Under the pieces are notes generated by a model. That model did not search any database, was not told the DNA's origin, and saw nothing but the letters and a program-made list of their open reading frames with translations. A stretch of DNA of 40,371 bases from an uncultured Coleofasciculus sp. (GTDB lineage: Bacteria; Cyanobacteriota; Cyanobacteriia; Cyanobacteriales; Coleofasciculaceae): assembly GCA_937127375.1 (NCBI GenBank), contig CAKZMA010000570.1, forward strand, positions 1-40,371, given 5' to 3'. The stretch's first letter is position 1, and the number at the start of each line of letters is the position of its first letter. The translations under genes and the position numbers were made by a program. Positions 1 to 40,371 of the stretch are shown here, one piece after another.

Positions 1-4
1 ACTA

Positions 5-22
5 ACTACGGAAGTCCGTAGT
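5..22. repeat. Palindromic repeat, copy 1
   Basis: ACTACGGAAGTCCGTAGT, a near-perfect inverted repeat of the family found ten times in this window. This copy is intergenic, just upstream of the first gene. Confidence 0.8.
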
Positions 23-50
23 AAGACCCAACCTAGAACATTAAGGACAA

Positions 51-347
51 ATGACCGTTAACGAAGTTTTAGCAGGCACACTACGCCTAATCCGCCGCGC
101 CTTTGATTTCGATCCGTCTGCCGCGATTCAATCCGAACTTAAAGCGCAACTGGCTGACTTTAAAGCACAGCTAGAAGTTGATCCAGAGGTTGTTAAGCTG
201 CTCAATGAAATTGAGGAGTTAGCCGTCAAATCCCCAGTTCTCACTGATGATGGGGTGGAGATGAAAGATAAATCTCTCACCGATTTAGGAGAAGAGATTG
301 CCAGGGGGATTAAAGATGAATCAGAGAGCGCATCGCAGGTTCCATAA
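51..347 (+). CDS. Small hypothetical protein, 98 aa
   Basis: No family was recognised. The ATG is preceded at good spacing by an AAGGA ribosome-binding site. The protein is acidic and looks helical: residues 20-60 form an amphipathic stretch with many Lys, Glu and Leu (SELKAQLADFKAQLEVD). There is no signal peptide or membrane segment. The next gene starts inside its 3' end in another frame, so the two are probably translationally coupled. Its place directly upstream of the terminase genes fits a phage leader or lysis-region gene, but this is only position-based. Confidence 0.6.
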   Translation: MTVNEVLAGTLRLIRRAFDFDPSAAIQSELKAQLADFKAQLEVDPEVVKLLNEIEELAVKSPVLTDDGVEMKDKSLTDLGEEIARGIKDESESASQVP

Positions 348-558
348 TCCATTTAGTTTAATGCGCTTAGATATTGATGAGATTGAAGCACCGCTAGTTA
401 TAATCGCCCTTGGGGTAATTCTAGCGCTCGCCACTCCTATTGTTGGGCAGTTTGATTGTGATGCCTTTGACACCGCTAGTACCCTGCTTGATATCAGTCA
501 AGCTCTAATTACTGGCGGACTGGGTGGGGCGGTGTTTAAGCCTTTGCGCTCGCGGTAG
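316..558 (+). CDS. Small membrane protein, 80 aa (holin-like at most)
   Basis: The ATG at 316 (MNQRAHRRFHN) is preferred over an upstream TTG at 298. A positively charged N-terminus is followed by a long hydrophobic stretch around residues 25-47 (PLVIIALGVILALATPIVG) and a weaker one near the C-terminus, so one or two membrane segments are expected. It overlaps the 3' end of the preceding gene by about 30 nt. Size, topology and position next to the terminase genes would suit a phage holin, but no endolysin is seen nearby and no holin family was recognised. A hairpin terminator follows its stop. Confidence 0.6.
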   Translation: MNQRAHRRFHNPFSLMRLDIDEIEAPLVIIALGVILALATPIVGQFDCDAFDTASTLLDISQALITGGLGGAVFKPLRSR

Positions 559-592
559 TAATAGTTTGTTTTGACGACGTTGTAATGCTCCT

Positions 593-618
593 AGCCCGGA
601 CAAACCGGGCTTTCTTCT
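593..618 (+). terminator. Hairpin terminator
   Basis: AGCCCGG (593-599) pairs with CCGGGCT (605-611) around the loop ACAAA and is followed by TTCTTCT. It lies directly before the ATG at 619, so it may end transcription of the two leader genes or act as an attenuator. Confidence 0.6.
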
Positions 619-864
619 ATGGATTATTTCACTGAACTTTTCATTCAAACCCACTCAATTTGGCAGCAACTGGCTATGTTATACGGGCATGGCATAAGTC
701 CAGAAGAAGCATACACGGCTTATCTGGAAAACTGGGCGTTGGACGAGCATCACTTTAGCCCAGAAGTGAGGGCGGCAGCAAAAATCAATAAATCCATTGC
801 TGATCGCTTTCTGGCTTTGCCCCATATTGATAAGGTTACAGTTACCAGGGCGTTGGGAGGATAG
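619..864 (+). CDS. Small hypothetical protein, 81 aa
   Basis: No family was recognised. Soluble, mostly helical composition, with aromatic residues clustered near the N-terminus (FTELFIQTHSIWQQL). The ATG comes immediately after the T-rich tail of a hairpin, so the transcript start or leader is unusual and no clear Shine-Dalgarno sequence is visible. Its stop (862-864) is one nucleotide before the next ATG, pointing to coupled translation with the membrane protein that follows. Confidence 0.55.
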   Translation: MDYFTELFIQTHSIWQQLAMLYGHGISPEEAYTAYLENWALDEHHFSPEVRAAAKINKSIADRFLALPHIDKVTVTRALGG

Positions 865-865
865 G

Positions 866-997
866 ATGGTTTTGTGGATTGTAGGGGGATTGGTCGCGAT
901 CGCGTTCCTGATTGTAATCTATCCCCAAATTCTGTTTGTGCTACTGATTCCTTATTTAGTCGCCAGTTTTTTTGTAAAAGGCTTGCCCCCATTGTAA
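866..997 (+). CDS. Tiny membrane protein, 43 aa
   Basis: The ATG at 866 follows the previous stop by one base, with GGGAGG as a good ribosome-binding site inside the upstream gene. Nearly the whole protein is hydrophobic (MVLWIVGGLVAIAFLIVIYP and on), giving one long or two short membrane segments and a short C-terminal tail (VKGLPPL). The function is unknown; a holin or holin-partner role is possible from size and position only. A hairpin follows at 1004-1029. Confidence 0.55.
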   Translation: MVLWIVGGLVAIAFLIVIYPQILFVLLIPYLVASFFVKGLPPL

Positions 998-1003
998 TGA
1001 TTG

Positions 1004-1034
1004 CGCCTTCATCGGTTAAGATGAAGGCGTATTT
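1004..1034 (+). terminator. Hairpin terminator before terminase genes
   Basis: CGCCTTCAT (1004-1012) and ATGAAGGCG (1021-1029) form a nine-base stem with loop CGGTTAAG, followed by TATTTGATT. The T-tail is weak, so it may be a partial terminator or attenuator in front of the small terminase gene at 1046. Confidence 0.5.
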
Positions 1035-1045
1035 GATTGAGATTT

Positions 1046-1618
1046 ATGGCGAAGTCCAAATATTCACAGGAAATACAAGAAATAATCTGTGAAGCGATCG
1101 CGACCGAGGGAGGCGATGAGGTAGGGTGGAGAGCCGGGGGAATATCTAAAGCCACTTTCTATAAATGGATTGAAGCCCATCCCGACTTTAAAGACGCAGT
1201 TGGGAAGGCGCGATCGCAGTTTCAAAAGCGCTGCCCAGCTTATCAAAAGGGTTTGGCGCTAGACCGCTTAACTGAAGCGCTAGAACATGGGCAACCGATC
1301 CATTGGACTACTAAAAAGTCAAAGCGGCTGGAACATTGGGTACCGGGAAAAGATGGTCAGCCTGATAAACTAAAATGGTATCAGGTGGAAACAACAGAAG
1401 AGGAACACACGGAACACCGCCCAGCGCCCAAGTGGGCAATAGAAAGGGTGATACCCAGACCAATAGAGGACGATGTAAATGCCGCGATCGCATTTTTAGA
1501 AAGGCACGGATTTAAGGTAATTGTGGATGGTGAGATCCCAACGATTAACCCCCAAAATGGCAGCGAAAGTCAGGGCAAACTCACGGGCGCTCGCGACTCC
1601 AACGGGCAGTCTTCCTGA
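1046..1618 (+). CDS. terS: Terminase small subunit
   Basis: Small terminase subunits bind phage DNA at the packaging site and load the large subunit. Residues 5-60 carry a helix-turn-helix of the terminase/transposase type (EIQEIICEAIATEGG then ISKATFYKWIEAHPDFKDAV), typical of TerS. The rest is charged; residues 100-150 look like the oligomerisation part and residues 150-170 (NAAIAFLERHGFKVIVDG) a small C-terminal fold. The ATG at 1046 (MAKSKYSQ) is chosen over a TTG at 1037. The terminase large subunit gene begins 61 bases before its stop in another frame. The call relies on the HTH and on the neighbour. Confidence 0.8.
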   Translation: MAKSKYSQEIQEIICEAIATEGGDEVGWRAGGISKATFYKWIEAHPDFKDAVGKARSQFQKRCPAYQKGLALDRLTEALEHGQPIHWTTKKSKRLEHWVPGKDGQPDKLKWYQVETTEEEHTEHRPAPKWAIERVIPRPIEDDVNAAIAFLERHGFKVIVDGEIPTINPQNGSESQGKLTGARDSNGQSS

Positions 1619-2957
1619 ACCTCAACCTAAGCAGAAAGAGTTTTTAAAAACAGAAGCAGATATTGCGATTTACGGCGGCGCGGCTGGAAGTGGGAAATCT
1701 CTGGCTTTACTTCTCGACTTTGCCAAGCCCAGGCTTTTAGAGAATCCTAACTATGGCGGTGTAATTTTTCGCCGCACCTATCCAGAAATTAAAAACGAGG
1801 GTGGCTTGTGGGATGAGTCTGGATTATGGTATCCGGGGATTGGGGCGAGCGCGAACGAGAATCGACTGACCTGGAATTTTCCGTCTGGCGCATCAATCCG
1901 TTTTTCCCATCTCCAGCATGAGAAGGATATATACAGGTGGCAAGGAGCACAACTGGAGCGCTGTGGTTTCGATGAAATTACCCATTTTTCCAAAAAGATG
2001 GTATTTTACCTGTTGACACGGATGCGCTCGCCCCACGGGGTCAAGCCCCAGCTAAGGGGAACGTGCAACCCAGATGCCGAAAGCTGGCTGGCTGAGGTAA
2101 TCGATTGGTGGATTAACCCCCAGGGCTACCCTTATCCAGAGCGCTCTGGGAAGCTGCGGTGGTTTATCGTCAGAAACGATGAATTAATATGGGCAGATTC
2201 AGCAGAAGAATTGCGATCGCGTTTCCCAAGCTCTAACCCTAAATCCTTTACCTTCATCAGCGCCAAACTGACAGACAACCCAGCGCTATTAGAGAAAGAC
2301 CCAAATTACCTAGCCAATTTGGAAGCCCAAGATGTAGTGGAGCGAGCGCGGCTTTTAGATGGTAACTGGCGAGTTAAAAAATCAGAATCCCGGCTATTCA
2401 AAGCTGCGGCTATTGATGCGAGCGCTCATGGGGCATGGGTTGAGCCTGTATTTGGGCGCTCATACTTAGTCGGAATTGATCCTAATTTTGGCGGGAATGA
2501 TGCTTTTTGCTGTCAGGTGTGGGACATCTCGAATACTCCCTATCAATTGGTATCTGAATATTCAGCGACTAACGAATCAATCACTGCATCAATTACTGCT
2601 TGCAGTAAGTTGATAGAACAGTACAAGCCAGCATTAGTATCAGTAGAAGTCAATGGCGGCGGGCGCACGGTGCAAGAGCGCTTAATCGAGTTTCACCCAG
2701 GGATACGGGTGGAAGGAGTGAACACCACTAAAGCCAGCAAGGTAATTAATACAGACAGGATTGCGATCGCGCTTGAGGAAGGATTGATTCAGTTTCCCCC
2801 AGATTGGGGCGGAACTGATCAGCTACGGGCATTCTCAAAGGAAACTAGAGAAGCGATTACAGGACATGATGACTCGGTAATGGCGTGGGCGGTGGCGTTT
2901 GCTTATATTGAGGAAGCGCGACAACTGGCGATGATTAATCCTTTGCTTCTCTCGTGA
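1557..2957 (+). CDS. terL: Terminase large subunit (packaging ATPase-nuclease)
   Basis: This is the motor that pumps DNA into the prohead and cuts concatemers. With the ATG at 1557 it is 466 aa. Walker A is GGAAGSGKS (40-48) and Walker B is RCGFDE (136-141). The RNase H-like nuclease part has acidic residues at D309 (VGIDPNFGG), E365 (VSVEVNGGG) and D439/D440 (GHDDSVMAWA). All expected elements are present and the length is usual. It overlaps terS by 62 bases. The last codons (2940-2957) lie inside a remnant of an antisense tnpB gene, so the extreme C-terminus may have been rewritten by that insertion. Confidence 0.95.
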   Translation: MAAKVRANSRALATPTGSLPEPQPKQKEFLKTEADIAIYGGAAGSGKSLALLLDFAKPRLLENPNYGGVIFRRTYPEIKNEGGLWDESGLWYPGIGASANENRLTWNFPSGASIRFSHLQHEKDIYRWQGAQLERCGFDEITHFSKKMVFYLLTRMRSPHGVKPQLRGTCNPDAESWLAEVIDWWINPQGYPYPERSGKLRWFIVRNDELIWADSAEELRSRFPSSNPKSFTFISAKLTDNPALLEKDPNYLANLEAQDVVERARLLDGNWRVKKSESRLFKAAAIDASAHGAWVEPVFGRSYLVGIDPNFGGNDAFCCQVWDISNTPYQLVSEYSATNESITASITACSKLIEQYKPALVSVEVNGGGRTVQERLIEFHPGIRVEGVNTTKASKVINTDRIAIALEEGLIQFPPDWGGTDQLRAFSKETREAITGHDDSVMAWAVAFAYIEEARQLAMINPLLLS

Positions 2958-3122
2958 CTTGCTTCCTTTCTCTTTTCTGTCTAATTTCCGTTGCTTACGC
3001 TTAAGATTACGCTCATGTTTAGCTAAATGCTTAGGATTAGGATACTTAGAGGTTTTGACCCCATCATTGACGATAGCAAAATCCTTTAACCCTAAATCAA
3101 TTCCAGCCACTTTACCAGGTAT
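2940..3122 (-). pseudogene. TnpB (IS200/IS605 OrfB) remnant
   Basis: On the minus strand the reading frame gives VAGIDLGLKDFAIVNDG, then a Lys/Arg-rich stretch with KRKQRKLDRKEKGSKSREKQR. This is the start of the RuvC-like core of TnpB, the RNA-guided nuclease of IS200/IS605 elements; the first catalytic Asp is in GIDLG. A stop codon lies just upstream and the homology ends at the terL stop, so only about 57 codons of a roughly 400-codon gene remain. No RuvC II/III or zinc-finger part is present and no TnpA is seen. It is a dead fragment. Confidence 0.8.
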
Positions 3123-3179
3123 AGTTCAGAGTGTTAGAATAAATAAAGTGTCAAACCAAGCAAAAGTAGGAAAAAATTA

Positions 3180-3587
3180 ATGAGATTTTCAGAAGAAACA
3201 ATCGAACTATTAAGAGGGACTTATGTTATCCCTCAGCTAATTGATCAATGCACTAGCATTCTTAACCAGTTTTGTTTTACCGAGATTGATTTTTTGACGT
3301 TTGCGGTTAACTCTGAAAGATTGTTTATTGTTGCCGTTAGTTTAGGAATTATGGAGATAAACGATCCAGTCTTTAAAGAGATCAACGCAATCATTAAACC
3401 ACAGGCTTACTTAGCGGAAGCTTATTTAGGGGTAGATACGAAAGATTACGATCGCGAAAATTTAATAAGATCTTTACCGCCGATATCAAAAAGCTTATTA
3501 GATTTAATAGACTTTTTGACAAAGGTGAATGAATCCCGGTTTAAGGATGACAATAATGCTTTTAGTTCTCCCGGTTTCGGCTCCTAA
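3180..3587 (+). CDS. Hypothetical protein, 135 aa
   Basis: No family was recognised. An AGGA site lies 9 bases before the ATG. The protein is rich in Ile, Leu and Phe with alternating charge, suggesting a compact helical soluble fold; residues 40-60 (FLTFAVNSERLFIVAVSLGI) are hydrophobic but carry charged residues. It sits between a tnpB remnant and a tail-fibre remnant, with somewhat lower GC than the terminase and portal genes and no GCGAGCGC octamer, so it may have come in with these insertions. Its 3' end overlaps the tail-fibre fragment on the other strand. Confidence 0.55.
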   Translation: MRFSEETIELLRGTYVIPQLIDQCTSILNQFCFTEIDFLTFAVNSERLFIVAVSLGIMEINDPVFKEINAIIKPQAYLAEAYLGVDTKDYDRENLIRSLPPISKSLLDLIDFLTKVNESRFKDDNNAFSSPGFGS

Positions 3588-3644
3588 GCTGCGATCGGTC
3601 AGGGTGTCTTTAATGTAGTGTTGGATCTCAAAGGTAGATGAGGC
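3571..3644 (-). pseudogene. Fragment resembling the tail-fibre C-terminus
   Basis: Read on the minus strand, this stretch gives STFEIQHYIKDTLTDRSLGA followed by ETG, which closely matches STKKFQIEQRIYDTITDRSL followed by GAEVG near the end of the tail-fibre protein at 27979-28887. Nothing upstream continues the match: a palindromic repeat (3649-3666) abuts it. It is best read as a remnant of a second tail-fibre gene left next to the terminase. Confidence 0.7.
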
Positions 3645-3648
3645 ATTA

Positions 3649-3666
3649 ACTACGGAAATCCGTAGT
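3649..3666. repeat. Palindromic repeat, copy 2
   Basis: ACTACGGAAATCCGTAGT, intergenic, directly bordering the tail-fibre fragment and upstream of the gene at 3706. Confidence 0.8.
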
Positions 3667-3705
3667 GAGAAATGCTACGATAATGTCACGTTCCAAGTTT
3701 TTACC

Positions 3706-4110
3706 ATGTTCACCGACTTAACCACTGCGCTCGCGATCGCCAAAGCCAACCTCGGTGTCACCGGAACAGATCGCGATGCTGAAATCACCGCTTTATTAGA
3801 AGCGAGCGCGGGAACAGACGCCAATGGCACAACCAACTATCGCCCTTACCTGGTGGCGGCTTACTTCTTACCGCTGTGGGGCGCGATCGCTAGGCAACAA
3901 TTAATATCGGCTGATGGTGCTACTTGGCTTAAGCCAAAAGACTTTGATCCATTAATTACCTCTCTCCTTACTCTTCAAGAGAGCGCTGATTGTGGTTTGA
4001 CTATTGACGAGTGCTGGAGTACAGACAATTTAAGAGAAAGGCTGCTCTGTGGCTGTAAAGCTGAGACTGGGGAGATAGCGGTGGCATTGCTTGGGGCGAA
4101 TGTAATATGA
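3706..4110 (+). CDS. Putative head-associated protein, 134 aa
   Basis: No family was securely recognised. The N-terminal half is helical and Ala-rich, followed by NYRPYLVAAYFLPLWGAIAR and a motif ADGATWLKPKD; this resembles small head or connector-region proteins in the same place in other phages. Cys residues cluster near the C-terminus (TIDECW, LLCGCK). Its stop overlaps the portal ATG in the arrangement ATGA, so translation is coupled to the portal, which supports a structural or assembly role. No good Shine-Dalgarno sequence precedes its own ATG. Confidence 0.6.
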   Translation: MFTDLTTALAIAKANLGVTGTDRDAEITALLEASAGTDANGTTNYRPYLVAAYFLPLWGAIARQQLISADGATWLKPKDFDPLITSLLTLQESADCGLTIDECWSTDNLRERLLCGCKAETGEIAVALLGANVI

Positions 4111-5651
4111 CGGAACTAAGGACAGATACGGAACTAAGGACAGATTCACTGGCGCTCGCGGAAACATTCGCGGCTATTTCCAATCCTTACACCGGAATAG
4201 GTACAACCCGCGCCAAAACCCAGAATGCCACGGTTAGCACCCGATTACACCGCCTATCTAGAGAAGCGCTAGAGGTGCTGCCATATAAGGATGAGCTTCT
4301 CGGAAAAGCTATTTGGTTGTACCCGGAATCCGCCGCCAAAGCGGGGTATGATATCCACATTGCCAACGACGCCACGGGCGATGAACTACCAGGCTTGATG
4401 AAACGCTATTTGGAAGAATTGGGAGAGAGAGAAGACCAAACCGAGGCTGAGGCTGAAGCCGAAATTTATGGGTTATTAGAGGCATTCTGTATCGCTTCTA
4501 TTTTGGCACGGCAATTCGGCAAGGCTTACATATTGATGGGCATTGACGACGGTCAAGATTTCTCAGAACCTGTCGCTAAAGACAGTGTAAGAGCAATCCG
4601 TTGGCTCCAGGTGTACGACGGCTGGGAAATGCATCCAGAGTATGATGGGGTGCGCTCGCGGAAACCTACCCACTACCGCTTATACTCTTTAGACTCCAAA
4701 CAATACGGGCAGAAAATACATCGTTCCCGTTTACTCTCGTTTTGGGGGAATCGGATTTATAGCCGCCGTCGTTTTCTGGGAGCAACTGACTACGGGGTTA
4801 ACGATGATGGCGTTAGCATCATTCAAGCGATGTTTGATGCCTATTCAGAATGGATTCAGGGGGTCAAGTCGGGGTCAGCGATGCTGGCTGATTACGATGT
4901 TTTTACTCTGGGGATGAAAGGTTTGGGGCGGTTGCTCCTCGAGGATAAGCAGAAGGGGACGAATAAGAATCAGGAAGCCATAGCTAATCGAGCGCTCGCT
5001 CTTGATATGGGAAAATCGACGGTTCGGGGAATCTACTACGATTTAGAGAATGAAGAGCCTGGGGCTGTAACCCGTACTTATTCCGGTGCTGATGCGATTA
5101 TGGAAACCTTGGAGAGGCGATGGGTGGCAGTATCGGGTGTTCCAAAGTTTAAACTGTTTGGGGAAATTGGTAGCCAGGGGCTAACTAATAATCAAGGATT
5201 GGCGATGCGCTCAGAATGGGCGATTTTAACTCAGATCTTCGCACACCGATGGATACCTAATCTCAAACGCATTCTCTCCTACGGATTTTTAGCCAAAGAC
5301 TCACCCACCAAGGGAAGATTGCCTGATAACTGGTCTGTTTCCATTCCCTACGATTTACCGATGACTGATAGCGAGCGCATGGATTTTGAGGATAAAGCGG
5401 CAAGCAGAAGCAAGAAGCTTGTGGATATGGGTGCCATTACCCCAGAGGAGGTCCGCACCGGGTACGAGGGTGCTGAATTTTCTGGCGATTACGTTCTCAC
5501 TACGCGAGAATCCTCGCGTAGTGAGAAAAAGCAACGGACTGATTCAACTGAGATACTTAGTGATGAAGAGTGGGACGCGCTCGCTGAGGTTAGTGCTGCT
5601 GACTTTGTTGAAGTCGCCAATAGCCTCACTTCGACTTCGCTCAGTGACTAA
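4107..5651 (+). CDS. Portal protein (DUF1073-type)
   Basis: The portal is the dodecameric ring at the capsid vertex through which DNA enters. The 514-residue protein has the DUF1073 pattern: SREALEVLPYKDELLGKAIW near the N-terminus, ARQFGKAYILMGIDDG around 145-160, then the clip/stem/wing regions with YSEWIQGV and GSQGLTNNQGLAMRSEW. It starts within the preceding stop (ATGA). The first codons after ATG hold an 18-nt tandem duplication (4110-4127 and 4128-4145) that encodes TELRTD twice. Near the C-terminus an inverted repeat at 5494-5527 is read through in frame (LTTRESSRSEK). Confidence 0.85.
   Translation: MTELRTDTELRTDSLALAETFAAISNPYTGIGTTRAKTQNATVSTRLHRLSREALEVLPYKDELLGKAIWLYPESAAKAGYDIHIANDATGDELPGLMKRYLEELGEREDQTEAEAEAEIYGLLEAFCIASILARQFGKAYILMGIDDGQDFSEPVAKDSVRAIRWLQVYDGWEMHPEYDGVRSRKPTHYRLYSLDSKQYGQKIHRSRLLSFWGNRIYSRRRFLGATDYGVNDDGVSIIQAMFDAYSEWIQGVKSGSAMLADYDVFTLGMKGLGRLLLEDKQKGTNKNQEAIANRALALDMGKSTVRGIYYDLENEEPGAVTRTYSGADAIMETLERRWVAVSGVPKFKLFGEIGSQGLTNNQGLAMRSEWAILTQIFAHRWIPNLKRILSYGFLAKDSPTKGRLPDNWSVSIPYDLPMTDSERMDFEDKAASRSKKLVDMGAITPEEVRTGYEGAEFSGDYVLTTRESSRSEKKQRTDSTEILSDEEWDALAEVSAADFVEVANSLTSTSLSD
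5494..5527. repeat. Inverted repeat inside portal gene
   Basis: TTCTCACTACGCGAG (5494-5508) and CTCGCGTAGTGAGAA (5513-5527) form a perfect 15-base stem with a four-base loop. The outer part (TCACTACG..CGTAGTGA) matches the interspersed palindrome family while the centre differs. It is translated in frame as LTTRESSRSEK. Confidence 0.75.
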
Positions 5652-5668
5652 TTGCAACCTATGCAAAT
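5652..5668. promoter_or_regulatory. Operator-like 17-mer, shared with the HTH gene at 11763
   Basis: TTGCAACCTATGCAAAT, with the inverted half-sites TTGCA/TGCAA. It lies in the short gap between the portal stop and the protease/scaffold start. The identical 17-mer occurs at 11765-11781, immediately upstream of a minus-strand HTH repressor gene. Confidence 0.5.
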
Positions 5669-5707
5669 GCCATGAAAAGCTTGCCAGCCCCAAGATAGAC
5701 TAAGGGG

Positions 5708-6838
5708 ATGGAACTGCTCAGACTTGATAAGTTTAGCCCGTTACCGTGGCAAAAAAAGCCAGACGGTAGATACTGGACGCACGTCACGCTAGGTGAAGTT
5801 GGCGTTCCTTTGACGTATCTATCTGTTGATGGCAAAAAACATACTGAGGTGGTGACAGAAAAGGGCTTATTTAATGATGATTCAGTGCGCTCGCTGGCTG
5901 GACTTCCTATCCTTTTAAAACACCCCAAAAACAGGCGATACAATTTAAATCGGGATGGATTAAAAGTTGGGCATTTACTGGGGGAAGTAGCCAAAGAAGA
6001 TGGCAAGCTAATTGCTGAAGCTATTGTTGATGACTATCGGGCAGTTTCAATTATTGATAGCCTGTTGGCTAAAGGGGAAAGTCCGGAAGCCAGTAGCGGC
6101 TATTTACTATCTGACCTGCGAGCGCGGTCAGACGGCGTTTATGAGCAAATCAGGGGCGTATATGATCATGTAGCAACCCCGCTATTCCCCGGACAGGGAA
6201 GAGGTGGGCAGAACTTGACCTTAAGGTTTGATTCAGGAGACGCTGTAGTAGAACCGCTGTACTTTCTGTTTAATACTGATAAAAAGGAGACGGTAAATGT
6301 GAGTGATTTGATTGTAAGGATTGACGAAAAAGACCAACGAATACTCAAGGATGTATCAGATGAGGCGGCGAGCGCGATTAATGCGCTGCAATCCCGAATT
6401 GATACCCTCACCTCTGACTTAGAGGGAGTGGAACAGTTGGCAGAGGAATTACAAACGAAAAATGACCAACTCCAGGGACGCCTAGATGCAACTGAAACCC
6501 AGCCTCAGACAGACTCACAAGACATAGAGGAGCAAGTCCAGGCGCGGTTTGACGCCTGGAATGAGGTGATTCCGGTCGTTGGTGCGGATAAGCTCCAAAT
6601 CGACGCCAAACTTTCCCCATCTGAAGTGAAAGCGGGCGCGATTAAACTCATCAACCCCAATCTCAATTTGGATGGAAAATCTGAGGGATATATTGAGGGA
6701 TTATGGGAAGGGATTAAGAATCAGTCCCCCCCACGGAAAACAGACACTTTCCTGAACAATACTCGCACTGATCAGGGAGAAAAGAAAAATCCCGCGCTTG
6801 CATACACACAGGCTTATAAGAATAGGAGGCGTAATTAA
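5708..6838 (+). CDS. DUF2213-type prohead protease/scaffold
   Basis: DUF2213 proteins replace the usual prohead protease and scaffold in many phages with DUF1073 portals. Residues 1-170 show the conserved run: WTHVTLGEVGVPLTY, LAGLPILLKHP, GHLLGEVAKEDGKLIAEAIV and GESPEASSGYL, with the DHVATP block that follows. Residues 205-270 form a coiled coil (DEAASAINALQSRIDTLTSD, then VEQLAEELQTKNDQLQGRLD), the likely scaffold part, and the C-terminus is basic (AYKNRRRN). Its stop overlaps the next ATG (TAATG). The only visible SD (AAGGGG) touches the ATG. Cleavage activity is inferred from the family, not shown. Confidence 0.8.
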   Translation: MELLRLDKFSPLPWQKKPDGRYWTHVTLGEVGVPLTYLSVDGKKHTEVVTEKGLFNDDSVRSLAGLPILLKHPKNRRYNLNRDGLKVGHLLGEVAKEDGKLIAEAIVDDYRAVSIIDSLLAKGESPEASSGYLLSDLRARSDGVYEQIRGVYDHVATPLFPGQGRGGQNLTLRFDSGDAVVEPLYFLFNTDKKETVNVSDLIVRIDEKDQRILKDVSDEAASAINALQSRIDTLTSDLEGVEQLAEELQTKNDQLQGRLDATETQPQTDSQDIEEQVQARFDAWNEVIPVVGADKLQIDAKLSPSEVKAGAIKLINPNLNLDGKSEGYIEGLWEGIKNQSPPRKTDTFLNNTRTDQGEKKNPALAYTQAYKNRRRN

Positions 6839-7365
6839 TGCCAATCACAAATTATGATTTAATGATTGACAAAGAGTACCTACCAGGTACTCTAATTACT
6901 GCAACTGGGGGAACAGTTCAGACCCGATTTAATAACACGGGAAATATCCTGTTTTTTGGCTTGGGAGTCGTTACGGGGAGTGGCGAGCGCGTAATCGCTT
7001 TGCCTAGCACCGCTAACGACAAATTTGAAGGGGTGCTAATGCATACCAACACTTACGAGGCAAGGGAAGGATACAGCAAGGATGCTACAACCGGGTACTA
7101 TGGCTACCCAGATAAGCGAGAAGTAAGCATTATCCGCCCTGGTGAATTTGCTCAGGTAGCAGTTTTTGTTGATAGTGCGACGGCGATTAACGACCCTGTT
7201 TATGTTCGCTATTCTGCAACCCCAGGGACAACCGGGTTAGCCGGATGCTTTAGGCAAGACGACGGAACAACCACCGCTCTTGAGGTGACGGGCGCTCGCT
7301 TTATTAAAGTTGTTGCCGCTCCCACTGCGGGTGAAATGGCGATTAGTTGGGTTGAATTTAGTTAA
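6838..7365 (+). CDS. Capsid cement/decoration protein
   Basis: A 175-residue beta-rich protein between the scaffold and major capsid genes. The pattern TNYDLMIDKEYLPGTLITAT, VALPST-like repeats, FEGVLMHTNTYE, VSIIRPGEFAQVAVFVDSAT and NDPVYVRYSATP is that of phage structural cement proteins (Gp24-like), which sit on the capsid surface and stabilise it after expansion. AGGAGG precedes the ATG at suitable spacing. It overlaps the previous stop by one base and the capsid gene follows after 13 bases, so all three are co-expressed. Confidence 0.75.
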   Translation: MPITNYDLMIDKEYLPGTLITATGGTVQTRFNNTGNILFFGLGVVTGSGERVIALPSTANDKFEGVLMHTNTYEAREGYSKDATTGYYGYPDKREVSIIRPGEFAQVAVFVDSATAINDPVYVRYSATPGTTGLAGCFRQDDGTTTALEVTGARFIKVVAAPTAGEMAISWVEFS

Positions 7366-7378
7366 TTGGAGGTGAAGA

Positions 7379-8314
7379 ATGCCTGTAACGTTTGACTTGT
7401 ATGACGAGCTGACTCAACGGATGGACAAAATCCTTGAGCCTCGCTATCGCGCCATGTACTTTGAGAACGGCGATTTAATCCCAACGATGGCGGATTTAGA
7501 GCCAGGGGTTAAGGAGCTGGCGTATCCCCGCATGGAAGAAATCGGGGATGCTGCGATTATGGGAGATGCCGCTAGTGATATTCCCATGATCCAAATAACA
7601 GGGGACATTGACAGATACCCGATTTATATGATTATGTCCGCCTTCCCCGTTACTTTTCAGGAATCTAGAATGTTATCGCGATCGCAAATAGATAGCTTCC
7701 AGCGACGGATGACAGCCGCGAGACGGGCAATAGCCCAATACACGAACAAGGTTACGGCGTTGGGATTGACAACGCTTAATTTTCCTGGAGCGCTGACAAA
7801 TTCGCTAATTACAACGGATAACTCGGCGGTAAATATTTACACGTCAGATTACCAAACTGTCCTAGACTTCTTTGTTAGTATAATTAGAAGCCTGACAGAC
7901 AATTATGTGACATCTACGCCTACGGACATGGTTGTAAATGTCTCCGTTTGCAGTCGCTTAATATCTCTAGAAAACGCACAAGGTACGCGCAACGTTAAAG
8001 AGCGACTAGAGGAGATATTCCCTGAATTATTAATAACTGAAACCAAGGAGATGGAAGCCGCCCAAATAGATGGAAGCGGTATTACCAGACCGGGAACAGG
8101 AAAGGATCGGATATTTTTGTTTCCTAAAGAGGATATGGTATTGAACCGCCATATTGAAGCAACTGTGGCGGCGCTCGCACCTGAGGAATTTGTGCGTACA
8201 GCAACAGTCAAAGGGCAGCTAGCACGAGTTTACCCAATGTTTTCTTGTGTGTCTCCTTCAATTTTTGATTATCCTGATGATTGCCGCTATATCGATATCC
8301 CAGCTAAATCTTAA
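7379..8314 (+). CDS. Major capsid protein (DUF2184-type)
   Basis: 311 residues, directly after the cement gene, with GGAGGTGAAG as a strong ribosome-binding site. Conserved features of this capsid family include PRYRAMYFENGDLIP-like text near residue 22, AYPRMEEIGDAAIMGDAASD, FPVTFQESRMLSRSQIDSFQ and the C-terminal domain with VTSTPTDMVVNVSV and FVRTATVKGQLARVYPMF. An HK97 fold is expected from the family. No N-terminal delta domain is evident, consistent with a separate DUF2213 scaffold. Only two bases separate it from the following gene. Confidence 0.85.
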   Translation: MPVTFDLYDELTQRMDKILEPRYRAMYFENGDLIPTMADLEPGVKELAYPRMEEIGDAAIMGDAASDIPMIQITGDIDRYPIYMIMSAFPVTFQESRMLSRSQIDSFQRRMTAARRAIAQYTNKVTALGLTTLNFPGALTNSLITTDNSAVNIYTSDYQTVLDFFVSIIRSLTDNYVTSTPTDMVVNVSVCSRLISLENAQGTRNVKERLEEIFPELLITETKEMEAAQIDGSGITRPGTGKDRIFLFPKEDMVLNRHIEATVAALAPEEFVRTATVKGQLARVYPMFSCVSPSIFDYPDDCRYIDIPAKS

Positions 8315-8316
8315 TT

Positions 8317-8682
8317 ATGATAGTAGAATTTAATCCCAAGTTAATCGGTATAAGCGGCAATCATGTTCTCAGCGGACAAGATGAAAAAGGTGGGTTTTGG
8401 CGAATCACGCTAAAGCCTGGATTAAATGATTTAAGTGACTCTCAAATTCAGAAGCTTAAAGCTTTTGACGGACTTGAATCTTACACTGAACGCAATGCAA
8501 TTATTTTCAGGGAATCTGCTACAACAAGTTTCTCTCGGACGGCTGAACTAGAGGCTTTGTGGGAATCTCAGGGGTACACGGCTATCAGCAAAATAGCAAC
8601 AGACTACGGTATTCCTAAGCCAACTACAGGATGGAAAGATGCAATCCCCTTGATTGTGCAGTACGAAGCCGAAACCAAGTAG
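8317..8682 (+). CDS. Small head-region protein with HeH-like C-terminus
   Basis: 121 residues, in the position where head-tail connector or head-completion proteins are often found. The N-terminal half is beta-rich (FNPKLIGISGNHVLSGQDEK). The C-terminal 45 residues (ELEALWESQGYTAISKIATD, then YGIPKPTTGWKDAIPLI) resemble the small helix-extended-loop-helix fold (HeH/LEM/SAP group) seen at the ends of many phage structural proteins. The ATG lies two bases after the capsid stop; the 3' end is followed after 11 bases by the next gene. The biochemical role is not known. Confidence 0.6.
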   Translation: MIVEFNPKLIGISGNHVLSGQDEKGGFWRITLKPGLNDLSDSQIQKLKAFDGLESYTERNAIIFRESATTSFSRTAELEALWESQGYTAISKIATDYGIPKPTTGWKDAIPLIVQYEAETK

Positions 8683-8693
8683 TTAGACTGGCT

Positions 8694-9350
8694 ATGGCGA
8701 CAGTTACGGTAGATGCTTTACCAGAGATAACCTTTGATGTGCGATCGCGGCGATGGAGATACCGCGACTCAAAGGCATTTGCACCAATGGCAGCGGTGCG
8801 GACTCAAGCCCAAAGGTACGCCACAAGGGAAAAGCAGGTGCTGAGACGCATTGGGCAAGACTACTCTGAAGGAAAGATTGATTTAGAGACATTCCAGCGT
8901 CAAGCTGCCCAAACCGTCAAGCACATACATTTAGCGGATATGGTGCGAGCGCTCAACAAGCAAGAGCAACTAACACCTGACAAGTTTTTACTGGTAGCCC
9001 GGAATCTTAAACAGCAATACCATTCTGGCAAAGACCCTTTAACAGGGGATAGGTTTGGGCTGAAATATCTGGCTCAGGACATGGCGGCGGGTAAAGTATC
9101 GCCAGCACAACTACTCAATCGCCTCAGTATGTTCGGGGAGTCGGGAAAGGTGACATTTTGGGGGACAAAAACCGCGCTCGCGACTGGTGACGGGAAATCT
9201 GAAGCGATGAGGGTGTTGGGAGCGGCAGAACACTGCCAGCACTGCCCGGTATATGCGGCTCTGGGGTGGGTTCCTTTATCAGAATTAATCTTGCCAACTC
9301 AGCGATGTGAATGTCGCACCAACTGTAAGTGCAGTGTGAGGTACAGGTGA
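8694..9350 (+). CDS. Minor head protein (MuF/SPP1 gp7-like C-terminus)
   Basis: 218 residues with the ATG at 8694 (MATVTVDALPEI). The middle is helical. The C-terminus reads AMRVLGAAEHCQHCPVYAAL, GWVPLSELILPTQ and RCECRTNCKCSVRYR. The pattern of Cys pairs before a GW...LP...C.C...C run is that of the C-terminal part of phage minor head or morphogenesis proteins (Mu F-like group), which help connect portal and capsid. The final codons are shared with the start of the next gene (GTGA overlap). That same end sequence recurs 1.2 kb downstream, marking the edge of an inserted cassette. Confidence 0.7.
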   Translation: MATVTVDALPEITFDVRSRRWRYRDSKAFAPMAAVRTQAQRYATREKQVLRRIGQDYSEGKIDLETFQRQAAQTVKHIHLADMVRALNKQEQLTPDKFLLVARNLKQQYHSGKDPLTGDRFGLKYLAQDMAAGKVSPAQLLNRLSMFGESGKVTFWGTKTALATGDGKSEAMRVLGAAEHCQHCPVYAALGWVPLSELILPTQRCECRTNCKCSVRYR

Positions 9351-9415
9351 TTACAATCTCTCAATCGCTTACAGGAGCTTTATATTTCCGCCAAGATGAG
9401 CGGGTAGTTTGGATT
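9341..9415 (+). repeat. 75-nt direct repeat, copy A
   Basis: This runs from the end of the minor head gene into the first effector gene and encodes VITISQSLTGALYFRQDERV plus a few residues. It matches 10573-10647 with about eight mismatches, which defines a 1232-bp repeat-to-repeat unit. Confidence 0.85.
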
Positions 9416-10582
9416 AGCCGTAGGGAGTATAAGGATGCGATCGCAAGCTTCAATCAGCGTTTCAATACCGATTACAACCCCAATCAGCCCAGAGATGCCA
9501 GGGGAAGATGGACTTCTGGTGGTGGCGGCAGTCGGGGGGGCGGTCGGGGAGGCGGTGGTGGCAGTCGGGGAAGTAGTCGGGGAGGCGGTGGTGGACTAGC
9601 CAATAAACGGGTATCTGAATTACAAGAGATAGCCAAAAAAGAAGGAATTGATGTAGAATCTTTATCCTACAAAAACCGTAAATCGGTATTGACCAAGGCA
9701 ATTAAAGTTAATCGTAAAGGGCAGAACTTGAGAGAGCAGGGACTGTTGAAGGCTATTAAGCCTAAATCTAGCCTAGCCAAAAAACGAGCTGAACGGAAAC
9801 AGCAAAATAATAAAAAAACAGAAAGTATTAGTGATCGTGTAAAAGCAACTAAAGAAGCCAATAAAAAAGCTACTCAAGAAAAGGCAAACAGAATAAAACC
9901 ATGGGAAGATTCAGAGTACGATTCTTTAGATGAAACTAGCAGGAAGAAAAGAGCCGAACGCCAACAAGCGATAATCAATGCGCCATTGCCTCCACCCAAG
10001 CTCAAAAAATTATCCCAGGCAGAAAATGAAGAGTTAGATAGTTACAATAATATTTTGATGGAAAATACAAGCTCTGAACGAATATCAAGTCCAAAAATGA
10101 GAAACTTCATGGATGCAATTGGAATGAAAAACCACAATCAAGCATCGGTCGCTTCTAGGAGCTTAGGGCTAAATGCACTCAATCAGGAAAGGAAAAAAGG
10201 GATTTCATCTTCTGTGGATAAACTTGATCAAGAACTTAGAGTAGGTGGTGGGTACGCGCTGAGTTACGCCGGACAAATTGGTGGAAGATATGGCGAATTA
10301 TACAATAGAAGAGTAGCGGAAAGCTTAGAGAGCCTGCCAACTAACAATATTGTACATATAGCTTCAAAAAGCTATTACACTCAATTACCCAGAATTGGGG
10401 AGCCGCTTCAAGTTAAATATTTAGCGGATAGAACACCTACCGTTTTTGTTGCCGAGCTGAAACGACGAAAACTTTTAGATGTGGACAACCCAGGAATTCC
10501 CGTGAATGCATCTAGGCAAAGGTTACGCACTTTGAAGGATTTGAAAGGTTTGCCGGATAATGCGTTTACAGGGTACAGATGA
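9347..10582 (+). CDS. Modular virion-effector-like protein, unknown C-terminal domain
   Basis: 411 residues from the GTG at 9347, which overlaps the previous stop and has a GAGG site. Modules: residues 1-25, a short beta module (ITISQSLTGALYFRQDERVV); about 44-56, NPNQPRDARGRWT, a linker motif common in phage head-associated proteins; 57-83, a Gly/Arg/Ser-rich linker; 84-120, a SAP/Rho-N-like helical domain (RVSELQEIAKKEGIDVESLS); 120-200, a Lys/Arg/Gln-rich coil; 200-411, a variable C-terminal domain (GGGYALSYAGQIGGRYGELY, then YTQLPRIGEPLQVKYLADRT) that was not recognised. The first four modules also occur at 19283, there followed by a GNAT domain. The gene is AT-richer than its neighbours and has no GCGAGCGC octamer. 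Packaging with the phage and delivery to the host is inference. Confidence 0.75.
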   Translation: MITISQSLTGALYFRQDERVVWISRREYKDAIASFNQRFNTDYNPNQPRDARGRWTSGGGGSRGGGRGGGGGSRGSSRGGGGGLANKRVSELQEIAKKEGIDVESLSYKNRKSVLTKAIKVNRKGQNLREQGLLKAIKPKSSLAKKRAERKQQNNKKTESISDRVKATKEANKKATQEKANRIKPWEDSEYDSLDETSRKKRAERQQAIINAPLPPPKLKKLSQAENEELDSYNNILMENTSSERISSPKMRNFMDAIGMKNHNQASVASRSLGLNALNQERKKGISSSVDKLDQELRVGGGYALSYAGQIGGRYGELYNRRVAESLESLPTNNIVHIASKSYYTQLPRIGEPLQVKYLADRTPTVFVAELKRRKLLDVDNPGIPVNASRQRLRTLKDLKGLPDNAFTGYR

Positions 10583-10647
10583 TTACAATCTCTCAATCGC
10601 TTACAGGAGCTTTATACTTCCGTCAAGATAAACGGGTGGTGTGGATT
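10573..10647 (+). repeat. 75-nt direct repeat, copy B
   Basis: Second copy of the sequence at 9341-9415. It overlaps the end of the first effector gene and encodes the start of the GNAT gene (MITISQSLTGALYFRQDKRV). Confidence 0.85.
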
Positions 10648-11346
10648 GTACTGGAGCAATCACCGGGAAAATATACTGCAATGGTTCGAGATGCCAGTAC
10701 GGGCAAATCAAAAGCTCTTGATTTTAGCAATCAAAAAGAAGCTGAAAATTTTGCTCAAGAGAGTTCTCAGGCTTATTTAGCCTCGCGCATTTTCCCTACT
10801 AAAAATGCTGAAACGCTATTAAATGACCTAGAGAAAGAAAATGTTGAAAGTATTAGATACGAGCTAAGGCGCAAAGGAATTACTGACACATCTAGAGCAA
10901 ATATTGAACGGATTGACGACAATAGATCAATTCATCAATCTGTTGCGGACGCGGCAACTTATGACGAGACAAGCGTGTTAGCTGTGAAAGACAAACGGGG
11001 TAATCTACAGTCGGCATTAGCTTATGAATTAGTACCTGATTACGATGATAATGGCAATGAGCTTAAAGGGACTAAAGCTTTATATGTGGAGTATCTTGCA
11101 ACAGCTCCATGGAATGCAGCAAGAGCAAATGATGATCGTGTAGTTAGTGGTGCGGGCGCAAGGGCGATAGCTGAAGCCGTAAAAGAAGCCGAAAAAGTCG
11201 GCGCTCAAAAAGTACAACTTACGGCTTTAGACGGGGCAAAACCTTTTTATAAGCGTATTGGAATGTCAAATGACAAATATGATTCGTTTTTTGAGCTAGA
11301 ATTAGGAACATATAAGGCAAAAGAGTTAGTGGCAAAGTATGGTTAA
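10579..11346 (+). CDS. GNAT-like acetyltransferase with effector N-terminus (displaced module)
   Basis: 255 residues. Residues 1-23 repeat the N-terminus of the upstream effector, but the NPNQPRD linker, Gly-rich and SAP modules are missing. Residues 28-120 match the part before the GNAT domain in the 19283 protein (SQAYLASRIFPT; SIHQSV). Residues 133-240 form an acetyltransferase-like domain: SVLAVKDKRGNLQSALAYEL, ALYVEYLATAPWNAAR, the acetyl-CoA-binding-like loop GAGARA (191-196), KVQLTALDGA and PFYKRIGM (222-229), the usual GNAT end. The ATG overlaps the effector stop (ATGA) and the 3' end overlaps the next small gene. Target and activity are unknown. The arrangement resembles orphan toxin modules left after C-terminal replacement. 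Confidence 0.75.
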   Translation: MITISQSLTGALYFRQDKRVVWIVLEQSPGKYTAMVRDASTGKSKALDFSNQKEAENFAQESSQAYLASRIFPTKNAETLLNDLEKENVESIRYELRRKGITDTSRANIERIDDNRSIHQSVADAATYDETSVLAVKDKRGNLQSALAYELVPDYDDNGNELKGTKALYVEYLATAPWNAARANDDRVVSGAGARAIAEAVKEAEKVGAQKVQLTALDGAKPFYKRIGMSNDKYDSFFELELGTYKAKELVAKYG

Positions 11347-11542
11347 TGAATTTAGTAGTGCTTCCATCTATCCAGTAGATTTAGAGCGAACAGTGTGTAA
11401 TTCTTTCAACCTAAACAATAAAGGACGCGCTCAGGTTGTTAAAGAAGCGAGAGAAGCTACTACCAAAAAAGGTTCAATTGTAGATTTAAACGCTTATGAA
11501 ATCAACTTGAGAAAGGCGATTCATCGTTATATACTAACTTGA
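11339..11542 (+). CDS. Small partner of the GNAT gene, 67 aa
   Basis: It overlaps the GNAT gene by eight bases (ATG inside TATGGTTAA). It is clearly related to the 74-residue protein at 20727-20951 after the other GNAT gene: shared SASIYP(V/I)DLER, then (V/I)C..(F/Y)NL, a central VK.ARE.T block and a C-terminal (H/K)(R/K)YIL. No known family was recognised. A partner that always follows the GNAT module and overlaps it could be an immunity protein, antitoxin or chaperone; this is inferred from arrangement only. Confidence 0.7.
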   Translation: MVNEFSSASIYPVDLERTVCNSFNLNNKGRAQVVKEAREATTKKGSIVDLNAYEINLRKAIHRYILT

Positions 11543-11550
11543 TTTAAGCC

Positions 11551-11763
11551 TTAACAAGTTTTAAACACATTCAAGTCTTGACCCAACGCTCGCGCTAACC
11601 GACAAACCATAAACCAATTTTTGCAGCCGTACTTTTCCCACCTGGAAATAGTGGAAGAGCTAACGGATAGGCGCTCGCCTAGCTGTGATTGGTTTAATCC
11701 AGCGGCTAGGCGGCATTCTTTGAGTATCCTTGCTTGGGCACGATAAGCTTGAATCTCGGTCAT
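11551..11763 (-). CDS. XRE-family HTH repressor, 70 aa
   Basis: From the ATG at 11763 the protein is MTEIQAYRAQARILKECRLA, then AGLNQSQLGERLSVSSSTIS with RWEKYG: a complete XRE/Cro-CI helix-turn-helix with recognition helix around SSSTISRWE, and little else. It is convergent with the GNAT/partner genes (8-base gap) and divergent from the tail genes starting at 11821. A 17-mer with half-sites TTGCA/TGCAA sits directly in front of its start and recurs once at 5652, so it probably regulates itself and perhaps late expression. It could equally control the cassette next to it. Confidence 0.8.
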   Translation of the reverse strand: MTEIQAYRAQARILKECRLAAGLNQSQLGERLSVSSSTISRWEKYGCKNWFMVCRLARALGQDLNVFKTC

Positions 11764-11764
11764 T

Positions 11765-11781
11765 TTGCAACCTATGCAAAT
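11765..11781. promoter_or_regulatory. Operator-like 17-mer at HTH gene start
   Basis: TTGCAACCTATGCAAAT lies one base upstream of the minus-strand HTH start codon and 40 bases before the plus-strand gene at 11821. The identical copy at 5652-5668 makes it a candidate binding site for that HTH protein. Confidence 0.55.
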
Positions 11782-11820
11782 CCCTTTCAATACTAACATC
11801 GCCAGGGATAGGATTAAAAG

Positions 11821-12240
11821 ATGGCTACTCCTTTTGCTGACCCTACTCTTTGGAATCACGCAACCTTTACGTTTGCCGTCCAGTTTGGCGCGGCAACGAT
11901 TGACGAGCGCGGCAACCGAACGACGCCAGGAAAGACCTACGCCGTCACGTTCAAAATGAAAAAATCAGGCGGTAATAACCTTCAGCAAAAAGAGGCAGCA
12001 AGTGAGCTATCGGAGGTTTATAGCTGCAAGGTTGTAGCGGTCGATGGCGATTATGAGTCATTTCAGCTCCCCAACGAGATTAAGCCAGGGGACGTAGGAG
12101 AAGGAACGTTAAATGGGCGCTCGTGTCGAGCCACGATTAAATCGATTGCTCAATCATCAATTGTGTTAATCCCTCAGATACTGGGGGATAGTTGCACTTT
12201 GGAGATGGACTATCGGATCAGGAGAGGGTCAGCCGCGTGA
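11821..12240 (+). CDS. Putative head-tail structural protein, 139 aa
   Basis: No family was recognised. The protein is beta-rich, with a middle section reading VYSCKVVAVDGDYESFQLPN, then GEGTLNGRSCRATIKSIAQS and a hydrophobic SIVLIPQILGD. It lies between the capsid region and the tail-completion genes, the usual place of head-tail connector proteins, and its stop overlaps the next start (GTGA). The gap upstream (11764-11820) separates it from the divergent HTH gene, so late transcription may restart here. Confidence 0.6.
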   Translation: MATPFADPTLWNHATFTFAVQFGAATIDERGNRTTPGKTYAVTFKMKKSGGNNLQQKEAASELSEVYSCKVVAVDGDYESFQLPNEIKPGDVGEGTLNGRSCRATIKSIAQSSIVLIPQILGDSCTLEMDYRIRRGSAA

Positions 12241-12665
12241 TTGAGTTAAAAGTGGATCGGGGTGAAACCGAACAGATGGTACGGCGGTACAATAGTCGTC
12301 TCAGAAGCGTTCAGCGCCCCCTGAGAGGGTGGGCGAATTGGCTACTGAGTGAAACTGAGCGCCAATTTGTAACCGAAACCGATCCAGATGGGCAACCCTG
12401 GGCAGCGCTCGCCCCCTCAACCTTGGCTCAGAAACGAGCGCTAAATTATCCAGATGACATTTTGACTCGCACTAGGGATATGCGCCGTTCAGTTCGGATT
12501 GTCTTAGCTGGGCGATATGAAGTGGCGATCGCGGTTGATTTCCCGGCACAATTTCACCAGTCGGGAACCGCCAAGATGCCACAGCGCCGTATCTTGGGAC
12601 TTAATGAACGCCGGCGAAACCGCTTAGTTCTTAGAGTAAGGGGGTATCTAAGAAATGGGCGTTGA
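12237..12665 (+). CDS. Tail completion / virion morphogenesis protein
   Basis: 142 residues from the GTG at 12237, with an AGGAGAGG site. The pattern WANWLLSETERQFVTETDPD, GQPWAALAPSTLAQK, ILTRTRDMRRSV, FPAQFHQSGTAKMPQRRILG is that of the phage virion morphogenesis family (Mu gpG / P2 gpS group), which completes the tail end for joining to the head. It overlaps the previous stop by four bases and the next gene by 11. Confidence 0.8.
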   Translation: MIELKVDRGETEQMVRRYNSRLRSVQRPLRGWANWLLSETERQFVTETDPDGQPWAALAPSTLAQKRALNYPDDILTRTRDMRRSVRIVLAGRYEVAIAVDFPAQFHQSGTAKMPQRRILGLNERRRNRLVLRVRGYLRNGR

Positions 12666-13164
12666 TTTCACTGTTTGGGATAAAGCGATTGGTACTCGAT
12701 TGCAACCGATTCGGGATGCGCTTGCCTCTATCCCAGTAGCAGCGATTCCCCAAGAAGCTGGAAAATATGGGGATGAACAGTTCGAGTCAATCGATTGGCT
12801 GTTCCCTGAGTACAGCGCCAGTTCCGATGGGAGCGATCGCATTCAACAGCTACAAGTTACCCTCATAATCCGTTTGCATTTCTCAAAACGCTATGCCAGC
12901 ACCCCCCAGGAAAAAGCAGCATTAGAATGGGCTGAACAACAGCTTTTACTAATTGTTCCTGGCTACCGCCTGCCAGATACCCTGTCCCCCGTCAGGTTAG
13001 TATCTGGCAGGCTTTTTGCCCCTCAAAGGGGACAATGGTACAAAGAGCTGCGGTTTGAATTTAGCGCTCAGATTGTGCCAACCGACGAAGTTGAACCCGT
13101 CCCACCTGTGATCACGATTGGAGTGGATGATTCTTACGGTCAGTTAGTGGAGGTAACTCAGTGA
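12655..13164 (+). CDS. Gp37-like tail terminator candidate
   Basis: 169 residues. The position after the tail-completion gene and before the sheath, the length and the pattern (TRLQPIRDALASIPVAAIP; QVTLIIRLHFSKRY; ALEWAEQQLLLIVPGYRLP; WYKELRFEFSAQIVPT) fit the phage Gp37-like / tail terminator group, which caps the tail tube and determines length with the tape measure. Inside the gene a long hairpin followed by a T-run (12968-13017) looks like an intrinsic terminator. A palindromic repeat follows the stop. Confidence 0.6.
   Translation: MGVDFTVWDKAIGTRLQPIRDALASIPVAAIPQEAGKYGDEQFESIDWLFPEYSASSDGSDRIQQLQVTLIIRLHFSKRYASTPQEKAALEWAEQQLLLIVPGYRLPDTLSPVRLVSGRLFAPQRGQWYKELRFEFSAQIVPTDEVEPVPPVITIGVDDSYGQLVEVTQ
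12968..13017 (+). terminator. Terminator-like hairpin inside a coding sequence
   Basis: GCCTGCCAGATAC (12968-12980) and GTATCTGGCAGGC (13000-13012) pair perfectly over 13 bases with a 19-base loop, followed by TTTTT. It lies inside the Gp37-like gene just before the sheath/tube genes. As RNA it should fold stably and could cause partial termination. Confidence 0.6.
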
Positions 13165-13175
13165 ACTACGTTGTA

Positions 13176-13193
13176 ACTACGGATATCCGTAGT
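13176..13193. repeat. Palindromic repeat, copy 3
   Basis: ACTACGGATATCCGTAGT, a perfect 18-base palindrome between the Gp37-like gene and the sheath gene. Confidence 0.85.
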
Positions 13194-13215
13194 GATGAAA
13201 CTCAAAGGAGGATTT

Positions 13216-14319
13216 ATGCCTAATACAGGGGTAGTAGTAACCCAATCGACTGCTGAGGATCTCTCGTTAACCCGAACCTTACCCATTGCAGTGGTAGGAA
13301 CTTGCTCAACTGGGACTTTGGCAGATAGTACCCCAACCCTGATTGAATCGAAGGCGGATGCTACTACCATTCTTGGTGCTGGTAGCGGCTCTGACACTTT
13401 GCCAAATGCGGTGGCGGTACTTCAGCGCTATGGCTGCGGGAAAATCATCGCGCTTAAAGGGGACAGCGGCGCGGCGACTCCAGCCGAAGGCGTGACAGGG
13501 GCAATCCCTCTGTTGGGTAACACGCTCTCAACCCTTGGGATAGAGCCTGAAATAATCTTAACTCCCACCTTTAATGACGCCACAGTGGTAACAGCGCTAA
13601 AAACCTTGTGTGACAGTATTCATGCGCTCGCGCTTATTAGTCCATCAGCGGCTACAACAATCGCTGATGTAATTACGGCTAGAGGCACTTCAACAGGAGT
13701 GGGGATTAAAGATCCTCGAATTGTAGTGTGTTACCCTTACATGAAAAATGCTGATACTCCCACAGATTTAGAAGAATTAACTCTTCACCTTGCCGGGGTG
13801 CTAGCTAATCTTGATAACTATGGACAATCACCGCTAAATCAGCCGCTTCTGGGGGTGGACAGCCCAGAAATTTCAATGACTCTTAGCTACTCTAGCGACA
13901 CATCAGATAACGAACAGCTAAACGATAATGGCGTTACCACTATTAACCTTGACCCTGATGCTGATTACGTGATTTGGGGTGGGCGCAATTCAGACTATCA
14001 GGAGAATGAAACAGACGTATTAACTTTCATCAATGCGGTACGCGCTCGCGATAAAATCACCGAGTTAACTAGGGCTAGAGCAATTAAAATGCTGGGTCAA
14101 AATAGCAACTACACCACTGCATCTTTACTTACGGAAAGTTACCGGACAATGCTGAATGACCAAATTAGTTTAGGGGCAATTAAATCTTTCACCAAAGTAG
14201 CGATAAACGACAGCAAAACTGATTACAGTCAATTTAAGATTTACCACGATATAGAGTTTCAGCCCTGGACTCCCACCGAGTTTATTGGCGCTTCTGTGGC
14301 GATGACCGTTAACAACTAA
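13216..14319 (+). CDS. Tail sheath protein
   Basis: 367 residues from the ATG at 13216, with AAAGGAGG at ideal spacing. The N-terminal TGVVVTQ.. block, SLTRTLPIAVVGTCSTGTLA, IILTPTFNDATVV, STGVGIKDPRIVVCYPY, DYVIWGGRNSDYQENETDVL, INAVRARDKITELTRARAI and the C-terminal YHDIEFQPWTPTEFIGASVA are the classic features of contractile sheath proteins (P2 FI group). This gene is the main evidence that the virion is a myovirus. The tube gene follows after 11 bases. Confidence 0.9.
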   Translation: MPNTGVVVTQSTAEDLSLTRTLPIAVVGTCSTGTLADSTPTLIESKADATTILGAGSGSDTLPNAVAVLQRYGCGKIIALKGDSGAATPAEGVTGAIPLLGNTLSTLGIEPEIILTPTFNDATVVTALKTLCDSIHALALISPSAATTIADVITARGTSTGVGIKDPRIVVCYPYMKNADTPTDLEELTLHLAGVLANLDNYGQSPLNQPLLGVDSPEISMTLSYSSDTSDNEQLNDNGVTTINLDPDADYVIWGGRNSDYQENETDVLTFINAVRARDKITELTRARAIKMLGQNSNYTTASLLTESYRTMLNDQISLGAIKSFTKVAINDSKTDYSQFKIYHDIEFQPWTPTEFIGASVAMTVNN

Positions 14320-14330
14320 AAGGTAAGAAT

Positions 14331-14849
14331 ATGGCTGTAATTGAATTTTTGATGGATGAGGGGGTAGACGTAAAGCTGTTGGATTACTTGGGCAATCCAG
14401 CCGATGCCAAGGGCATGGCAACAGAAATTACCCCGCCCGAACAAACTCTGAACATGGAAACTGATTTAAGAATCGGGGAAGGGGGAGAGGTAAATCGCCC
14501 AACTACCTACGCGGCGATGGAATGCTCAATGACACTTAAAGGAATCTCTAATCAGTTTTGGGAATTCACCTCGACCGCCCAAGCGCAACGCAAAGAGTTA
14601 ACGATTCAAGTAACAGGGAAAGGGCAAGATAGGTACGATTCTACATCTACCGTGGACGTGAAACTTGTCATGAAAGGTTATGTCATGCGAAATGCCTTTT
14701 ACTCATCAATAAGCGCAGGGGAAAAGTCAGAATTAGAATTAAGCATGGGGGTTAATTCAATTACTCAACAGATAGGCTCAACCACAGTAACCTTTGAACC
14801 AGCACTCAAAAAATATGAAATAAATGGAGTTAATCAATGGGCATGGTAA
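14331..14849 (+). CDS. Tail tube protein
   Basis: 172 residues, right after the sheath gene with an AAAGGTAAG site. The pattern PPEQTLNMETDLRIGEGGEV, FWEFTSTAQAQRKELTIQVT, LVMKGYVMRNAFYSSISAGE and LELSMGVNSITQQIG is that of the P2 FII-type tube, whose hexamer rings form the inner tube through which DNA passes. It overlaps the chaperone gene by 13 bases. Confidence 0.85.
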   Translation: MAVIEFLMDEGVDVKLLDYLGNPADAKGMATEITPPEQTLNMETDLRIGEGGEVNRPTTYAAMECSMTLKGISNQFWEFTSTAQAQRKELTIQVTGKGQDRYDSTSTVDVKLVMKGYVMRNAFYSSISAGEKSELELSMGVNSITQQIGSTTVTFEPALKKYEINGVNQWAW

Positions 14850-15388
14850 AGAAACAACAAAAACTAAAAACTATTGTCAAAGTTGGCGGAAAAGTATTTG
14901 TACAAAAACCGTTATCCGCGAGCGCCCACTTTGAATACGAAAATCGAAAAACAACTCAATCAATTCAGCTTGCTAATGAATGGCTGCTCTACGAAGCATT
15001 TGAAATTGATGGACATAACGTCATAGAAGAGGACTTGAAAGGGCTTAAGTTCCGCGAGCGCGGACGTTTGTTGCTTGGTGTGACGGCGGTAAATATCACG
15101 TATAACGATGACTTGCCCATGAATGAAAGCTCAGACTTTTCAGTTTGTGGTAATCGTTTTACAGAGAAGGAAGATTCAGGAGATTGCTTTAATGAGTTTG
15201 TTGCCAAATTCGCCCAAGATGCGCTCGAAGCTTATCGCTGGGTTATTCCAGAAATTCTACTTTGTAACAACAGAGAGATTACGGATACAGATTTTATTAA
15301 ACTTGCTCCAGATGGTATTGGATTTGAAGGTGCAAACGCAATCACTCGATGGTTGCAAGCTTTTTTACCCCAAGCCCAAAGGAATTAA
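14837..15388 (+). CDS. Tail assembly chaperone, short form
   Basis: 183 residues between tube and tape-measure genes, where P2 gpE or lambda gpG homologues lie. These proteins wrap the tape measure during tail assembly and are not part of the virion. The sequence shows a mixed fold (KTIVKVGGKVFVQKPLSASA; FAQDALEAYRWVIPEILLCN) and no known family was recognised directly. The call rests on position plus a slippery heptamer near the 3' end that would join it to the next frame, the hallmark of this gene class. Confidence 0.75.
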   Translation: MGMVKKQQKLKTIVKVGGKVFVQKPLSASAHFEYENRKTTQSIQLANEWLLYEAFEIDGHNVIEEDLKGLKFRERGRLLLGVTAVNITYNDDLPMNESSDFSVCGNRFTEKEDSGDCFNEFVAKFAQDALEAYRWVIPEILLCNNREITDTDFIKLAPDGIGFEGANAITRWLQAFLPQAQRN

Positions 15389-15546
15389 TTTTAACCTTAA
15401 AATGGGCTGGATGGAGTATCAAAGATTTGCAGAATTTAGGGAAGTTTAAAGATATTCAAACTTGGATAAAAGCAATTATTGAAGCGATAGAGTTAGAACG
15501 AAAGGAATGGGAAAAGGCTAATAGTGGCAACCACCGAAACCATTAA
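14837..15546 (+). CDS. Tail assembly chaperone, -1 frameshift long form
   Basis: A -1 slip at TTTTTTA (15361-15367) takes ribosomes from the short form into an overlapping frame that is open to 15546, adding about 60 residues (TPSPKELILTLKWAGW, then DIQTWIKAIIEAIELERKEW). The added part is helical and has no start or ribosome-binding site of its own that makes sense, matching the E+E' product of P2 and GT of lambda. The extension ends 23 bases inside the tape-measure gene. The product is predicted from the sequence, not proven. Confidence 0.75.
15361..15367 (+). other. Slippery heptamer for -1 frameshift
   Basis: T TTT TTA with codon boundaries in the required X XXY YYZ phase (GCT TTT TTA in frame 0). 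It lies 21 bases before the frame-0 stop. P2 uses the related T TTT TTG in the same gene. Confidence 0.8.
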
Positions 15547-17497
15547 AATTATCGCTGACACTGAAAGTGCGCTCGCAGGATTCAGTAAAGTCCAAGTAGC
15601 GGGTCAGCAGATGGCTGGACGGCTTCAATCTATTGGTGGTTCAATGGTTAGCTTAGGTCAAAAAGCTTCACTCATGACCGCTCCCATCAGTATCGGGTTT
15701 GCCGCAGTAGGAAAGATTGCAGGTGATTTTGAGAATTCCATGCAGCGGTTACAAGCCGTTTCAGGTGCAACGGGTAAGGAGTTTGAGAAGCTTAGAGACC
15801 AGGCAAAGCAGTTAGGATCAACCACTGAGTTCAGCGCCAAACAAGCATCGGATGCTCAAGGATTCTTGGCAATGGCTGGGTTTGAAGTGAATGAGATAAC
15901 CGCTGCAATGCCGGGACTCCTCAACTTGGCGACCGCAGGACAACTAGACTTAGCCCGTGCTGCGGATATAGCCAGCAATGTATTGACTGGCTATGGGTTT
16001 GAGGCATCAAAAATCAACTATGTAAACGACGTGATGGCAAAAATTGCCACGAGCGCCAACACAAACATCAGCCAGCTAGGGGAGGCGATGAAATATGCCG
16101 CGCCAATCACTAAAAGCGCTGGGTTAGACTTTACAGAAGCGGCAACAATCATTGGCAAATTAAGCGATGCCGGGATTCAGGGAAGCATGGCGGGAACCTC
16201 TCTACGGGGAGCTATTTCCCGGCTTCTTAAACCCACCAAGGACACAACGGAAACGCTAAATCGATTAGGGGTGAGTGTGACGAACAGCAGCGGCGAGATG
16301 CGATCGCTGATTAATATTATTGGCGATTTAGAACGCGCCGGTGCCAACACTACGGATATGATCACAATCTTTGGTCAAGAAGCTGGGACAGGAATGTCTG
16401 CTTTATTGGGGCAAGGTTCAGCCAGCTTGCAGGAACTTAAAGATAAGCTGGACGCTGCTAATGGCTCGGCTACCAAGATGGCTGACACAATGAGAGGCGG
16501 ACTTCAGGGGCAAATGGCATCAATGCAGTCTGCCTTGGAAGGATTAGCGATCGCGATCGCTGATACCGGACTCCTTAATATGATGACCTTGGGGATAGAT
16601 TTAGCAACCAAAGCAGTCCAGGCGCTTGCTCAACTTCCCAAGCCAGTTTTACAAGTCGTTACAGGGATAGGGTTAGTCGCCGTCGCGCTCGGTCCGGTTC
16701 TGATTGCGACTGGTTCCGTGATTTCTGCTATAGGTACAATCGGTGCAGCTATCCCAGTAGTCACGAGCGCACTGGGCGGACTTTCCGTAGTAGGGGGCGG
16801 TGTGGCGGCGGTCTTTGCTGGGATGACCGCGCCCGTCTGGGGGACTTTGGCGGCGTTTGCCGCTCTGGGAGCTGGCATTGGGGTGTTGGCGGCAAATTGG
16901 GATAGAGTCACTCAATTTATGGGTGATGTGTGGTTAGGAATGACAGTAACAGTACAAGAATCTGCTGAATATTGGGGCGCGACTATCCGCACTGCATTAT
17001 TTTCGATAACCCAGACTATCTCTAGCTGGGGGACAAGCTTGTGGAACGCGGGCGCGGCTGCAATTGGAAACTTGGTTGATGGGATGCGCTCGCGGTTTGA
17101 TTCGGCTATCGCTTGGTTTAAGTCCCAACTCCAGGCGTTTAGAAATTTGCTACCCGGTTCCGAGCCACGCGATCGCTCCTCTCCTCTAGCTAACTTGGCG
17201 AGCGCGGGAACAGCTACGTTACAAAACTTTTCCCAAGGATTTGCCCAAAGTAATGCAGCATCAATTTTTTCTGGCGCGTTGGGACAAGCTCGAAATCAGT
17301 TAACCGTTCCTGTCCCTGCAGGCGCGAGCGCGGGTGGAGGTGGGATCGTTATCAATGATAATCGCACCATCCAAATTAATGGTGGTGCGACTGACAGGGG
17401 AGATGATTGGATTTTGGATGTATTGAGGAGAAGCGATCGCGAACTCCTGGAATTGATAGAGCGAGCGCAATCGCGTCTTAATCGCGGCAGAGCTTAA
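15524..17497 (+). CDS. Tail tape-measure protein
   Basis: 657 residues from the GTG at 15524, inside the end of the frameshift product. The N-terminal third has the conserved block of the TIGR01760 family (FENSMQRLQAVSGATGKEFE, LGSTTEFSAKQASDAQGFLA, MAGFEVNEITAAMPG). Residues about 365-460 are strongly hydrophobic and Gly/Ala-rich, as in tape measures that enter the host membrane. The C-terminus has a P.P..S-rich stretch and ends NRGRA. The short length suggests a tail of roughly 0.1 micrometre by the usual 0.15 nm per residue rule. No lysozyme or peptidase domain was seen. Confidence 0.9.
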   Translation: MATTETIKIIADTESALAGFSKVQVAGQQMAGRLQSIGGSMVSLGQKASLMTAPISIGFAAVGKIAGDFENSMQRLQAVSGATGKEFEKLRDQAKQLGSTTEFSAKQASDAQGFLAMAGFEVNEITAAMPGLLNLATAGQLDLARAADIASNVLTGYGFEASKINYVNDVMAKIATSANTNISQLGEAMKYAAPITKSAGLDFTEAATIIGKLSDAGIQGSMAGTSLRGAISRLLKPTKDTTETLNRLGVSVTNSSGEMRSLINIIGDLERAGANTTDMITIFGQEAGTGMSALLGQGSASLQELKDKLDAANGSATKMADTMRGGLQGQMASMQSALEGLAIAIADTGLLNMMTLGIDLATKAVQALAQLPKPVLQVVTGIGLVAVALGPVLIATGSVISAIGTIGAAIPVVTSALGGLSVVGGGVAAVFAGMTAPVWGTLAAFAALGAGIGVLAANWDRVTQFMGDVWLGMTVTVQESAEYWGATIRTALFSITQTISSWGTSLWNAGAAAIGNLVDGMRSRFDSAIAWFKSQLQAFRNLLPGSEPRDRSSPLANLASAGTATLQNFSQGFAQSNAASIFSGALGQARNQLTVPVPAGASAGGGGIVINDNRTIQINGGATDRGDDWILDVLRRSDRELLELIERAQSRLNRGRA

Positions 17498-17502
17498 GCC
17501 TC

Positions 17503-17520
17503 ACTGCGGATATCCGTAGT
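17503..17520. repeat. Palindromic repeat, copy 4
   Basis: ACTGCGGATATCCGTAGT, one base off a perfect palindrome, in the 52-base gap between the tape-measure gene and the hub gene. Confidence 0.8.
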
Positions 17521-17549
17521 TAAAGAATTGTCTTATTCCGTTACCATCT

Positions 17550-19265
17550 ATGACTACAATCGCTTCATTCCACACATTTAACTTTGACAGCTCCGAGATT
17601 ACGGCGCTCGCGGGTTCAATCCGCTACCCCTACCAAAAAATAGATAAAATCCGCAACTACACCACACTACAGATAGCGTCTAAGTCTAGAGAAACCATCG
17701 TTATATCCGCTACATTTGAGAATGAGACCCGATTTACAGCATTGAACAATCTAGCACTGTCGCGAATTAAGGGTGATTTTTACGTTGGGACTAAATACTG
17801 GGGAAAATTCGCAATTAGCAGTGTTGACCGCCAAATTGACTCTTTAGGGCGCTCGCGAGCGCGAATAGAATTCACCCAAACAACACCAACAACAGCAATT
17901 GGTGATTTTACTCCGATTGCGAGCGCAATTGGAAATTACGGATTATTTGATTTTGCCAAAGAGGAATTTCTTGATTTAATGCAAGAAGCGCTGACCTATC
18001 CCACCGATGAAATTGCCAGATTACAGAATTTTCCCAAAGTACAAGACGGAGAAGATGATTTAATACAAATTACTTTAAGACTACGATTCAGTAAAGTTTA
18101 CAATACTAATCCGCAGCAACGATTAGACACTTTAAGGACGCTCGCAGATAACTACACTTTTTATACCCTTACCATCAAAGGAACCAATTATGGTGACTAT
18201 GTAATACAATCAATACGATGGTCGCAAACAGACACTTTAAATGTTACAGCAGAATTTTTACAATCCCCAACGGGACTACCCCCAAAAGAACCAATCATTA
18301 GCAGCTTTGTCGTTAACTCAGTACAAAAAGTCACAACACTCGCTCCCAATGTCACTAGCCTTAGCTACACTGAAACAATTACAGGTGGCGCGTCTATTCT
18401 AGAAATTGAATTCGATGCCCAAGCCACGGACATTCCTGTAGAAGGCGATTCAATTGAGGTTAAATTTAAATATGAAGGCGATTCAAGCGAGTTTAATACC
18501 GGAACACACAAATGTGATTATCCAGAGCGCAATTACGCCCCTGACACGGTAAGAGTCGGCGCTCAATCCTACGATTACAACTTATCTCTTAACTCACAAG
18601 AAAAAATAACTTACACAAACCAACAGCTTAATTTAATTGTTTCCCAAATCGCCAGTAATTTCAGCCTAACCCTTATTGGAAATATCAGTACAATAATTGC
18701 TGGCACAGCTCCCAATACAACTGATTTGCCCAAGGTAACAAGTAACAACGGGTACGCTGCATTGTTAGACGCGCTCGCCAAGGATTACGGTTATGCTTTT
18801 AGATTTAAATTTGGCAATTTATATTTTGAAGATTTTTCTGATTTAGAAGCGGCTGCGAGCGCGGGTATACTTTCACCGACTGACTGCATCAGCGCTCGTT
18901 TTACTCAAAAAGTAAAAGGGACTTATCGTCAGGCTTTTGCTTTATACGATAGCGGCAATGGCACAGTAAATGATACTGATATTCCCAATAATGATTATTT
19001 GGATTTAAGGCAAGAAGGATACTACGCCTCTCTTAATTCAGCATTAAGGCGTAGCAGTGGAGCGCTCAAAGAAACTAATCGATTTCGCCATACCGGAATA
19101 ATAAATATCGAGGGTGATTATGATTATTCAGCCAAAAACAATTTAACCTTATTTAGCTTCGACAATGCCAATGATAATGGTAAATTTCAAATAGAAAAAG
19201 TAACTCACAGATTAAGTGCAACAAGTGGATGGACTTGCGAACTAGAAATTAGAAAAGTATCTTGA
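17550..19265 (+). CDS. gpU-gpD-like fused tail-end/baseplate hub protein
   Basis: 571 residues. Residues 1-110 resemble P2 gpU (SIRYPYQKIDKIRNYTTLQI; LALSRIKGDFYVGTKYWGKF; SLGRSRARIEFTQTTP). Residues 140-240 look like a second module of the same kind (QQRLDTLRTLADNYTFYTLT; GDYVIQSIRWSQTDTLNVTA). Residues 245-571 match the gpD/late-control-D hub group: SIEVKFKYEGDSSEFNTGTH, CDYPERNYAPDTVRVGAQSY, YAALLDALAKDYGYAFRFKF, KVTHRLSATSGWTCELEIRK. P2 has separate gpU, gpX and gpD; here no LysM-like gpX is visible. It sits next to the tape-measure gene as expected. Baseplate genes V, W, J and I do not follow. Confidence 0.75.
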   Translation: MTTIASFHTFNFDSSEITALAGSIRYPYQKIDKIRNYTTLQIASKSRETIVISATFENETRFTALNNLALSRIKGDFYVGTKYWGKFAISSVDRQIDSLGRSRARIEFTQTTPTTAIGDFTPIASAIGNYGLFDFAKEEFLDLMQEALTYPTDEIARLQNFPKVQDGEDDLIQITLRLRFSKVYNTNPQQRLDTLRTLADNYTFYTLTIKGTNYGDYVIQSIRWSQTDTLNVTAEFLQSPTGLPPKEPIISSFVVNSVQKVTTLAPNVTSLSYTETITGGASILEIEFDAQATDIPVEGDSIEVKFKYEGDSSEFNTGTHKCDYPERNYAPDTVRVGAQSYDYNLSLNSQEKITYTNQQLNLIVSQIASNFSLTLIGNISTIIAGTAPNTTDLPKVTSNNGYAALLDALAKDYGYAFRFKFGNLYFEDFSDLEAAASAGILSPTDCISARFTQKVKGTYRQAFALYDSGNGTVNDTDIPNNDYLDLRQEGYYASLNSALRRSSGALKETNRFRHTGIINIEGDYDYSAKNNLTLFSFDNANDNGKFQIEKVTHRLSATSGWTCELEIRKVS

Positions 19266-19282
19266 AGTAAATATCATAAGCC

Positions 19283-20734
19283 ATGACTACTACCGTTGTT
19301 AAATCAGTTACCGGACGCTACCACCTCAAAATTGATGGTCGGGTAGTGGGTATCAGTAAGCATTTGCCCGATGACTGGAGAGAAGACTATAATCGCAATC
19401 AGCCCAGAGATGGTCGAGGTCGCTGGACTTCTGGTGGCGGCGGCAGTCGGGGAGGCGGTCGGGGAGGCGGTGGTGGACTGGCGAATAAGCGCGTATCTGA
19501 ATTACAGGAGATAGCCAAGAAAGAGGGTATTGACGTAGACACCCTCTCCCATAAACGACGCAAGAGCGTGTTGACGGCTGCAATTAAAGCCAAGCGGAAA
19601 AACAAGGATTTAAGAGAGGAAGGGTTACTAAAGCCTGTCAAACCCAAGGGTGGATTGAGAGGACAAGCTAAATCTAAGACCAAATTTACTAAAAAACCTA
19701 TTAAGGGAGAAGGGCTTACGGGAGACAACGCTAGCGTTGTTCGTAGCAAACAAGAATTTTTTAAACTTTATGATCAGTGGGAAAAAGAAGTGGAAACACA
19801 GGAACTAGCAACAAAAATAAGTAATTTGAATATAGCTGTTAATAACAGAAAAGAATCAATTAAAGAAGCTAAAGCAGCAGGAGACTCTCATGTTACTTTT
19901 TTTGACAATGTAAAAATGGATCACGCTGTTTTGCTAGAAAACAATAGATACCACAGAAAAAATAAGAGCTTAAAAATAGAATCAAAGGAAGGAAAAACAA
20001 TCTATAAAAGTGATTTTATAAACCAAGCTTTAGCTACTGTAAGCCAAAGAGAAGACGGAAAGTATGTTTCTTCGGCAAGCCACTTGTATCGATTTGGAAC
20101 TATAGAGGCAGCATTTAACACAAAAGCAGAGGCTAACAAGCACGCAAAAACATCAGCGGAGGTTTATTTAGCAACGAAAGTTTTCCCTATTAAAAAAGTG
20201 GAAGCTGCTTTAAATGAGCAGCAAAGTAAAGATATTGGCAAGCTTAAACAAAGATTGGCTGAAAAAAAAATAACCGATTTTTCTGGGGAAAATTTAGATA
20301 GAATTGTTGACAACAAAATAATCCATCGGGACGTAAGAGACGCTATTCAGTATGAAAACGCTAAAGCATTGGCGATTAAAGACAAATCCGGGAACCTACA
20401 ATCAGCGATCGCGTATGATATAATTCCTTCGATAGGGCGCAAAAACCAACAGGAGACGGCTTTATACATTGAATACTTGGCGACTGCCCCTTGGAATGCC
20501 GCACGTAGTAGTGATAGCAGAGCGGCTAGGGGCGCTGGAGCTAGAGCCTTAGCGGAATCAATTAAGCAGGCAAAAAAAGAAAAGGCTGATAAAGTTCAAT
20601 TGGTAGCTTTAGAGGGAGCTAAACCATTTTACAATAAGATGGGAATGACTTATCGCGGAAAAGAAGATGACGGTTATTTTGAAATAGCTGTTGACAGCTC
20701 ACAAGCAAAAACACTTATAGAAAAATATGGTTAA
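19283..20734 (+). CDS. Modular effector with SAP-like and GNAT domains
   Basis: 483 residues. Residues 1-24: short beta module (KSVTGRYHLKIDGRVVGI). 38-49: RNQPRDGRGRWT linker. 50-65: Gly/Arg-rich. 66-102: SAP/Rho-N-like domain, nearly identical to that at 9347 (LANKRVSELQEIAKKEGIDV). 103-150: basic. 150-290: variable helical part. 290-483: region shared with the 10579 protein, ending in a GNAT-like domain (ALYIEYLATAPWNAAR; GAGARALAESIKQAKKEKAD; VALEGAKPFYNKMGM). This appears to be the intact form of the gene split at 9347/10579. Base composition drops sharply after the Gly-rich part and the GCGAGCGC octamer is absent. It follows the tail hub gene and overlaps its partner gene. Delivery with the virion is inferred. 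Confidence 0.75.
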   Translation: MTTTVVKSVTGRYHLKIDGRVVGISKHLPDDWREDYNRNQPRDGRGRWTSGGGGSRGGGRGGGGGLANKRVSELQEIAKKEGIDVDTLSHKRRKSVLTAAIKAKRKNKDLREEGLLKPVKPKGGLRGQAKSKTKFTKKPIKGEGLTGDNASVVRSKQEFFKLYDQWEKEVETQELATKISNLNIAVNNRKESIKEAKAAGDSHVTFFDNVKMDHAVLLENNRYHRKNKSLKIESKEGKTIYKSDFINQALATVSQREDGKYVSSASHLYRFGTIEAAFNTKAEANKHAKTSAEVYLATKVFPIKKVEAALNEQQSKDIGKLKQRLAEKKITDFSGENLDRIVDNKIIHRDVRDAIQYENAKALAIKDKSGNLQSAIAYDIIPSIGRKNQQETALYIEYLATAPWNAARSSDSRAARGAGARALAESIKQAKKEKADKVQLVALEGAKPFYNKMGMTYRGKEDDGYFEIAVDSSQAKTLIEKYG

Positions 20735-20951
20735 TTTAGATCGACAATCAGAAGGTGAGGTTAGTGCGTCCATTTACCCCATAGATTTGGAGCGTAAAAT
20801 TTGTGATTATTACAACCTGGACGATGAAAGTAAAAAAGAAATTGTTAAAATGGCAAGAGAAATAACCCCAAAAACAAATGGAGTTAAAATAGACCGAAAA
20901 GTTTATGAGTTTAATTTAAATGAGTCTGTAAAAAAATATATTCTAGGTTAA
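20727..20951 (+). CDS. Small partner of the second GNAT gene, 74 aa
   Basis: Related to the 67-residue protein at 11339: SASIYPIDLERKICDYYNLD, a VKMAREIT block and a C-terminal KKYIL. It begins inside the last codons of the GNAT gene (ATGG overlap), exactly like the other pair. The N-terminal eight residues differ. Its stop overlaps by four bases the convergent HNH gene. An immunity or antitoxin role is inferred from conserved linkage and overlap only. Confidence 0.7.
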   Translation: MVNLDRQSEGEVSASIYPIDLERKICDYYNLDDESKKEIVKMAREITPKTNGVKIDRKVYEFNLNESVKKYILG

Positions 20952-21376
20952 CGTAGTGTCAATAACTTATACCCTAAGCGCAAGCGCTCGCTAAACTCCT
21001 GGGTATTCCTGTTCCCCCACACCGGATCACGTTTGTCCTTGTGCCAATTCTGCTCAGAATGCGCCTTTTGATCGTGACATCGCTTACACAAGGGGAATAC
21101 TGTCTCGCCAATCCTATCGCGCCCATACTGGGCATGGTGAACTTCCTGCGAGCGCCGTTTCAAGCAGCAGCAACAAACCCCACCAGTAGACTTATGAACG
21201 CGAGCGCATAACTTCCGGTATTTTTCTATATCTCCGTAGCGAACTGCCCAATTTAAACCCCCAGATGCTCTCTTAGCAGCTTTAGTCCTTCGTCGTTGAG
21301 CGTTTGTCCGGTGAGCGCTTCCCACTTTGCCCTTAGTTCTTGCGGTTGAGGCTTTCTTCCGAGTCCTTGCACCCAT
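20948..21376 (-). CDS. HNH endonuclease
   Basis: 142 residues. Residues 1-40 are very basic. The HNH core has a Cys pair C68/C71 (GVCCCCLKR), the motif EVHHAQYGRDRIGETVFPLC (H80/H81), and CKRCHDQKAHSE (C97, C100, H101, H106), so both the zinc knuckle and the catalytic His are present. It is a small homing-type or phage HNH; near packaging genes such proteins can aid terminase cutting, but here it closes a minus-strand operon. The only ATG gives a 124-base overlap with the ATPase gene upstream; a GTG at 21325 would shorten the overlap to 73. Confidence 0.8.
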   Translation of the reverse strand: MGARTRKKASTARTKGKVGSAHRTNAQRRRTKAAKRASGGLNWAVRYGDIEKYRKLCARVHKSTGGVCCCCLKRRSQEVHHAQYGRDRIGETVFPLCKRCHDQKAHSEQNWHKDKRDPVWGNRNTQEFSERLRLGYKLLTLR

Positions 21377-22623
21377 GCGATTATCTCCTCATACCAATCG
21401 GCACTTTGACTGGCGCTGTAACCAGTTAAGTCAATAAACGGAAGCACTACCACTACTGGCACATCTCCCAACTTTCGCACCACACAGGCACGTCCATCTT
21501 GTTCGGCTAACACTGCCTGTAACTGCTCTTGTTCAGCCAGCAATTTTTTAGCATCAATGTCCGCAGGAAATTTGGTAGCCGGGTCAGCAAGCGAGCGCCC
21601 CAAGAACAGCAAGTCCATCCCAGAAAGCAGGGCAGATGAGTCAATCCCAGTCATTTGTTTTTTGAGAGAGTGTAATCCCAGTGTGATTGAGACCCCGTAC
21701 TTACGCCCTTCAAACGAATTATCTTCAATAATCTTAACCACTTCAAAGCGCTCATCATCGGTTAGCCGGGACATAAAGCCGACAAACTCATCACAAATGA
21801 AGTGGAACGGAAAAGCTTTGCGATCGCGGCTATCAATCCGTTCTCTCAGAAGCTGCCGCGCTCGCCTGAACAATGCCAGAATTTGAGTCGGATGGGTAGC
21901 CACGTACTTATCCAACAATTCATCCGCCGCTGTCCCCGGCAACCACTGAGATTCTTCCTCATCATAGTGGATGTCCCCAATTCTTAATTCCCCGTCTGGG
22001 TGGAACTGTAGAAACTGCAACGCCTGGAATGACAGGTAAGTAGATTTCCCCGAACCGCGAGCGCCAAAGACCCCTTTGCTGGCACACAAGAAGCGCTCGT
22101 CTAACCAAGAATAGTCAATCGTTGGCGCTAATTCTTCTGATAAATCCCCAAAAGATGACTGCTCACTACGGATATCCGCAGTGAGACTTGGAAAAGCAAC
22201 TTCTGCCTCAAAAGTAGGCGGCTCAACCAAACCCTGCAACCCAAACTGCTGAACCCATCGGGGTTGCTCCCACGGGGGAAGCTGCTGAACAAACGCGGCT
22301 AACTTCCGGGTAGCCTCAATCTTGCCCACACTGGAGGAATAGGCGATCGCATGGGTCATCTGCTGCTTAAGTTCCTGCAACTGTCCCGCGTCGATGGATT
22401 GATAGATTTTCTCTTTGCGGCGTTGCAGGTGAGTACAAAGGGTAAATGCCCCGGCACTAACCAGCCCATAACCCAAAGACAGGGTTTTCGCGATCCGTGA
22501 CGCCTGGGGGAGAAGCAGAGGGGAGAATGTTCCCGCGATCGCCCCAGCAGCAAATATCCCCAGCACCGCTCTCTCTACCCGGATTAATTGCTCAATTGAG
22601 GCTCTCTCAATATCAAACAACAT
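21253..22623 (-). CDS. Membrane-anchored P-loop ATPase (coupling/assembly type)
   Basis: 456 residues. Two hydrophobic segments near residues 19-38 (AVLGIFAAGAIAGTFSPLLL) and 48-63 (LSLGYGLVSAGAFTLC) are followed by a coil, then an ATPase core: Walker A GARGSGKS (187-194) and Walker B FHFICDEF (273-280), with a LHSL/GRSL pair further on as sensor-like elements. Two N-terminal membrane helices plus one RecA-like domain is the layout of type IV coupling proteins and of filamentous-phage Zot-like proteins, but neither family is certain. A palindromic repeat encodes SLTADIRSE at 147-154, between the coil and the core. It is preceded and followed by overlapping genes. Confidence 0.75.
   Translation of the reverse strand: MLFDIERASIEQLIRVERAVLGIFAAGAIAGTFSPLLLPQASRIAKTLSLGYGLVSAGAFTLCTHLQRRKEKIYQSIDAGQLQELKQQMTHAIAYSSSVGKIEATRKLAAFVQQLPPWEQPRWVQQFGLQGLVEPPTFEAEVAFPSLTADIRSEQSSFGDLSEELAPTIDYSWLDERFLCASKGVFGARGSGKSTYLSFQALQFLQFHPDGELRIGDIHYDEEESQWLPGTAADELLDKYVATHPTQILALFRRARQLLRERIDSRDRKAFPFHFICDEFVGFMSRLTDDERFEVVKIIEDNSFEGRKYGVSITLGLHSLKKQMTGIDSSALLSGMDLLFLGRSLADPATKFPADIDAKKLLAEQEQLQAVLAEQDGRACVVRKLGDVPVVVVLPFIDLTGYSASQSADWYEEIIAWVQGLGRKPQPQELRAKWEALTGQTLNDEGLKLLREHLGV
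22162..22185. repeat. Palindromic repeat, copy in ATPase gene
   Basis: CTCACTACGGATATCCGC with AGTGAG after it; it is read in frame as TADIRSE between two regions of the ATPase. Confidence 0.85.
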
Positions 22624-22861
22624 CCTCCGGCTCCCTTAATTTCAGGATTCCACCAGTCACCGGATCTATCAAGCGAAATAAATGGAAGGTCTGGGCGGTA
22701 TAAATGCTCAATCCATTGGCGCTACTCCAAGCCCCAATCAGGCTGATACCCATTCCTTCAAAATCACGCCATCCCCTACAGTATCTAAGAGATGGATCGC
22801 GCTCGCCTTCTTTTGGCGGAATACACTTAATAATCTCACAATCGTAAATTAATATGTTCAT
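22613..22861 (-). CDS. Short protein with DEDD-exonuclease-like N-terminus, 82 aa
   Basis: The N-terminus MNILIYDCEIIKCIPPKEGE followed by RYCRGWRDFEGMGISLIG has the beta-strand plus D-x-E arrangement (D7, E9) that begins DnaQ/RNase H-fold exonucleases. The rest of such a domain (the second and third acidic motifs) is missing, so it is either a truncated relic or a different small protein. Its end overlaps the ATPase start by 11 bases and its start overlaps the next gene by 4, so it is part of the operon. Confidence 0.6.
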   Translation of the reverse strand: MNILIYDCEIIKCIPPKEGERDPSLRYCRGWRDFEGMGISLIGAWSSANGLSIYTAQTFHLFRLIDPVTGGILKLREPEDVV

Positions 22862-23133
22862 ATCCCAATGTAAACTCCACAGATAACGGCAATCAAAAAC
22901 AAAGCGCCGAGCGCGATCGCAGGCATAAATCCTACCACTGTCTCATGGTAGTAACCTTTAAGTTTTAAGCCTGACCAATTAACCAAACCAGCAACGGCTA
23001 TCCCTGACGCGATAAACAGTAACAGCAGAAAAACTCCGCCTCTAGTGCCTGGATACGCTGTCCCTAAAAAAGAAAGAAATTGGACTAGCGCAAACGACGT
23101 AAACCCTAGCCCAATGTAAAATAAAATGTTCAT
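22858..23133 (-). CDS. Membrane protein with three predicted helices, 91 aa
   Basis: From the ATG at 23133 (MNILFYIGLGFTSFALVQFL) there are three hydrophobic stretches: about 1-25, 32-52 (GVFLLLLFIASGIAVAGLV) and 68-91 (VGFMPAIALGALFLIAVICG). Between them are short charged loops. No family was recognised. It overlaps the downstream gene by four bases and follows the 146-residue gene almost without gap. Small membrane proteins next to a membrane-anchored ATPase suggest a shared envelope complex, which is inference. Confidence 0.65.
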   Translation of the reverse strand: MNILFYIGLGFTSFALVQFLSFLGTAYPGTRGGVFLLLLFIASGIAVAGLVNWSGLKLKGYYHETVVGFMPAIALGALFLIAVICGVYIGI

Positions 23134-23138
23134 GATTA

Positions 23139-23579
23139 TCAAAAATTCACAACATCTTGTGCAGCCATAAATTCAGCTTCATAGCCAGAATAATTGGCTT
23201 TATTCTCCGCTACTCCTAAGCCATATCGCATTAAAGTCTTACCGTGTTTGGCTTGTAAACGCTGATATTTACCCTCAATCCCCATCATCTGCTTAGAATG
23301 CTCTACACGGGTTTCCAGGGTGGCGAGCGCATTCTCAGCCGTCCTCAATGTATGTCGCGATAGTTGCCGCAATAGATAGGTTTGAGCTTCCGACTTACCT
23401 GATTCCTCAGACGCTTTAATCACTGCCTGGGGGTTGGTCTTAACCGGAAGCGATGAATATTTGACGATTGCCCCTCGGTCATTTCCAGCAATGCGAGTCG
23501 GGTCAGCGCCACTGGCTAATTGATTTGACTGAACTAAAGCCCCAGATACGCCAGGAAACAAACTATTAAGTAATCCCAT
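23139..23579 (-). CDS. Hypothetical operon protein, 146 aa
   Basis: No family was recognised. The N-terminus is hydrophobic and uncharged (MGLLNSLFPGVSGALVQSNQ) but too weak for a clear signal; residues 60-110 are helical and charged (AQTYLLRQLSRHTLRTAENA; EHSKQMMGIEGKYQRLQAKH), likely a coiled coil. The start overlaps the upstream stop by one base, so translation is coupled. Confidence 0.6.
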   Translation of the reverse strand: MGLLNSLFPGVSGALVQSNQLASGADPTRIAGNDRGAIVKYSSLPVKTNPQAVIKASEESGKSEAQTYLLRQLSRHTLRTAENALATLETRVEHSKQMMGIEGKYQRLQAKHGKTLMRYGLGVAENKANYSGYEAEFMAAQDVVNF

Positions 23580-23848
23580 TATTTACCTCCACTAACCGAA
23601 CGAACAAATACGAAGCTTAACGAACCGACGCCAAATGCGAGTAAGGAAAGTGCGAGCGCCACCTGAACCATATAATTCCATTTGTATTTCTGTTTAATGA
23701 TTTCTTGGGTGCGGATTATGGATTGAGCAGTGTCAAGAGCTGCCTGTAATCCTTCAACAGATTCCATTGAATCACTGCCATCGAACTTCAGCTCCCCGGT
23801 TGGCAGGAGATGTAATTGGAGTCTCTGCTTGGTGTCTGTTGGTTCCAT
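23579..23848 (-). CDS. Single-pass membrane protein, 89 aa
   Basis: Residues 1-60 are charged and helical (DTAQSIIRTQEIIKQKYKWN), and residues 62-82 are one membrane helix (MVQVALALSLLAFGVGSLSF) with a short charged end (VRSVSGGK): a tail-anchored layout. It overlaps both neighbours. No family was recognised. Confidence 0.65.
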   Translation of the reverse strand: MEPTDTKQRLQLHLLPTGELKFDGSDSMESVEGLQAALDTAQSIIRTQEIIKQKYKWNYMVQVALALSLLAFGVGSLSFVFVRSVSGGK

Positions 23849-23927
23849 AAATCATCATTCCCAGAATGCAGAAGAGAAAAAAAGCGTTTAGGTAAGCGAG
23901 CGCGAACATAAATTTATTCGGTCGCAT
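23772..23927 (-). CDS. Tiny membrane protein, 51 aa
   Basis: The ATG at 23927 (MRPNKFMFALAYLNAFFLFC) lies inside the last codons of the upstream gene. One membrane helix at residues 7-27 is followed by a polar tail (NRHQAETPITSPANRGAEVR). Its 3' part overlaps the next gene by 77 bases in another frame, which is long, so translation of both is plausible but not sure. Confidence 0.5.
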   Translation of the reverse strand: MRPNKFMFALAYLNAFFLFCILGMMIYGTNRHQAETPITSPANRGAEVRWQ

Positions 23928-24390
23928 CTGGCGGCTCAACAGGGAAAAGGAGACTACCGAGTTCATCACCATATTGGCGAAAGGTTTCAGCATCTGCTTT
24001 TTCCTCCATTAGCGCTCCAGCTACCGAATTCATCACTTCAGTGGGGGCGCTGCGAATCTCATCGACAATCGCCTGCGAACGCGATTGAACCCAGTTACCC
24101 TTGTGCGCTTGTAATTGACTCTCTAAGCTTTGAACTTCGGATTCACTTTCACCTGCGGCATGAATTACGGCATCTTGAAAGTTAACGGGTTTAACTCGCC
24201 CTTTCTTACGTCGGCGGCTAACTTTTCCGTTTTTATTGGCTTTAGCCAGCTTCCCCTTGCTCTCTTCATCCCAAATCAGCTTGGCATCTTCAGCCGTCAG
24301 GTCTGAGCCGTAATTATACTTAGCCGCAAGCGTTTCGGCTTGATTGGGGTCTTGTCCGTTTTGCTTAAGTAGTTCTCTAAGTGTTTCCAT
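23914..24390 (-). CDS. Hypothetical charged protein, 158 aa
   Basis: No family was recognised. It begins METLRELLKQNGQDPNQAET, has a very basic middle (KGKLAKANKNGKVSRRRKKG, near 45-65) that could bind nucleic acid, then an acidic helical half (GESESEVQSLESQLQAHKGN). It starts two bases after the stop of the HTH-like gene and ends overlapping the tiny membrane gene. Confidence 0.65.
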   Translation of the reverse strand: METLRELLKQNGQDPNQAETLAAKYNYGSDLTAEDAKLIWDEESKGKLAKANKNGKVSRRRKKGRVKPVNFQDAVIHAAGESESEVQSLESQLQAHKGNWVQSRSQAIVDEIRSAPTEVMNSVAGALMEEKADAETFRQYGDELGSLLFPVEPPDATE

Positions 24391-24392
24391 GA

Positions 24393-24821
24393 TTAATCCT
24401 TGAGCTTAAATGTGATGCGCTCGCTGGCTAATTTGAGCCATGCTTGCGCCTGGACCGGCGTGTAGTAGTCGTCTTTGCGGATCGGAATTCCAATCTCTTT
24501 CCCCCATCGCCTAATGGTGGATTCGGAGGGAGATGGATCAAGGCGATTAAAAGCATCCAAAATATCGGCTCCTGTCACCAATGCCCCGGAGGTTCCCAGC
24601 ATTTGAACGAATGAATCAAACCCTTTAACTCGGTTGATATCAGATAAAGTGATTCGCCGTCGCCCGTTAACTTTTCGTAGTTGGGCAAAAGTCTTGACCA
24701 TTCTAAGATTGCCGACACCGCCCAAGTATTCGTTCTTAATGCGCCGCCATTGGCGCTCGCTGATCTCTTCTCCTACTGTGTTTTCGTAGGCATTTTTTAG
24801 CGATTTCTTTTTTGCGTCCAT
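24393..24821 (-). CDS. Putative DNA-binding protein, first gene of the minus operon
   Basis: 142 residues from the ATG at 24821; a TTG at 24878 would add 19. The C-terminal half holds a helix-turn-helix-like run (ADILDAFNRLDPSPSESTIR then RWGKEIGIPI) followed by TPVQAQAWLKLASER, and residues 15-30 carry SERQWRRIKNEYLGG. It lies just downstream of three 15-base iteron-like repeats (24927-25016), so it may bind them as operon regulator or replication-type protein. No family was assigned. Confidence 0.65.
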   Translation of the reverse strand: MDAKKKSLKNAYENTVGEEISERQWRRIKNEYLGGVGNLRMVKTFAQLRKVNGRRRITLSDINRVKGFDSFVQMLGTSGALVTGADILDAFNRLDPSPSESTIRRWGKEIGIPIRKDDYYTPVQAQAWLKLASERITFKLKD

Positions 24822-24926
24822 GTTCGTGTCATACGCTATGCATCTTAGAAACTTCGAGGTTTTAGCTATTTCGGTCAATCTATGGCGAGCGCATTGTTAA
24901 CGGTAGAATCAGACTTTTAAAGTTCC

Positions 24927-25016
24927 GCCACAGTTTGACCGCCGCAGAAGCCTTGCTGCAACTAGATTTCTTGCGGACATAGCGCCACAGTTTGACCGTC
25001 CGCCGCAGTTTGACCG
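24927..25016. repeat. Three iteron-like direct repeats
   Basis: GCC(A/G)CAGTTTGACCG occurs at 24927-24941, 24984-24998 and 25002-25016, all in the same direction, in a 198-base non-coding gap between two minus-strand HTH-like genes. Spacing is 57 and 18 bases. These could be iterons of an origin or a set of operators. Confidence 0.7.
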
Positions 25017-25029
25017 CTTAATCCCATTT

Positions 25030-25051
25030 AAAAACCCCCTATTAATGGGGG
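25030..25051 (-). terminator. Minus-strand terminator
   Basis: On the minus strand CCCCC-ATTAATA-GGGGG is followed by TTTTTAAA. It lies 26 bases after the stop of the gene ending at 25077. Confidence 0.7.
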
Positions 25052-25076
25052 CTAGTACCTATGGCATTAACTTAGG

Positions 25077-25292
25077 TCAACCTTCTAAGCTCAAGCTAAT
25101 CTCTGTAACTACCTCGATTAACTCTGGGTGCTTGTCAATTAATCCTGCCAAAATCTGAATACTTCGATTTGGGCTGCGGTGAGCCTTACCTTGAAACCCC
25201 CATCGCCTCACCGATAATTCGGAAACGCCAAATAAAATAGATAGCTTTTGGTAAGACCACTGGTACTTGTCCTTTAGCTCTAATGGATTCAT
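25077..25292 (-). CDS. Small HTH protein, 71 aa
   Basis: The protein is little more than one helix-turn-helix: YQWSYQKLSILFGVSELSVR then RWGFQGKAHRSPN, with a C-terminal helix (IQILAGLIDKHPELIEVVTE). The recognition helix would be around SELSVRRW. It is divergent from the gene at 25420 across a 127-base region with a strong inverted repeat, and is followed by a terminator, so it is a free-standing regulator. Confidence 0.7.
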   Translation of the reverse strand: MNPLELKDKYQWSYQKLSILFGVSELSVRRWGFQGKAHRSPNRSIQILAGLIDKHPELIEVVTEISLSLEG

Positions 25293-25379
25293 GATTTATG
25301 TAGCTCCTAAGCATGGTTTAGGGGTCAGTGCCATTCGTGGCACGGGCGAGCGCTTCCAATCTGACTTATTAGCGCTCGC

Positions 25380-25425
25380 TTTCATGATATGATTGTAAAC
25401 CATAAGCTGTTTTCATATCATGAAA
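25380..25425. promoter_or_regulatory. 13-bp inverted repeat operator over the 25420 start codon
   Basis: TTTCATGATATGA (25380-25392) and TCATATCATGAAA (25413-25425) are perfect inverted copies 20 bases apart; the second contains the ATG of the gene at 25420. Bound protein would cover both promoter and start. Confidence 0.65.
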
Positions 25426-25923
25426 CTCAAACTTACTCGCAAAAGATTTTCTGCTCAACTGCCAGACACAGACATAGAGAGGCTTGTAGACCATTGCATC
25501 CTAAATACTGTCCCCATAGCAGAAATGGGCTTTCTGATTATCCGTGGCTGGCTTGAGAAGCATCATGGGGAATTAGTGGCGTACTATGAAAAACTTGCTC
25601 AAGAGCAGGATGATTCGATGGGTGCGGTTGAGCATCGCATTTTAGGGGAGTTTAAGCGGCGTGGGACTGCACTGACAGAGGCAACTAGCCAGGTGGGACT
25701 AGCTCTCCCCATCTATGACAATCGCCGCCTCATCGGACACGCTCACAAAAATGACGTGTCTAAAGCAGAAATGGCACGACAGATAATAATCCCCTGGTTG
25801 GATGCCAACCAAGGAACAGTCGACCGATTTTATGAAAGGGCGATGGAAGTCACTGGAATGGGTGTAGAGGAAGCGCGAGCGCATTTCAGAGAAGCGTATC
25901 GACAAGCTAGCCGCTCTAGTTAA
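25420..25923 (+). CDS. Hypothetical regulator-like protein with internal duplication
   Basis: 167 residues; no family was recognised. The N-terminus (KLKLTRKRFSAQLPDTDIER) is basic. Two halves look related: VPIAEMGFLIIRGWLEKHHG plus ELVAYYEKLA (about 31-60) and VSKAEMARQIIIPWLDANQG plus TVDRFYERAM (about 113-143), both ending in a Tyr-rich helix. The start codon lies inside a 13-base inverted repeat, which suggests tight control, perhaps by itself or by the divergent HTH protein. Confidence 0.65.
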   Translation: MKLKLTRKRFSAQLPDTDIERLVDHCILNTVPIAEMGFLIIRGWLEKHHGELVAYYEKLAQEQDDSMGAVEHRILGEFKRRGTALTEATSQVGLALPIYDNRRLIGHAHKNDVSKAEMARQIIIPWLDANQGTVDRFYERAMEVTGMGVEEARAHFREAYRQASRSS

Positions 25924-26040
25924 GGCGCTCGCGCCATAATATCAGTAGATTACCACTTTTCGCATTGCTAATTTTGTGGATTATTCAACGAACAATGCAA
26001 TTTAAACAAGGACAGAAAAAGAGATGTTGCTTTATTTTTC

Positions 26041-26190
26041 TCAACTTAACGCAAAAAACACCACAACTATCACCAACAACAGAAATCCCACCCCAACGCA
26101 CCCGCAGCCGCGCTTAATATTAGCCTGCTTTTCTGCCTCTATACCGCGCTGTACGGCGCGGGCTAATCGGTCTTCTTCACTTTCAGCCAT
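26041..26190 (-). CDS. Tiny membrane protein, 49 aa
   Basis: Reading from the ATG at 26190 gives MAESEEDRLARAVQRGIEAE, then KQANIKRGCGCVGVGFLLLV and a hydrophobic end (IVVVFFALS): a charged helical N-terminal half, a Cys-Gly-Cys motif and one C-terminal membrane helix. The coherent layout supports a real gene more than the opposite-strand frame, which is Thr/Pro/Asn/Ser-rich and featureless. Function unknown. Confidence 0.6.
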   Translation of the reverse strand: MAESEEDRLARAVQRGIEAEKQANIKRGCGCVGVGFLLLVIVVVFFALS

Positions 26191-26230
26191 CGCTTACGTT
26201 CACTTATTTGTCAACACTCCACCCAATATC

Positions 26231-26467
26231 CTAGTTTTGACTCTCCAAAAAATCTCTCACCTGAGATTCGTTTAGCGCTGCCACTCCTGCATAATGATCG
26301 TACCATCCCTGACTTGATGGATAGATTTGATAAGCTTCACTTAAGAAATACTGTCGCGTTTGGTCTGCATCCTCGTCAGTTACGGTTGTCAGCGGCATGG
26401 ATTCGTGATAAAATTTACTGCCTCTGATCTGAAACGCCCCGAAACAGCCGCCAAATATATTTTTCAT
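26231..26467 (-). CDS. Hypothetical protein, 78 aa
   Basis: No family was recognised. The N-terminus is MKNIFGGCFGAFQIRGSKFY; the rest is acidic with aromatic residues (DQTRQYFLSEAYQIYPSSQG then WYDHYAGVAALN). It may be cotranscribed with the ribbon-helix-helix gene upstream and the tiny membrane gene downstream, all on the minus strand with short gaps. Confidence 0.55.
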   Translation of the reverse strand: MKNIFGGCFGAFQIRGSKFYHESMPLTTVTDEDADQTRQYFLSEAYQIYPSSQGWYDHYAGVAALNESQVRDFLESQN

Positions 26468-26525
26468 CGCTATTCTTCCCCCACTTGATTCTTTCTTTTT
26501 CTTGTGACATACTCGTTTTTCCCTA

Positions 26526-26729
26526 TTAAATCCTGATATTTTCCCTCTCCAAATAGCGATCGGTGACTATTTTGCGAATCAACTGACTAGAAGATATTCC
26601 TTTGCAGTTAGCTTCACTTCTCAGCTTTTCCTCAATTGATAGATAAAGTCTTACAGAAATGCGATTACCCAAAGGTTCCTTGCCTTTTACAGCAAATTTC
26701 CCTTTAATTCTGGGCTGTTGTTCTTTCAT
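26526..26729 (-). CDS. Ribbon-helix-helix DNA-binding protein, 67 aa
   Basis: Residues 1-20 are basic; residues 22-60 have the CopG/Arc pattern: strand NRISVRLYLS, helix IEEKLRSEAN, turn CKGISS and helix SQLIRKIVTDRYLERE. Such proteins act as dimers on operators, often as repressors, antitoxins or partition factors. It is divergent from the gene at 26930 across a 200-base gap holding two copies of GTCCGCACGG and a TTACC/GGTAA inverted repeat. Confidence 0.75.
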   Translation of the reverse strand: MKEQQPRIKGKFAVKGKEPLGNRISVRLYLSIEEKLRSEANCKGISSSQLIRKIVTDRYLERENIRI

Positions 26730-26772
26730 TTCATTGAACTTAGTATTACCCTCTAACTATATCTAAATCCAC

Positions 26773-26867
26773 GTCCGCACGGCAATTACCATATCTTATG
26801 CCACAATTCCTCTCTAATCAGGACTACAAATGCCATGCCTCCCGAAATTACCATGTCCGCACGGTAA
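26773..26867. promoter_or_regulatory. Operator region between divergent genes
   Basis: GTCCGCACGG occurs at 26773-26782 and 26855-26864, and TTACC (26848-26852) with GGTAA (26863-26867) forms an inverted repeat over the second copy. It is a likely binding region for the ribbon-helix-helix protein encoded at 26526-26729. Confidence 0.55.
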
Positions 26868-26929
26868 GATAAAAATAGAGCGCTCAACATAGAAGCGAGC
26901 GCCGAACTAGAAAATTTACTAAATCTATC

Positions 26930-27187
26930 ATGACACAATCAATAGCGAGGGTACAACCCTACCCTCCCCTTGACCCCAATTGGCATCCGATGTTTTTGCC
27001 GTGCGGTGTTTATCGCGGTTGGCAGATGGAACTCATCCACATAGAGGATGGCAACTACAAGGCAGAAGTCCGTAAAATGTGGACATTTGAAGTCGTAACC
27101 TCCTATCCCAAAACCTTTACAGCGAAAGAGAAAGAAGGCGCAATCGCCTACATGAAAGGACTAATCGACTGGGATGAAGACTTCTAG
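26930..27187 (+). CDS. Hypothetical early protein, 85 aa
   Basis: No family was recognised. Compact aromatic-rich protein (VQPYPPLDPNWHPMFLPCGV then YRGWQMELIH) with an acidic end (AYMKGLIDWDEDF). It is the first plus-strand gene after the operator region and precedes the annealing-like gene, so it is probably an early gene under the same control. Confidence 0.55.
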   Translation: MTQSIARVQPYPPLDPNWHPMFLPCGVYRGWQMELIHIEDGNYKAEVRKMWTFEVVTSYPKTFTAKEKEGAIAYMKGLIDWDEDF

Positions 27188-27206
27188 GACCCTAGGCTAA
27201 TTTTTT
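27184..27206 (+). terminator. Weak terminator candidate
   Basis: CTAGG-AC-CCTAG (27184-27195) is followed by GCTAATTTTTT. The short stem makes this uncertain. Confidence 0.35.
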
Positions 27207-27213
27207 GCATATT

Positions 27214-27233
27214 CCCCACCACAAACGGTGGGG
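27214..27233 (+). promoter_or_regulatory. Hairpin in front of the annealing-like gene
   Basis: CCCCACC and GGTGGGG pair around ACAAAC. It lies 22 bases before the ATG at 27255 and could affect translation of that gene. No T-run follows. Confidence 0.45.
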
Positions 27234-27254
27234 ACACACCACATAATAGAAATC

Positions 27255-27992
27255 ATGAATCAACAACCGCAATCAACAACCTACACAGTCCCGGAAAAGA
27301 CGAAAGACGGGCGCACGTTCGATAAAATTTACCCAGAGCTAATAGCCCCATTCCCCCCAGAAGCGCATAAAGAGAGGGTAATTGGGCGCAACCGCCAAGG
27401 GAGAACGACGTACTGGGTCTATCTGCCTTGGCAAGCGATTCGCGAGCGCCTAATCCAAGTCGTAGGTGTTCAAAACTTCATTTTTGAAACAATCGGATAT
27501 TGGTTAGATGAATCGGGAAATCCTGTAATTCAGGTACGGCTAAACATATTGGGAGTTGTCAAAGAGGCGCTTGGATTCCATACAGCCCATGAAAAGTTCG
27601 GCGGGAATAAAAGCCAAGTAACACTGGCAGACGCCTACAAGAACGCGGCAGAGGAATTTGGCATTGGAGCATACATTGATGATCAACCCTTCACCATTCG
27701 ATATCTGTGGCAAAATGCTACAAACCAAGAAACCAAGACAATTGCTCAAAAACTAGCTGGGCAGTACGGTTTAAGGCTTAAGCAATTGCGTCAAGAAGCG
27801 AGCGCGGTAACAATATCAGACAGCGAAAGTCTAATTGACCAAACCAACTTAGAACTGAATCGCTTGGGCTGGTCTAACTCCCAGGGGCGAGAATTTTTGG
27901 AGAAATGTTACGGGAAGCGATCGCGCTCGCAGCTTTCCGTAACTGAATTGACAGATTTTCTTAATCGGTTAAAAGCGACTAACTCAGTTTAA
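27255..27992 (+). CDS. Putative single-strand annealing protein (Rad52-like)
   Basis: 245 residues from the ATG at 27255. The pattern LIAPFPPEAHKERV, TTYWVYLPWQAIRERLIQVV, FIFETIGYWLDESGNPVIQV, then SQVTLADAYKNAAEEFGIGA and YIDDQPF resembles the core of Rad52/Rad22-type annealing proteins, where an alternating beta sheet is followed by a helix with A..A..RA/FGIG. Residues 180-245 form a helical C-terminal part (LNRLGWSNSQGREFLEKCYG). Phage annealing proteins act in recombination-dependent replication. The family call is moderate. It is convergent with the tail-fibre gene, overlapping it by 14 bases. Confidence 0.5.
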   Translation: MNQQPQSTTYTVPEKTKDGRTFDKIYPELIAPFPPEAHKERVIGRNRQGRTTYWVYLPWQAIRERLIQVVGVQNFIFETIGYWLDESGNPVIQVRLNILGVVKEALGFHTAHEKFGGNKSQVTLADAYKNAAEEFGIGAYIDDQPFTIRYLWQNATNQETKTIAQKLAGQYGLRLKQLRQEASAVTISDSESLIDQTNLELNRLGWSNSQGREFLEKCYGKRSRSQLSVTELTDFLNRLKATNSV

Positions 27993-28887
27993 CGATCACG
28001 ACTTGAGTATAAACCTCACCCAATCCTGTACCGACCTCAGCGCCTAAGCTGCGGTCGGTAATTGTATCGTAAATCCGTTGCTCAATCTGGAATTTTTTCG
28101 TTGAAGTCTCAGAAAACGCAGCAAACACCCAACTATCTGTCGTTATCGACTGACCACTTACCGCCGCCGCATTTAGAGTCTGAGTCGAACTTCCTTTAAA
28201 AAACGAGTTATCGGTCACGTTGAACAACCGCGCCTGGTGCTTATCCACCATAGTCGCTGGAACACGAGCAATTAGAAGGTAGCCACCTGCATTCAAATCA
28301 AACGTTGAATCGCCATTTAAAGAGCAAAAACTTTGCCCAGCCTCCTCAATATTGTTCAAGTCACGCTTCAACCAAGATCCGGTACTTCCTGTCCCGGCAA
28401 AACTGGCTTTATAATCCTGAAGCACTGCCACAGACACTTTATTAAGCAAAGCGAGCGCACCCGCTCCATTTGTCCCTAGCAACTTATTTGCGACTAAACT
28501 TAATCCCGCGAGCGCATCTAAATTACTGTTACTTGCCTGAAAGGTGGATTGAGGAATATTTACAACTGCCGCTGTCCCATCCCGCCCAATCAATACAGAA
28601 GCGTCCGCCGCAAGAGCAGCGAGCGCATCTAACACAGAAGAATGCGCCTGGACTTCCTCCCCAATAGTCAATCCATCTATTTCCGTTTGGATTGCGTCAA
28701 GTTGAGCTTTTAAAAATGCTGTGCGAGAAGCGAGCGCTAGCAACTGCTCATTTGGTGGCTTAGTCGTGTCACCTCCAAAAGCAGTTTCCCCAGAATCAAT
28801 CTGCCTAATTCCGGATGGGTAAGTGCCACTTGATTCAGGAAGATCAACCATAACTCCAAGTCCCGTCATATTGGCTAATCCCATCAT
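27979..28887 (-). CDS. Tail fibre / receptor-binding protein
   Basis: 302 residues. The N-terminal third includes helical repeats (NEQLLALASRTAFLKAQLDA; SVLDALAALAADASVLIG) and Ala/Leu-rich turns typical of fibre shafts. The C-terminal half (SFAGTGSTGSWLKRDLNNIE; GDSTFDLNAGGYLLIARVPA; DSFWFAAFSETSTKK-like text; IYDTITDRSLGAEVG) is a jelly-roll-like head with a short beta tail, as in TNF-like binding domains. The start overlaps the upstream gene by 44 bases; ATG codons at 28887 and 28884 both fit. A fragment of a related gene lies at 3571-3644. Receptor binding is inferred from structure type. Confidence 0.7.
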   Translation of the reverse strand: MMGLANMTGLGVMVDLPESSGTYPSGIRQIDSGETAFGGDTTKPPNEQLLALASRTAFLKAQLDAIQTEIDGLTIGEEVQAHSSVLDALAALAADASVLIGRDGTAAVVNIPQSTFQASNSNLDALAGLSLVANKLLGTNGAGALALLNKVSVAVLQDYKASFAGTGSTGSWLKRDLNNIEEAGQSFCSLNGDSTFDLNAGGYLLIARVPATMVDKHQARLFNVTDNSFFKGSSTQTLNAAAVSGQSITTDSWVFAAFSETSTKKFQIEQRIYDTITDRSLGAEVGTGLGEVYTQVVIVKLS

Positions 28888-29356
28888 ATTTGAGAATCTT
28901 CACCAACGGCACCAACGATAGCACTTGCACGTTGATTTCTGCCCTACTCCCCTCACTGCGGAAATCCGTAGTGAGAATTTTTAACCGGGAATCTGAGTTA
29001 ATCGCCTCACGTACTGCATCCTCTATTCCAGACAGCTTGTTTTTTCCCAGAAAGCCCGCGAGCGCATACTCTAGCAAATATTCAGCAGCATCTTGAGGTG
29101 TCATGGCTGAAGTGTCAGGGTAGGTCTCACTACGGATATCCGCAGTGACAGGTTGCCATCTTACCCGCAATCCACCATTAAACTCAACCCCAGTTACCAC
29201 GGCGCGAGGTTCATACGTGGCGATCGCGCTCAGCACCATCTTTGTGGCTTGCCACCGATAATCCACTTCATTTAATCCCAGCAAGGAATATAAGGGGGTT
29301 TTAGTGGAATCCATCAAAACTGACTCGATACTGGCTTGAATCTCTGCATCACTCAT
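28844..29356 (-). CDS. Tail/baseplate-associated protein, possibly gpW/gp25-like
   Basis: 170 residues, upstream of the fibre gene. The segments VLSAIATYEPRAVVTGVEFN and GSRAEINVQVLSLVPLV resemble the strand pattern of gp25/gpW-type baseplate wedge proteins (EPR..V..V..., then an alternating strand), but this is weak. Two palindromic repeats are read in frame (VTADIRSE near 70-77; TTDFRSE near 128-134), making the protein about 20 residues longer than its likely ancestor. It overlaps the genes on both sides. Confidence 0.5.
   Translation of the reverse strand: MSDAEIQASIESVLMDSTKTPLYSLLGLNEVDYRWQATKMVLSAIATYEPRAVVTGVEFNGGLRVRWQPVTADIRSETYPDTSAMTPQDAAEYLLEYALAGFLGKNKLSGIEDAVREAINSDSRLKILTTDFRSEGSRAEINVQVLSLVPLVKILKYDGISQYDGTWSYG
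28952..28975. repeat. Palindromic repeat in tail-associated gene, copy a
   Basis: CTCACTGCGGAAATCCGTAG with TGAG after it; translated on the minus strand as TTDFRSE. Confidence 0.8.
29127..29148. repeat. Palindromic repeat in tail-associated gene, copy b
   Basis: TCACTACGGATATCCGCAGT with GA after it; translated on the minus strand as TADIRSE in the same gene as copy a. Confidence 0.8.
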
Positions 29357-29730
29357 CTTGATTTCTCTGCTATAATCTGCGCTAATCTAATCATCATTTC
29401 TGGGTCTTTTTCTATCATCTTCTCTACAATTTGCTGAAAAATCTTAGCGTCAAATACGTTAAAATTCAAGTTCCCTTCAACGACTTGAACACCTACCTGA
29501 TTATTTTGATTTCCCCCAAATGACAACGTTTGGTCAATCGCTCCGGGCAAATAAAAACCGAACAAACGCTCCTGAATCTTTTTAAAAATTTTAGCTTTGT
29601 CGGCAGCGCTTAACTCATCAATACAGATTTTATCCAATAGCTCTTCTATTTTTTCATCTATTTCCTTCAAGCTGCATACCTCTATTTTAACAATTTTCCC
29701 GTTGTTTAATTTCCCTGATGTATTGTCCAT
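29353..29730 (-). CDS. Hypothetical protein of the fibre operon, 125 aa
   Basis: From the ATG at 29730. The N-terminal half is charged and helical (EIDEKIEELLDKICIDELSA; AKIFKKIQERLFGFYLPGAI); the middle is NQNNQVGVQVVEGNLNFNVF; the C-terminus is helical (KMIEKDPEMMIRLAQIIAEK). No family was recognised. Overlap with the next gene and an upstream HTH gene 41 bases away suggest one unit: regulator, this protein, baseplate-like protein, fibre. Confidence 0.6.
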   Translation of the reverse strand: MDNTSGKLNNGKIVKIEVCSLKEIDEKIEELLDKICIDELSAADKAKIFKKIQERLFGFYLPGAIDQTLSFGGNQNNQVGVQVVEGNLNFNVFDAKIFQQIVEKMIEKDPEMMIRLAQIIAEKSR

Positions 29731-29771
29731 GATGCTACCCACATAACTTTATTCATGGTGGCAACTTTCTA

Positions 29772-30098
29772 TCATATTTTCAAGCCTTCCGATTTAGCGT
29801 ATGCAAAATCAGCCGCCAATTCAACAAATAACTTGCGTTTTGCCTCTAGGCTAAGGTTTTCCCTCGTAATACCTAGCACGTCGAATACAGACGACAAGTA
29901 GCGCTCGCGGGCTTCCTTGGGCAATGCTTCTATTAAAGCTAACCATGTATCCCAAGATATCTCCTGTGAGCCGTCAAGCCATCGATACAAAGAGTTATAG
30001 TGCATCCCGGACATTTTGGCTATTTTGCCCTTTTGAATACCGAAATCATACAGAATGTTGTCAAACTCCTTTCTTAATTTTTCTTTATTGATAACCAT
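29772..30098 (-). CDS. HTH repressor of the fibre operon
   Basis: 108 residues. Residues 14-60 are a helix-turn-helix of the XRE type: LYDFGIQKGKIAKMSGMHYN then SLYRWLDGSQEISWDTWLAL. The C-terminal half is helical and charged. The divergent gene at 30146 lies 47 bases away with the palindrome ATGTATACAT between them. Position at the head of the fibre operon implies control of that operon and perhaps of the early genes. Confidence 0.75.
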   Translation of the reverse strand: MVINKEKLRKEFDNILYDFGIQKGKIAKMSGMHYNSLYRWLDGSQEISWDTWLALIEALPKEARERYLSSVFDVLGITRENLSLEAKRKLFVELAADFAYAKSEGLKI

Positions 30099-30104
30099 GC
30101 AATA

Positions 30105-30142
30105 CTCCTTATAATGTATGTATACATCAAATATGATGGATA
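30105..30142. promoter_or_regulatory. Divergent operator
   Basis: ATGTATACAT (30118-30127) is a perfect 10-base palindrome, with TGATGGATACA a few bases further on as a partial second site. It lies in the 47-base gap between an HTH gene and a plus-strand gene. Confidence 0.5.
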
Positions 30143-30145
30143 CAA

Positions 30146-30358
30146 ATGAACTACCAAGAACTTGCCATTGAAAACGAAAAGCTAAATTGCGAAGTTTTTC
30201 GCCTGCGCTCGCATTGCGAAGCGCAACATATTATAATCCATAATCTTCTCAATTTGGTAAACAAATCTCCGATAAAAGTCCCAGCAAATATTACCCTAGA
30301 GGCGCTCGCGATTATTTATGGAAATGAACAGCTTGAACGTTCAACAACACAGGACTAA
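30146..30358 (+). CDS. Small leucine-zipper-like protein, 70 aa
   Basis: Residues 1-38 have a heptad pattern of hydrophobic residues (YQELAIENEKLNCEVFRLRS then QHIIIHNLLNLVN), suggesting a short coiled coil; the remainder is PANITLEALAIIYGNEQ. No family was recognised. It sits in the place of a Cro-like gene opposite an HTH repressor but has no clear HTH itself. Confidence 0.55.
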   Translation: MNYQELAIENEKLNCEVFRLRSHCEAQHIIIHNLLNLVNKSPIKVPANITLEALAIIYGNEQLERSTTQD

Positions 30359-30362
30359 TAAT

Positions 30363-30683
30363 ATGCAAATACAACTTGTAGGCGAACTGGATATTCCTCA
30401 ATCAAAAGAGAATCAGTTCTTGAATCTTAGCCCTTACGACCTCAAAAAACTCAAAAAAGCCAAACTTATTAATCTTGAGTGCTATGTCTGGCTTGCCATG
30501 CAAATAACGTATGGGCAAAAAACCAGCATAAAGATTCACCTAGCCTCTTTTTGTGATCAATGGAAATTGGCAGATCATGAAATGAGTTTGGCGCTCGCCA
30601 AACTTCAGAAAAAAGGATTATTAGGAAGCGAACCTACTCAATTTATTCAGATTGAGTTATTTGAACCTGAAGATGAATACTAA
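30363..30683 (+). CDS. Winged-helix-like protein, 106 aa
   Basis: The ATG at 30363 with AGGA upstream is favoured over 30318, which overlaps the previous gene. After a short strand (MQIQLVGELDIPQ) the protein has helices LSPYDLKKLKKAKLINLECY, VWLAMQITYGQ and LASFCDQWKLADHEMSLALA then KLQKKGLLG, which fit a winged helix as in replication-initiation or DnaD-like proteins. It resembles the N-terminal layout of the 31187 gene (a CDQW/CKQWK motif is shared). Role unknown. Confidence 0.55.
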   Translation: MQIQLVGELDIPQSKENQFLNLSPYDLKKLKKAKLINLECYVWLAMQITYGQKTSIKIHLASFCDQWKLADHEMSLALAKLQKKGLLGSEPTQFIQIELFEPEDEY

Positions 30684-30988
30684 GCCGCACTTTGACCTTG
30701 TTCAGCGGACGCTTTCGCCTTATCCTTTTCGATTCGGCGCGAGCGCATTATGAGGATTCCGGCTGCCACTTCCATCGGGTTCAAGCCAACAAGCAAAGGG
30801 CTGTACACAGCCAGCCTCTCTGACAAGGCTATTAGCACTGACATTGATGGTTCGCGATCACCTTTGATCCACATAGACCAAGCGGCATCGGAATACTTTG
30901 ACAATCTGACGCGATCGCTGTACCGCATCGATAAAAATAAATCAATCCGCTTCCGGGAAAACTCCAGTGTGTCTAAGGTATATTGCAT
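30680..30988 (-). CDS. HTH regulator, 102 aa
   Basis: Residues 25-65 (RVRLSKYSDAAWSMWIKGDR then EPSMSVLIALSERLAVYSPL) form a helix-turn-helix of phage repressor type; the end is a charged tail (RRIEKDKAKASAEQGQSAA). It is convergent with the gene ending at 30683 (overlap of four bases) and divergent from the replication genes starting at 31187, with the inverted repeat TACTCTA-CGA-TAGAGTA between. It may therefore control replication. Confidence 0.65.
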   Translation of the reverse strand: MQYTLDTLEFSRKRIDLFLSMRYSDRVRLSKYSDAAWSMWIKGDREPSMSVLIALSERLAVYSPLLVGLNPMEVAAGILIMRSRRIEKDKAKASAEQGQSAA

Positions 30989-31023
30989 TTTTTCTCCTGC
31001 ATTACTTTACAATACGTGAAGTA

Positions 31024-31040
31024 TACTCTACGATAGAGTA
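31024..31040. promoter_or_regulatory. Operator upstream of replication genes
   Basis: TACTCTA-CGA-TAGAGTA is a perfect inverted repeat, 36 bases from the start of the divergent HTH gene, within the 198-base gap before the initiator gene. Confidence 0.6.
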
Positions 31041-31072
31041 AAGGACCCAAAGTCCACCCTAGACATGGCGAA

Positions 31073-31095
31073 GCTTCCCGGTGCAAACGGGAAGC
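31073..31095 (+). other. Hairpin in leader of the initiator gene
   Basis: GCTTCCCG and CGGGAAGC pair around GTGCAAA. It lies 92 bases before the ATG at 31187. No T-run follows, so it is more likely a leader structure than a terminator. The rest of the gap shows nothing else. Confidence 0.5.
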
Positions 31096-31186
31096 CTCAG
31101 TTGATTTATCTGCTAATTACCTCAATCGCCCAATTAGCTAGGCTTCGTGAACTCACGTTTATCAAAACTATGAGCACATCAATACT

Positions 31187-32365
31187 ATGAGTATATCCAA
31201 AAATCCACAAAATCGGCAAGAGCGCTTTATCAAGTTCACAGAGAAAAAGGCGCGGGAATGGTTCAAAAAGAAACGCTTAAGCGTTTCTGCTTACCTATTG
31301 CTTATCTGGGAGCTGACAACCCCCCCAGATAAAGCTTTCGTCATTCCTAATGTCCGTAAGTTTTGCAAACAATGGAAAATTCCACGCGCCTCATTCTACA
31401 GAGCGATAGAAATCTTGAAAAACGAGGGCGAGTTTTACTGGGAAGCCACACACGGCATAGTCCTCAAACCTTTTGGTGAATTGAGACACTTGTCTCAAGA
31501 TGAAACAGTGTCTCAAGTTGAGACACTTGTCTCAAGTCGAGACAGACAGTCTCAAGTTGAGACAGACAGTCTCAAGTTGAGACAGACAGTCTCAAGTCGA
31601 GACACTGACATATATAAGGATCGCGAGCGCGAAGATCTAATCAGATCTAGATCAGATCTAGATCAGATCTCCCCCCTAACCCCCCAAGGGGAATCGGAAG
31701 GTGAGTGTGTTCCGGTTTCTGTCGAGGTTCTAAATCCGGAGCCGGAGATAGCCAAGCAAAAAAACACAACGCCACAACCCGGACCACAACCCGGAGCAAG
31801 CGAACAGTTAGAGGACTCCGAACAGAAACCAAATTCAGTTTGTCCTGAACAACCAAAAAATCTGGATGAGACAAAAAGTTCCGCCGCGCCGCGTGATAAC
31901 ACAGGTTACGTAGATACGAGCGCACAAGAGCAAGCACGGGGACAACGGTCTCGCGAGCGCCTAGCCAAGAACATCCAGAACAACCAGGAAAAGGTGAATG
32001 AACTTGTAGAGAAATTCGAGATGGGAGAAATCACCCAGTTTCCCCGGCGAGAATTACGGCTAGTAGCAGGGGCGGTGATTGGGGAATACGTGGATCTGTA
32101 TCGGGAATCCGGGGATGTGTGCTGTTCCCGCCCAAATGACATTGATTCTGGTTTCGCGGCGTATGTGGAGAAGCGATTGGGATCTAAGATTCGCGATCGC
32201 GCCAACGCCATCTCACGGATTCGCAATTGTGAGGAGACTCCAACCCGATGGCGTGAGTTGGTGGAGATGGTGGAGGGATGGCAGCGATCACGCGATCGCC
32301 AAATCAGCCCAATGAGTTCAACAGAGTTTGACCCTGAATTTTTACAAGCTTTATACAACGCATAG
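31187..32365 (+). CDS. Replication-initiator-like protein with iterons inside the gene
   Basis: 392 residues. Residues 10-100 form a winged-helix DNA-binding domain (AREWFKKKRLSVSAYLLLIW, VIPNVRKFCKQWKIPRASFY, RAIEILKNEGEFYW). Residues 100-160 are encoded by two arrays of repeats (31481-31606 and 31633-31670), so the peptide is irregular and polar. Residues 165-250 are a Pro/Glu/Gln-rich linker. Residues 255-370 are a charged C-terminal domain (REELRLVAGAVIGEYVDLYR-like; RSRDRQISPMSSTEF). The layout, DNA-binding head followed by an origin inside the gene, is that of lambda O and similar initiators. It precedes a helicase-loader-like gene. Confidence 0.7.
   Translation: MSISKNPQNRQERFIKFTEKKAREWFKKKRLSVSAYLLLIWELTTPPDKAFVIPNVRKFCKQWKIPRASFYRAIEILKNEGEFYWEATHGIVLKPFGELRHLSQDETVSQVETLVSSRDRQSQVETDSLKLRQTVSSRDTDIYKDREREDLIRSRSDLDQISPLTPQGESEGECVPVSVEVLNPEPEIAKQKNTTPQPGPQPGASEQLEDSEQKPNSVCPEQPKNLDETKSSAAPRDNTGYVDTSAQEQARGQRSRERLAKNIQNNQEKVNELVEKFEMGEITQFPRRELRLVAGAVIGEYVDLYRESGDVCCSRPNDIDSGFAAYVEKRLGSKIRDRANAISRIRNCEETPTRWRELVEMVEGWQRSRDRQISPMSSTEFDPEFLQALYNA
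31481..31606. repeat. Iteron-like array, probable origin part 1
   Basis: It begins with TTGAGACA-CT-TGTCTCAA (31481-31498). Three tandem 20-base units GACAGACAGTCTCAAGT(T/C)GA follow at 31541-31560, 31561-31580 and 31581-31600, with degenerate copies between. Unit length is not a multiple of three, so the encoded peptide changes frame from unit to unit. Confidence 0.8.
31633..31670. repeat. AGATCT array, probable origin part 2
   Basis: AGATCT occurs at 31633, 31643, 31654 and 31665, 10 to 11 bases apart, with six GATC in 37 bases. An AT-rich TATATAAGG lies between this and the first array. Confidence 0.75.
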
Positions 32366-32378
32366 GAGACGACACATC

Positions 32379-32960
32379 ATGGCTATTAGCATCAAGGCTT
32401 TTGACCAAGGACTAAAGCTTCTTGAAATGAATTATGAGCGCGAATTGCCCGAACCAATCAAGAACATCTGGTTTCAGCATTTAGACCAACATCTCACCGA
32501 TGAAGAGTTTTTAAGTGCGGTTAAGCACCTCATTCTGAATAATCGATTCATGCCCACTGCCAACGAATTGGTAGAACAGGCACACGGAACCAAGGAGGTA
32601 CGGGCTACTGAGGAGTGGCAGATGGTGATTAAAGCGGCACAACAATGGCATTCCATGGGAATCAGCGAGCGCGGATCTGAAGCCTTAGCTTATCTCTCTG
32701 ACCGTGCCAAGACTGCTTTGCAAGCGGTTGGTGGGATTCATGCGATCGCTGTAGCTGATTCCTACCGATTGGGACATTTAGAGCGCTCATTTACGCGGGT
32801 TTACTGTCAGAGTCGCAAGACGGATGCCCGGATGCTTCCGCAAGAACAGCATAAATCCACCCAGAAGCCCCAGGAAGGCACGGAAACTTATGCGCCTATG
32901 CCAGAACACATCAAGAAGCAAATGGAGGCGTTAAACGCTCGCTGGAGCATGAGCGATTAA
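32379..32960 (+). CDS. Putative replicative helicase loader
   Basis: 193 residues; the ATG at 32379 follows TAGGAGA. The N-terminal part (DQGLKLLEMNYERELPEPIK; DEEFLSAVKHLILNNRFMPT then ANELVEQAHG) matches the general pattern of G39P/DnaI-type helicase loaders and inhibitors, where a small helical domain is followed by a flexible tail. The middle is helical, the end is polar (QKPQEGTETYAPMPEHIKKQ). It follows the initiator gene by 13 bases, as helicase loaders do. Recognised by pattern and place only. Confidence 0.6.
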   Translation: MAISIKAFDQGLKLLEMNYERELPEPIKNIWFQHLDQHLTDEEFLSAVKHLILNNRFMPTANELVEQAHGTKEVRATEEWQMVIKAAQQWHSMGISERGSEALAYLSDRAKTALQAVGGIHAIAVADSYRLGHLERSFTRVYCQSRKTDARMLPQEQHKSTQKPQEGTETYAPMPEHIKKQMEALNARWSMSD

Positions 32961-33012
32961 TTTTTGCAGATATAACACCATAAACGGTAGATTTACATCA
33001 GGAATGAAGCGA

Positions 33013-33816
33013 ATGAGTAAGATTCAATGGACAGATGTGACGGATAACCCAATTCACTTAATTAAGCCAGACGGAAAACATGGAGGGCATTGGTGCAAGA
33101 AAATTAGCCCTGGCTGTGCTAATTGTTATGCAGAGGCTCAGAATCAAAAACCTTTTTACGGTTGGGCTTCTATGCGTCCTTATACCGGGAATCGCCCTAC
33201 GCTTTTCTTGCTCAATCTGGACATTCTTAATAGTTGGAGTCGGCAGCGAGCGCCAAAGAAGCACTTTGTCTGTTCGATGACTGATCTATTTGGCGATTGG
33301 GTGGCAACAGAATGGCAGTTTGAGATATTTGATGCGATGGTAGCTGCACCTAAACAGACATTCCAAGTTTTGACCAAACGTCCTCAGATTGCACTCAAAT
33401 CAATTGAAGAATATTGCCAAATAAATGGCTTAGAAAAACTACCTTCAAATATTTGGGTAGGTGTATCTGTAGAGAGCCAACAATATGCAGATGAGCGCAT
33501 TCCTGTCCTTTTTCAAGTTCCGGCACATATCCGTTTTTTAAGCGTCGAACCCTTGCTAGAGCAAGTGTTTCTGCCTTTGGAGAATATTAGCTGGGTCATT
33601 GTTGGCGGCGAGTCAGGGAGCCATGCCCGTCTTTGCCGGGTTGAGTGGATTCAGTCCGTAGTTAATCAATGCCAAAAATCAGGCGTTCCGGTGTTTGTTA
33701 AGCAGCTTGGAGCGCGTTCGTCTATTACGCTTCAAGATTCCAAAGGTGGAGATATTTCAGAGTTTCCCAAGTCATTACAAGTCCGTAACTTCCCAAAATT
33801 AAAAGTAGAGGTTTAG
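33013..33816 (+). CDS. DUF5131 (Gp37/Gp68-type) phage protein
   Basis: 267 residues from the ATG at 33013 (MSKIQWTDVTDNP), which suits this family better than 33004. The Cys cluster WCKKISPGCANCYAEAQNQK has C28, C35 and C38; the SMTDLFGDWV, VLTKRPQIAL, NIWVGVSVESQQYADERIPV, RFLSVEPLLEQV and WVIVGGESGSHARLCRVEWI blocks are the family's conserved core, probably a radical-SAM-like barrel. Members occur in many phages; the reaction is unknown. It lies between the helicase loader and the methyltransferase fusion, so a role in DNA modification is possible but unproven. Confidence 0.85.
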   Translation: MSKIQWTDVTDNPIHLIKPDGKHGGHWCKKISPGCANCYAEAQNQKPFYGWASMRPYTGNRPTLFLLNLDILNSWSRQRAPKKHFVCSMTDLFGDWVATEWQFEIFDAMVAAPKQTFQVLTKRPQIALKSIEEYCQINGLEKLPSNIWVGVSVESQQYADERIPVLFQVPAHIRFLSVEPLLEQVFLPLENISWVIVGGESGSHARLCRVEWIQSVVNQCQKSGVPVFVKQLGARSSITLQDSKGGDISEFPKSLQVRNFPKLKVEV

Positions 33817-33818
33817 AG

Positions 33819-36800
33819 ATGGCGCGTAAGAAATTAACAGGAATTCAACAGCGAGCGCAAAAAGCGCAAGATTTGTACGACTGTGCTGAACCAGGAATGC
33901 TGGCTGTAAACATTAACGGAAAGGTTGGCATAATTACTGATAAATTTATCAGTCCAGGAGGAATGCCTCATATTTGGATGCAGTATCCAGGGTCATTAGC
34001 GATGTCCGAACCCATGGATTTAATTGCCACAATTGAGAAAAAGCCAATTGCAGTCATCTTGTTCTCAGGTGGCGGTGGTGTGGAAGCTGGAATGATAGAA
34101 GCGGGAATCGAACCCATTTTAGCGGTGGAGTATGACCCAGACAAACCGGAATTATCGGAAGCGCTCGCGGCTTCCCATGAGGCAAACTTCCCCCGGTGTA
34201 AGGTGATTCGTTGTACTGTGCAAGAGTGCGCGGCTAAAAACTTTAAAGGATTTCCCCAAGAGCCAGATATTTTATGGGCATCCCCGGTGTGTGCCAATTT
34301 CAGCGCTGCCAAGAATGGCAAGGAACAGTCAGGGGACATTGAAGCGGCAAAAGCTGTCATTGCAGCGATTAAAAAGCTCAAGCCCAAACACTTTTTCTTG
34401 GAGAATGTACCATCTTACGGGCGCTCGCAATCTTGGCAGCAAATAGAGTCGATTCTGCCAGTTATCGGATATCGAATTGGATCGGCTGTGATTGATATGT
34501 CCGATTACGGCGTTCCCCAGGCGCGGCGGCGGTTTATCGCCTGGGCTTCACGAGATAAAGAACCGTTCCCTCTTCCTGAGTCGCAGGAGAAAAAGACTTC
34601 ATGGTATGAAGCGCTCGCCGATCTAATCCCCGATCTACCAGAATCCCAATTGCTTAAAGGGCAGCAGCAATCCGTGGACGAGTTTCTTGAATCTTCTAAT
34701 CAGCCTACCCCTCTGCTGATAGACCGATCGGGTGGGCGTGCTCGTTACCGAGCGGTTCCGAGTTCCAGGTCAGCCAATACCATCTTGCGATCGCACTTCA
34801 CTGATGGAAAAGGCGGCAATCGCACCAAGTTTGCTGATATCTGGTTGCCTGATGGTACAGTCAAATCGGTGTCGATTGAGTGTATGGCACGGTTGCAGAG
34901 CTTCCCGAAGTGGTATCAGTTTCCAGACCAGGTAGCGATCGCTGGCTCAATCATTGGGTATTCTGTGCCGCCTAAGTTTGTGGAGCAACTGGTCACTGCG
35001 GTCACTGCGGTCACTACGGATATCCGCAGTGAGCATGAAATTGTGCTTGACGAAATAGCTGAAGTTGCCAAAGAAATGGAATGCCCTAATGCCATGCCTA
35101 CTCTGGAATACGGCGGTAATGGAAATGGTAATCATGCGCTCGCGGTGCAGACTTCCAGTAAATCCGATGAGCAGTACACGCCAGATGTGGTGATTGAAGC
35201 GGCGCTCGCGACCTTAGAAGTAATTGATTTAGACCCCTGCTCAAGCTCCAAGACTGAACCAAATATCCCAGCCGCCAACCATTACACGAAAGAGGATGAT
35301 GGGTTGGAGCAAACATGGGCGATAGGGGACGGGCGAATTTATTTAAATCCCCCTTATTCAGACACCGCCGCTTGGGTTGACAAGCTTATTGAAGAGTACG
35401 CGCTCGGTGCTGTAAAAGAGGCGGTGGTACTGGTTAAATCTGCTACCGATACCCAGTGGTATCAAAAGCTTGACAAGTTTCCCAAATGCTTGTGGAATGG
35501 GCGGTTAAAGTTCAAAAATCCTAGTAATAACGGTTCGCCAGCACCATTCGCCAGTACCGTTTTTTACTTGGGCGATCGCCCAGAACGGTTCCGGAATGCG
35601 TTTAGTCCACACGGGCGCGTTCACGGTTTACCCGATTTGCCAGCGCCAAACTATCCCAATTTGGGAAAAGTTTTAAATGGTGCTGCTGTTCCGTGTCCTA
35701 TAGAAGTGCTTTCTCTTCTTTCTTCCAATGATTTTATTAAGCACAAAGATGAAGCTTTTTGTTATAAATTCCTTAAGCTTGATCAGGCTAATTCTGTTGC
35801 TATTGGACATTGGGAAGGCAGTCAATTCAATGTCCCTTATGAAAGTCTTTCTGTCTGTCATCTGTATGACAGCACGGGGTCGTTGCCTCAAACAGTAGCC
35901 TATTCCACTGCTTTAAAGGCATTGAAAGGGAGTGGAACGGATGAGGTTGTTGACGAGGCGGTGACAAACAACTCTGAGCTAGATGGTGACAATCTAGCCG
36001 CGAGCGCCAATCAGGTACAAACTGTCGAAACTTCTTGGGGGGTTTTTCAATGGAATGATGAAGTCCTTTTGTGGGCTTCAAAAGATCACAAAAAACGCAT
36101 TGACTGGGAGGGTTTGGAATGCTTGATTCTGGAGGAAAATGGCTCTCAAAAATTGGTCATTCCTTACGGTTCTCTTCCGATTAATAAAGATGGGTCAAAG
36201 CCACCCGTTGAAAATGCAAGGTTTCGTAAGCCATGGTGGATAGGTGGAGAGGAACTTTATGCTGCTCTTTCCCTTGCTGAGATTCGTCGTGACGGTGGAA
36301 CCCAACCCCGTGAGAAGCTGGATTTAGCTCATGTTGCTACTCTCAAAGAGGCTTTAGAGGACGGTGCGGAACTGAATCCGGTGGCAGTGTTCTACGACGG
36401 CGAGAGTTATTGGTTGGCTGATGGTTTCCATCGCTGTAAAGCTAGTCAGGATGCAGGTTTGGATGATATTCAGTGCATCATTTACCAAGGAACACGCCGC
36501 GATGCAGTGCTTTATTCTGTGGGTGCTAATGCCGAACACAAAGCCGCAAAACCTCGCAGTCGCAATGATAAGCGCCGTGCTGTAACTATGCTGCTTAACG
36601 ATCCGGAATGGTCAAAGTGGAGTAATTACGAGGTTGCTCGACAGTGTAAGGTCAGTGAGAAAACGGTGCGGAATATTCGCGCTCGCCTCACTACGGATTT
36701 CCGTAGTGAAAGCCGCACTTATACCACTAAACATGGGACTACCGCGACCATGCAAACCGGAAATATTGGTAAAGCTGAAGGGGCGAGCATATCAGGCAGT

Positions 36801-37829
36801 AACGGTAACGGCAACGGAAAAATTAACCGCCCCGCTAATCGTTGGTATGGTGGTAAATGGCGGATCGGGAAATGGATTGCTTCTCACTTTCCAGAACACA
36901 AGATCTACGTCGAACCGTTCGGAGGGATGTGGTCTGTGGGACTGCAAAAACCCCAGTCTGAGATTGAGATCTACAATGATATTCACCCACTAGCGACTAA
37001 CTTTTGGACTCGTTTGAAAGAGGATTCAGAGCGATTAATTCAGTGTATAGACGCGATCCAATGGAATGAGGAGACGGTTAAGTGGGCGAAAGAAGTAACT
37101 ACAGACCCGTTTGAATCCGCTGTTAAGTTCTACATTCAATGTCGTATTGCTTATGCTGGTGGTGGCACCGGTTGGGGTTCTGGGTATAGCCCCAAATCTT
37201 TTGATAAGAAGGAAAACAGCGATCACTCGCATCTAATCGCGATCGCCAACCGCATTAAAAATCTGCAAATTTACGGGGAGGACGCACTTGATATTATCCG
37301 GAAGTTCGATAGCCCTGATACTCTCTTTTATTGTGATCCGCCTTACGTGAAAGAAACTCGAAATTCTCACACACCCTATGAGTATGAATTTGATCGCCAC
37401 GAGGAGTTGATTACCTTATTAAGCTCAATTCAGGGAAAAGCGATTCTCAGTGGGTATCCTTCATTCAAGTATGCATCACTGTTATCTGGGTGGGACCGAA
37501 AAGATACTCAGGGTATGACCACAAGTAGCAAGGATGCCATGGAATGTATTTGGATCAAACCTACCGAACCTGCCATTAATCCAGATGACTACGCGATAAC
37601 ACCATTTAGTAACGGCAATGGTAACGGAAAACCCCTTGCTAATTCCACAGACAAAATGGATTCAGGGGGGCAAGTCGAAGTCAAGGATGCTACCGCTAAA
37701 CCTGCCATTAATCCAGATGACTACGCGATCGCCTTCCTCTCTAATCTCGATTCAATCAAGACCGACTTACTGAAAGAAGCTCGTGAGCGGATTGACGCTA
37801 TTTTGCAAGAACGTCTTGTGCAAAGATAA
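33819..37829 (+). CDS. Four-domain fusion: C5-MTase, N6A-MTase, ParB-like, D12 N6A-MTase
   Basis: 1336 residues. 77-395: cytosine-C5 methyltransferase, motif I LFSGGGG (81-87), catalytic Cys in SPVC (C158; usual form PPC), ENV (195-197), QARRR (234-238), a LQSFP/GYSVPP end. 447-600: phage DNA N6-adenine methyltransferase type (QYTPDVVIEAAL, DLDPCSSS, NPPY at 510-513). 600-805: unassigned. 806-960: ParB-like domain (LADGFHRCKA at 866-875) with a helix-turn-helix (YEVARQCKVSEKTVRNIR). 1003-1248: D12-class Dam-like methyltransferase (NRWYGGKWRIGKW; VEPFGGMW; DPPY at 1173-1176). Domains are joined by NGNGNGK-type linkers and by palindromic repeats translated as TTDIRSE (399-405) and TTDFRSE (958-964). 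Modification of phage DNA against host restriction is the likely purpose, inferred. Confidence 0.85.
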   Translation: MARKKLTGIQQRAQKAQDLYDCAEPGMLAVNINGKVGIITDKFISPGGMPHIWMQYPGSLAMSEPMDLIATIEKKPIAVILFSGGGGVEAGMIEAGIEPILAVEYDPDKPELSEALAASHEANFPRCKVIRCTVQECAAKNFKGFPQEPDILWASPVCANFSAAKNGKEQSGDIEAAKAVIAAIKKLKPKHFFLENVPSYGRSQSWQQIESILPVIGYRIGSAVIDMSDYGVPQARRRFIAWASRDKEPFPLPESQEKKTSWYEALADLIPDLPESQLLKGQQQSVDEFLESSNQPTPLLIDRSGGRARYRAVPSSRSANTILRSHFTDGKGGNRTKFADIWLPDGTVKSVSIECMARLQSFPKWYQFPDQVAIAGSIIGYSVPPKFVEQLVTAVTAVTTDIRSEHEIVLDEIAEVAKEMECPNAMPTLEYGGNGNGNHALAVQTSSKSDEQYTPDVVIEAALATLEVIDLDPCSSSKTEPNIPAANHYTKEDDGLEQTWAIGDGRIYLNPPYSDTAAWVDKLIEEYALGAVKEAVVLVKSATDTQWYQKLDKFPKCLWNGRLKFKNPSNNGSPAPFASTVFYLGDRPERFRNAFSPHGRVHGLPDLPAPNYPNLGKVLNGAAVPCPIEVLSLLSSNDFIKHKDEAFCYKFLKLDQANSVAIGHWEGSQFNVPYESLSVCHLYDSTGSLPQTVAYSTALKALKGSGTDEVVDEAVTNNSELDGDNLAASANQVQTVETSWGVFQWNDEVLLWASKDHKKRIDWEGLECLILEENGSQKLVIPYGSLPINKDGSKPPVENARFRKPWWIGGEELYAALSLAEIRRDGGTQPREKLDLAHVATLKEALEDGAELNPVAVFYDGESYWLADGFHRCKASQDAGLDDIQCIIYQGTRRDAVLYSVGANAEHKAAKPRSRNDKRRAVTMLLNDPEWSKWSNYEVARQCKVSEKTVRNIRARLTTDFRSESRTYTTKHGTTATMQTGNIGKAEGASISGSNGNGNGKINRPANRWYGGKWRIGKWIASHFPEHKIYVEPFGGMWSVGLQKPQSEIEIYNDIHPLATNFWTRLKEDSERLIQCIDAIQWNEETVKWAKEVTTDPFESAVKFYIQCRIAYAGGGTGWGSGYSPKSFDKKENSDHSHLIAIANRIKNLQIYGEDALDIIRKFDSPDTLFYCDPPYVKETRNSHTPYEYEFDRHEELITLLSSIQGKAILSGYPSFKYASLLSGWDRKDTQGMTTSSKDAMECIWIKPTEPAINPDDYAITPFSNGNGNGKPLANSTDKMDSGGQVEVKDATAKPAINPDDYAIAFLSNLDSIKTDLLKEARERIDAILQERLVQR
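35011..35032. repeat. Palindromic repeat between methylase domains 1 and 2
   Basis: TCACTACGGATATCCGCAGT with GA after it, preceded by two tandem GGTCACTGC units (34991-35009). It is read in frame as TTDIRSE. Confidence 0.85.
36688..36709. repeat. Palindromic repeat between ParB-like and D12 domains
   Basis: TCACTACGGATTTCCGTAGT with GA after it, read in frame as TTDFRSE. Confidence 0.85.
37567..37729 (+). repeat. 31-nt direct repeat in C-terminal linker
   Basis: A 31-base sequence beginning AACCTGCCATTAATCCAGAT occurs at 37567-37597 and again at 37699-37729, both encoding PAINPDDYA after the D12 methylase. The copies flank an Asn/Gly linker. Confidence 0.8.
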
Positions 37830-37860
37830 CACCATTTATGGTTAGTACATCTGAACTGTG

Positions 37861-37882
37861 GGGTAGGCTTCCATGCCTACCC
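37861..37882 (+). other. Hairpin before the sigma-like gene
   Basis: GGGTAGGC and GCCTACCC pair around TTCCAT. It lies 20 bases before the ATG at 37902, so it may shield or set translation of that gene. No T-run follows. Confidence 0.55.
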
Positions 37883-37901
37883 AATTATCTATAATAATAA
37901 A

Positions 37902-38207
37902 ATGAACAAACGCACCGATTATCACAGAGAATACTATCAACAGAAACGTCGTGCTAAGGAGGGCAGAACACCTCAAATTACAGCTCAAGAGCGGCGGCGC
38001 ACCAAATTCTTGCAAGAATTTCCAGGCTACTTTGACTTGTTGCAACAGATGGACGAGCGCGATCGCACGATCATTTTGGGATATTACGTGGAAGGTCGCA
38101 GCTTGGGATATCTGGGGGGGTTGTTTGGAGTGAGTCGGCAGCGAGCGCAAGAACTGCGGGATAAGGCTTTGCGGCGATTGCGAGAAATTTTTACTCAAAA
38201 TACTTGA
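37902..38207 (+). CDS. Sigma-70 region-4-like transcription regulator
   Basis: 101 residues. Residues 1-35 are basic. Residues 45-98 (LLQQMDERDRTIILGYYVEG, RSLGYLGGLFGVSRQRAQEL, RDKALRRLREIF) follow the region 4 helix-turn-helix of sigma factors, including the LG..FGVSR..  . QE...KALR.LR run. Region 2 is missing, so it is not a full sigma factor but may bind the -35 element or replace region 4, as phage late regulators do. Directly downstream lies a strong promoter whose -35 box overlaps its stop. Confidence 0.75.
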   Translation: MNKRTDYHREYYQQKRRAKEGRTPQITAQERRRTKFLQEFPGYFDLLQQMDERDRTIILGYYVEGRSLGYLGGLFGVSRQRAQELRDKALRRLREIFTQNT

Positions 38208-38232
38208 CAGTTTTCAACAGGCGGACTACTAT
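38204..38232 (+). promoter_or_regulatory. Sigma-70 promoter P1
   Basis: TTGACA (38204-38209), 17-base spacer, TACTAT (38227-38232). Together with promoter P2 it shows the shared pattern TTTCAACA inside the spacer. It drives the acidic-protein gene at 38264. Confidence 0.75.
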
Positions 38233-38263
38233 GAAAATATGAACGCTACAGAGGACGCCACAG

Positions 38264-38527
38264 ATGCAATATTTCGACAAGTACCAAAACAAAGATTACA
38301 CAGTAGACGAGTTAACTGCCATGCTCAATGGGCAAATAAAGCCTTACCCTCAGGGATGGTACGATTCTGAAGAAGACACACTAGAGTACCTGAATTCAAA
38401 TATTGAGGAAGAGTTTGAAGACGCGATCGCATACCTAAACTCCCCAGATGGAGAAGATGACGAGATTGACTGGTCTCAATTTTCTATGTCGGTTAATAAA
38501 TGGGAAAATTTGGTTAGAACGATTTGA
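38264..38527 (+). CDS. Small strongly acidic protein, 87 aa
   Basis: About 22 Asp/Glu against 5 Lys/Arg (SEEDTLEYLNSNIEEEFEDA; SPDGEDDEIDWSQF), so a net charge near -17. There is no membrane segment. GAGGAC 11 bases upstream is the ribosome-binding site, in a context (AACGCTACAGAGGAC, 38242-38256) repeated before the 39047 gene. The length and charge fit DNA-mimic proteins that phages use against restriction or other DNA-binding host systems, but no family was recognised. Confidence 0.65.
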   Translation: MQYFDKYQNKDYTVDELTAMLNGQIKPYPQGWYDSEEDTLEYLNSNIEEEFEDAIAYLNSPDGEDDEIDWSQFSMSVNKWENLVRTI

Positions 38528-38531
38528 TGAA

Positions 38532-38575
38532 AGTCTTGTGTAGACTAGGTTTTACTGCCTTGGCTACACAAGACT
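38532..38575. other. 12-bp stem hairpin upstream of promoter P2
   Basis: AGTCTTGTGTAG (38532-38543) and CTACACAAGACT (38564-38575) pair perfectly with a 20-base loop. The following bases are A-rich (AAAAAAAA), not T-rich, so it is not a standard plus-strand terminator; the A-run could serve as an UP element for promoter P2. Confidence 0.55.
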
Positions 38576-38596
38576 AAAAAAAATTCCAAAAAACAC

Positions 38597-38625
38597 TTGA
38601 CATCTTTCAACAAGTGCGTTACTAT
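38597..38625 (+). promoter_or_regulatory. Sigma-70 promoter P2
   Basis: TTGACA (38597-38602), 17-base spacer, TACTAT (38620-38625), nearly the same as promoter P1, including TTTCAACA in the spacer and AAAAT after the -10 box. It drives the structured leader and the 58-residue gene. Confidence 0.75.
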
Positions 38626-38631
38626 AAAAAT

Positions 38632-38801
38632 GTGGACAGGAAAACCGCCGCCGGGACAAGAAGCCGGAAAGGGAAAACCCTAAGAGAGCTACGGCTCGAC
38701 CCCTGGGAGCGGTGAAGCAAGCTGGTGTAGCCGTGAGAATAACAGGCAAGCATCTCCTTTACTTGGGCGTTCGCGCCATTGTCGTTAAGGAGATTACGGT
38801 T
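38632..38801 (+). ncRNA. Structured 5' leader or small RNA
   Basis: About 170 bases between promoter P2 and the ATG at 38802 with no ORF of note. Helices by eye: ACCGC (38644-38648) with GCGGT (38709-38713); inside it CCGG/CCGG (38651-38654, 38664-38667), GGG-AAAA-CCC (38671-38680) and GAGC-TACG-GCTC (38686-38697), which has a UNCG-class loop. ACGGCT (38691-38696) can instead pair with AGCCGT (38729-38734). Mutually exclusive pairings and length suggest a riboswitch-like leader or a standalone RNA. No known RNA class was recognised. Confidence 0.55.
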
Positions 38802-38978
38802 ATGTACGAGTTAGAAATTTTTGATGCTGGGTTAAGCGCTTGCACAATGGACGTTGAGTCCTGCCCCGCTGTGGGTGATGTGATTGTCGATGAGTATGGA
38901 ATTGAGATGAAGATTATTGCCATCATTACCATTGACAAAGAGTGCCAGATGGCACAGGTCGAGATTGAGTATTTGTAA
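38802..38978 (+). CDS. Small acidic protein, 58 aa
   Basis: The ATG at 38802 has AAGGAG at good spacing; longer frames upstream would start inside the structured leader. The protein is beta-rich and acidic (MYELEIFDAGLSACTMDVES, then GDVIVDEYGIEMKIIAIITI), 13 Asp/Glu against 2 Lys. No family was recognised. It follows the structured leader, which may control it, and is followed by a terminator. Confidence 0.65.
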   Translation: MYELEIFDAGLSACTMDVESCPAVGDVIVDEYGIEMKIIAIITIDKECQMAQVEIEYL

Positions 38979-38988
38979 TTAATGGGTT

Positions 38989-39010
38989 AGCCCCTCCCTT
39001 AAGGGGCTGA
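38989..39010 (+). terminator. Hairpin after the 58-aa gene
   Basis: AGCCCCT (38989-38995) and AGGGGCT (39002-39008) pair around CCCTTA. The T-tail is missing (GAAAG follows), so termination may be partial. Confidence 0.5.
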
Positions 39011-39046
39011 AAGCTCCACAAATCAACGCTACAGAGGACATAAAAA

Positions 39047-39658
39047 ATGGAATTCGCTACAGTATACGCAAACGTATACGCAAACCAGATCACAGCATTT
39101 GATGCCAAGATTTCCGCATCGGAACAGCACATTCAAGAATTAGAGGAACAGTTAAAGCGCGAGCGCGAACAGTTAGAGCAGCTTCAAAATCACCGCCAGT
39201 TAATCCTTTCTGCTCAGTCTGCTGCTCAGTCTGCATTAGAGCAAGCTGCCAAAGCCTTTAAGATGGCGGACACGGTTGACCCGTCTGGACAGATGGCAAA
39301 TGACTTGCTGGATGCGATCGCATTAGAACGGGAAAATATTGCGCCTACTCCACAGTTGCCCCAATCTGGCGATGATGACACCGAAACTCAGCCAAAACCA
39401 GAGCCGAGTGACAATGGCAACGATCCTATTATCGATGTGGATGTTGAGGTAGAGGAATCGATTAGCGCTCGCGTAGAGCAGGTTAAAACCGCCAATGGCA
39501 ACGGACACGTCAGCGTTGAGGACTTGAACGAATTAACAATCCAGAAGATTAAGCGGTTAGCTAGCTTTAAAAAGGTGTCCGCAAAGGGTAAGCGATGGGA
39601 GATTGCTAACCGCTTAGACGGACTCGTAACTAAGGAGGATTTAGCTACACTGAATTAA
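39047..39658 (+). CDS. Coiled-coil protein with SAP-like C-terminus, 203 aa
   Basis: The ATG follows a GAGGAC site in the repeated context AACGCTACAGAGGAC (39025-39039). Residues 3-14 are coded by a tandem 12-base repeat (GTATACGCAAAC twice, VYANVYAN). Residues 20-75 are a coiled coil (ISASEQHIQELEEQLKRERE). Residues 100-150 are an acidic, Pro-rich linker. Residues 160-203 (EDLNELTIQKIKRLASFKKV then RWEIANRLDGLV) resemble a SAP/HeH DNA-binding module. Probably a DNA-associated or scaffold-type protein; function unknown. Confidence 0.65.
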   Translation: MEFATVYANVYANQITAFDAKISASEQHIQELEEQLKREREQLEQLQNHRQLILSAQSAAQSALEQAAKAFKMADTVDPSGQMANDLLDAIALERENIAPTPQLPQSGDDDTETQPKPEPSDNGNDPIIDVDVEVEESISARVEQVKTANGNGHVSVEDLNELTIQKIKRLASFKKVSAKGKRWEIANRLDGLVTKEDLATLN

Positions 39659-39673
39659 GAATTAAGAGAAAAT

Positions 39674-39695
39674 CACCCAGCTTTAAGGCTGGGTG
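39674..39695. terminator. Bidirectional terminator
   Basis: CACCCAGC (39674-39681) and GCTGGGTG (39688-39695) pair around TTTAAG between two convergent genes. The minus-strand side continues into ATTTTCTCTT, so it ends minus-strand transcripts best. Confidence 0.65.
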
Positions 39696-39702
39696 CGAAT
39701 GG

Positions 39703-40137
39703 TTACTGAGCCGCAATTCTTCGTAGATTTGCGGCTTTTGCTCTTAATTGATTGGCTTTCCCTGAATTACCCTTTTCTTCAGCTTCATCAGCTTCAGCTT
39801 CAAGCGCTTCAGCAGCGGAAATCAAATCTTCTCTATCGCCCATAGATAATCTAAGTTTTTTGGTAGATGACACCTTACAGTAGTCCGTTGGCTCCAGTGG
39901 AAGCTTTAATCCGCCAAACAAGCGGCGAATGCTCCTGATATTTAAGGGTTTTTCTCCCTGGAGCGCTTTAGAAACCGTTGCTCTATCCAGACAAGCCTCT
40001 AGAGCAATTTGTTCCTGCGAGAGATTATTCTCTTGAGCGATAAGATTCTCCAGTTTTTCTAGACCTTTTGAAGATAAAACATAGCCACGCATTCCCTTAA
40101 TTCCCTTGGAATAATCAACAAAATCATCAATTGCCAA
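39703..40137 (-). CDS. HTH transcription regulator, 144 aa
   Basis: Residues 25-70 (GLEKLENLIAQENNLSQEQI, ALEACLDRATVSKALQGEKP, LNIRSIRRLFGGLKLPLEPT) form the HTH typical of cyanobacterial XRE-like regulators with an LDRATVSK recognition helix and an LF..L.L.LE..DY tail. The C-terminal 50 residues are a charged helix (EDLISAAEALEAEADEAEEK). It is divergent from the last gene of the window, with ATAAT/ATTAT half-sites in the 24-base gap, so it may control that gene. Confidence 0.8.
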   Translation of the reverse strand: MAIDDFVDYSKGIKGMRGYVLSSKGLEKLENLIAQENNLSQEQIALEACLDRATVSKALQGEKPLNIRSIRRLFGGLKLPLEPTDYCKVSSTKKLRLSMGDREDLISAAEALEAEADEAEEKGNSGKANQLRAKAANLRRIAAQ

Positions 40138-40161
40138 AAATCAACATAATCTACTGACATT

Positions 40162-40371
40162 ATGGCGCGATTCATTCATTCTGGAGGGATAGTCAATCAT
40201 CAAAACAAAATGACAGAAATTGTTAACCCTGTAATCGGGACTAGCACACAAGAGGCGCTCGCAGTAGCACAGACCGTGTTTGCGGATACTCGAATTAATT
40301 GGAGTGTTGTGAACAGTAACGCGGCTGAAGTCACCATGGACTTAGTGGGCATTTCTGTTAGTTCGGGTCAC
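40162..40371 (+). CDS. Partial gene at the right edge
   Basis: From the ATG at 40162 the frame reads MARFIHSGGIVNHQNKMTEI, then VNPVIGTSTQEALAVAQTVF and on to the end of the window without a stop; a second in-frame ATG at 40210 is the alternative start, but neither has well-placed Shine-Dalgarno sequence (GGAGGG lies inside the longer form). No family was recognised from 70 residues. Confidence 0.5.
   Translation, partial: MARFIHSGGIVNHQNKMTEIVNPVIGTSTQEALAVAQTVFADTRINWSVVNSNAAEVTMDLVGISVSSGH

Follow-up and report, generated by a model that had tools for sequence, protein, structure and literature searches.

A three-methyltransferase and ParB/helix-turn-helix fusion protein of a cyanobacterial myophage: modular architecture and a probable role in self-protection against restriction

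The phage and the locus

The stretch of DNA analysed, termed here the window, is 40,371 bp in length and represents a complete, circularly mapping element, since three IMG/VR contigs run across the window end into the window start. One of these contigs is continuous over the end-start junction, and in the other two about 36 and 230 bp are absent there. The element has genes for terminase, portal, head protease, major head protein, tail sheath, tape measure and tail proteins, and the terminase, head, tail sheath and tape measure genes identify this cyanobacterial element as a myophage. On one side of the fusion gene lie replication-type genes and on the other the packaging genes. In related phages the tail, fusion and packaging genes are syntenic with those of the window, and there too the packaging genes are found 3′ of the fusion gene. 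The adjacent upstream DUF5131 gene weakly resembles a radical-SAM mobile-pair protein, and no homologue of it was found among the open reading frames of related loci. Features of the window are as follows.

1037..8314, plus strand: terminase small and large subunits, portal, head protease and major head protein (packaging context)
33004..33816, plus strand: adjacent upstream gene, DUF5131 (PHROG_2045)
33819..37829, plus strand: whole fusion gene, single open frame of 1336 codons plus stop (1336 aa)
33819..34037, plus strand: N-terminal module, aa 1-73, without a Pfam family
34038..35018, plus strand: cytosine-C5 transferase domain, aa 74-400; SPVC, ENV and QxRxR kept, GYSVPP in place of GNxVPP
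35106..35138, plus strand: Asn/Gly linker GGNGNGNHAL, from C5 to Dam
35124..35654, plus strand: phage-type N6-adenine methyltransferase (PF05869), aa 436-612, with NPPY
35655..36260, plus strand: segment aa 613-814 (about 200 residues, Dam to ParB)
36261..36773, plus strand: ParB/Srx-fold domain and helix-turn-helix, aa 815-985; DGFHR where GERR is expected
36816..37574, plus strand: D12-class adenine methyltransferase, aa 1000-1252, with an NG linker ahead; EPFGG and DPPY kept
37575..37826, plus strand: C-terminal tail (84 residues), with an NG linker and a duplicated PAINPDDYAI stretch
37902..38207, plus strand: downstream gene, sigma-70 region-4-like helix-turn-helix

Domains of the fusion protein

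The initial annotation described three methyltransferase domains and a ParB-like/helix-turn-helix region in a single 1336-residue frame, and Pfam and PHROGs profiles bear this out. The profile search of each domain that it proposed as a check places three modules above the curated Pfam cut-offs: DNA_methylase PF00145 (residues 81-394, 2e-32), Dam PF05869 (residues 447-570, 1.4e-16) and MethyltransfD12 PF02086 (residues 1009-1205, 2.5e-21). Pfam matches in the ParB/HTH region are weak, i.e. ParB_N PF02195 at residues 821-892 (0.0017, below cut-off) and HTH_23 at residues 919-957 (0.009). PHROGs display the same domain order, and here the ParB match is firm, to PHROG_1033 (1.7e-14). With NCBIfam profiles, every methyltransferase module of the window protein falls under its cut-off.

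The catalytic motifs SPVC, NPPY and DPPY, which the initial annotation named, were all located in place. Motif positions are SPVC 155, ENV 195, QARRR 234, GYSVPP 380, DLDP 470, NPPY 510, EPFGG 1032 and DPPY 1173. The Dam-type module has a profile score above gathering and the NPPY motif, and shows no meaningful match to PDB entries by sequence. The D12 module also scores above gathering, has an N-terminal GGK as well as FGG and DPPY, and has EcoDam and 7m6b as solved relatives. Asn/Gly linkers had been proposed to join the domains; NG-rich stretches are indeed present at 432-438, 995-1000 and 1264-1270, and the description holds for those stretches only. The segment between Dam and ParB (aa 613-814) has no significant Pfam match, and its predicted model, with pLDDT mostly <50, is unreliable; it may consist of two small beta-rich units. 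About 73 N-terminal residues and the 84-residue tail also lie outside the named domains.

The window is a contig from a fragmented assembly of 1596 contigs, and an open reading frame of this size might come from an assembly or annotation error that fused separate genes. This reading is practically untenable, and it is refuted by two sets of sequences. The three IMG/VR contigs, which are from other assemblies, encode the same protein with 100% identity and match the window DNA at 99.96-100%. The full domain order is repeated in independent relatives, L028 (1353 aa), L046 (1339 aa) and L112, which are from Symploca sp. SIO2C1 and two more viral contigs; the C5 part of L112 is truncated by a contig edge, and the at least two full-length relatives show ∼55-65% identity.

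The C5 module and its cofactor pocket

The C5 module has the PF00145 profile, the catalytic Pro-Cys, ENV and QxRxR that are characteristic of HhaI-type enzymes. Solved relatives are 8YF3, DNMT1, HaeIII and HhaI; in the PDB the C5 profile scores best against 8YF3 (1.8e-15). 8YF3 is SpCmoX, a cytosine C5-carboxymethyltransferase, whose Arg350 occupies the position of HhaI Asn304 in motif X (PMC12783734). The motif-X Asn (N304 in HhaI) is missing from the window protein, which has Tyr381. Motif X reads GYSVPP in 22 distinct sequences of the C5 clade, i.e. in all those with motif X present, and motif IV of the clade is SPxC, the catalytic Cys being followed by Ser or Ala. GNSVPP is retained in phage cousins that are less closely related. 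The clade is made up mostly of sequences from cyanobacterial genomes, stand-alone C5 enzymes included. The expectation of one 5mC mark from this protein is thus weakened, as the Asn of C5-methyltransferases is Tyr throughout the clade, and the C5 domain may not produce plain 5mC.

The module does not belong with CmoX either: it has SPVC for SPPC and Tyr at the position aligned with Arg350. Since it departs from the ordinary C5 enzymes in one feature and also falls outside CmoX, it may transfer either methyl or another group. It has to be considered whether the C5 module installs a non-methyl group from a SAM derivative, much as CmoX uses carboxy-SAM, with methylation left to the adenine modules. 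The place of 8YF3 at the top of the PDB matches, the clade-wide GYSVPP and SPxC motifs set against GNSVPP in the distant cousins, and the difference between CmoX and HhaI at exactly the same motif-X position (R350 vs N304) are in keeping with such hypermodification. In addition, CmoX loci often contain ParB-domain genes (PMC12783734). However, the Tyr leaves the pocket without the carboxylate-binding Arg, and it may still allow ordinary SAM. No CmoY ligase was recognised, and the profile of the Cx-SAM synthase CmoA (TIGR00740) has no match in the phage contig; elsewhere in the host assembly its matches are all below cut-off. A non-methyl transfer by this module appears unlikely. A fuller form of this proposal, a cassette-swapped phage polyenzyme that would combine cytosine hypermodification by the Tyr-bearing C5 domain with two adenine methylations, is about as unlikely.

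The ParB/HTH region

The assignment of the ParB/Srx fold is based on the family profile, which matches solved ParB at 4.6e-9, and on an AlphaFold model of the region, which Foldseek aligns to 7bnk with 5e-8. The GERR CTP-binding motif is not found. GFHR at residues 869-872 aligns to the GERR of 7bnk, and the ParB family as a whole displays G-F-H-R vs G-E-R-R in solved CTP-binding ParBs. The suggestion that the region loads the protein on DNA as a clamp has therefore lost ground: because the GERR CTPase motif is missing, canonical ParB-clamp loading is doubtful. Phage homologues of the ParB/HTH region are fused to MT-A70 in 9/64 cases and to Dam in 3/64 (E 0.001), which fits a putative role as partner of adenine methyltransferases.

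A different reading takes the ParB part as a nicking nuclease and the chain as a restriction-modification-like or replication/packaging enzyme. There is precedent in BCE_0392, a prophage ParB-methyltransferase with reported nicking-associated activity (PMC3459991; PMC5512222), and ParB/HTH homologues are commonly joined to adenine methyltransferases. Yet no separate nuclease domain is recognised in the chain and nuclease residues are not assignable from sequence, while the retention of ParB where D12 and Dam vary fits a targeting function equally well. A nuclease role is accordingly regarded as quite unlikely.

Relatives and cassette exchange

Relatives are present in genomes of the same family, among them the Symploca sp. 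SIO2C1 and SIO2E6 MAGs. A megablast of the window against phages gave no match. With tblastn of the protein, the listed phage matches cover at most ∼25% of the query, and a plasmid record covers at most 40%, across two adjacent genes.

Module content varies among the relatives, a property absent from the initial annotation. Architectures with both C5 and ParB are C5-Dam-ParB-D12, C5-ASCH-Dam-ParB-D12, C5-ASCH-ParB-D12 and C5-ASCH-Dam-ParB; the shorter ones are C5-Dam, C5-ASCH and ParB-Dam. ASCH here denotes an extra module of the relatives that has no significant Pfam match. Its predicted model (mean pLDDT 64) resembles ASCH-fold proteins (YqfB 3e-4, 3s9x 3e-3), hence the name ASCH-like. The window protein is without it. 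L028 and L046 have C5, the extra module, Dam, ParB/HTH and D12. Dam is missing from L029 (1200 aa), L030 (1004 aa) and L031 (993 aa), and D12 from L045 (1088 aa). The Dam slot of L112 is filled by a divergent Dam-type module. L032 (511 aa) and L082 consist of C5-Dam. In L084 and L085, C5 and the extra module precede a segment that has another NPPYG motif. Fusions of ParB with Dam are found in other phages. The N-terminal module is present at 44-49% identity in L028, L029, L045 and L046 and is absent from L030 and L031.

L029 is without Dam, yet retains a GNGNHAL linker stump where Dam would begin. In L033, L034 and L045, which have no D12, a similar C-terminal tail is found directly after ParB. 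L038 and L046 are 98-100% identical across most packaging genes, but the whole Dam module is missing in one of the pair. Within their fusion genes, the Dam-ParB stretch shows 74-80% identity and part of the N-terminal region 68-79%, while later C5, ASCH-like and D12 parts are 93-100% identical. The dS values for this pair are 0.018 in D12, 0.22 in C5 and 1.24 in ParB/HTH, and thus one common history for the modules is impossible. Similarly, most packaging genes of L045 and L038 are 97-100% identical, and most of the fusion gene is at 48-83%, with D12 absent from L045. As judged from these sequences, the fusion family is modular and cassette-exchanging: the ASCH-like module can be added, Dam can be absent or of another subtype, and D12 can be lost.

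Selection and restriction-site avoidance

dN/dS was determined by a counting method for five modules, C5, Dam, ParB/HTH, D12 and the N-terminus. In comparisons that allow an estimate of dS the ratio is ∼0.1 (0.05-0.2) in all five, and every module is under purifying selection in the estimable pairs. The exception is D12 of L029 vs L046 (0.58), which is based on very few changes. Comparisons that involve the window gene are mostly saturated in dS, and the case for purifying selection on the window copy therefore comes chiefly from its relatives. Inactivity of the domains is improbable, given the kept catalytic motifs and the low dN/dS.

The phage has no GGCC sites where 105 are expected, and a host sample of 80 kb from 15 contigs has 4 where 206 are expected. 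CAGCTG is likewise rare, with 0 vs 9 expected in the phage and 1 vs 10 in the host sample; sampled Symploca loci do not avoid CAGCTG, except perhaps L040. The avoidance of GGCC and CAGCTG, common to both, links the phage to the host lineage, and it suggests that restriction pressure at these sites was met by site loss rather than by methylation. The avoidance implies that the fusion protein does not protect those two motifs. Site avoidance is an indirect signal of restriction pressure; it is no sign of protection by this protein and has no bearing on which motifs the protein would protect.

Proposed function

The chain of three methyltransferase classes and a ParB/HTH region is real, conserved and modular in cyanophages, most likely with self-protection against restriction as its role. 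More specifically, it is proposed, with a probability of about two in three, that this is a multi-target self-modification (anti-restriction) enzyme of cyanobacterial myophage that is updated by cassette exchange. The C5 domain would add an alkyl group, probably methyl, to a cytosine motif, and methylation of two adenine motifs would fall to the Dam-type (PF05869) and D12 domains. Phage DNA marked in this way after replication would withstand several of the host's restriction systems. The probable part of the ParB/HTH region is to tether the enzyme to DNA or to position it there. Flexible linkers, NG-rich or otherwise, may let the modules act independently and be exchanged, and recombination could thereby change the set of protected sites. 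From sequence we infer the enzymatic activity, the targets, the ParB/HTH tethering and the anti-restriction benefit.

If this is correct, the family would be a natural system in which recombination alters several protective marks at once. Modules differ between phages that are nearly identical elsewhere, and for filamentous cyanobacteria this is a candidate example of an arms race between phages and restriction. The protein could also yield reagents for modification at several sites, and the C5 clade, with its unusual cofactor pocket, may not make ordinary 5-methylcytosine.

Comparison with known systems

Phages usually carry their DNA-modification genes singly. Orphan phage DNA methyltransferases (C5, PF05869/TIGR01712 and D12) are of the same Pfam families as the modules described here, in which the catalytic motifs are kept; the fusion protein differs in having three classes and ParB/HTH in one chain, with modules exchanged as cassettes. 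No paper that describes such a three-methyltransferase and ParB fusion was found in literature searches that covered open-access papers.

Polyvalent proteins of phages and conjugative elements are also variable multidomain chains with methyltransferase and ParB modules (PMC5512222). This raises the question of whether the large fusion protein is an effector of this type, carried in the virion and injected with the DNA to act immediately on incoming DNA or host targets. Such proteins typically combine disparate activities around metallopeptidase, ART or SNF2 hubs, a hallmark not seen here with Pfam, PHROGs or NCBIfam. Pfam and PHROGs gave no metallopeptidase, MuF, RNA polymerase or SNF2 match, and no injection-related domain was found. 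The chemistry is of one kind, the ParB region relates to PHROG_1033 rather than demonstrably to the DdrB type, and the location of the gene, with replication-type genes on one side and packaging genes on the other, does not point to a virion gene. An injected effector is therefore very improbable, and self-modification of replicated phage DNA is the preferred reading.

Among solved structures, CmoX (8YF3, PMC12783734) lies nearest to the C5 module. Both have SPxC and an altered motif-X position, but the module has Tyr for Arg350 and SPVC for SPPC, and the phage lacks a CmoA match. MhoVII M1-M2 of Mycoplasma hominis (PMC12898733) is likewise a natural fusion of two methyltransferases, one of them D12. 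Its two 6mA domains act on one asymmetric site within a restriction-modification system that has a nuclease, and it has neither C5 nor ParB. A ParB linkage is also known from BCE_0392 of a Bacillus cereus prophage, in which ParB is fused to a methyltransferase in a phage, and BCE_0393 is, by locus number, the neighbouring methyltransferase gene (PMC3459991). There the two are separate genes, whereas the cyanophage has three methyltransferase domains and ParB in a single chain.

Other proteins with a C5 domain in related genomes

C5 domains also occur in other proteins of related genomes:

L084 4974-7238, C5 and ASCH-like protein, then a C-terminal segment with a further NPPYG
L085 4980-7211, C5 and ASCH-like protein, then a C-terminal segment with a further NPPYG
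L035 7029-9863, 944-aa protein, C5 domain followed by further unclassified sequence

The L084 and L085 proteins apparently represent another independent C5 fusion, with a second methyltransferase.

Flanking genes and contig ends

Two genes directly adjoin the fusion gene:

33004-33816, DUF5131 gene, upstream
37902-38207, downstream, gene for a 101-aa protein that has a sigma-70 region-4-like domain

No homologue of the DUF5131 gene was found among the ORFs of related loci; its product weakly matches a radical-SAM mobile-pair protein. The 40371/1 junction of the window ends is crossed by three other assemblies, one of which is continuous, while two are missing ~36 and ~230 bp at this point. At its start the window carries an inverted repeat that resembles a hairpin, CTACGGAAGTCCGTAG.

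Site avoidance and a possible CmoA-like host protein

GGCC is absent from the window (1-40371; 105 copies expected), as are GGCGCC, GCGCGC and CAGCTG (~10 expected for each), and CGATCG is 1.6-fold enriched. GGCC, GGCGCC and CAGCTG are likewise avoided in the host sample. One protein of the host may be CmoA-like:

L276 1498-2208, full-length CmoA-family match, below the cut-off

Its gene context differs, and a second methyltransferase-like ORF is found close by. The product is a possible candidate for a carboxy-SAM enzyme.
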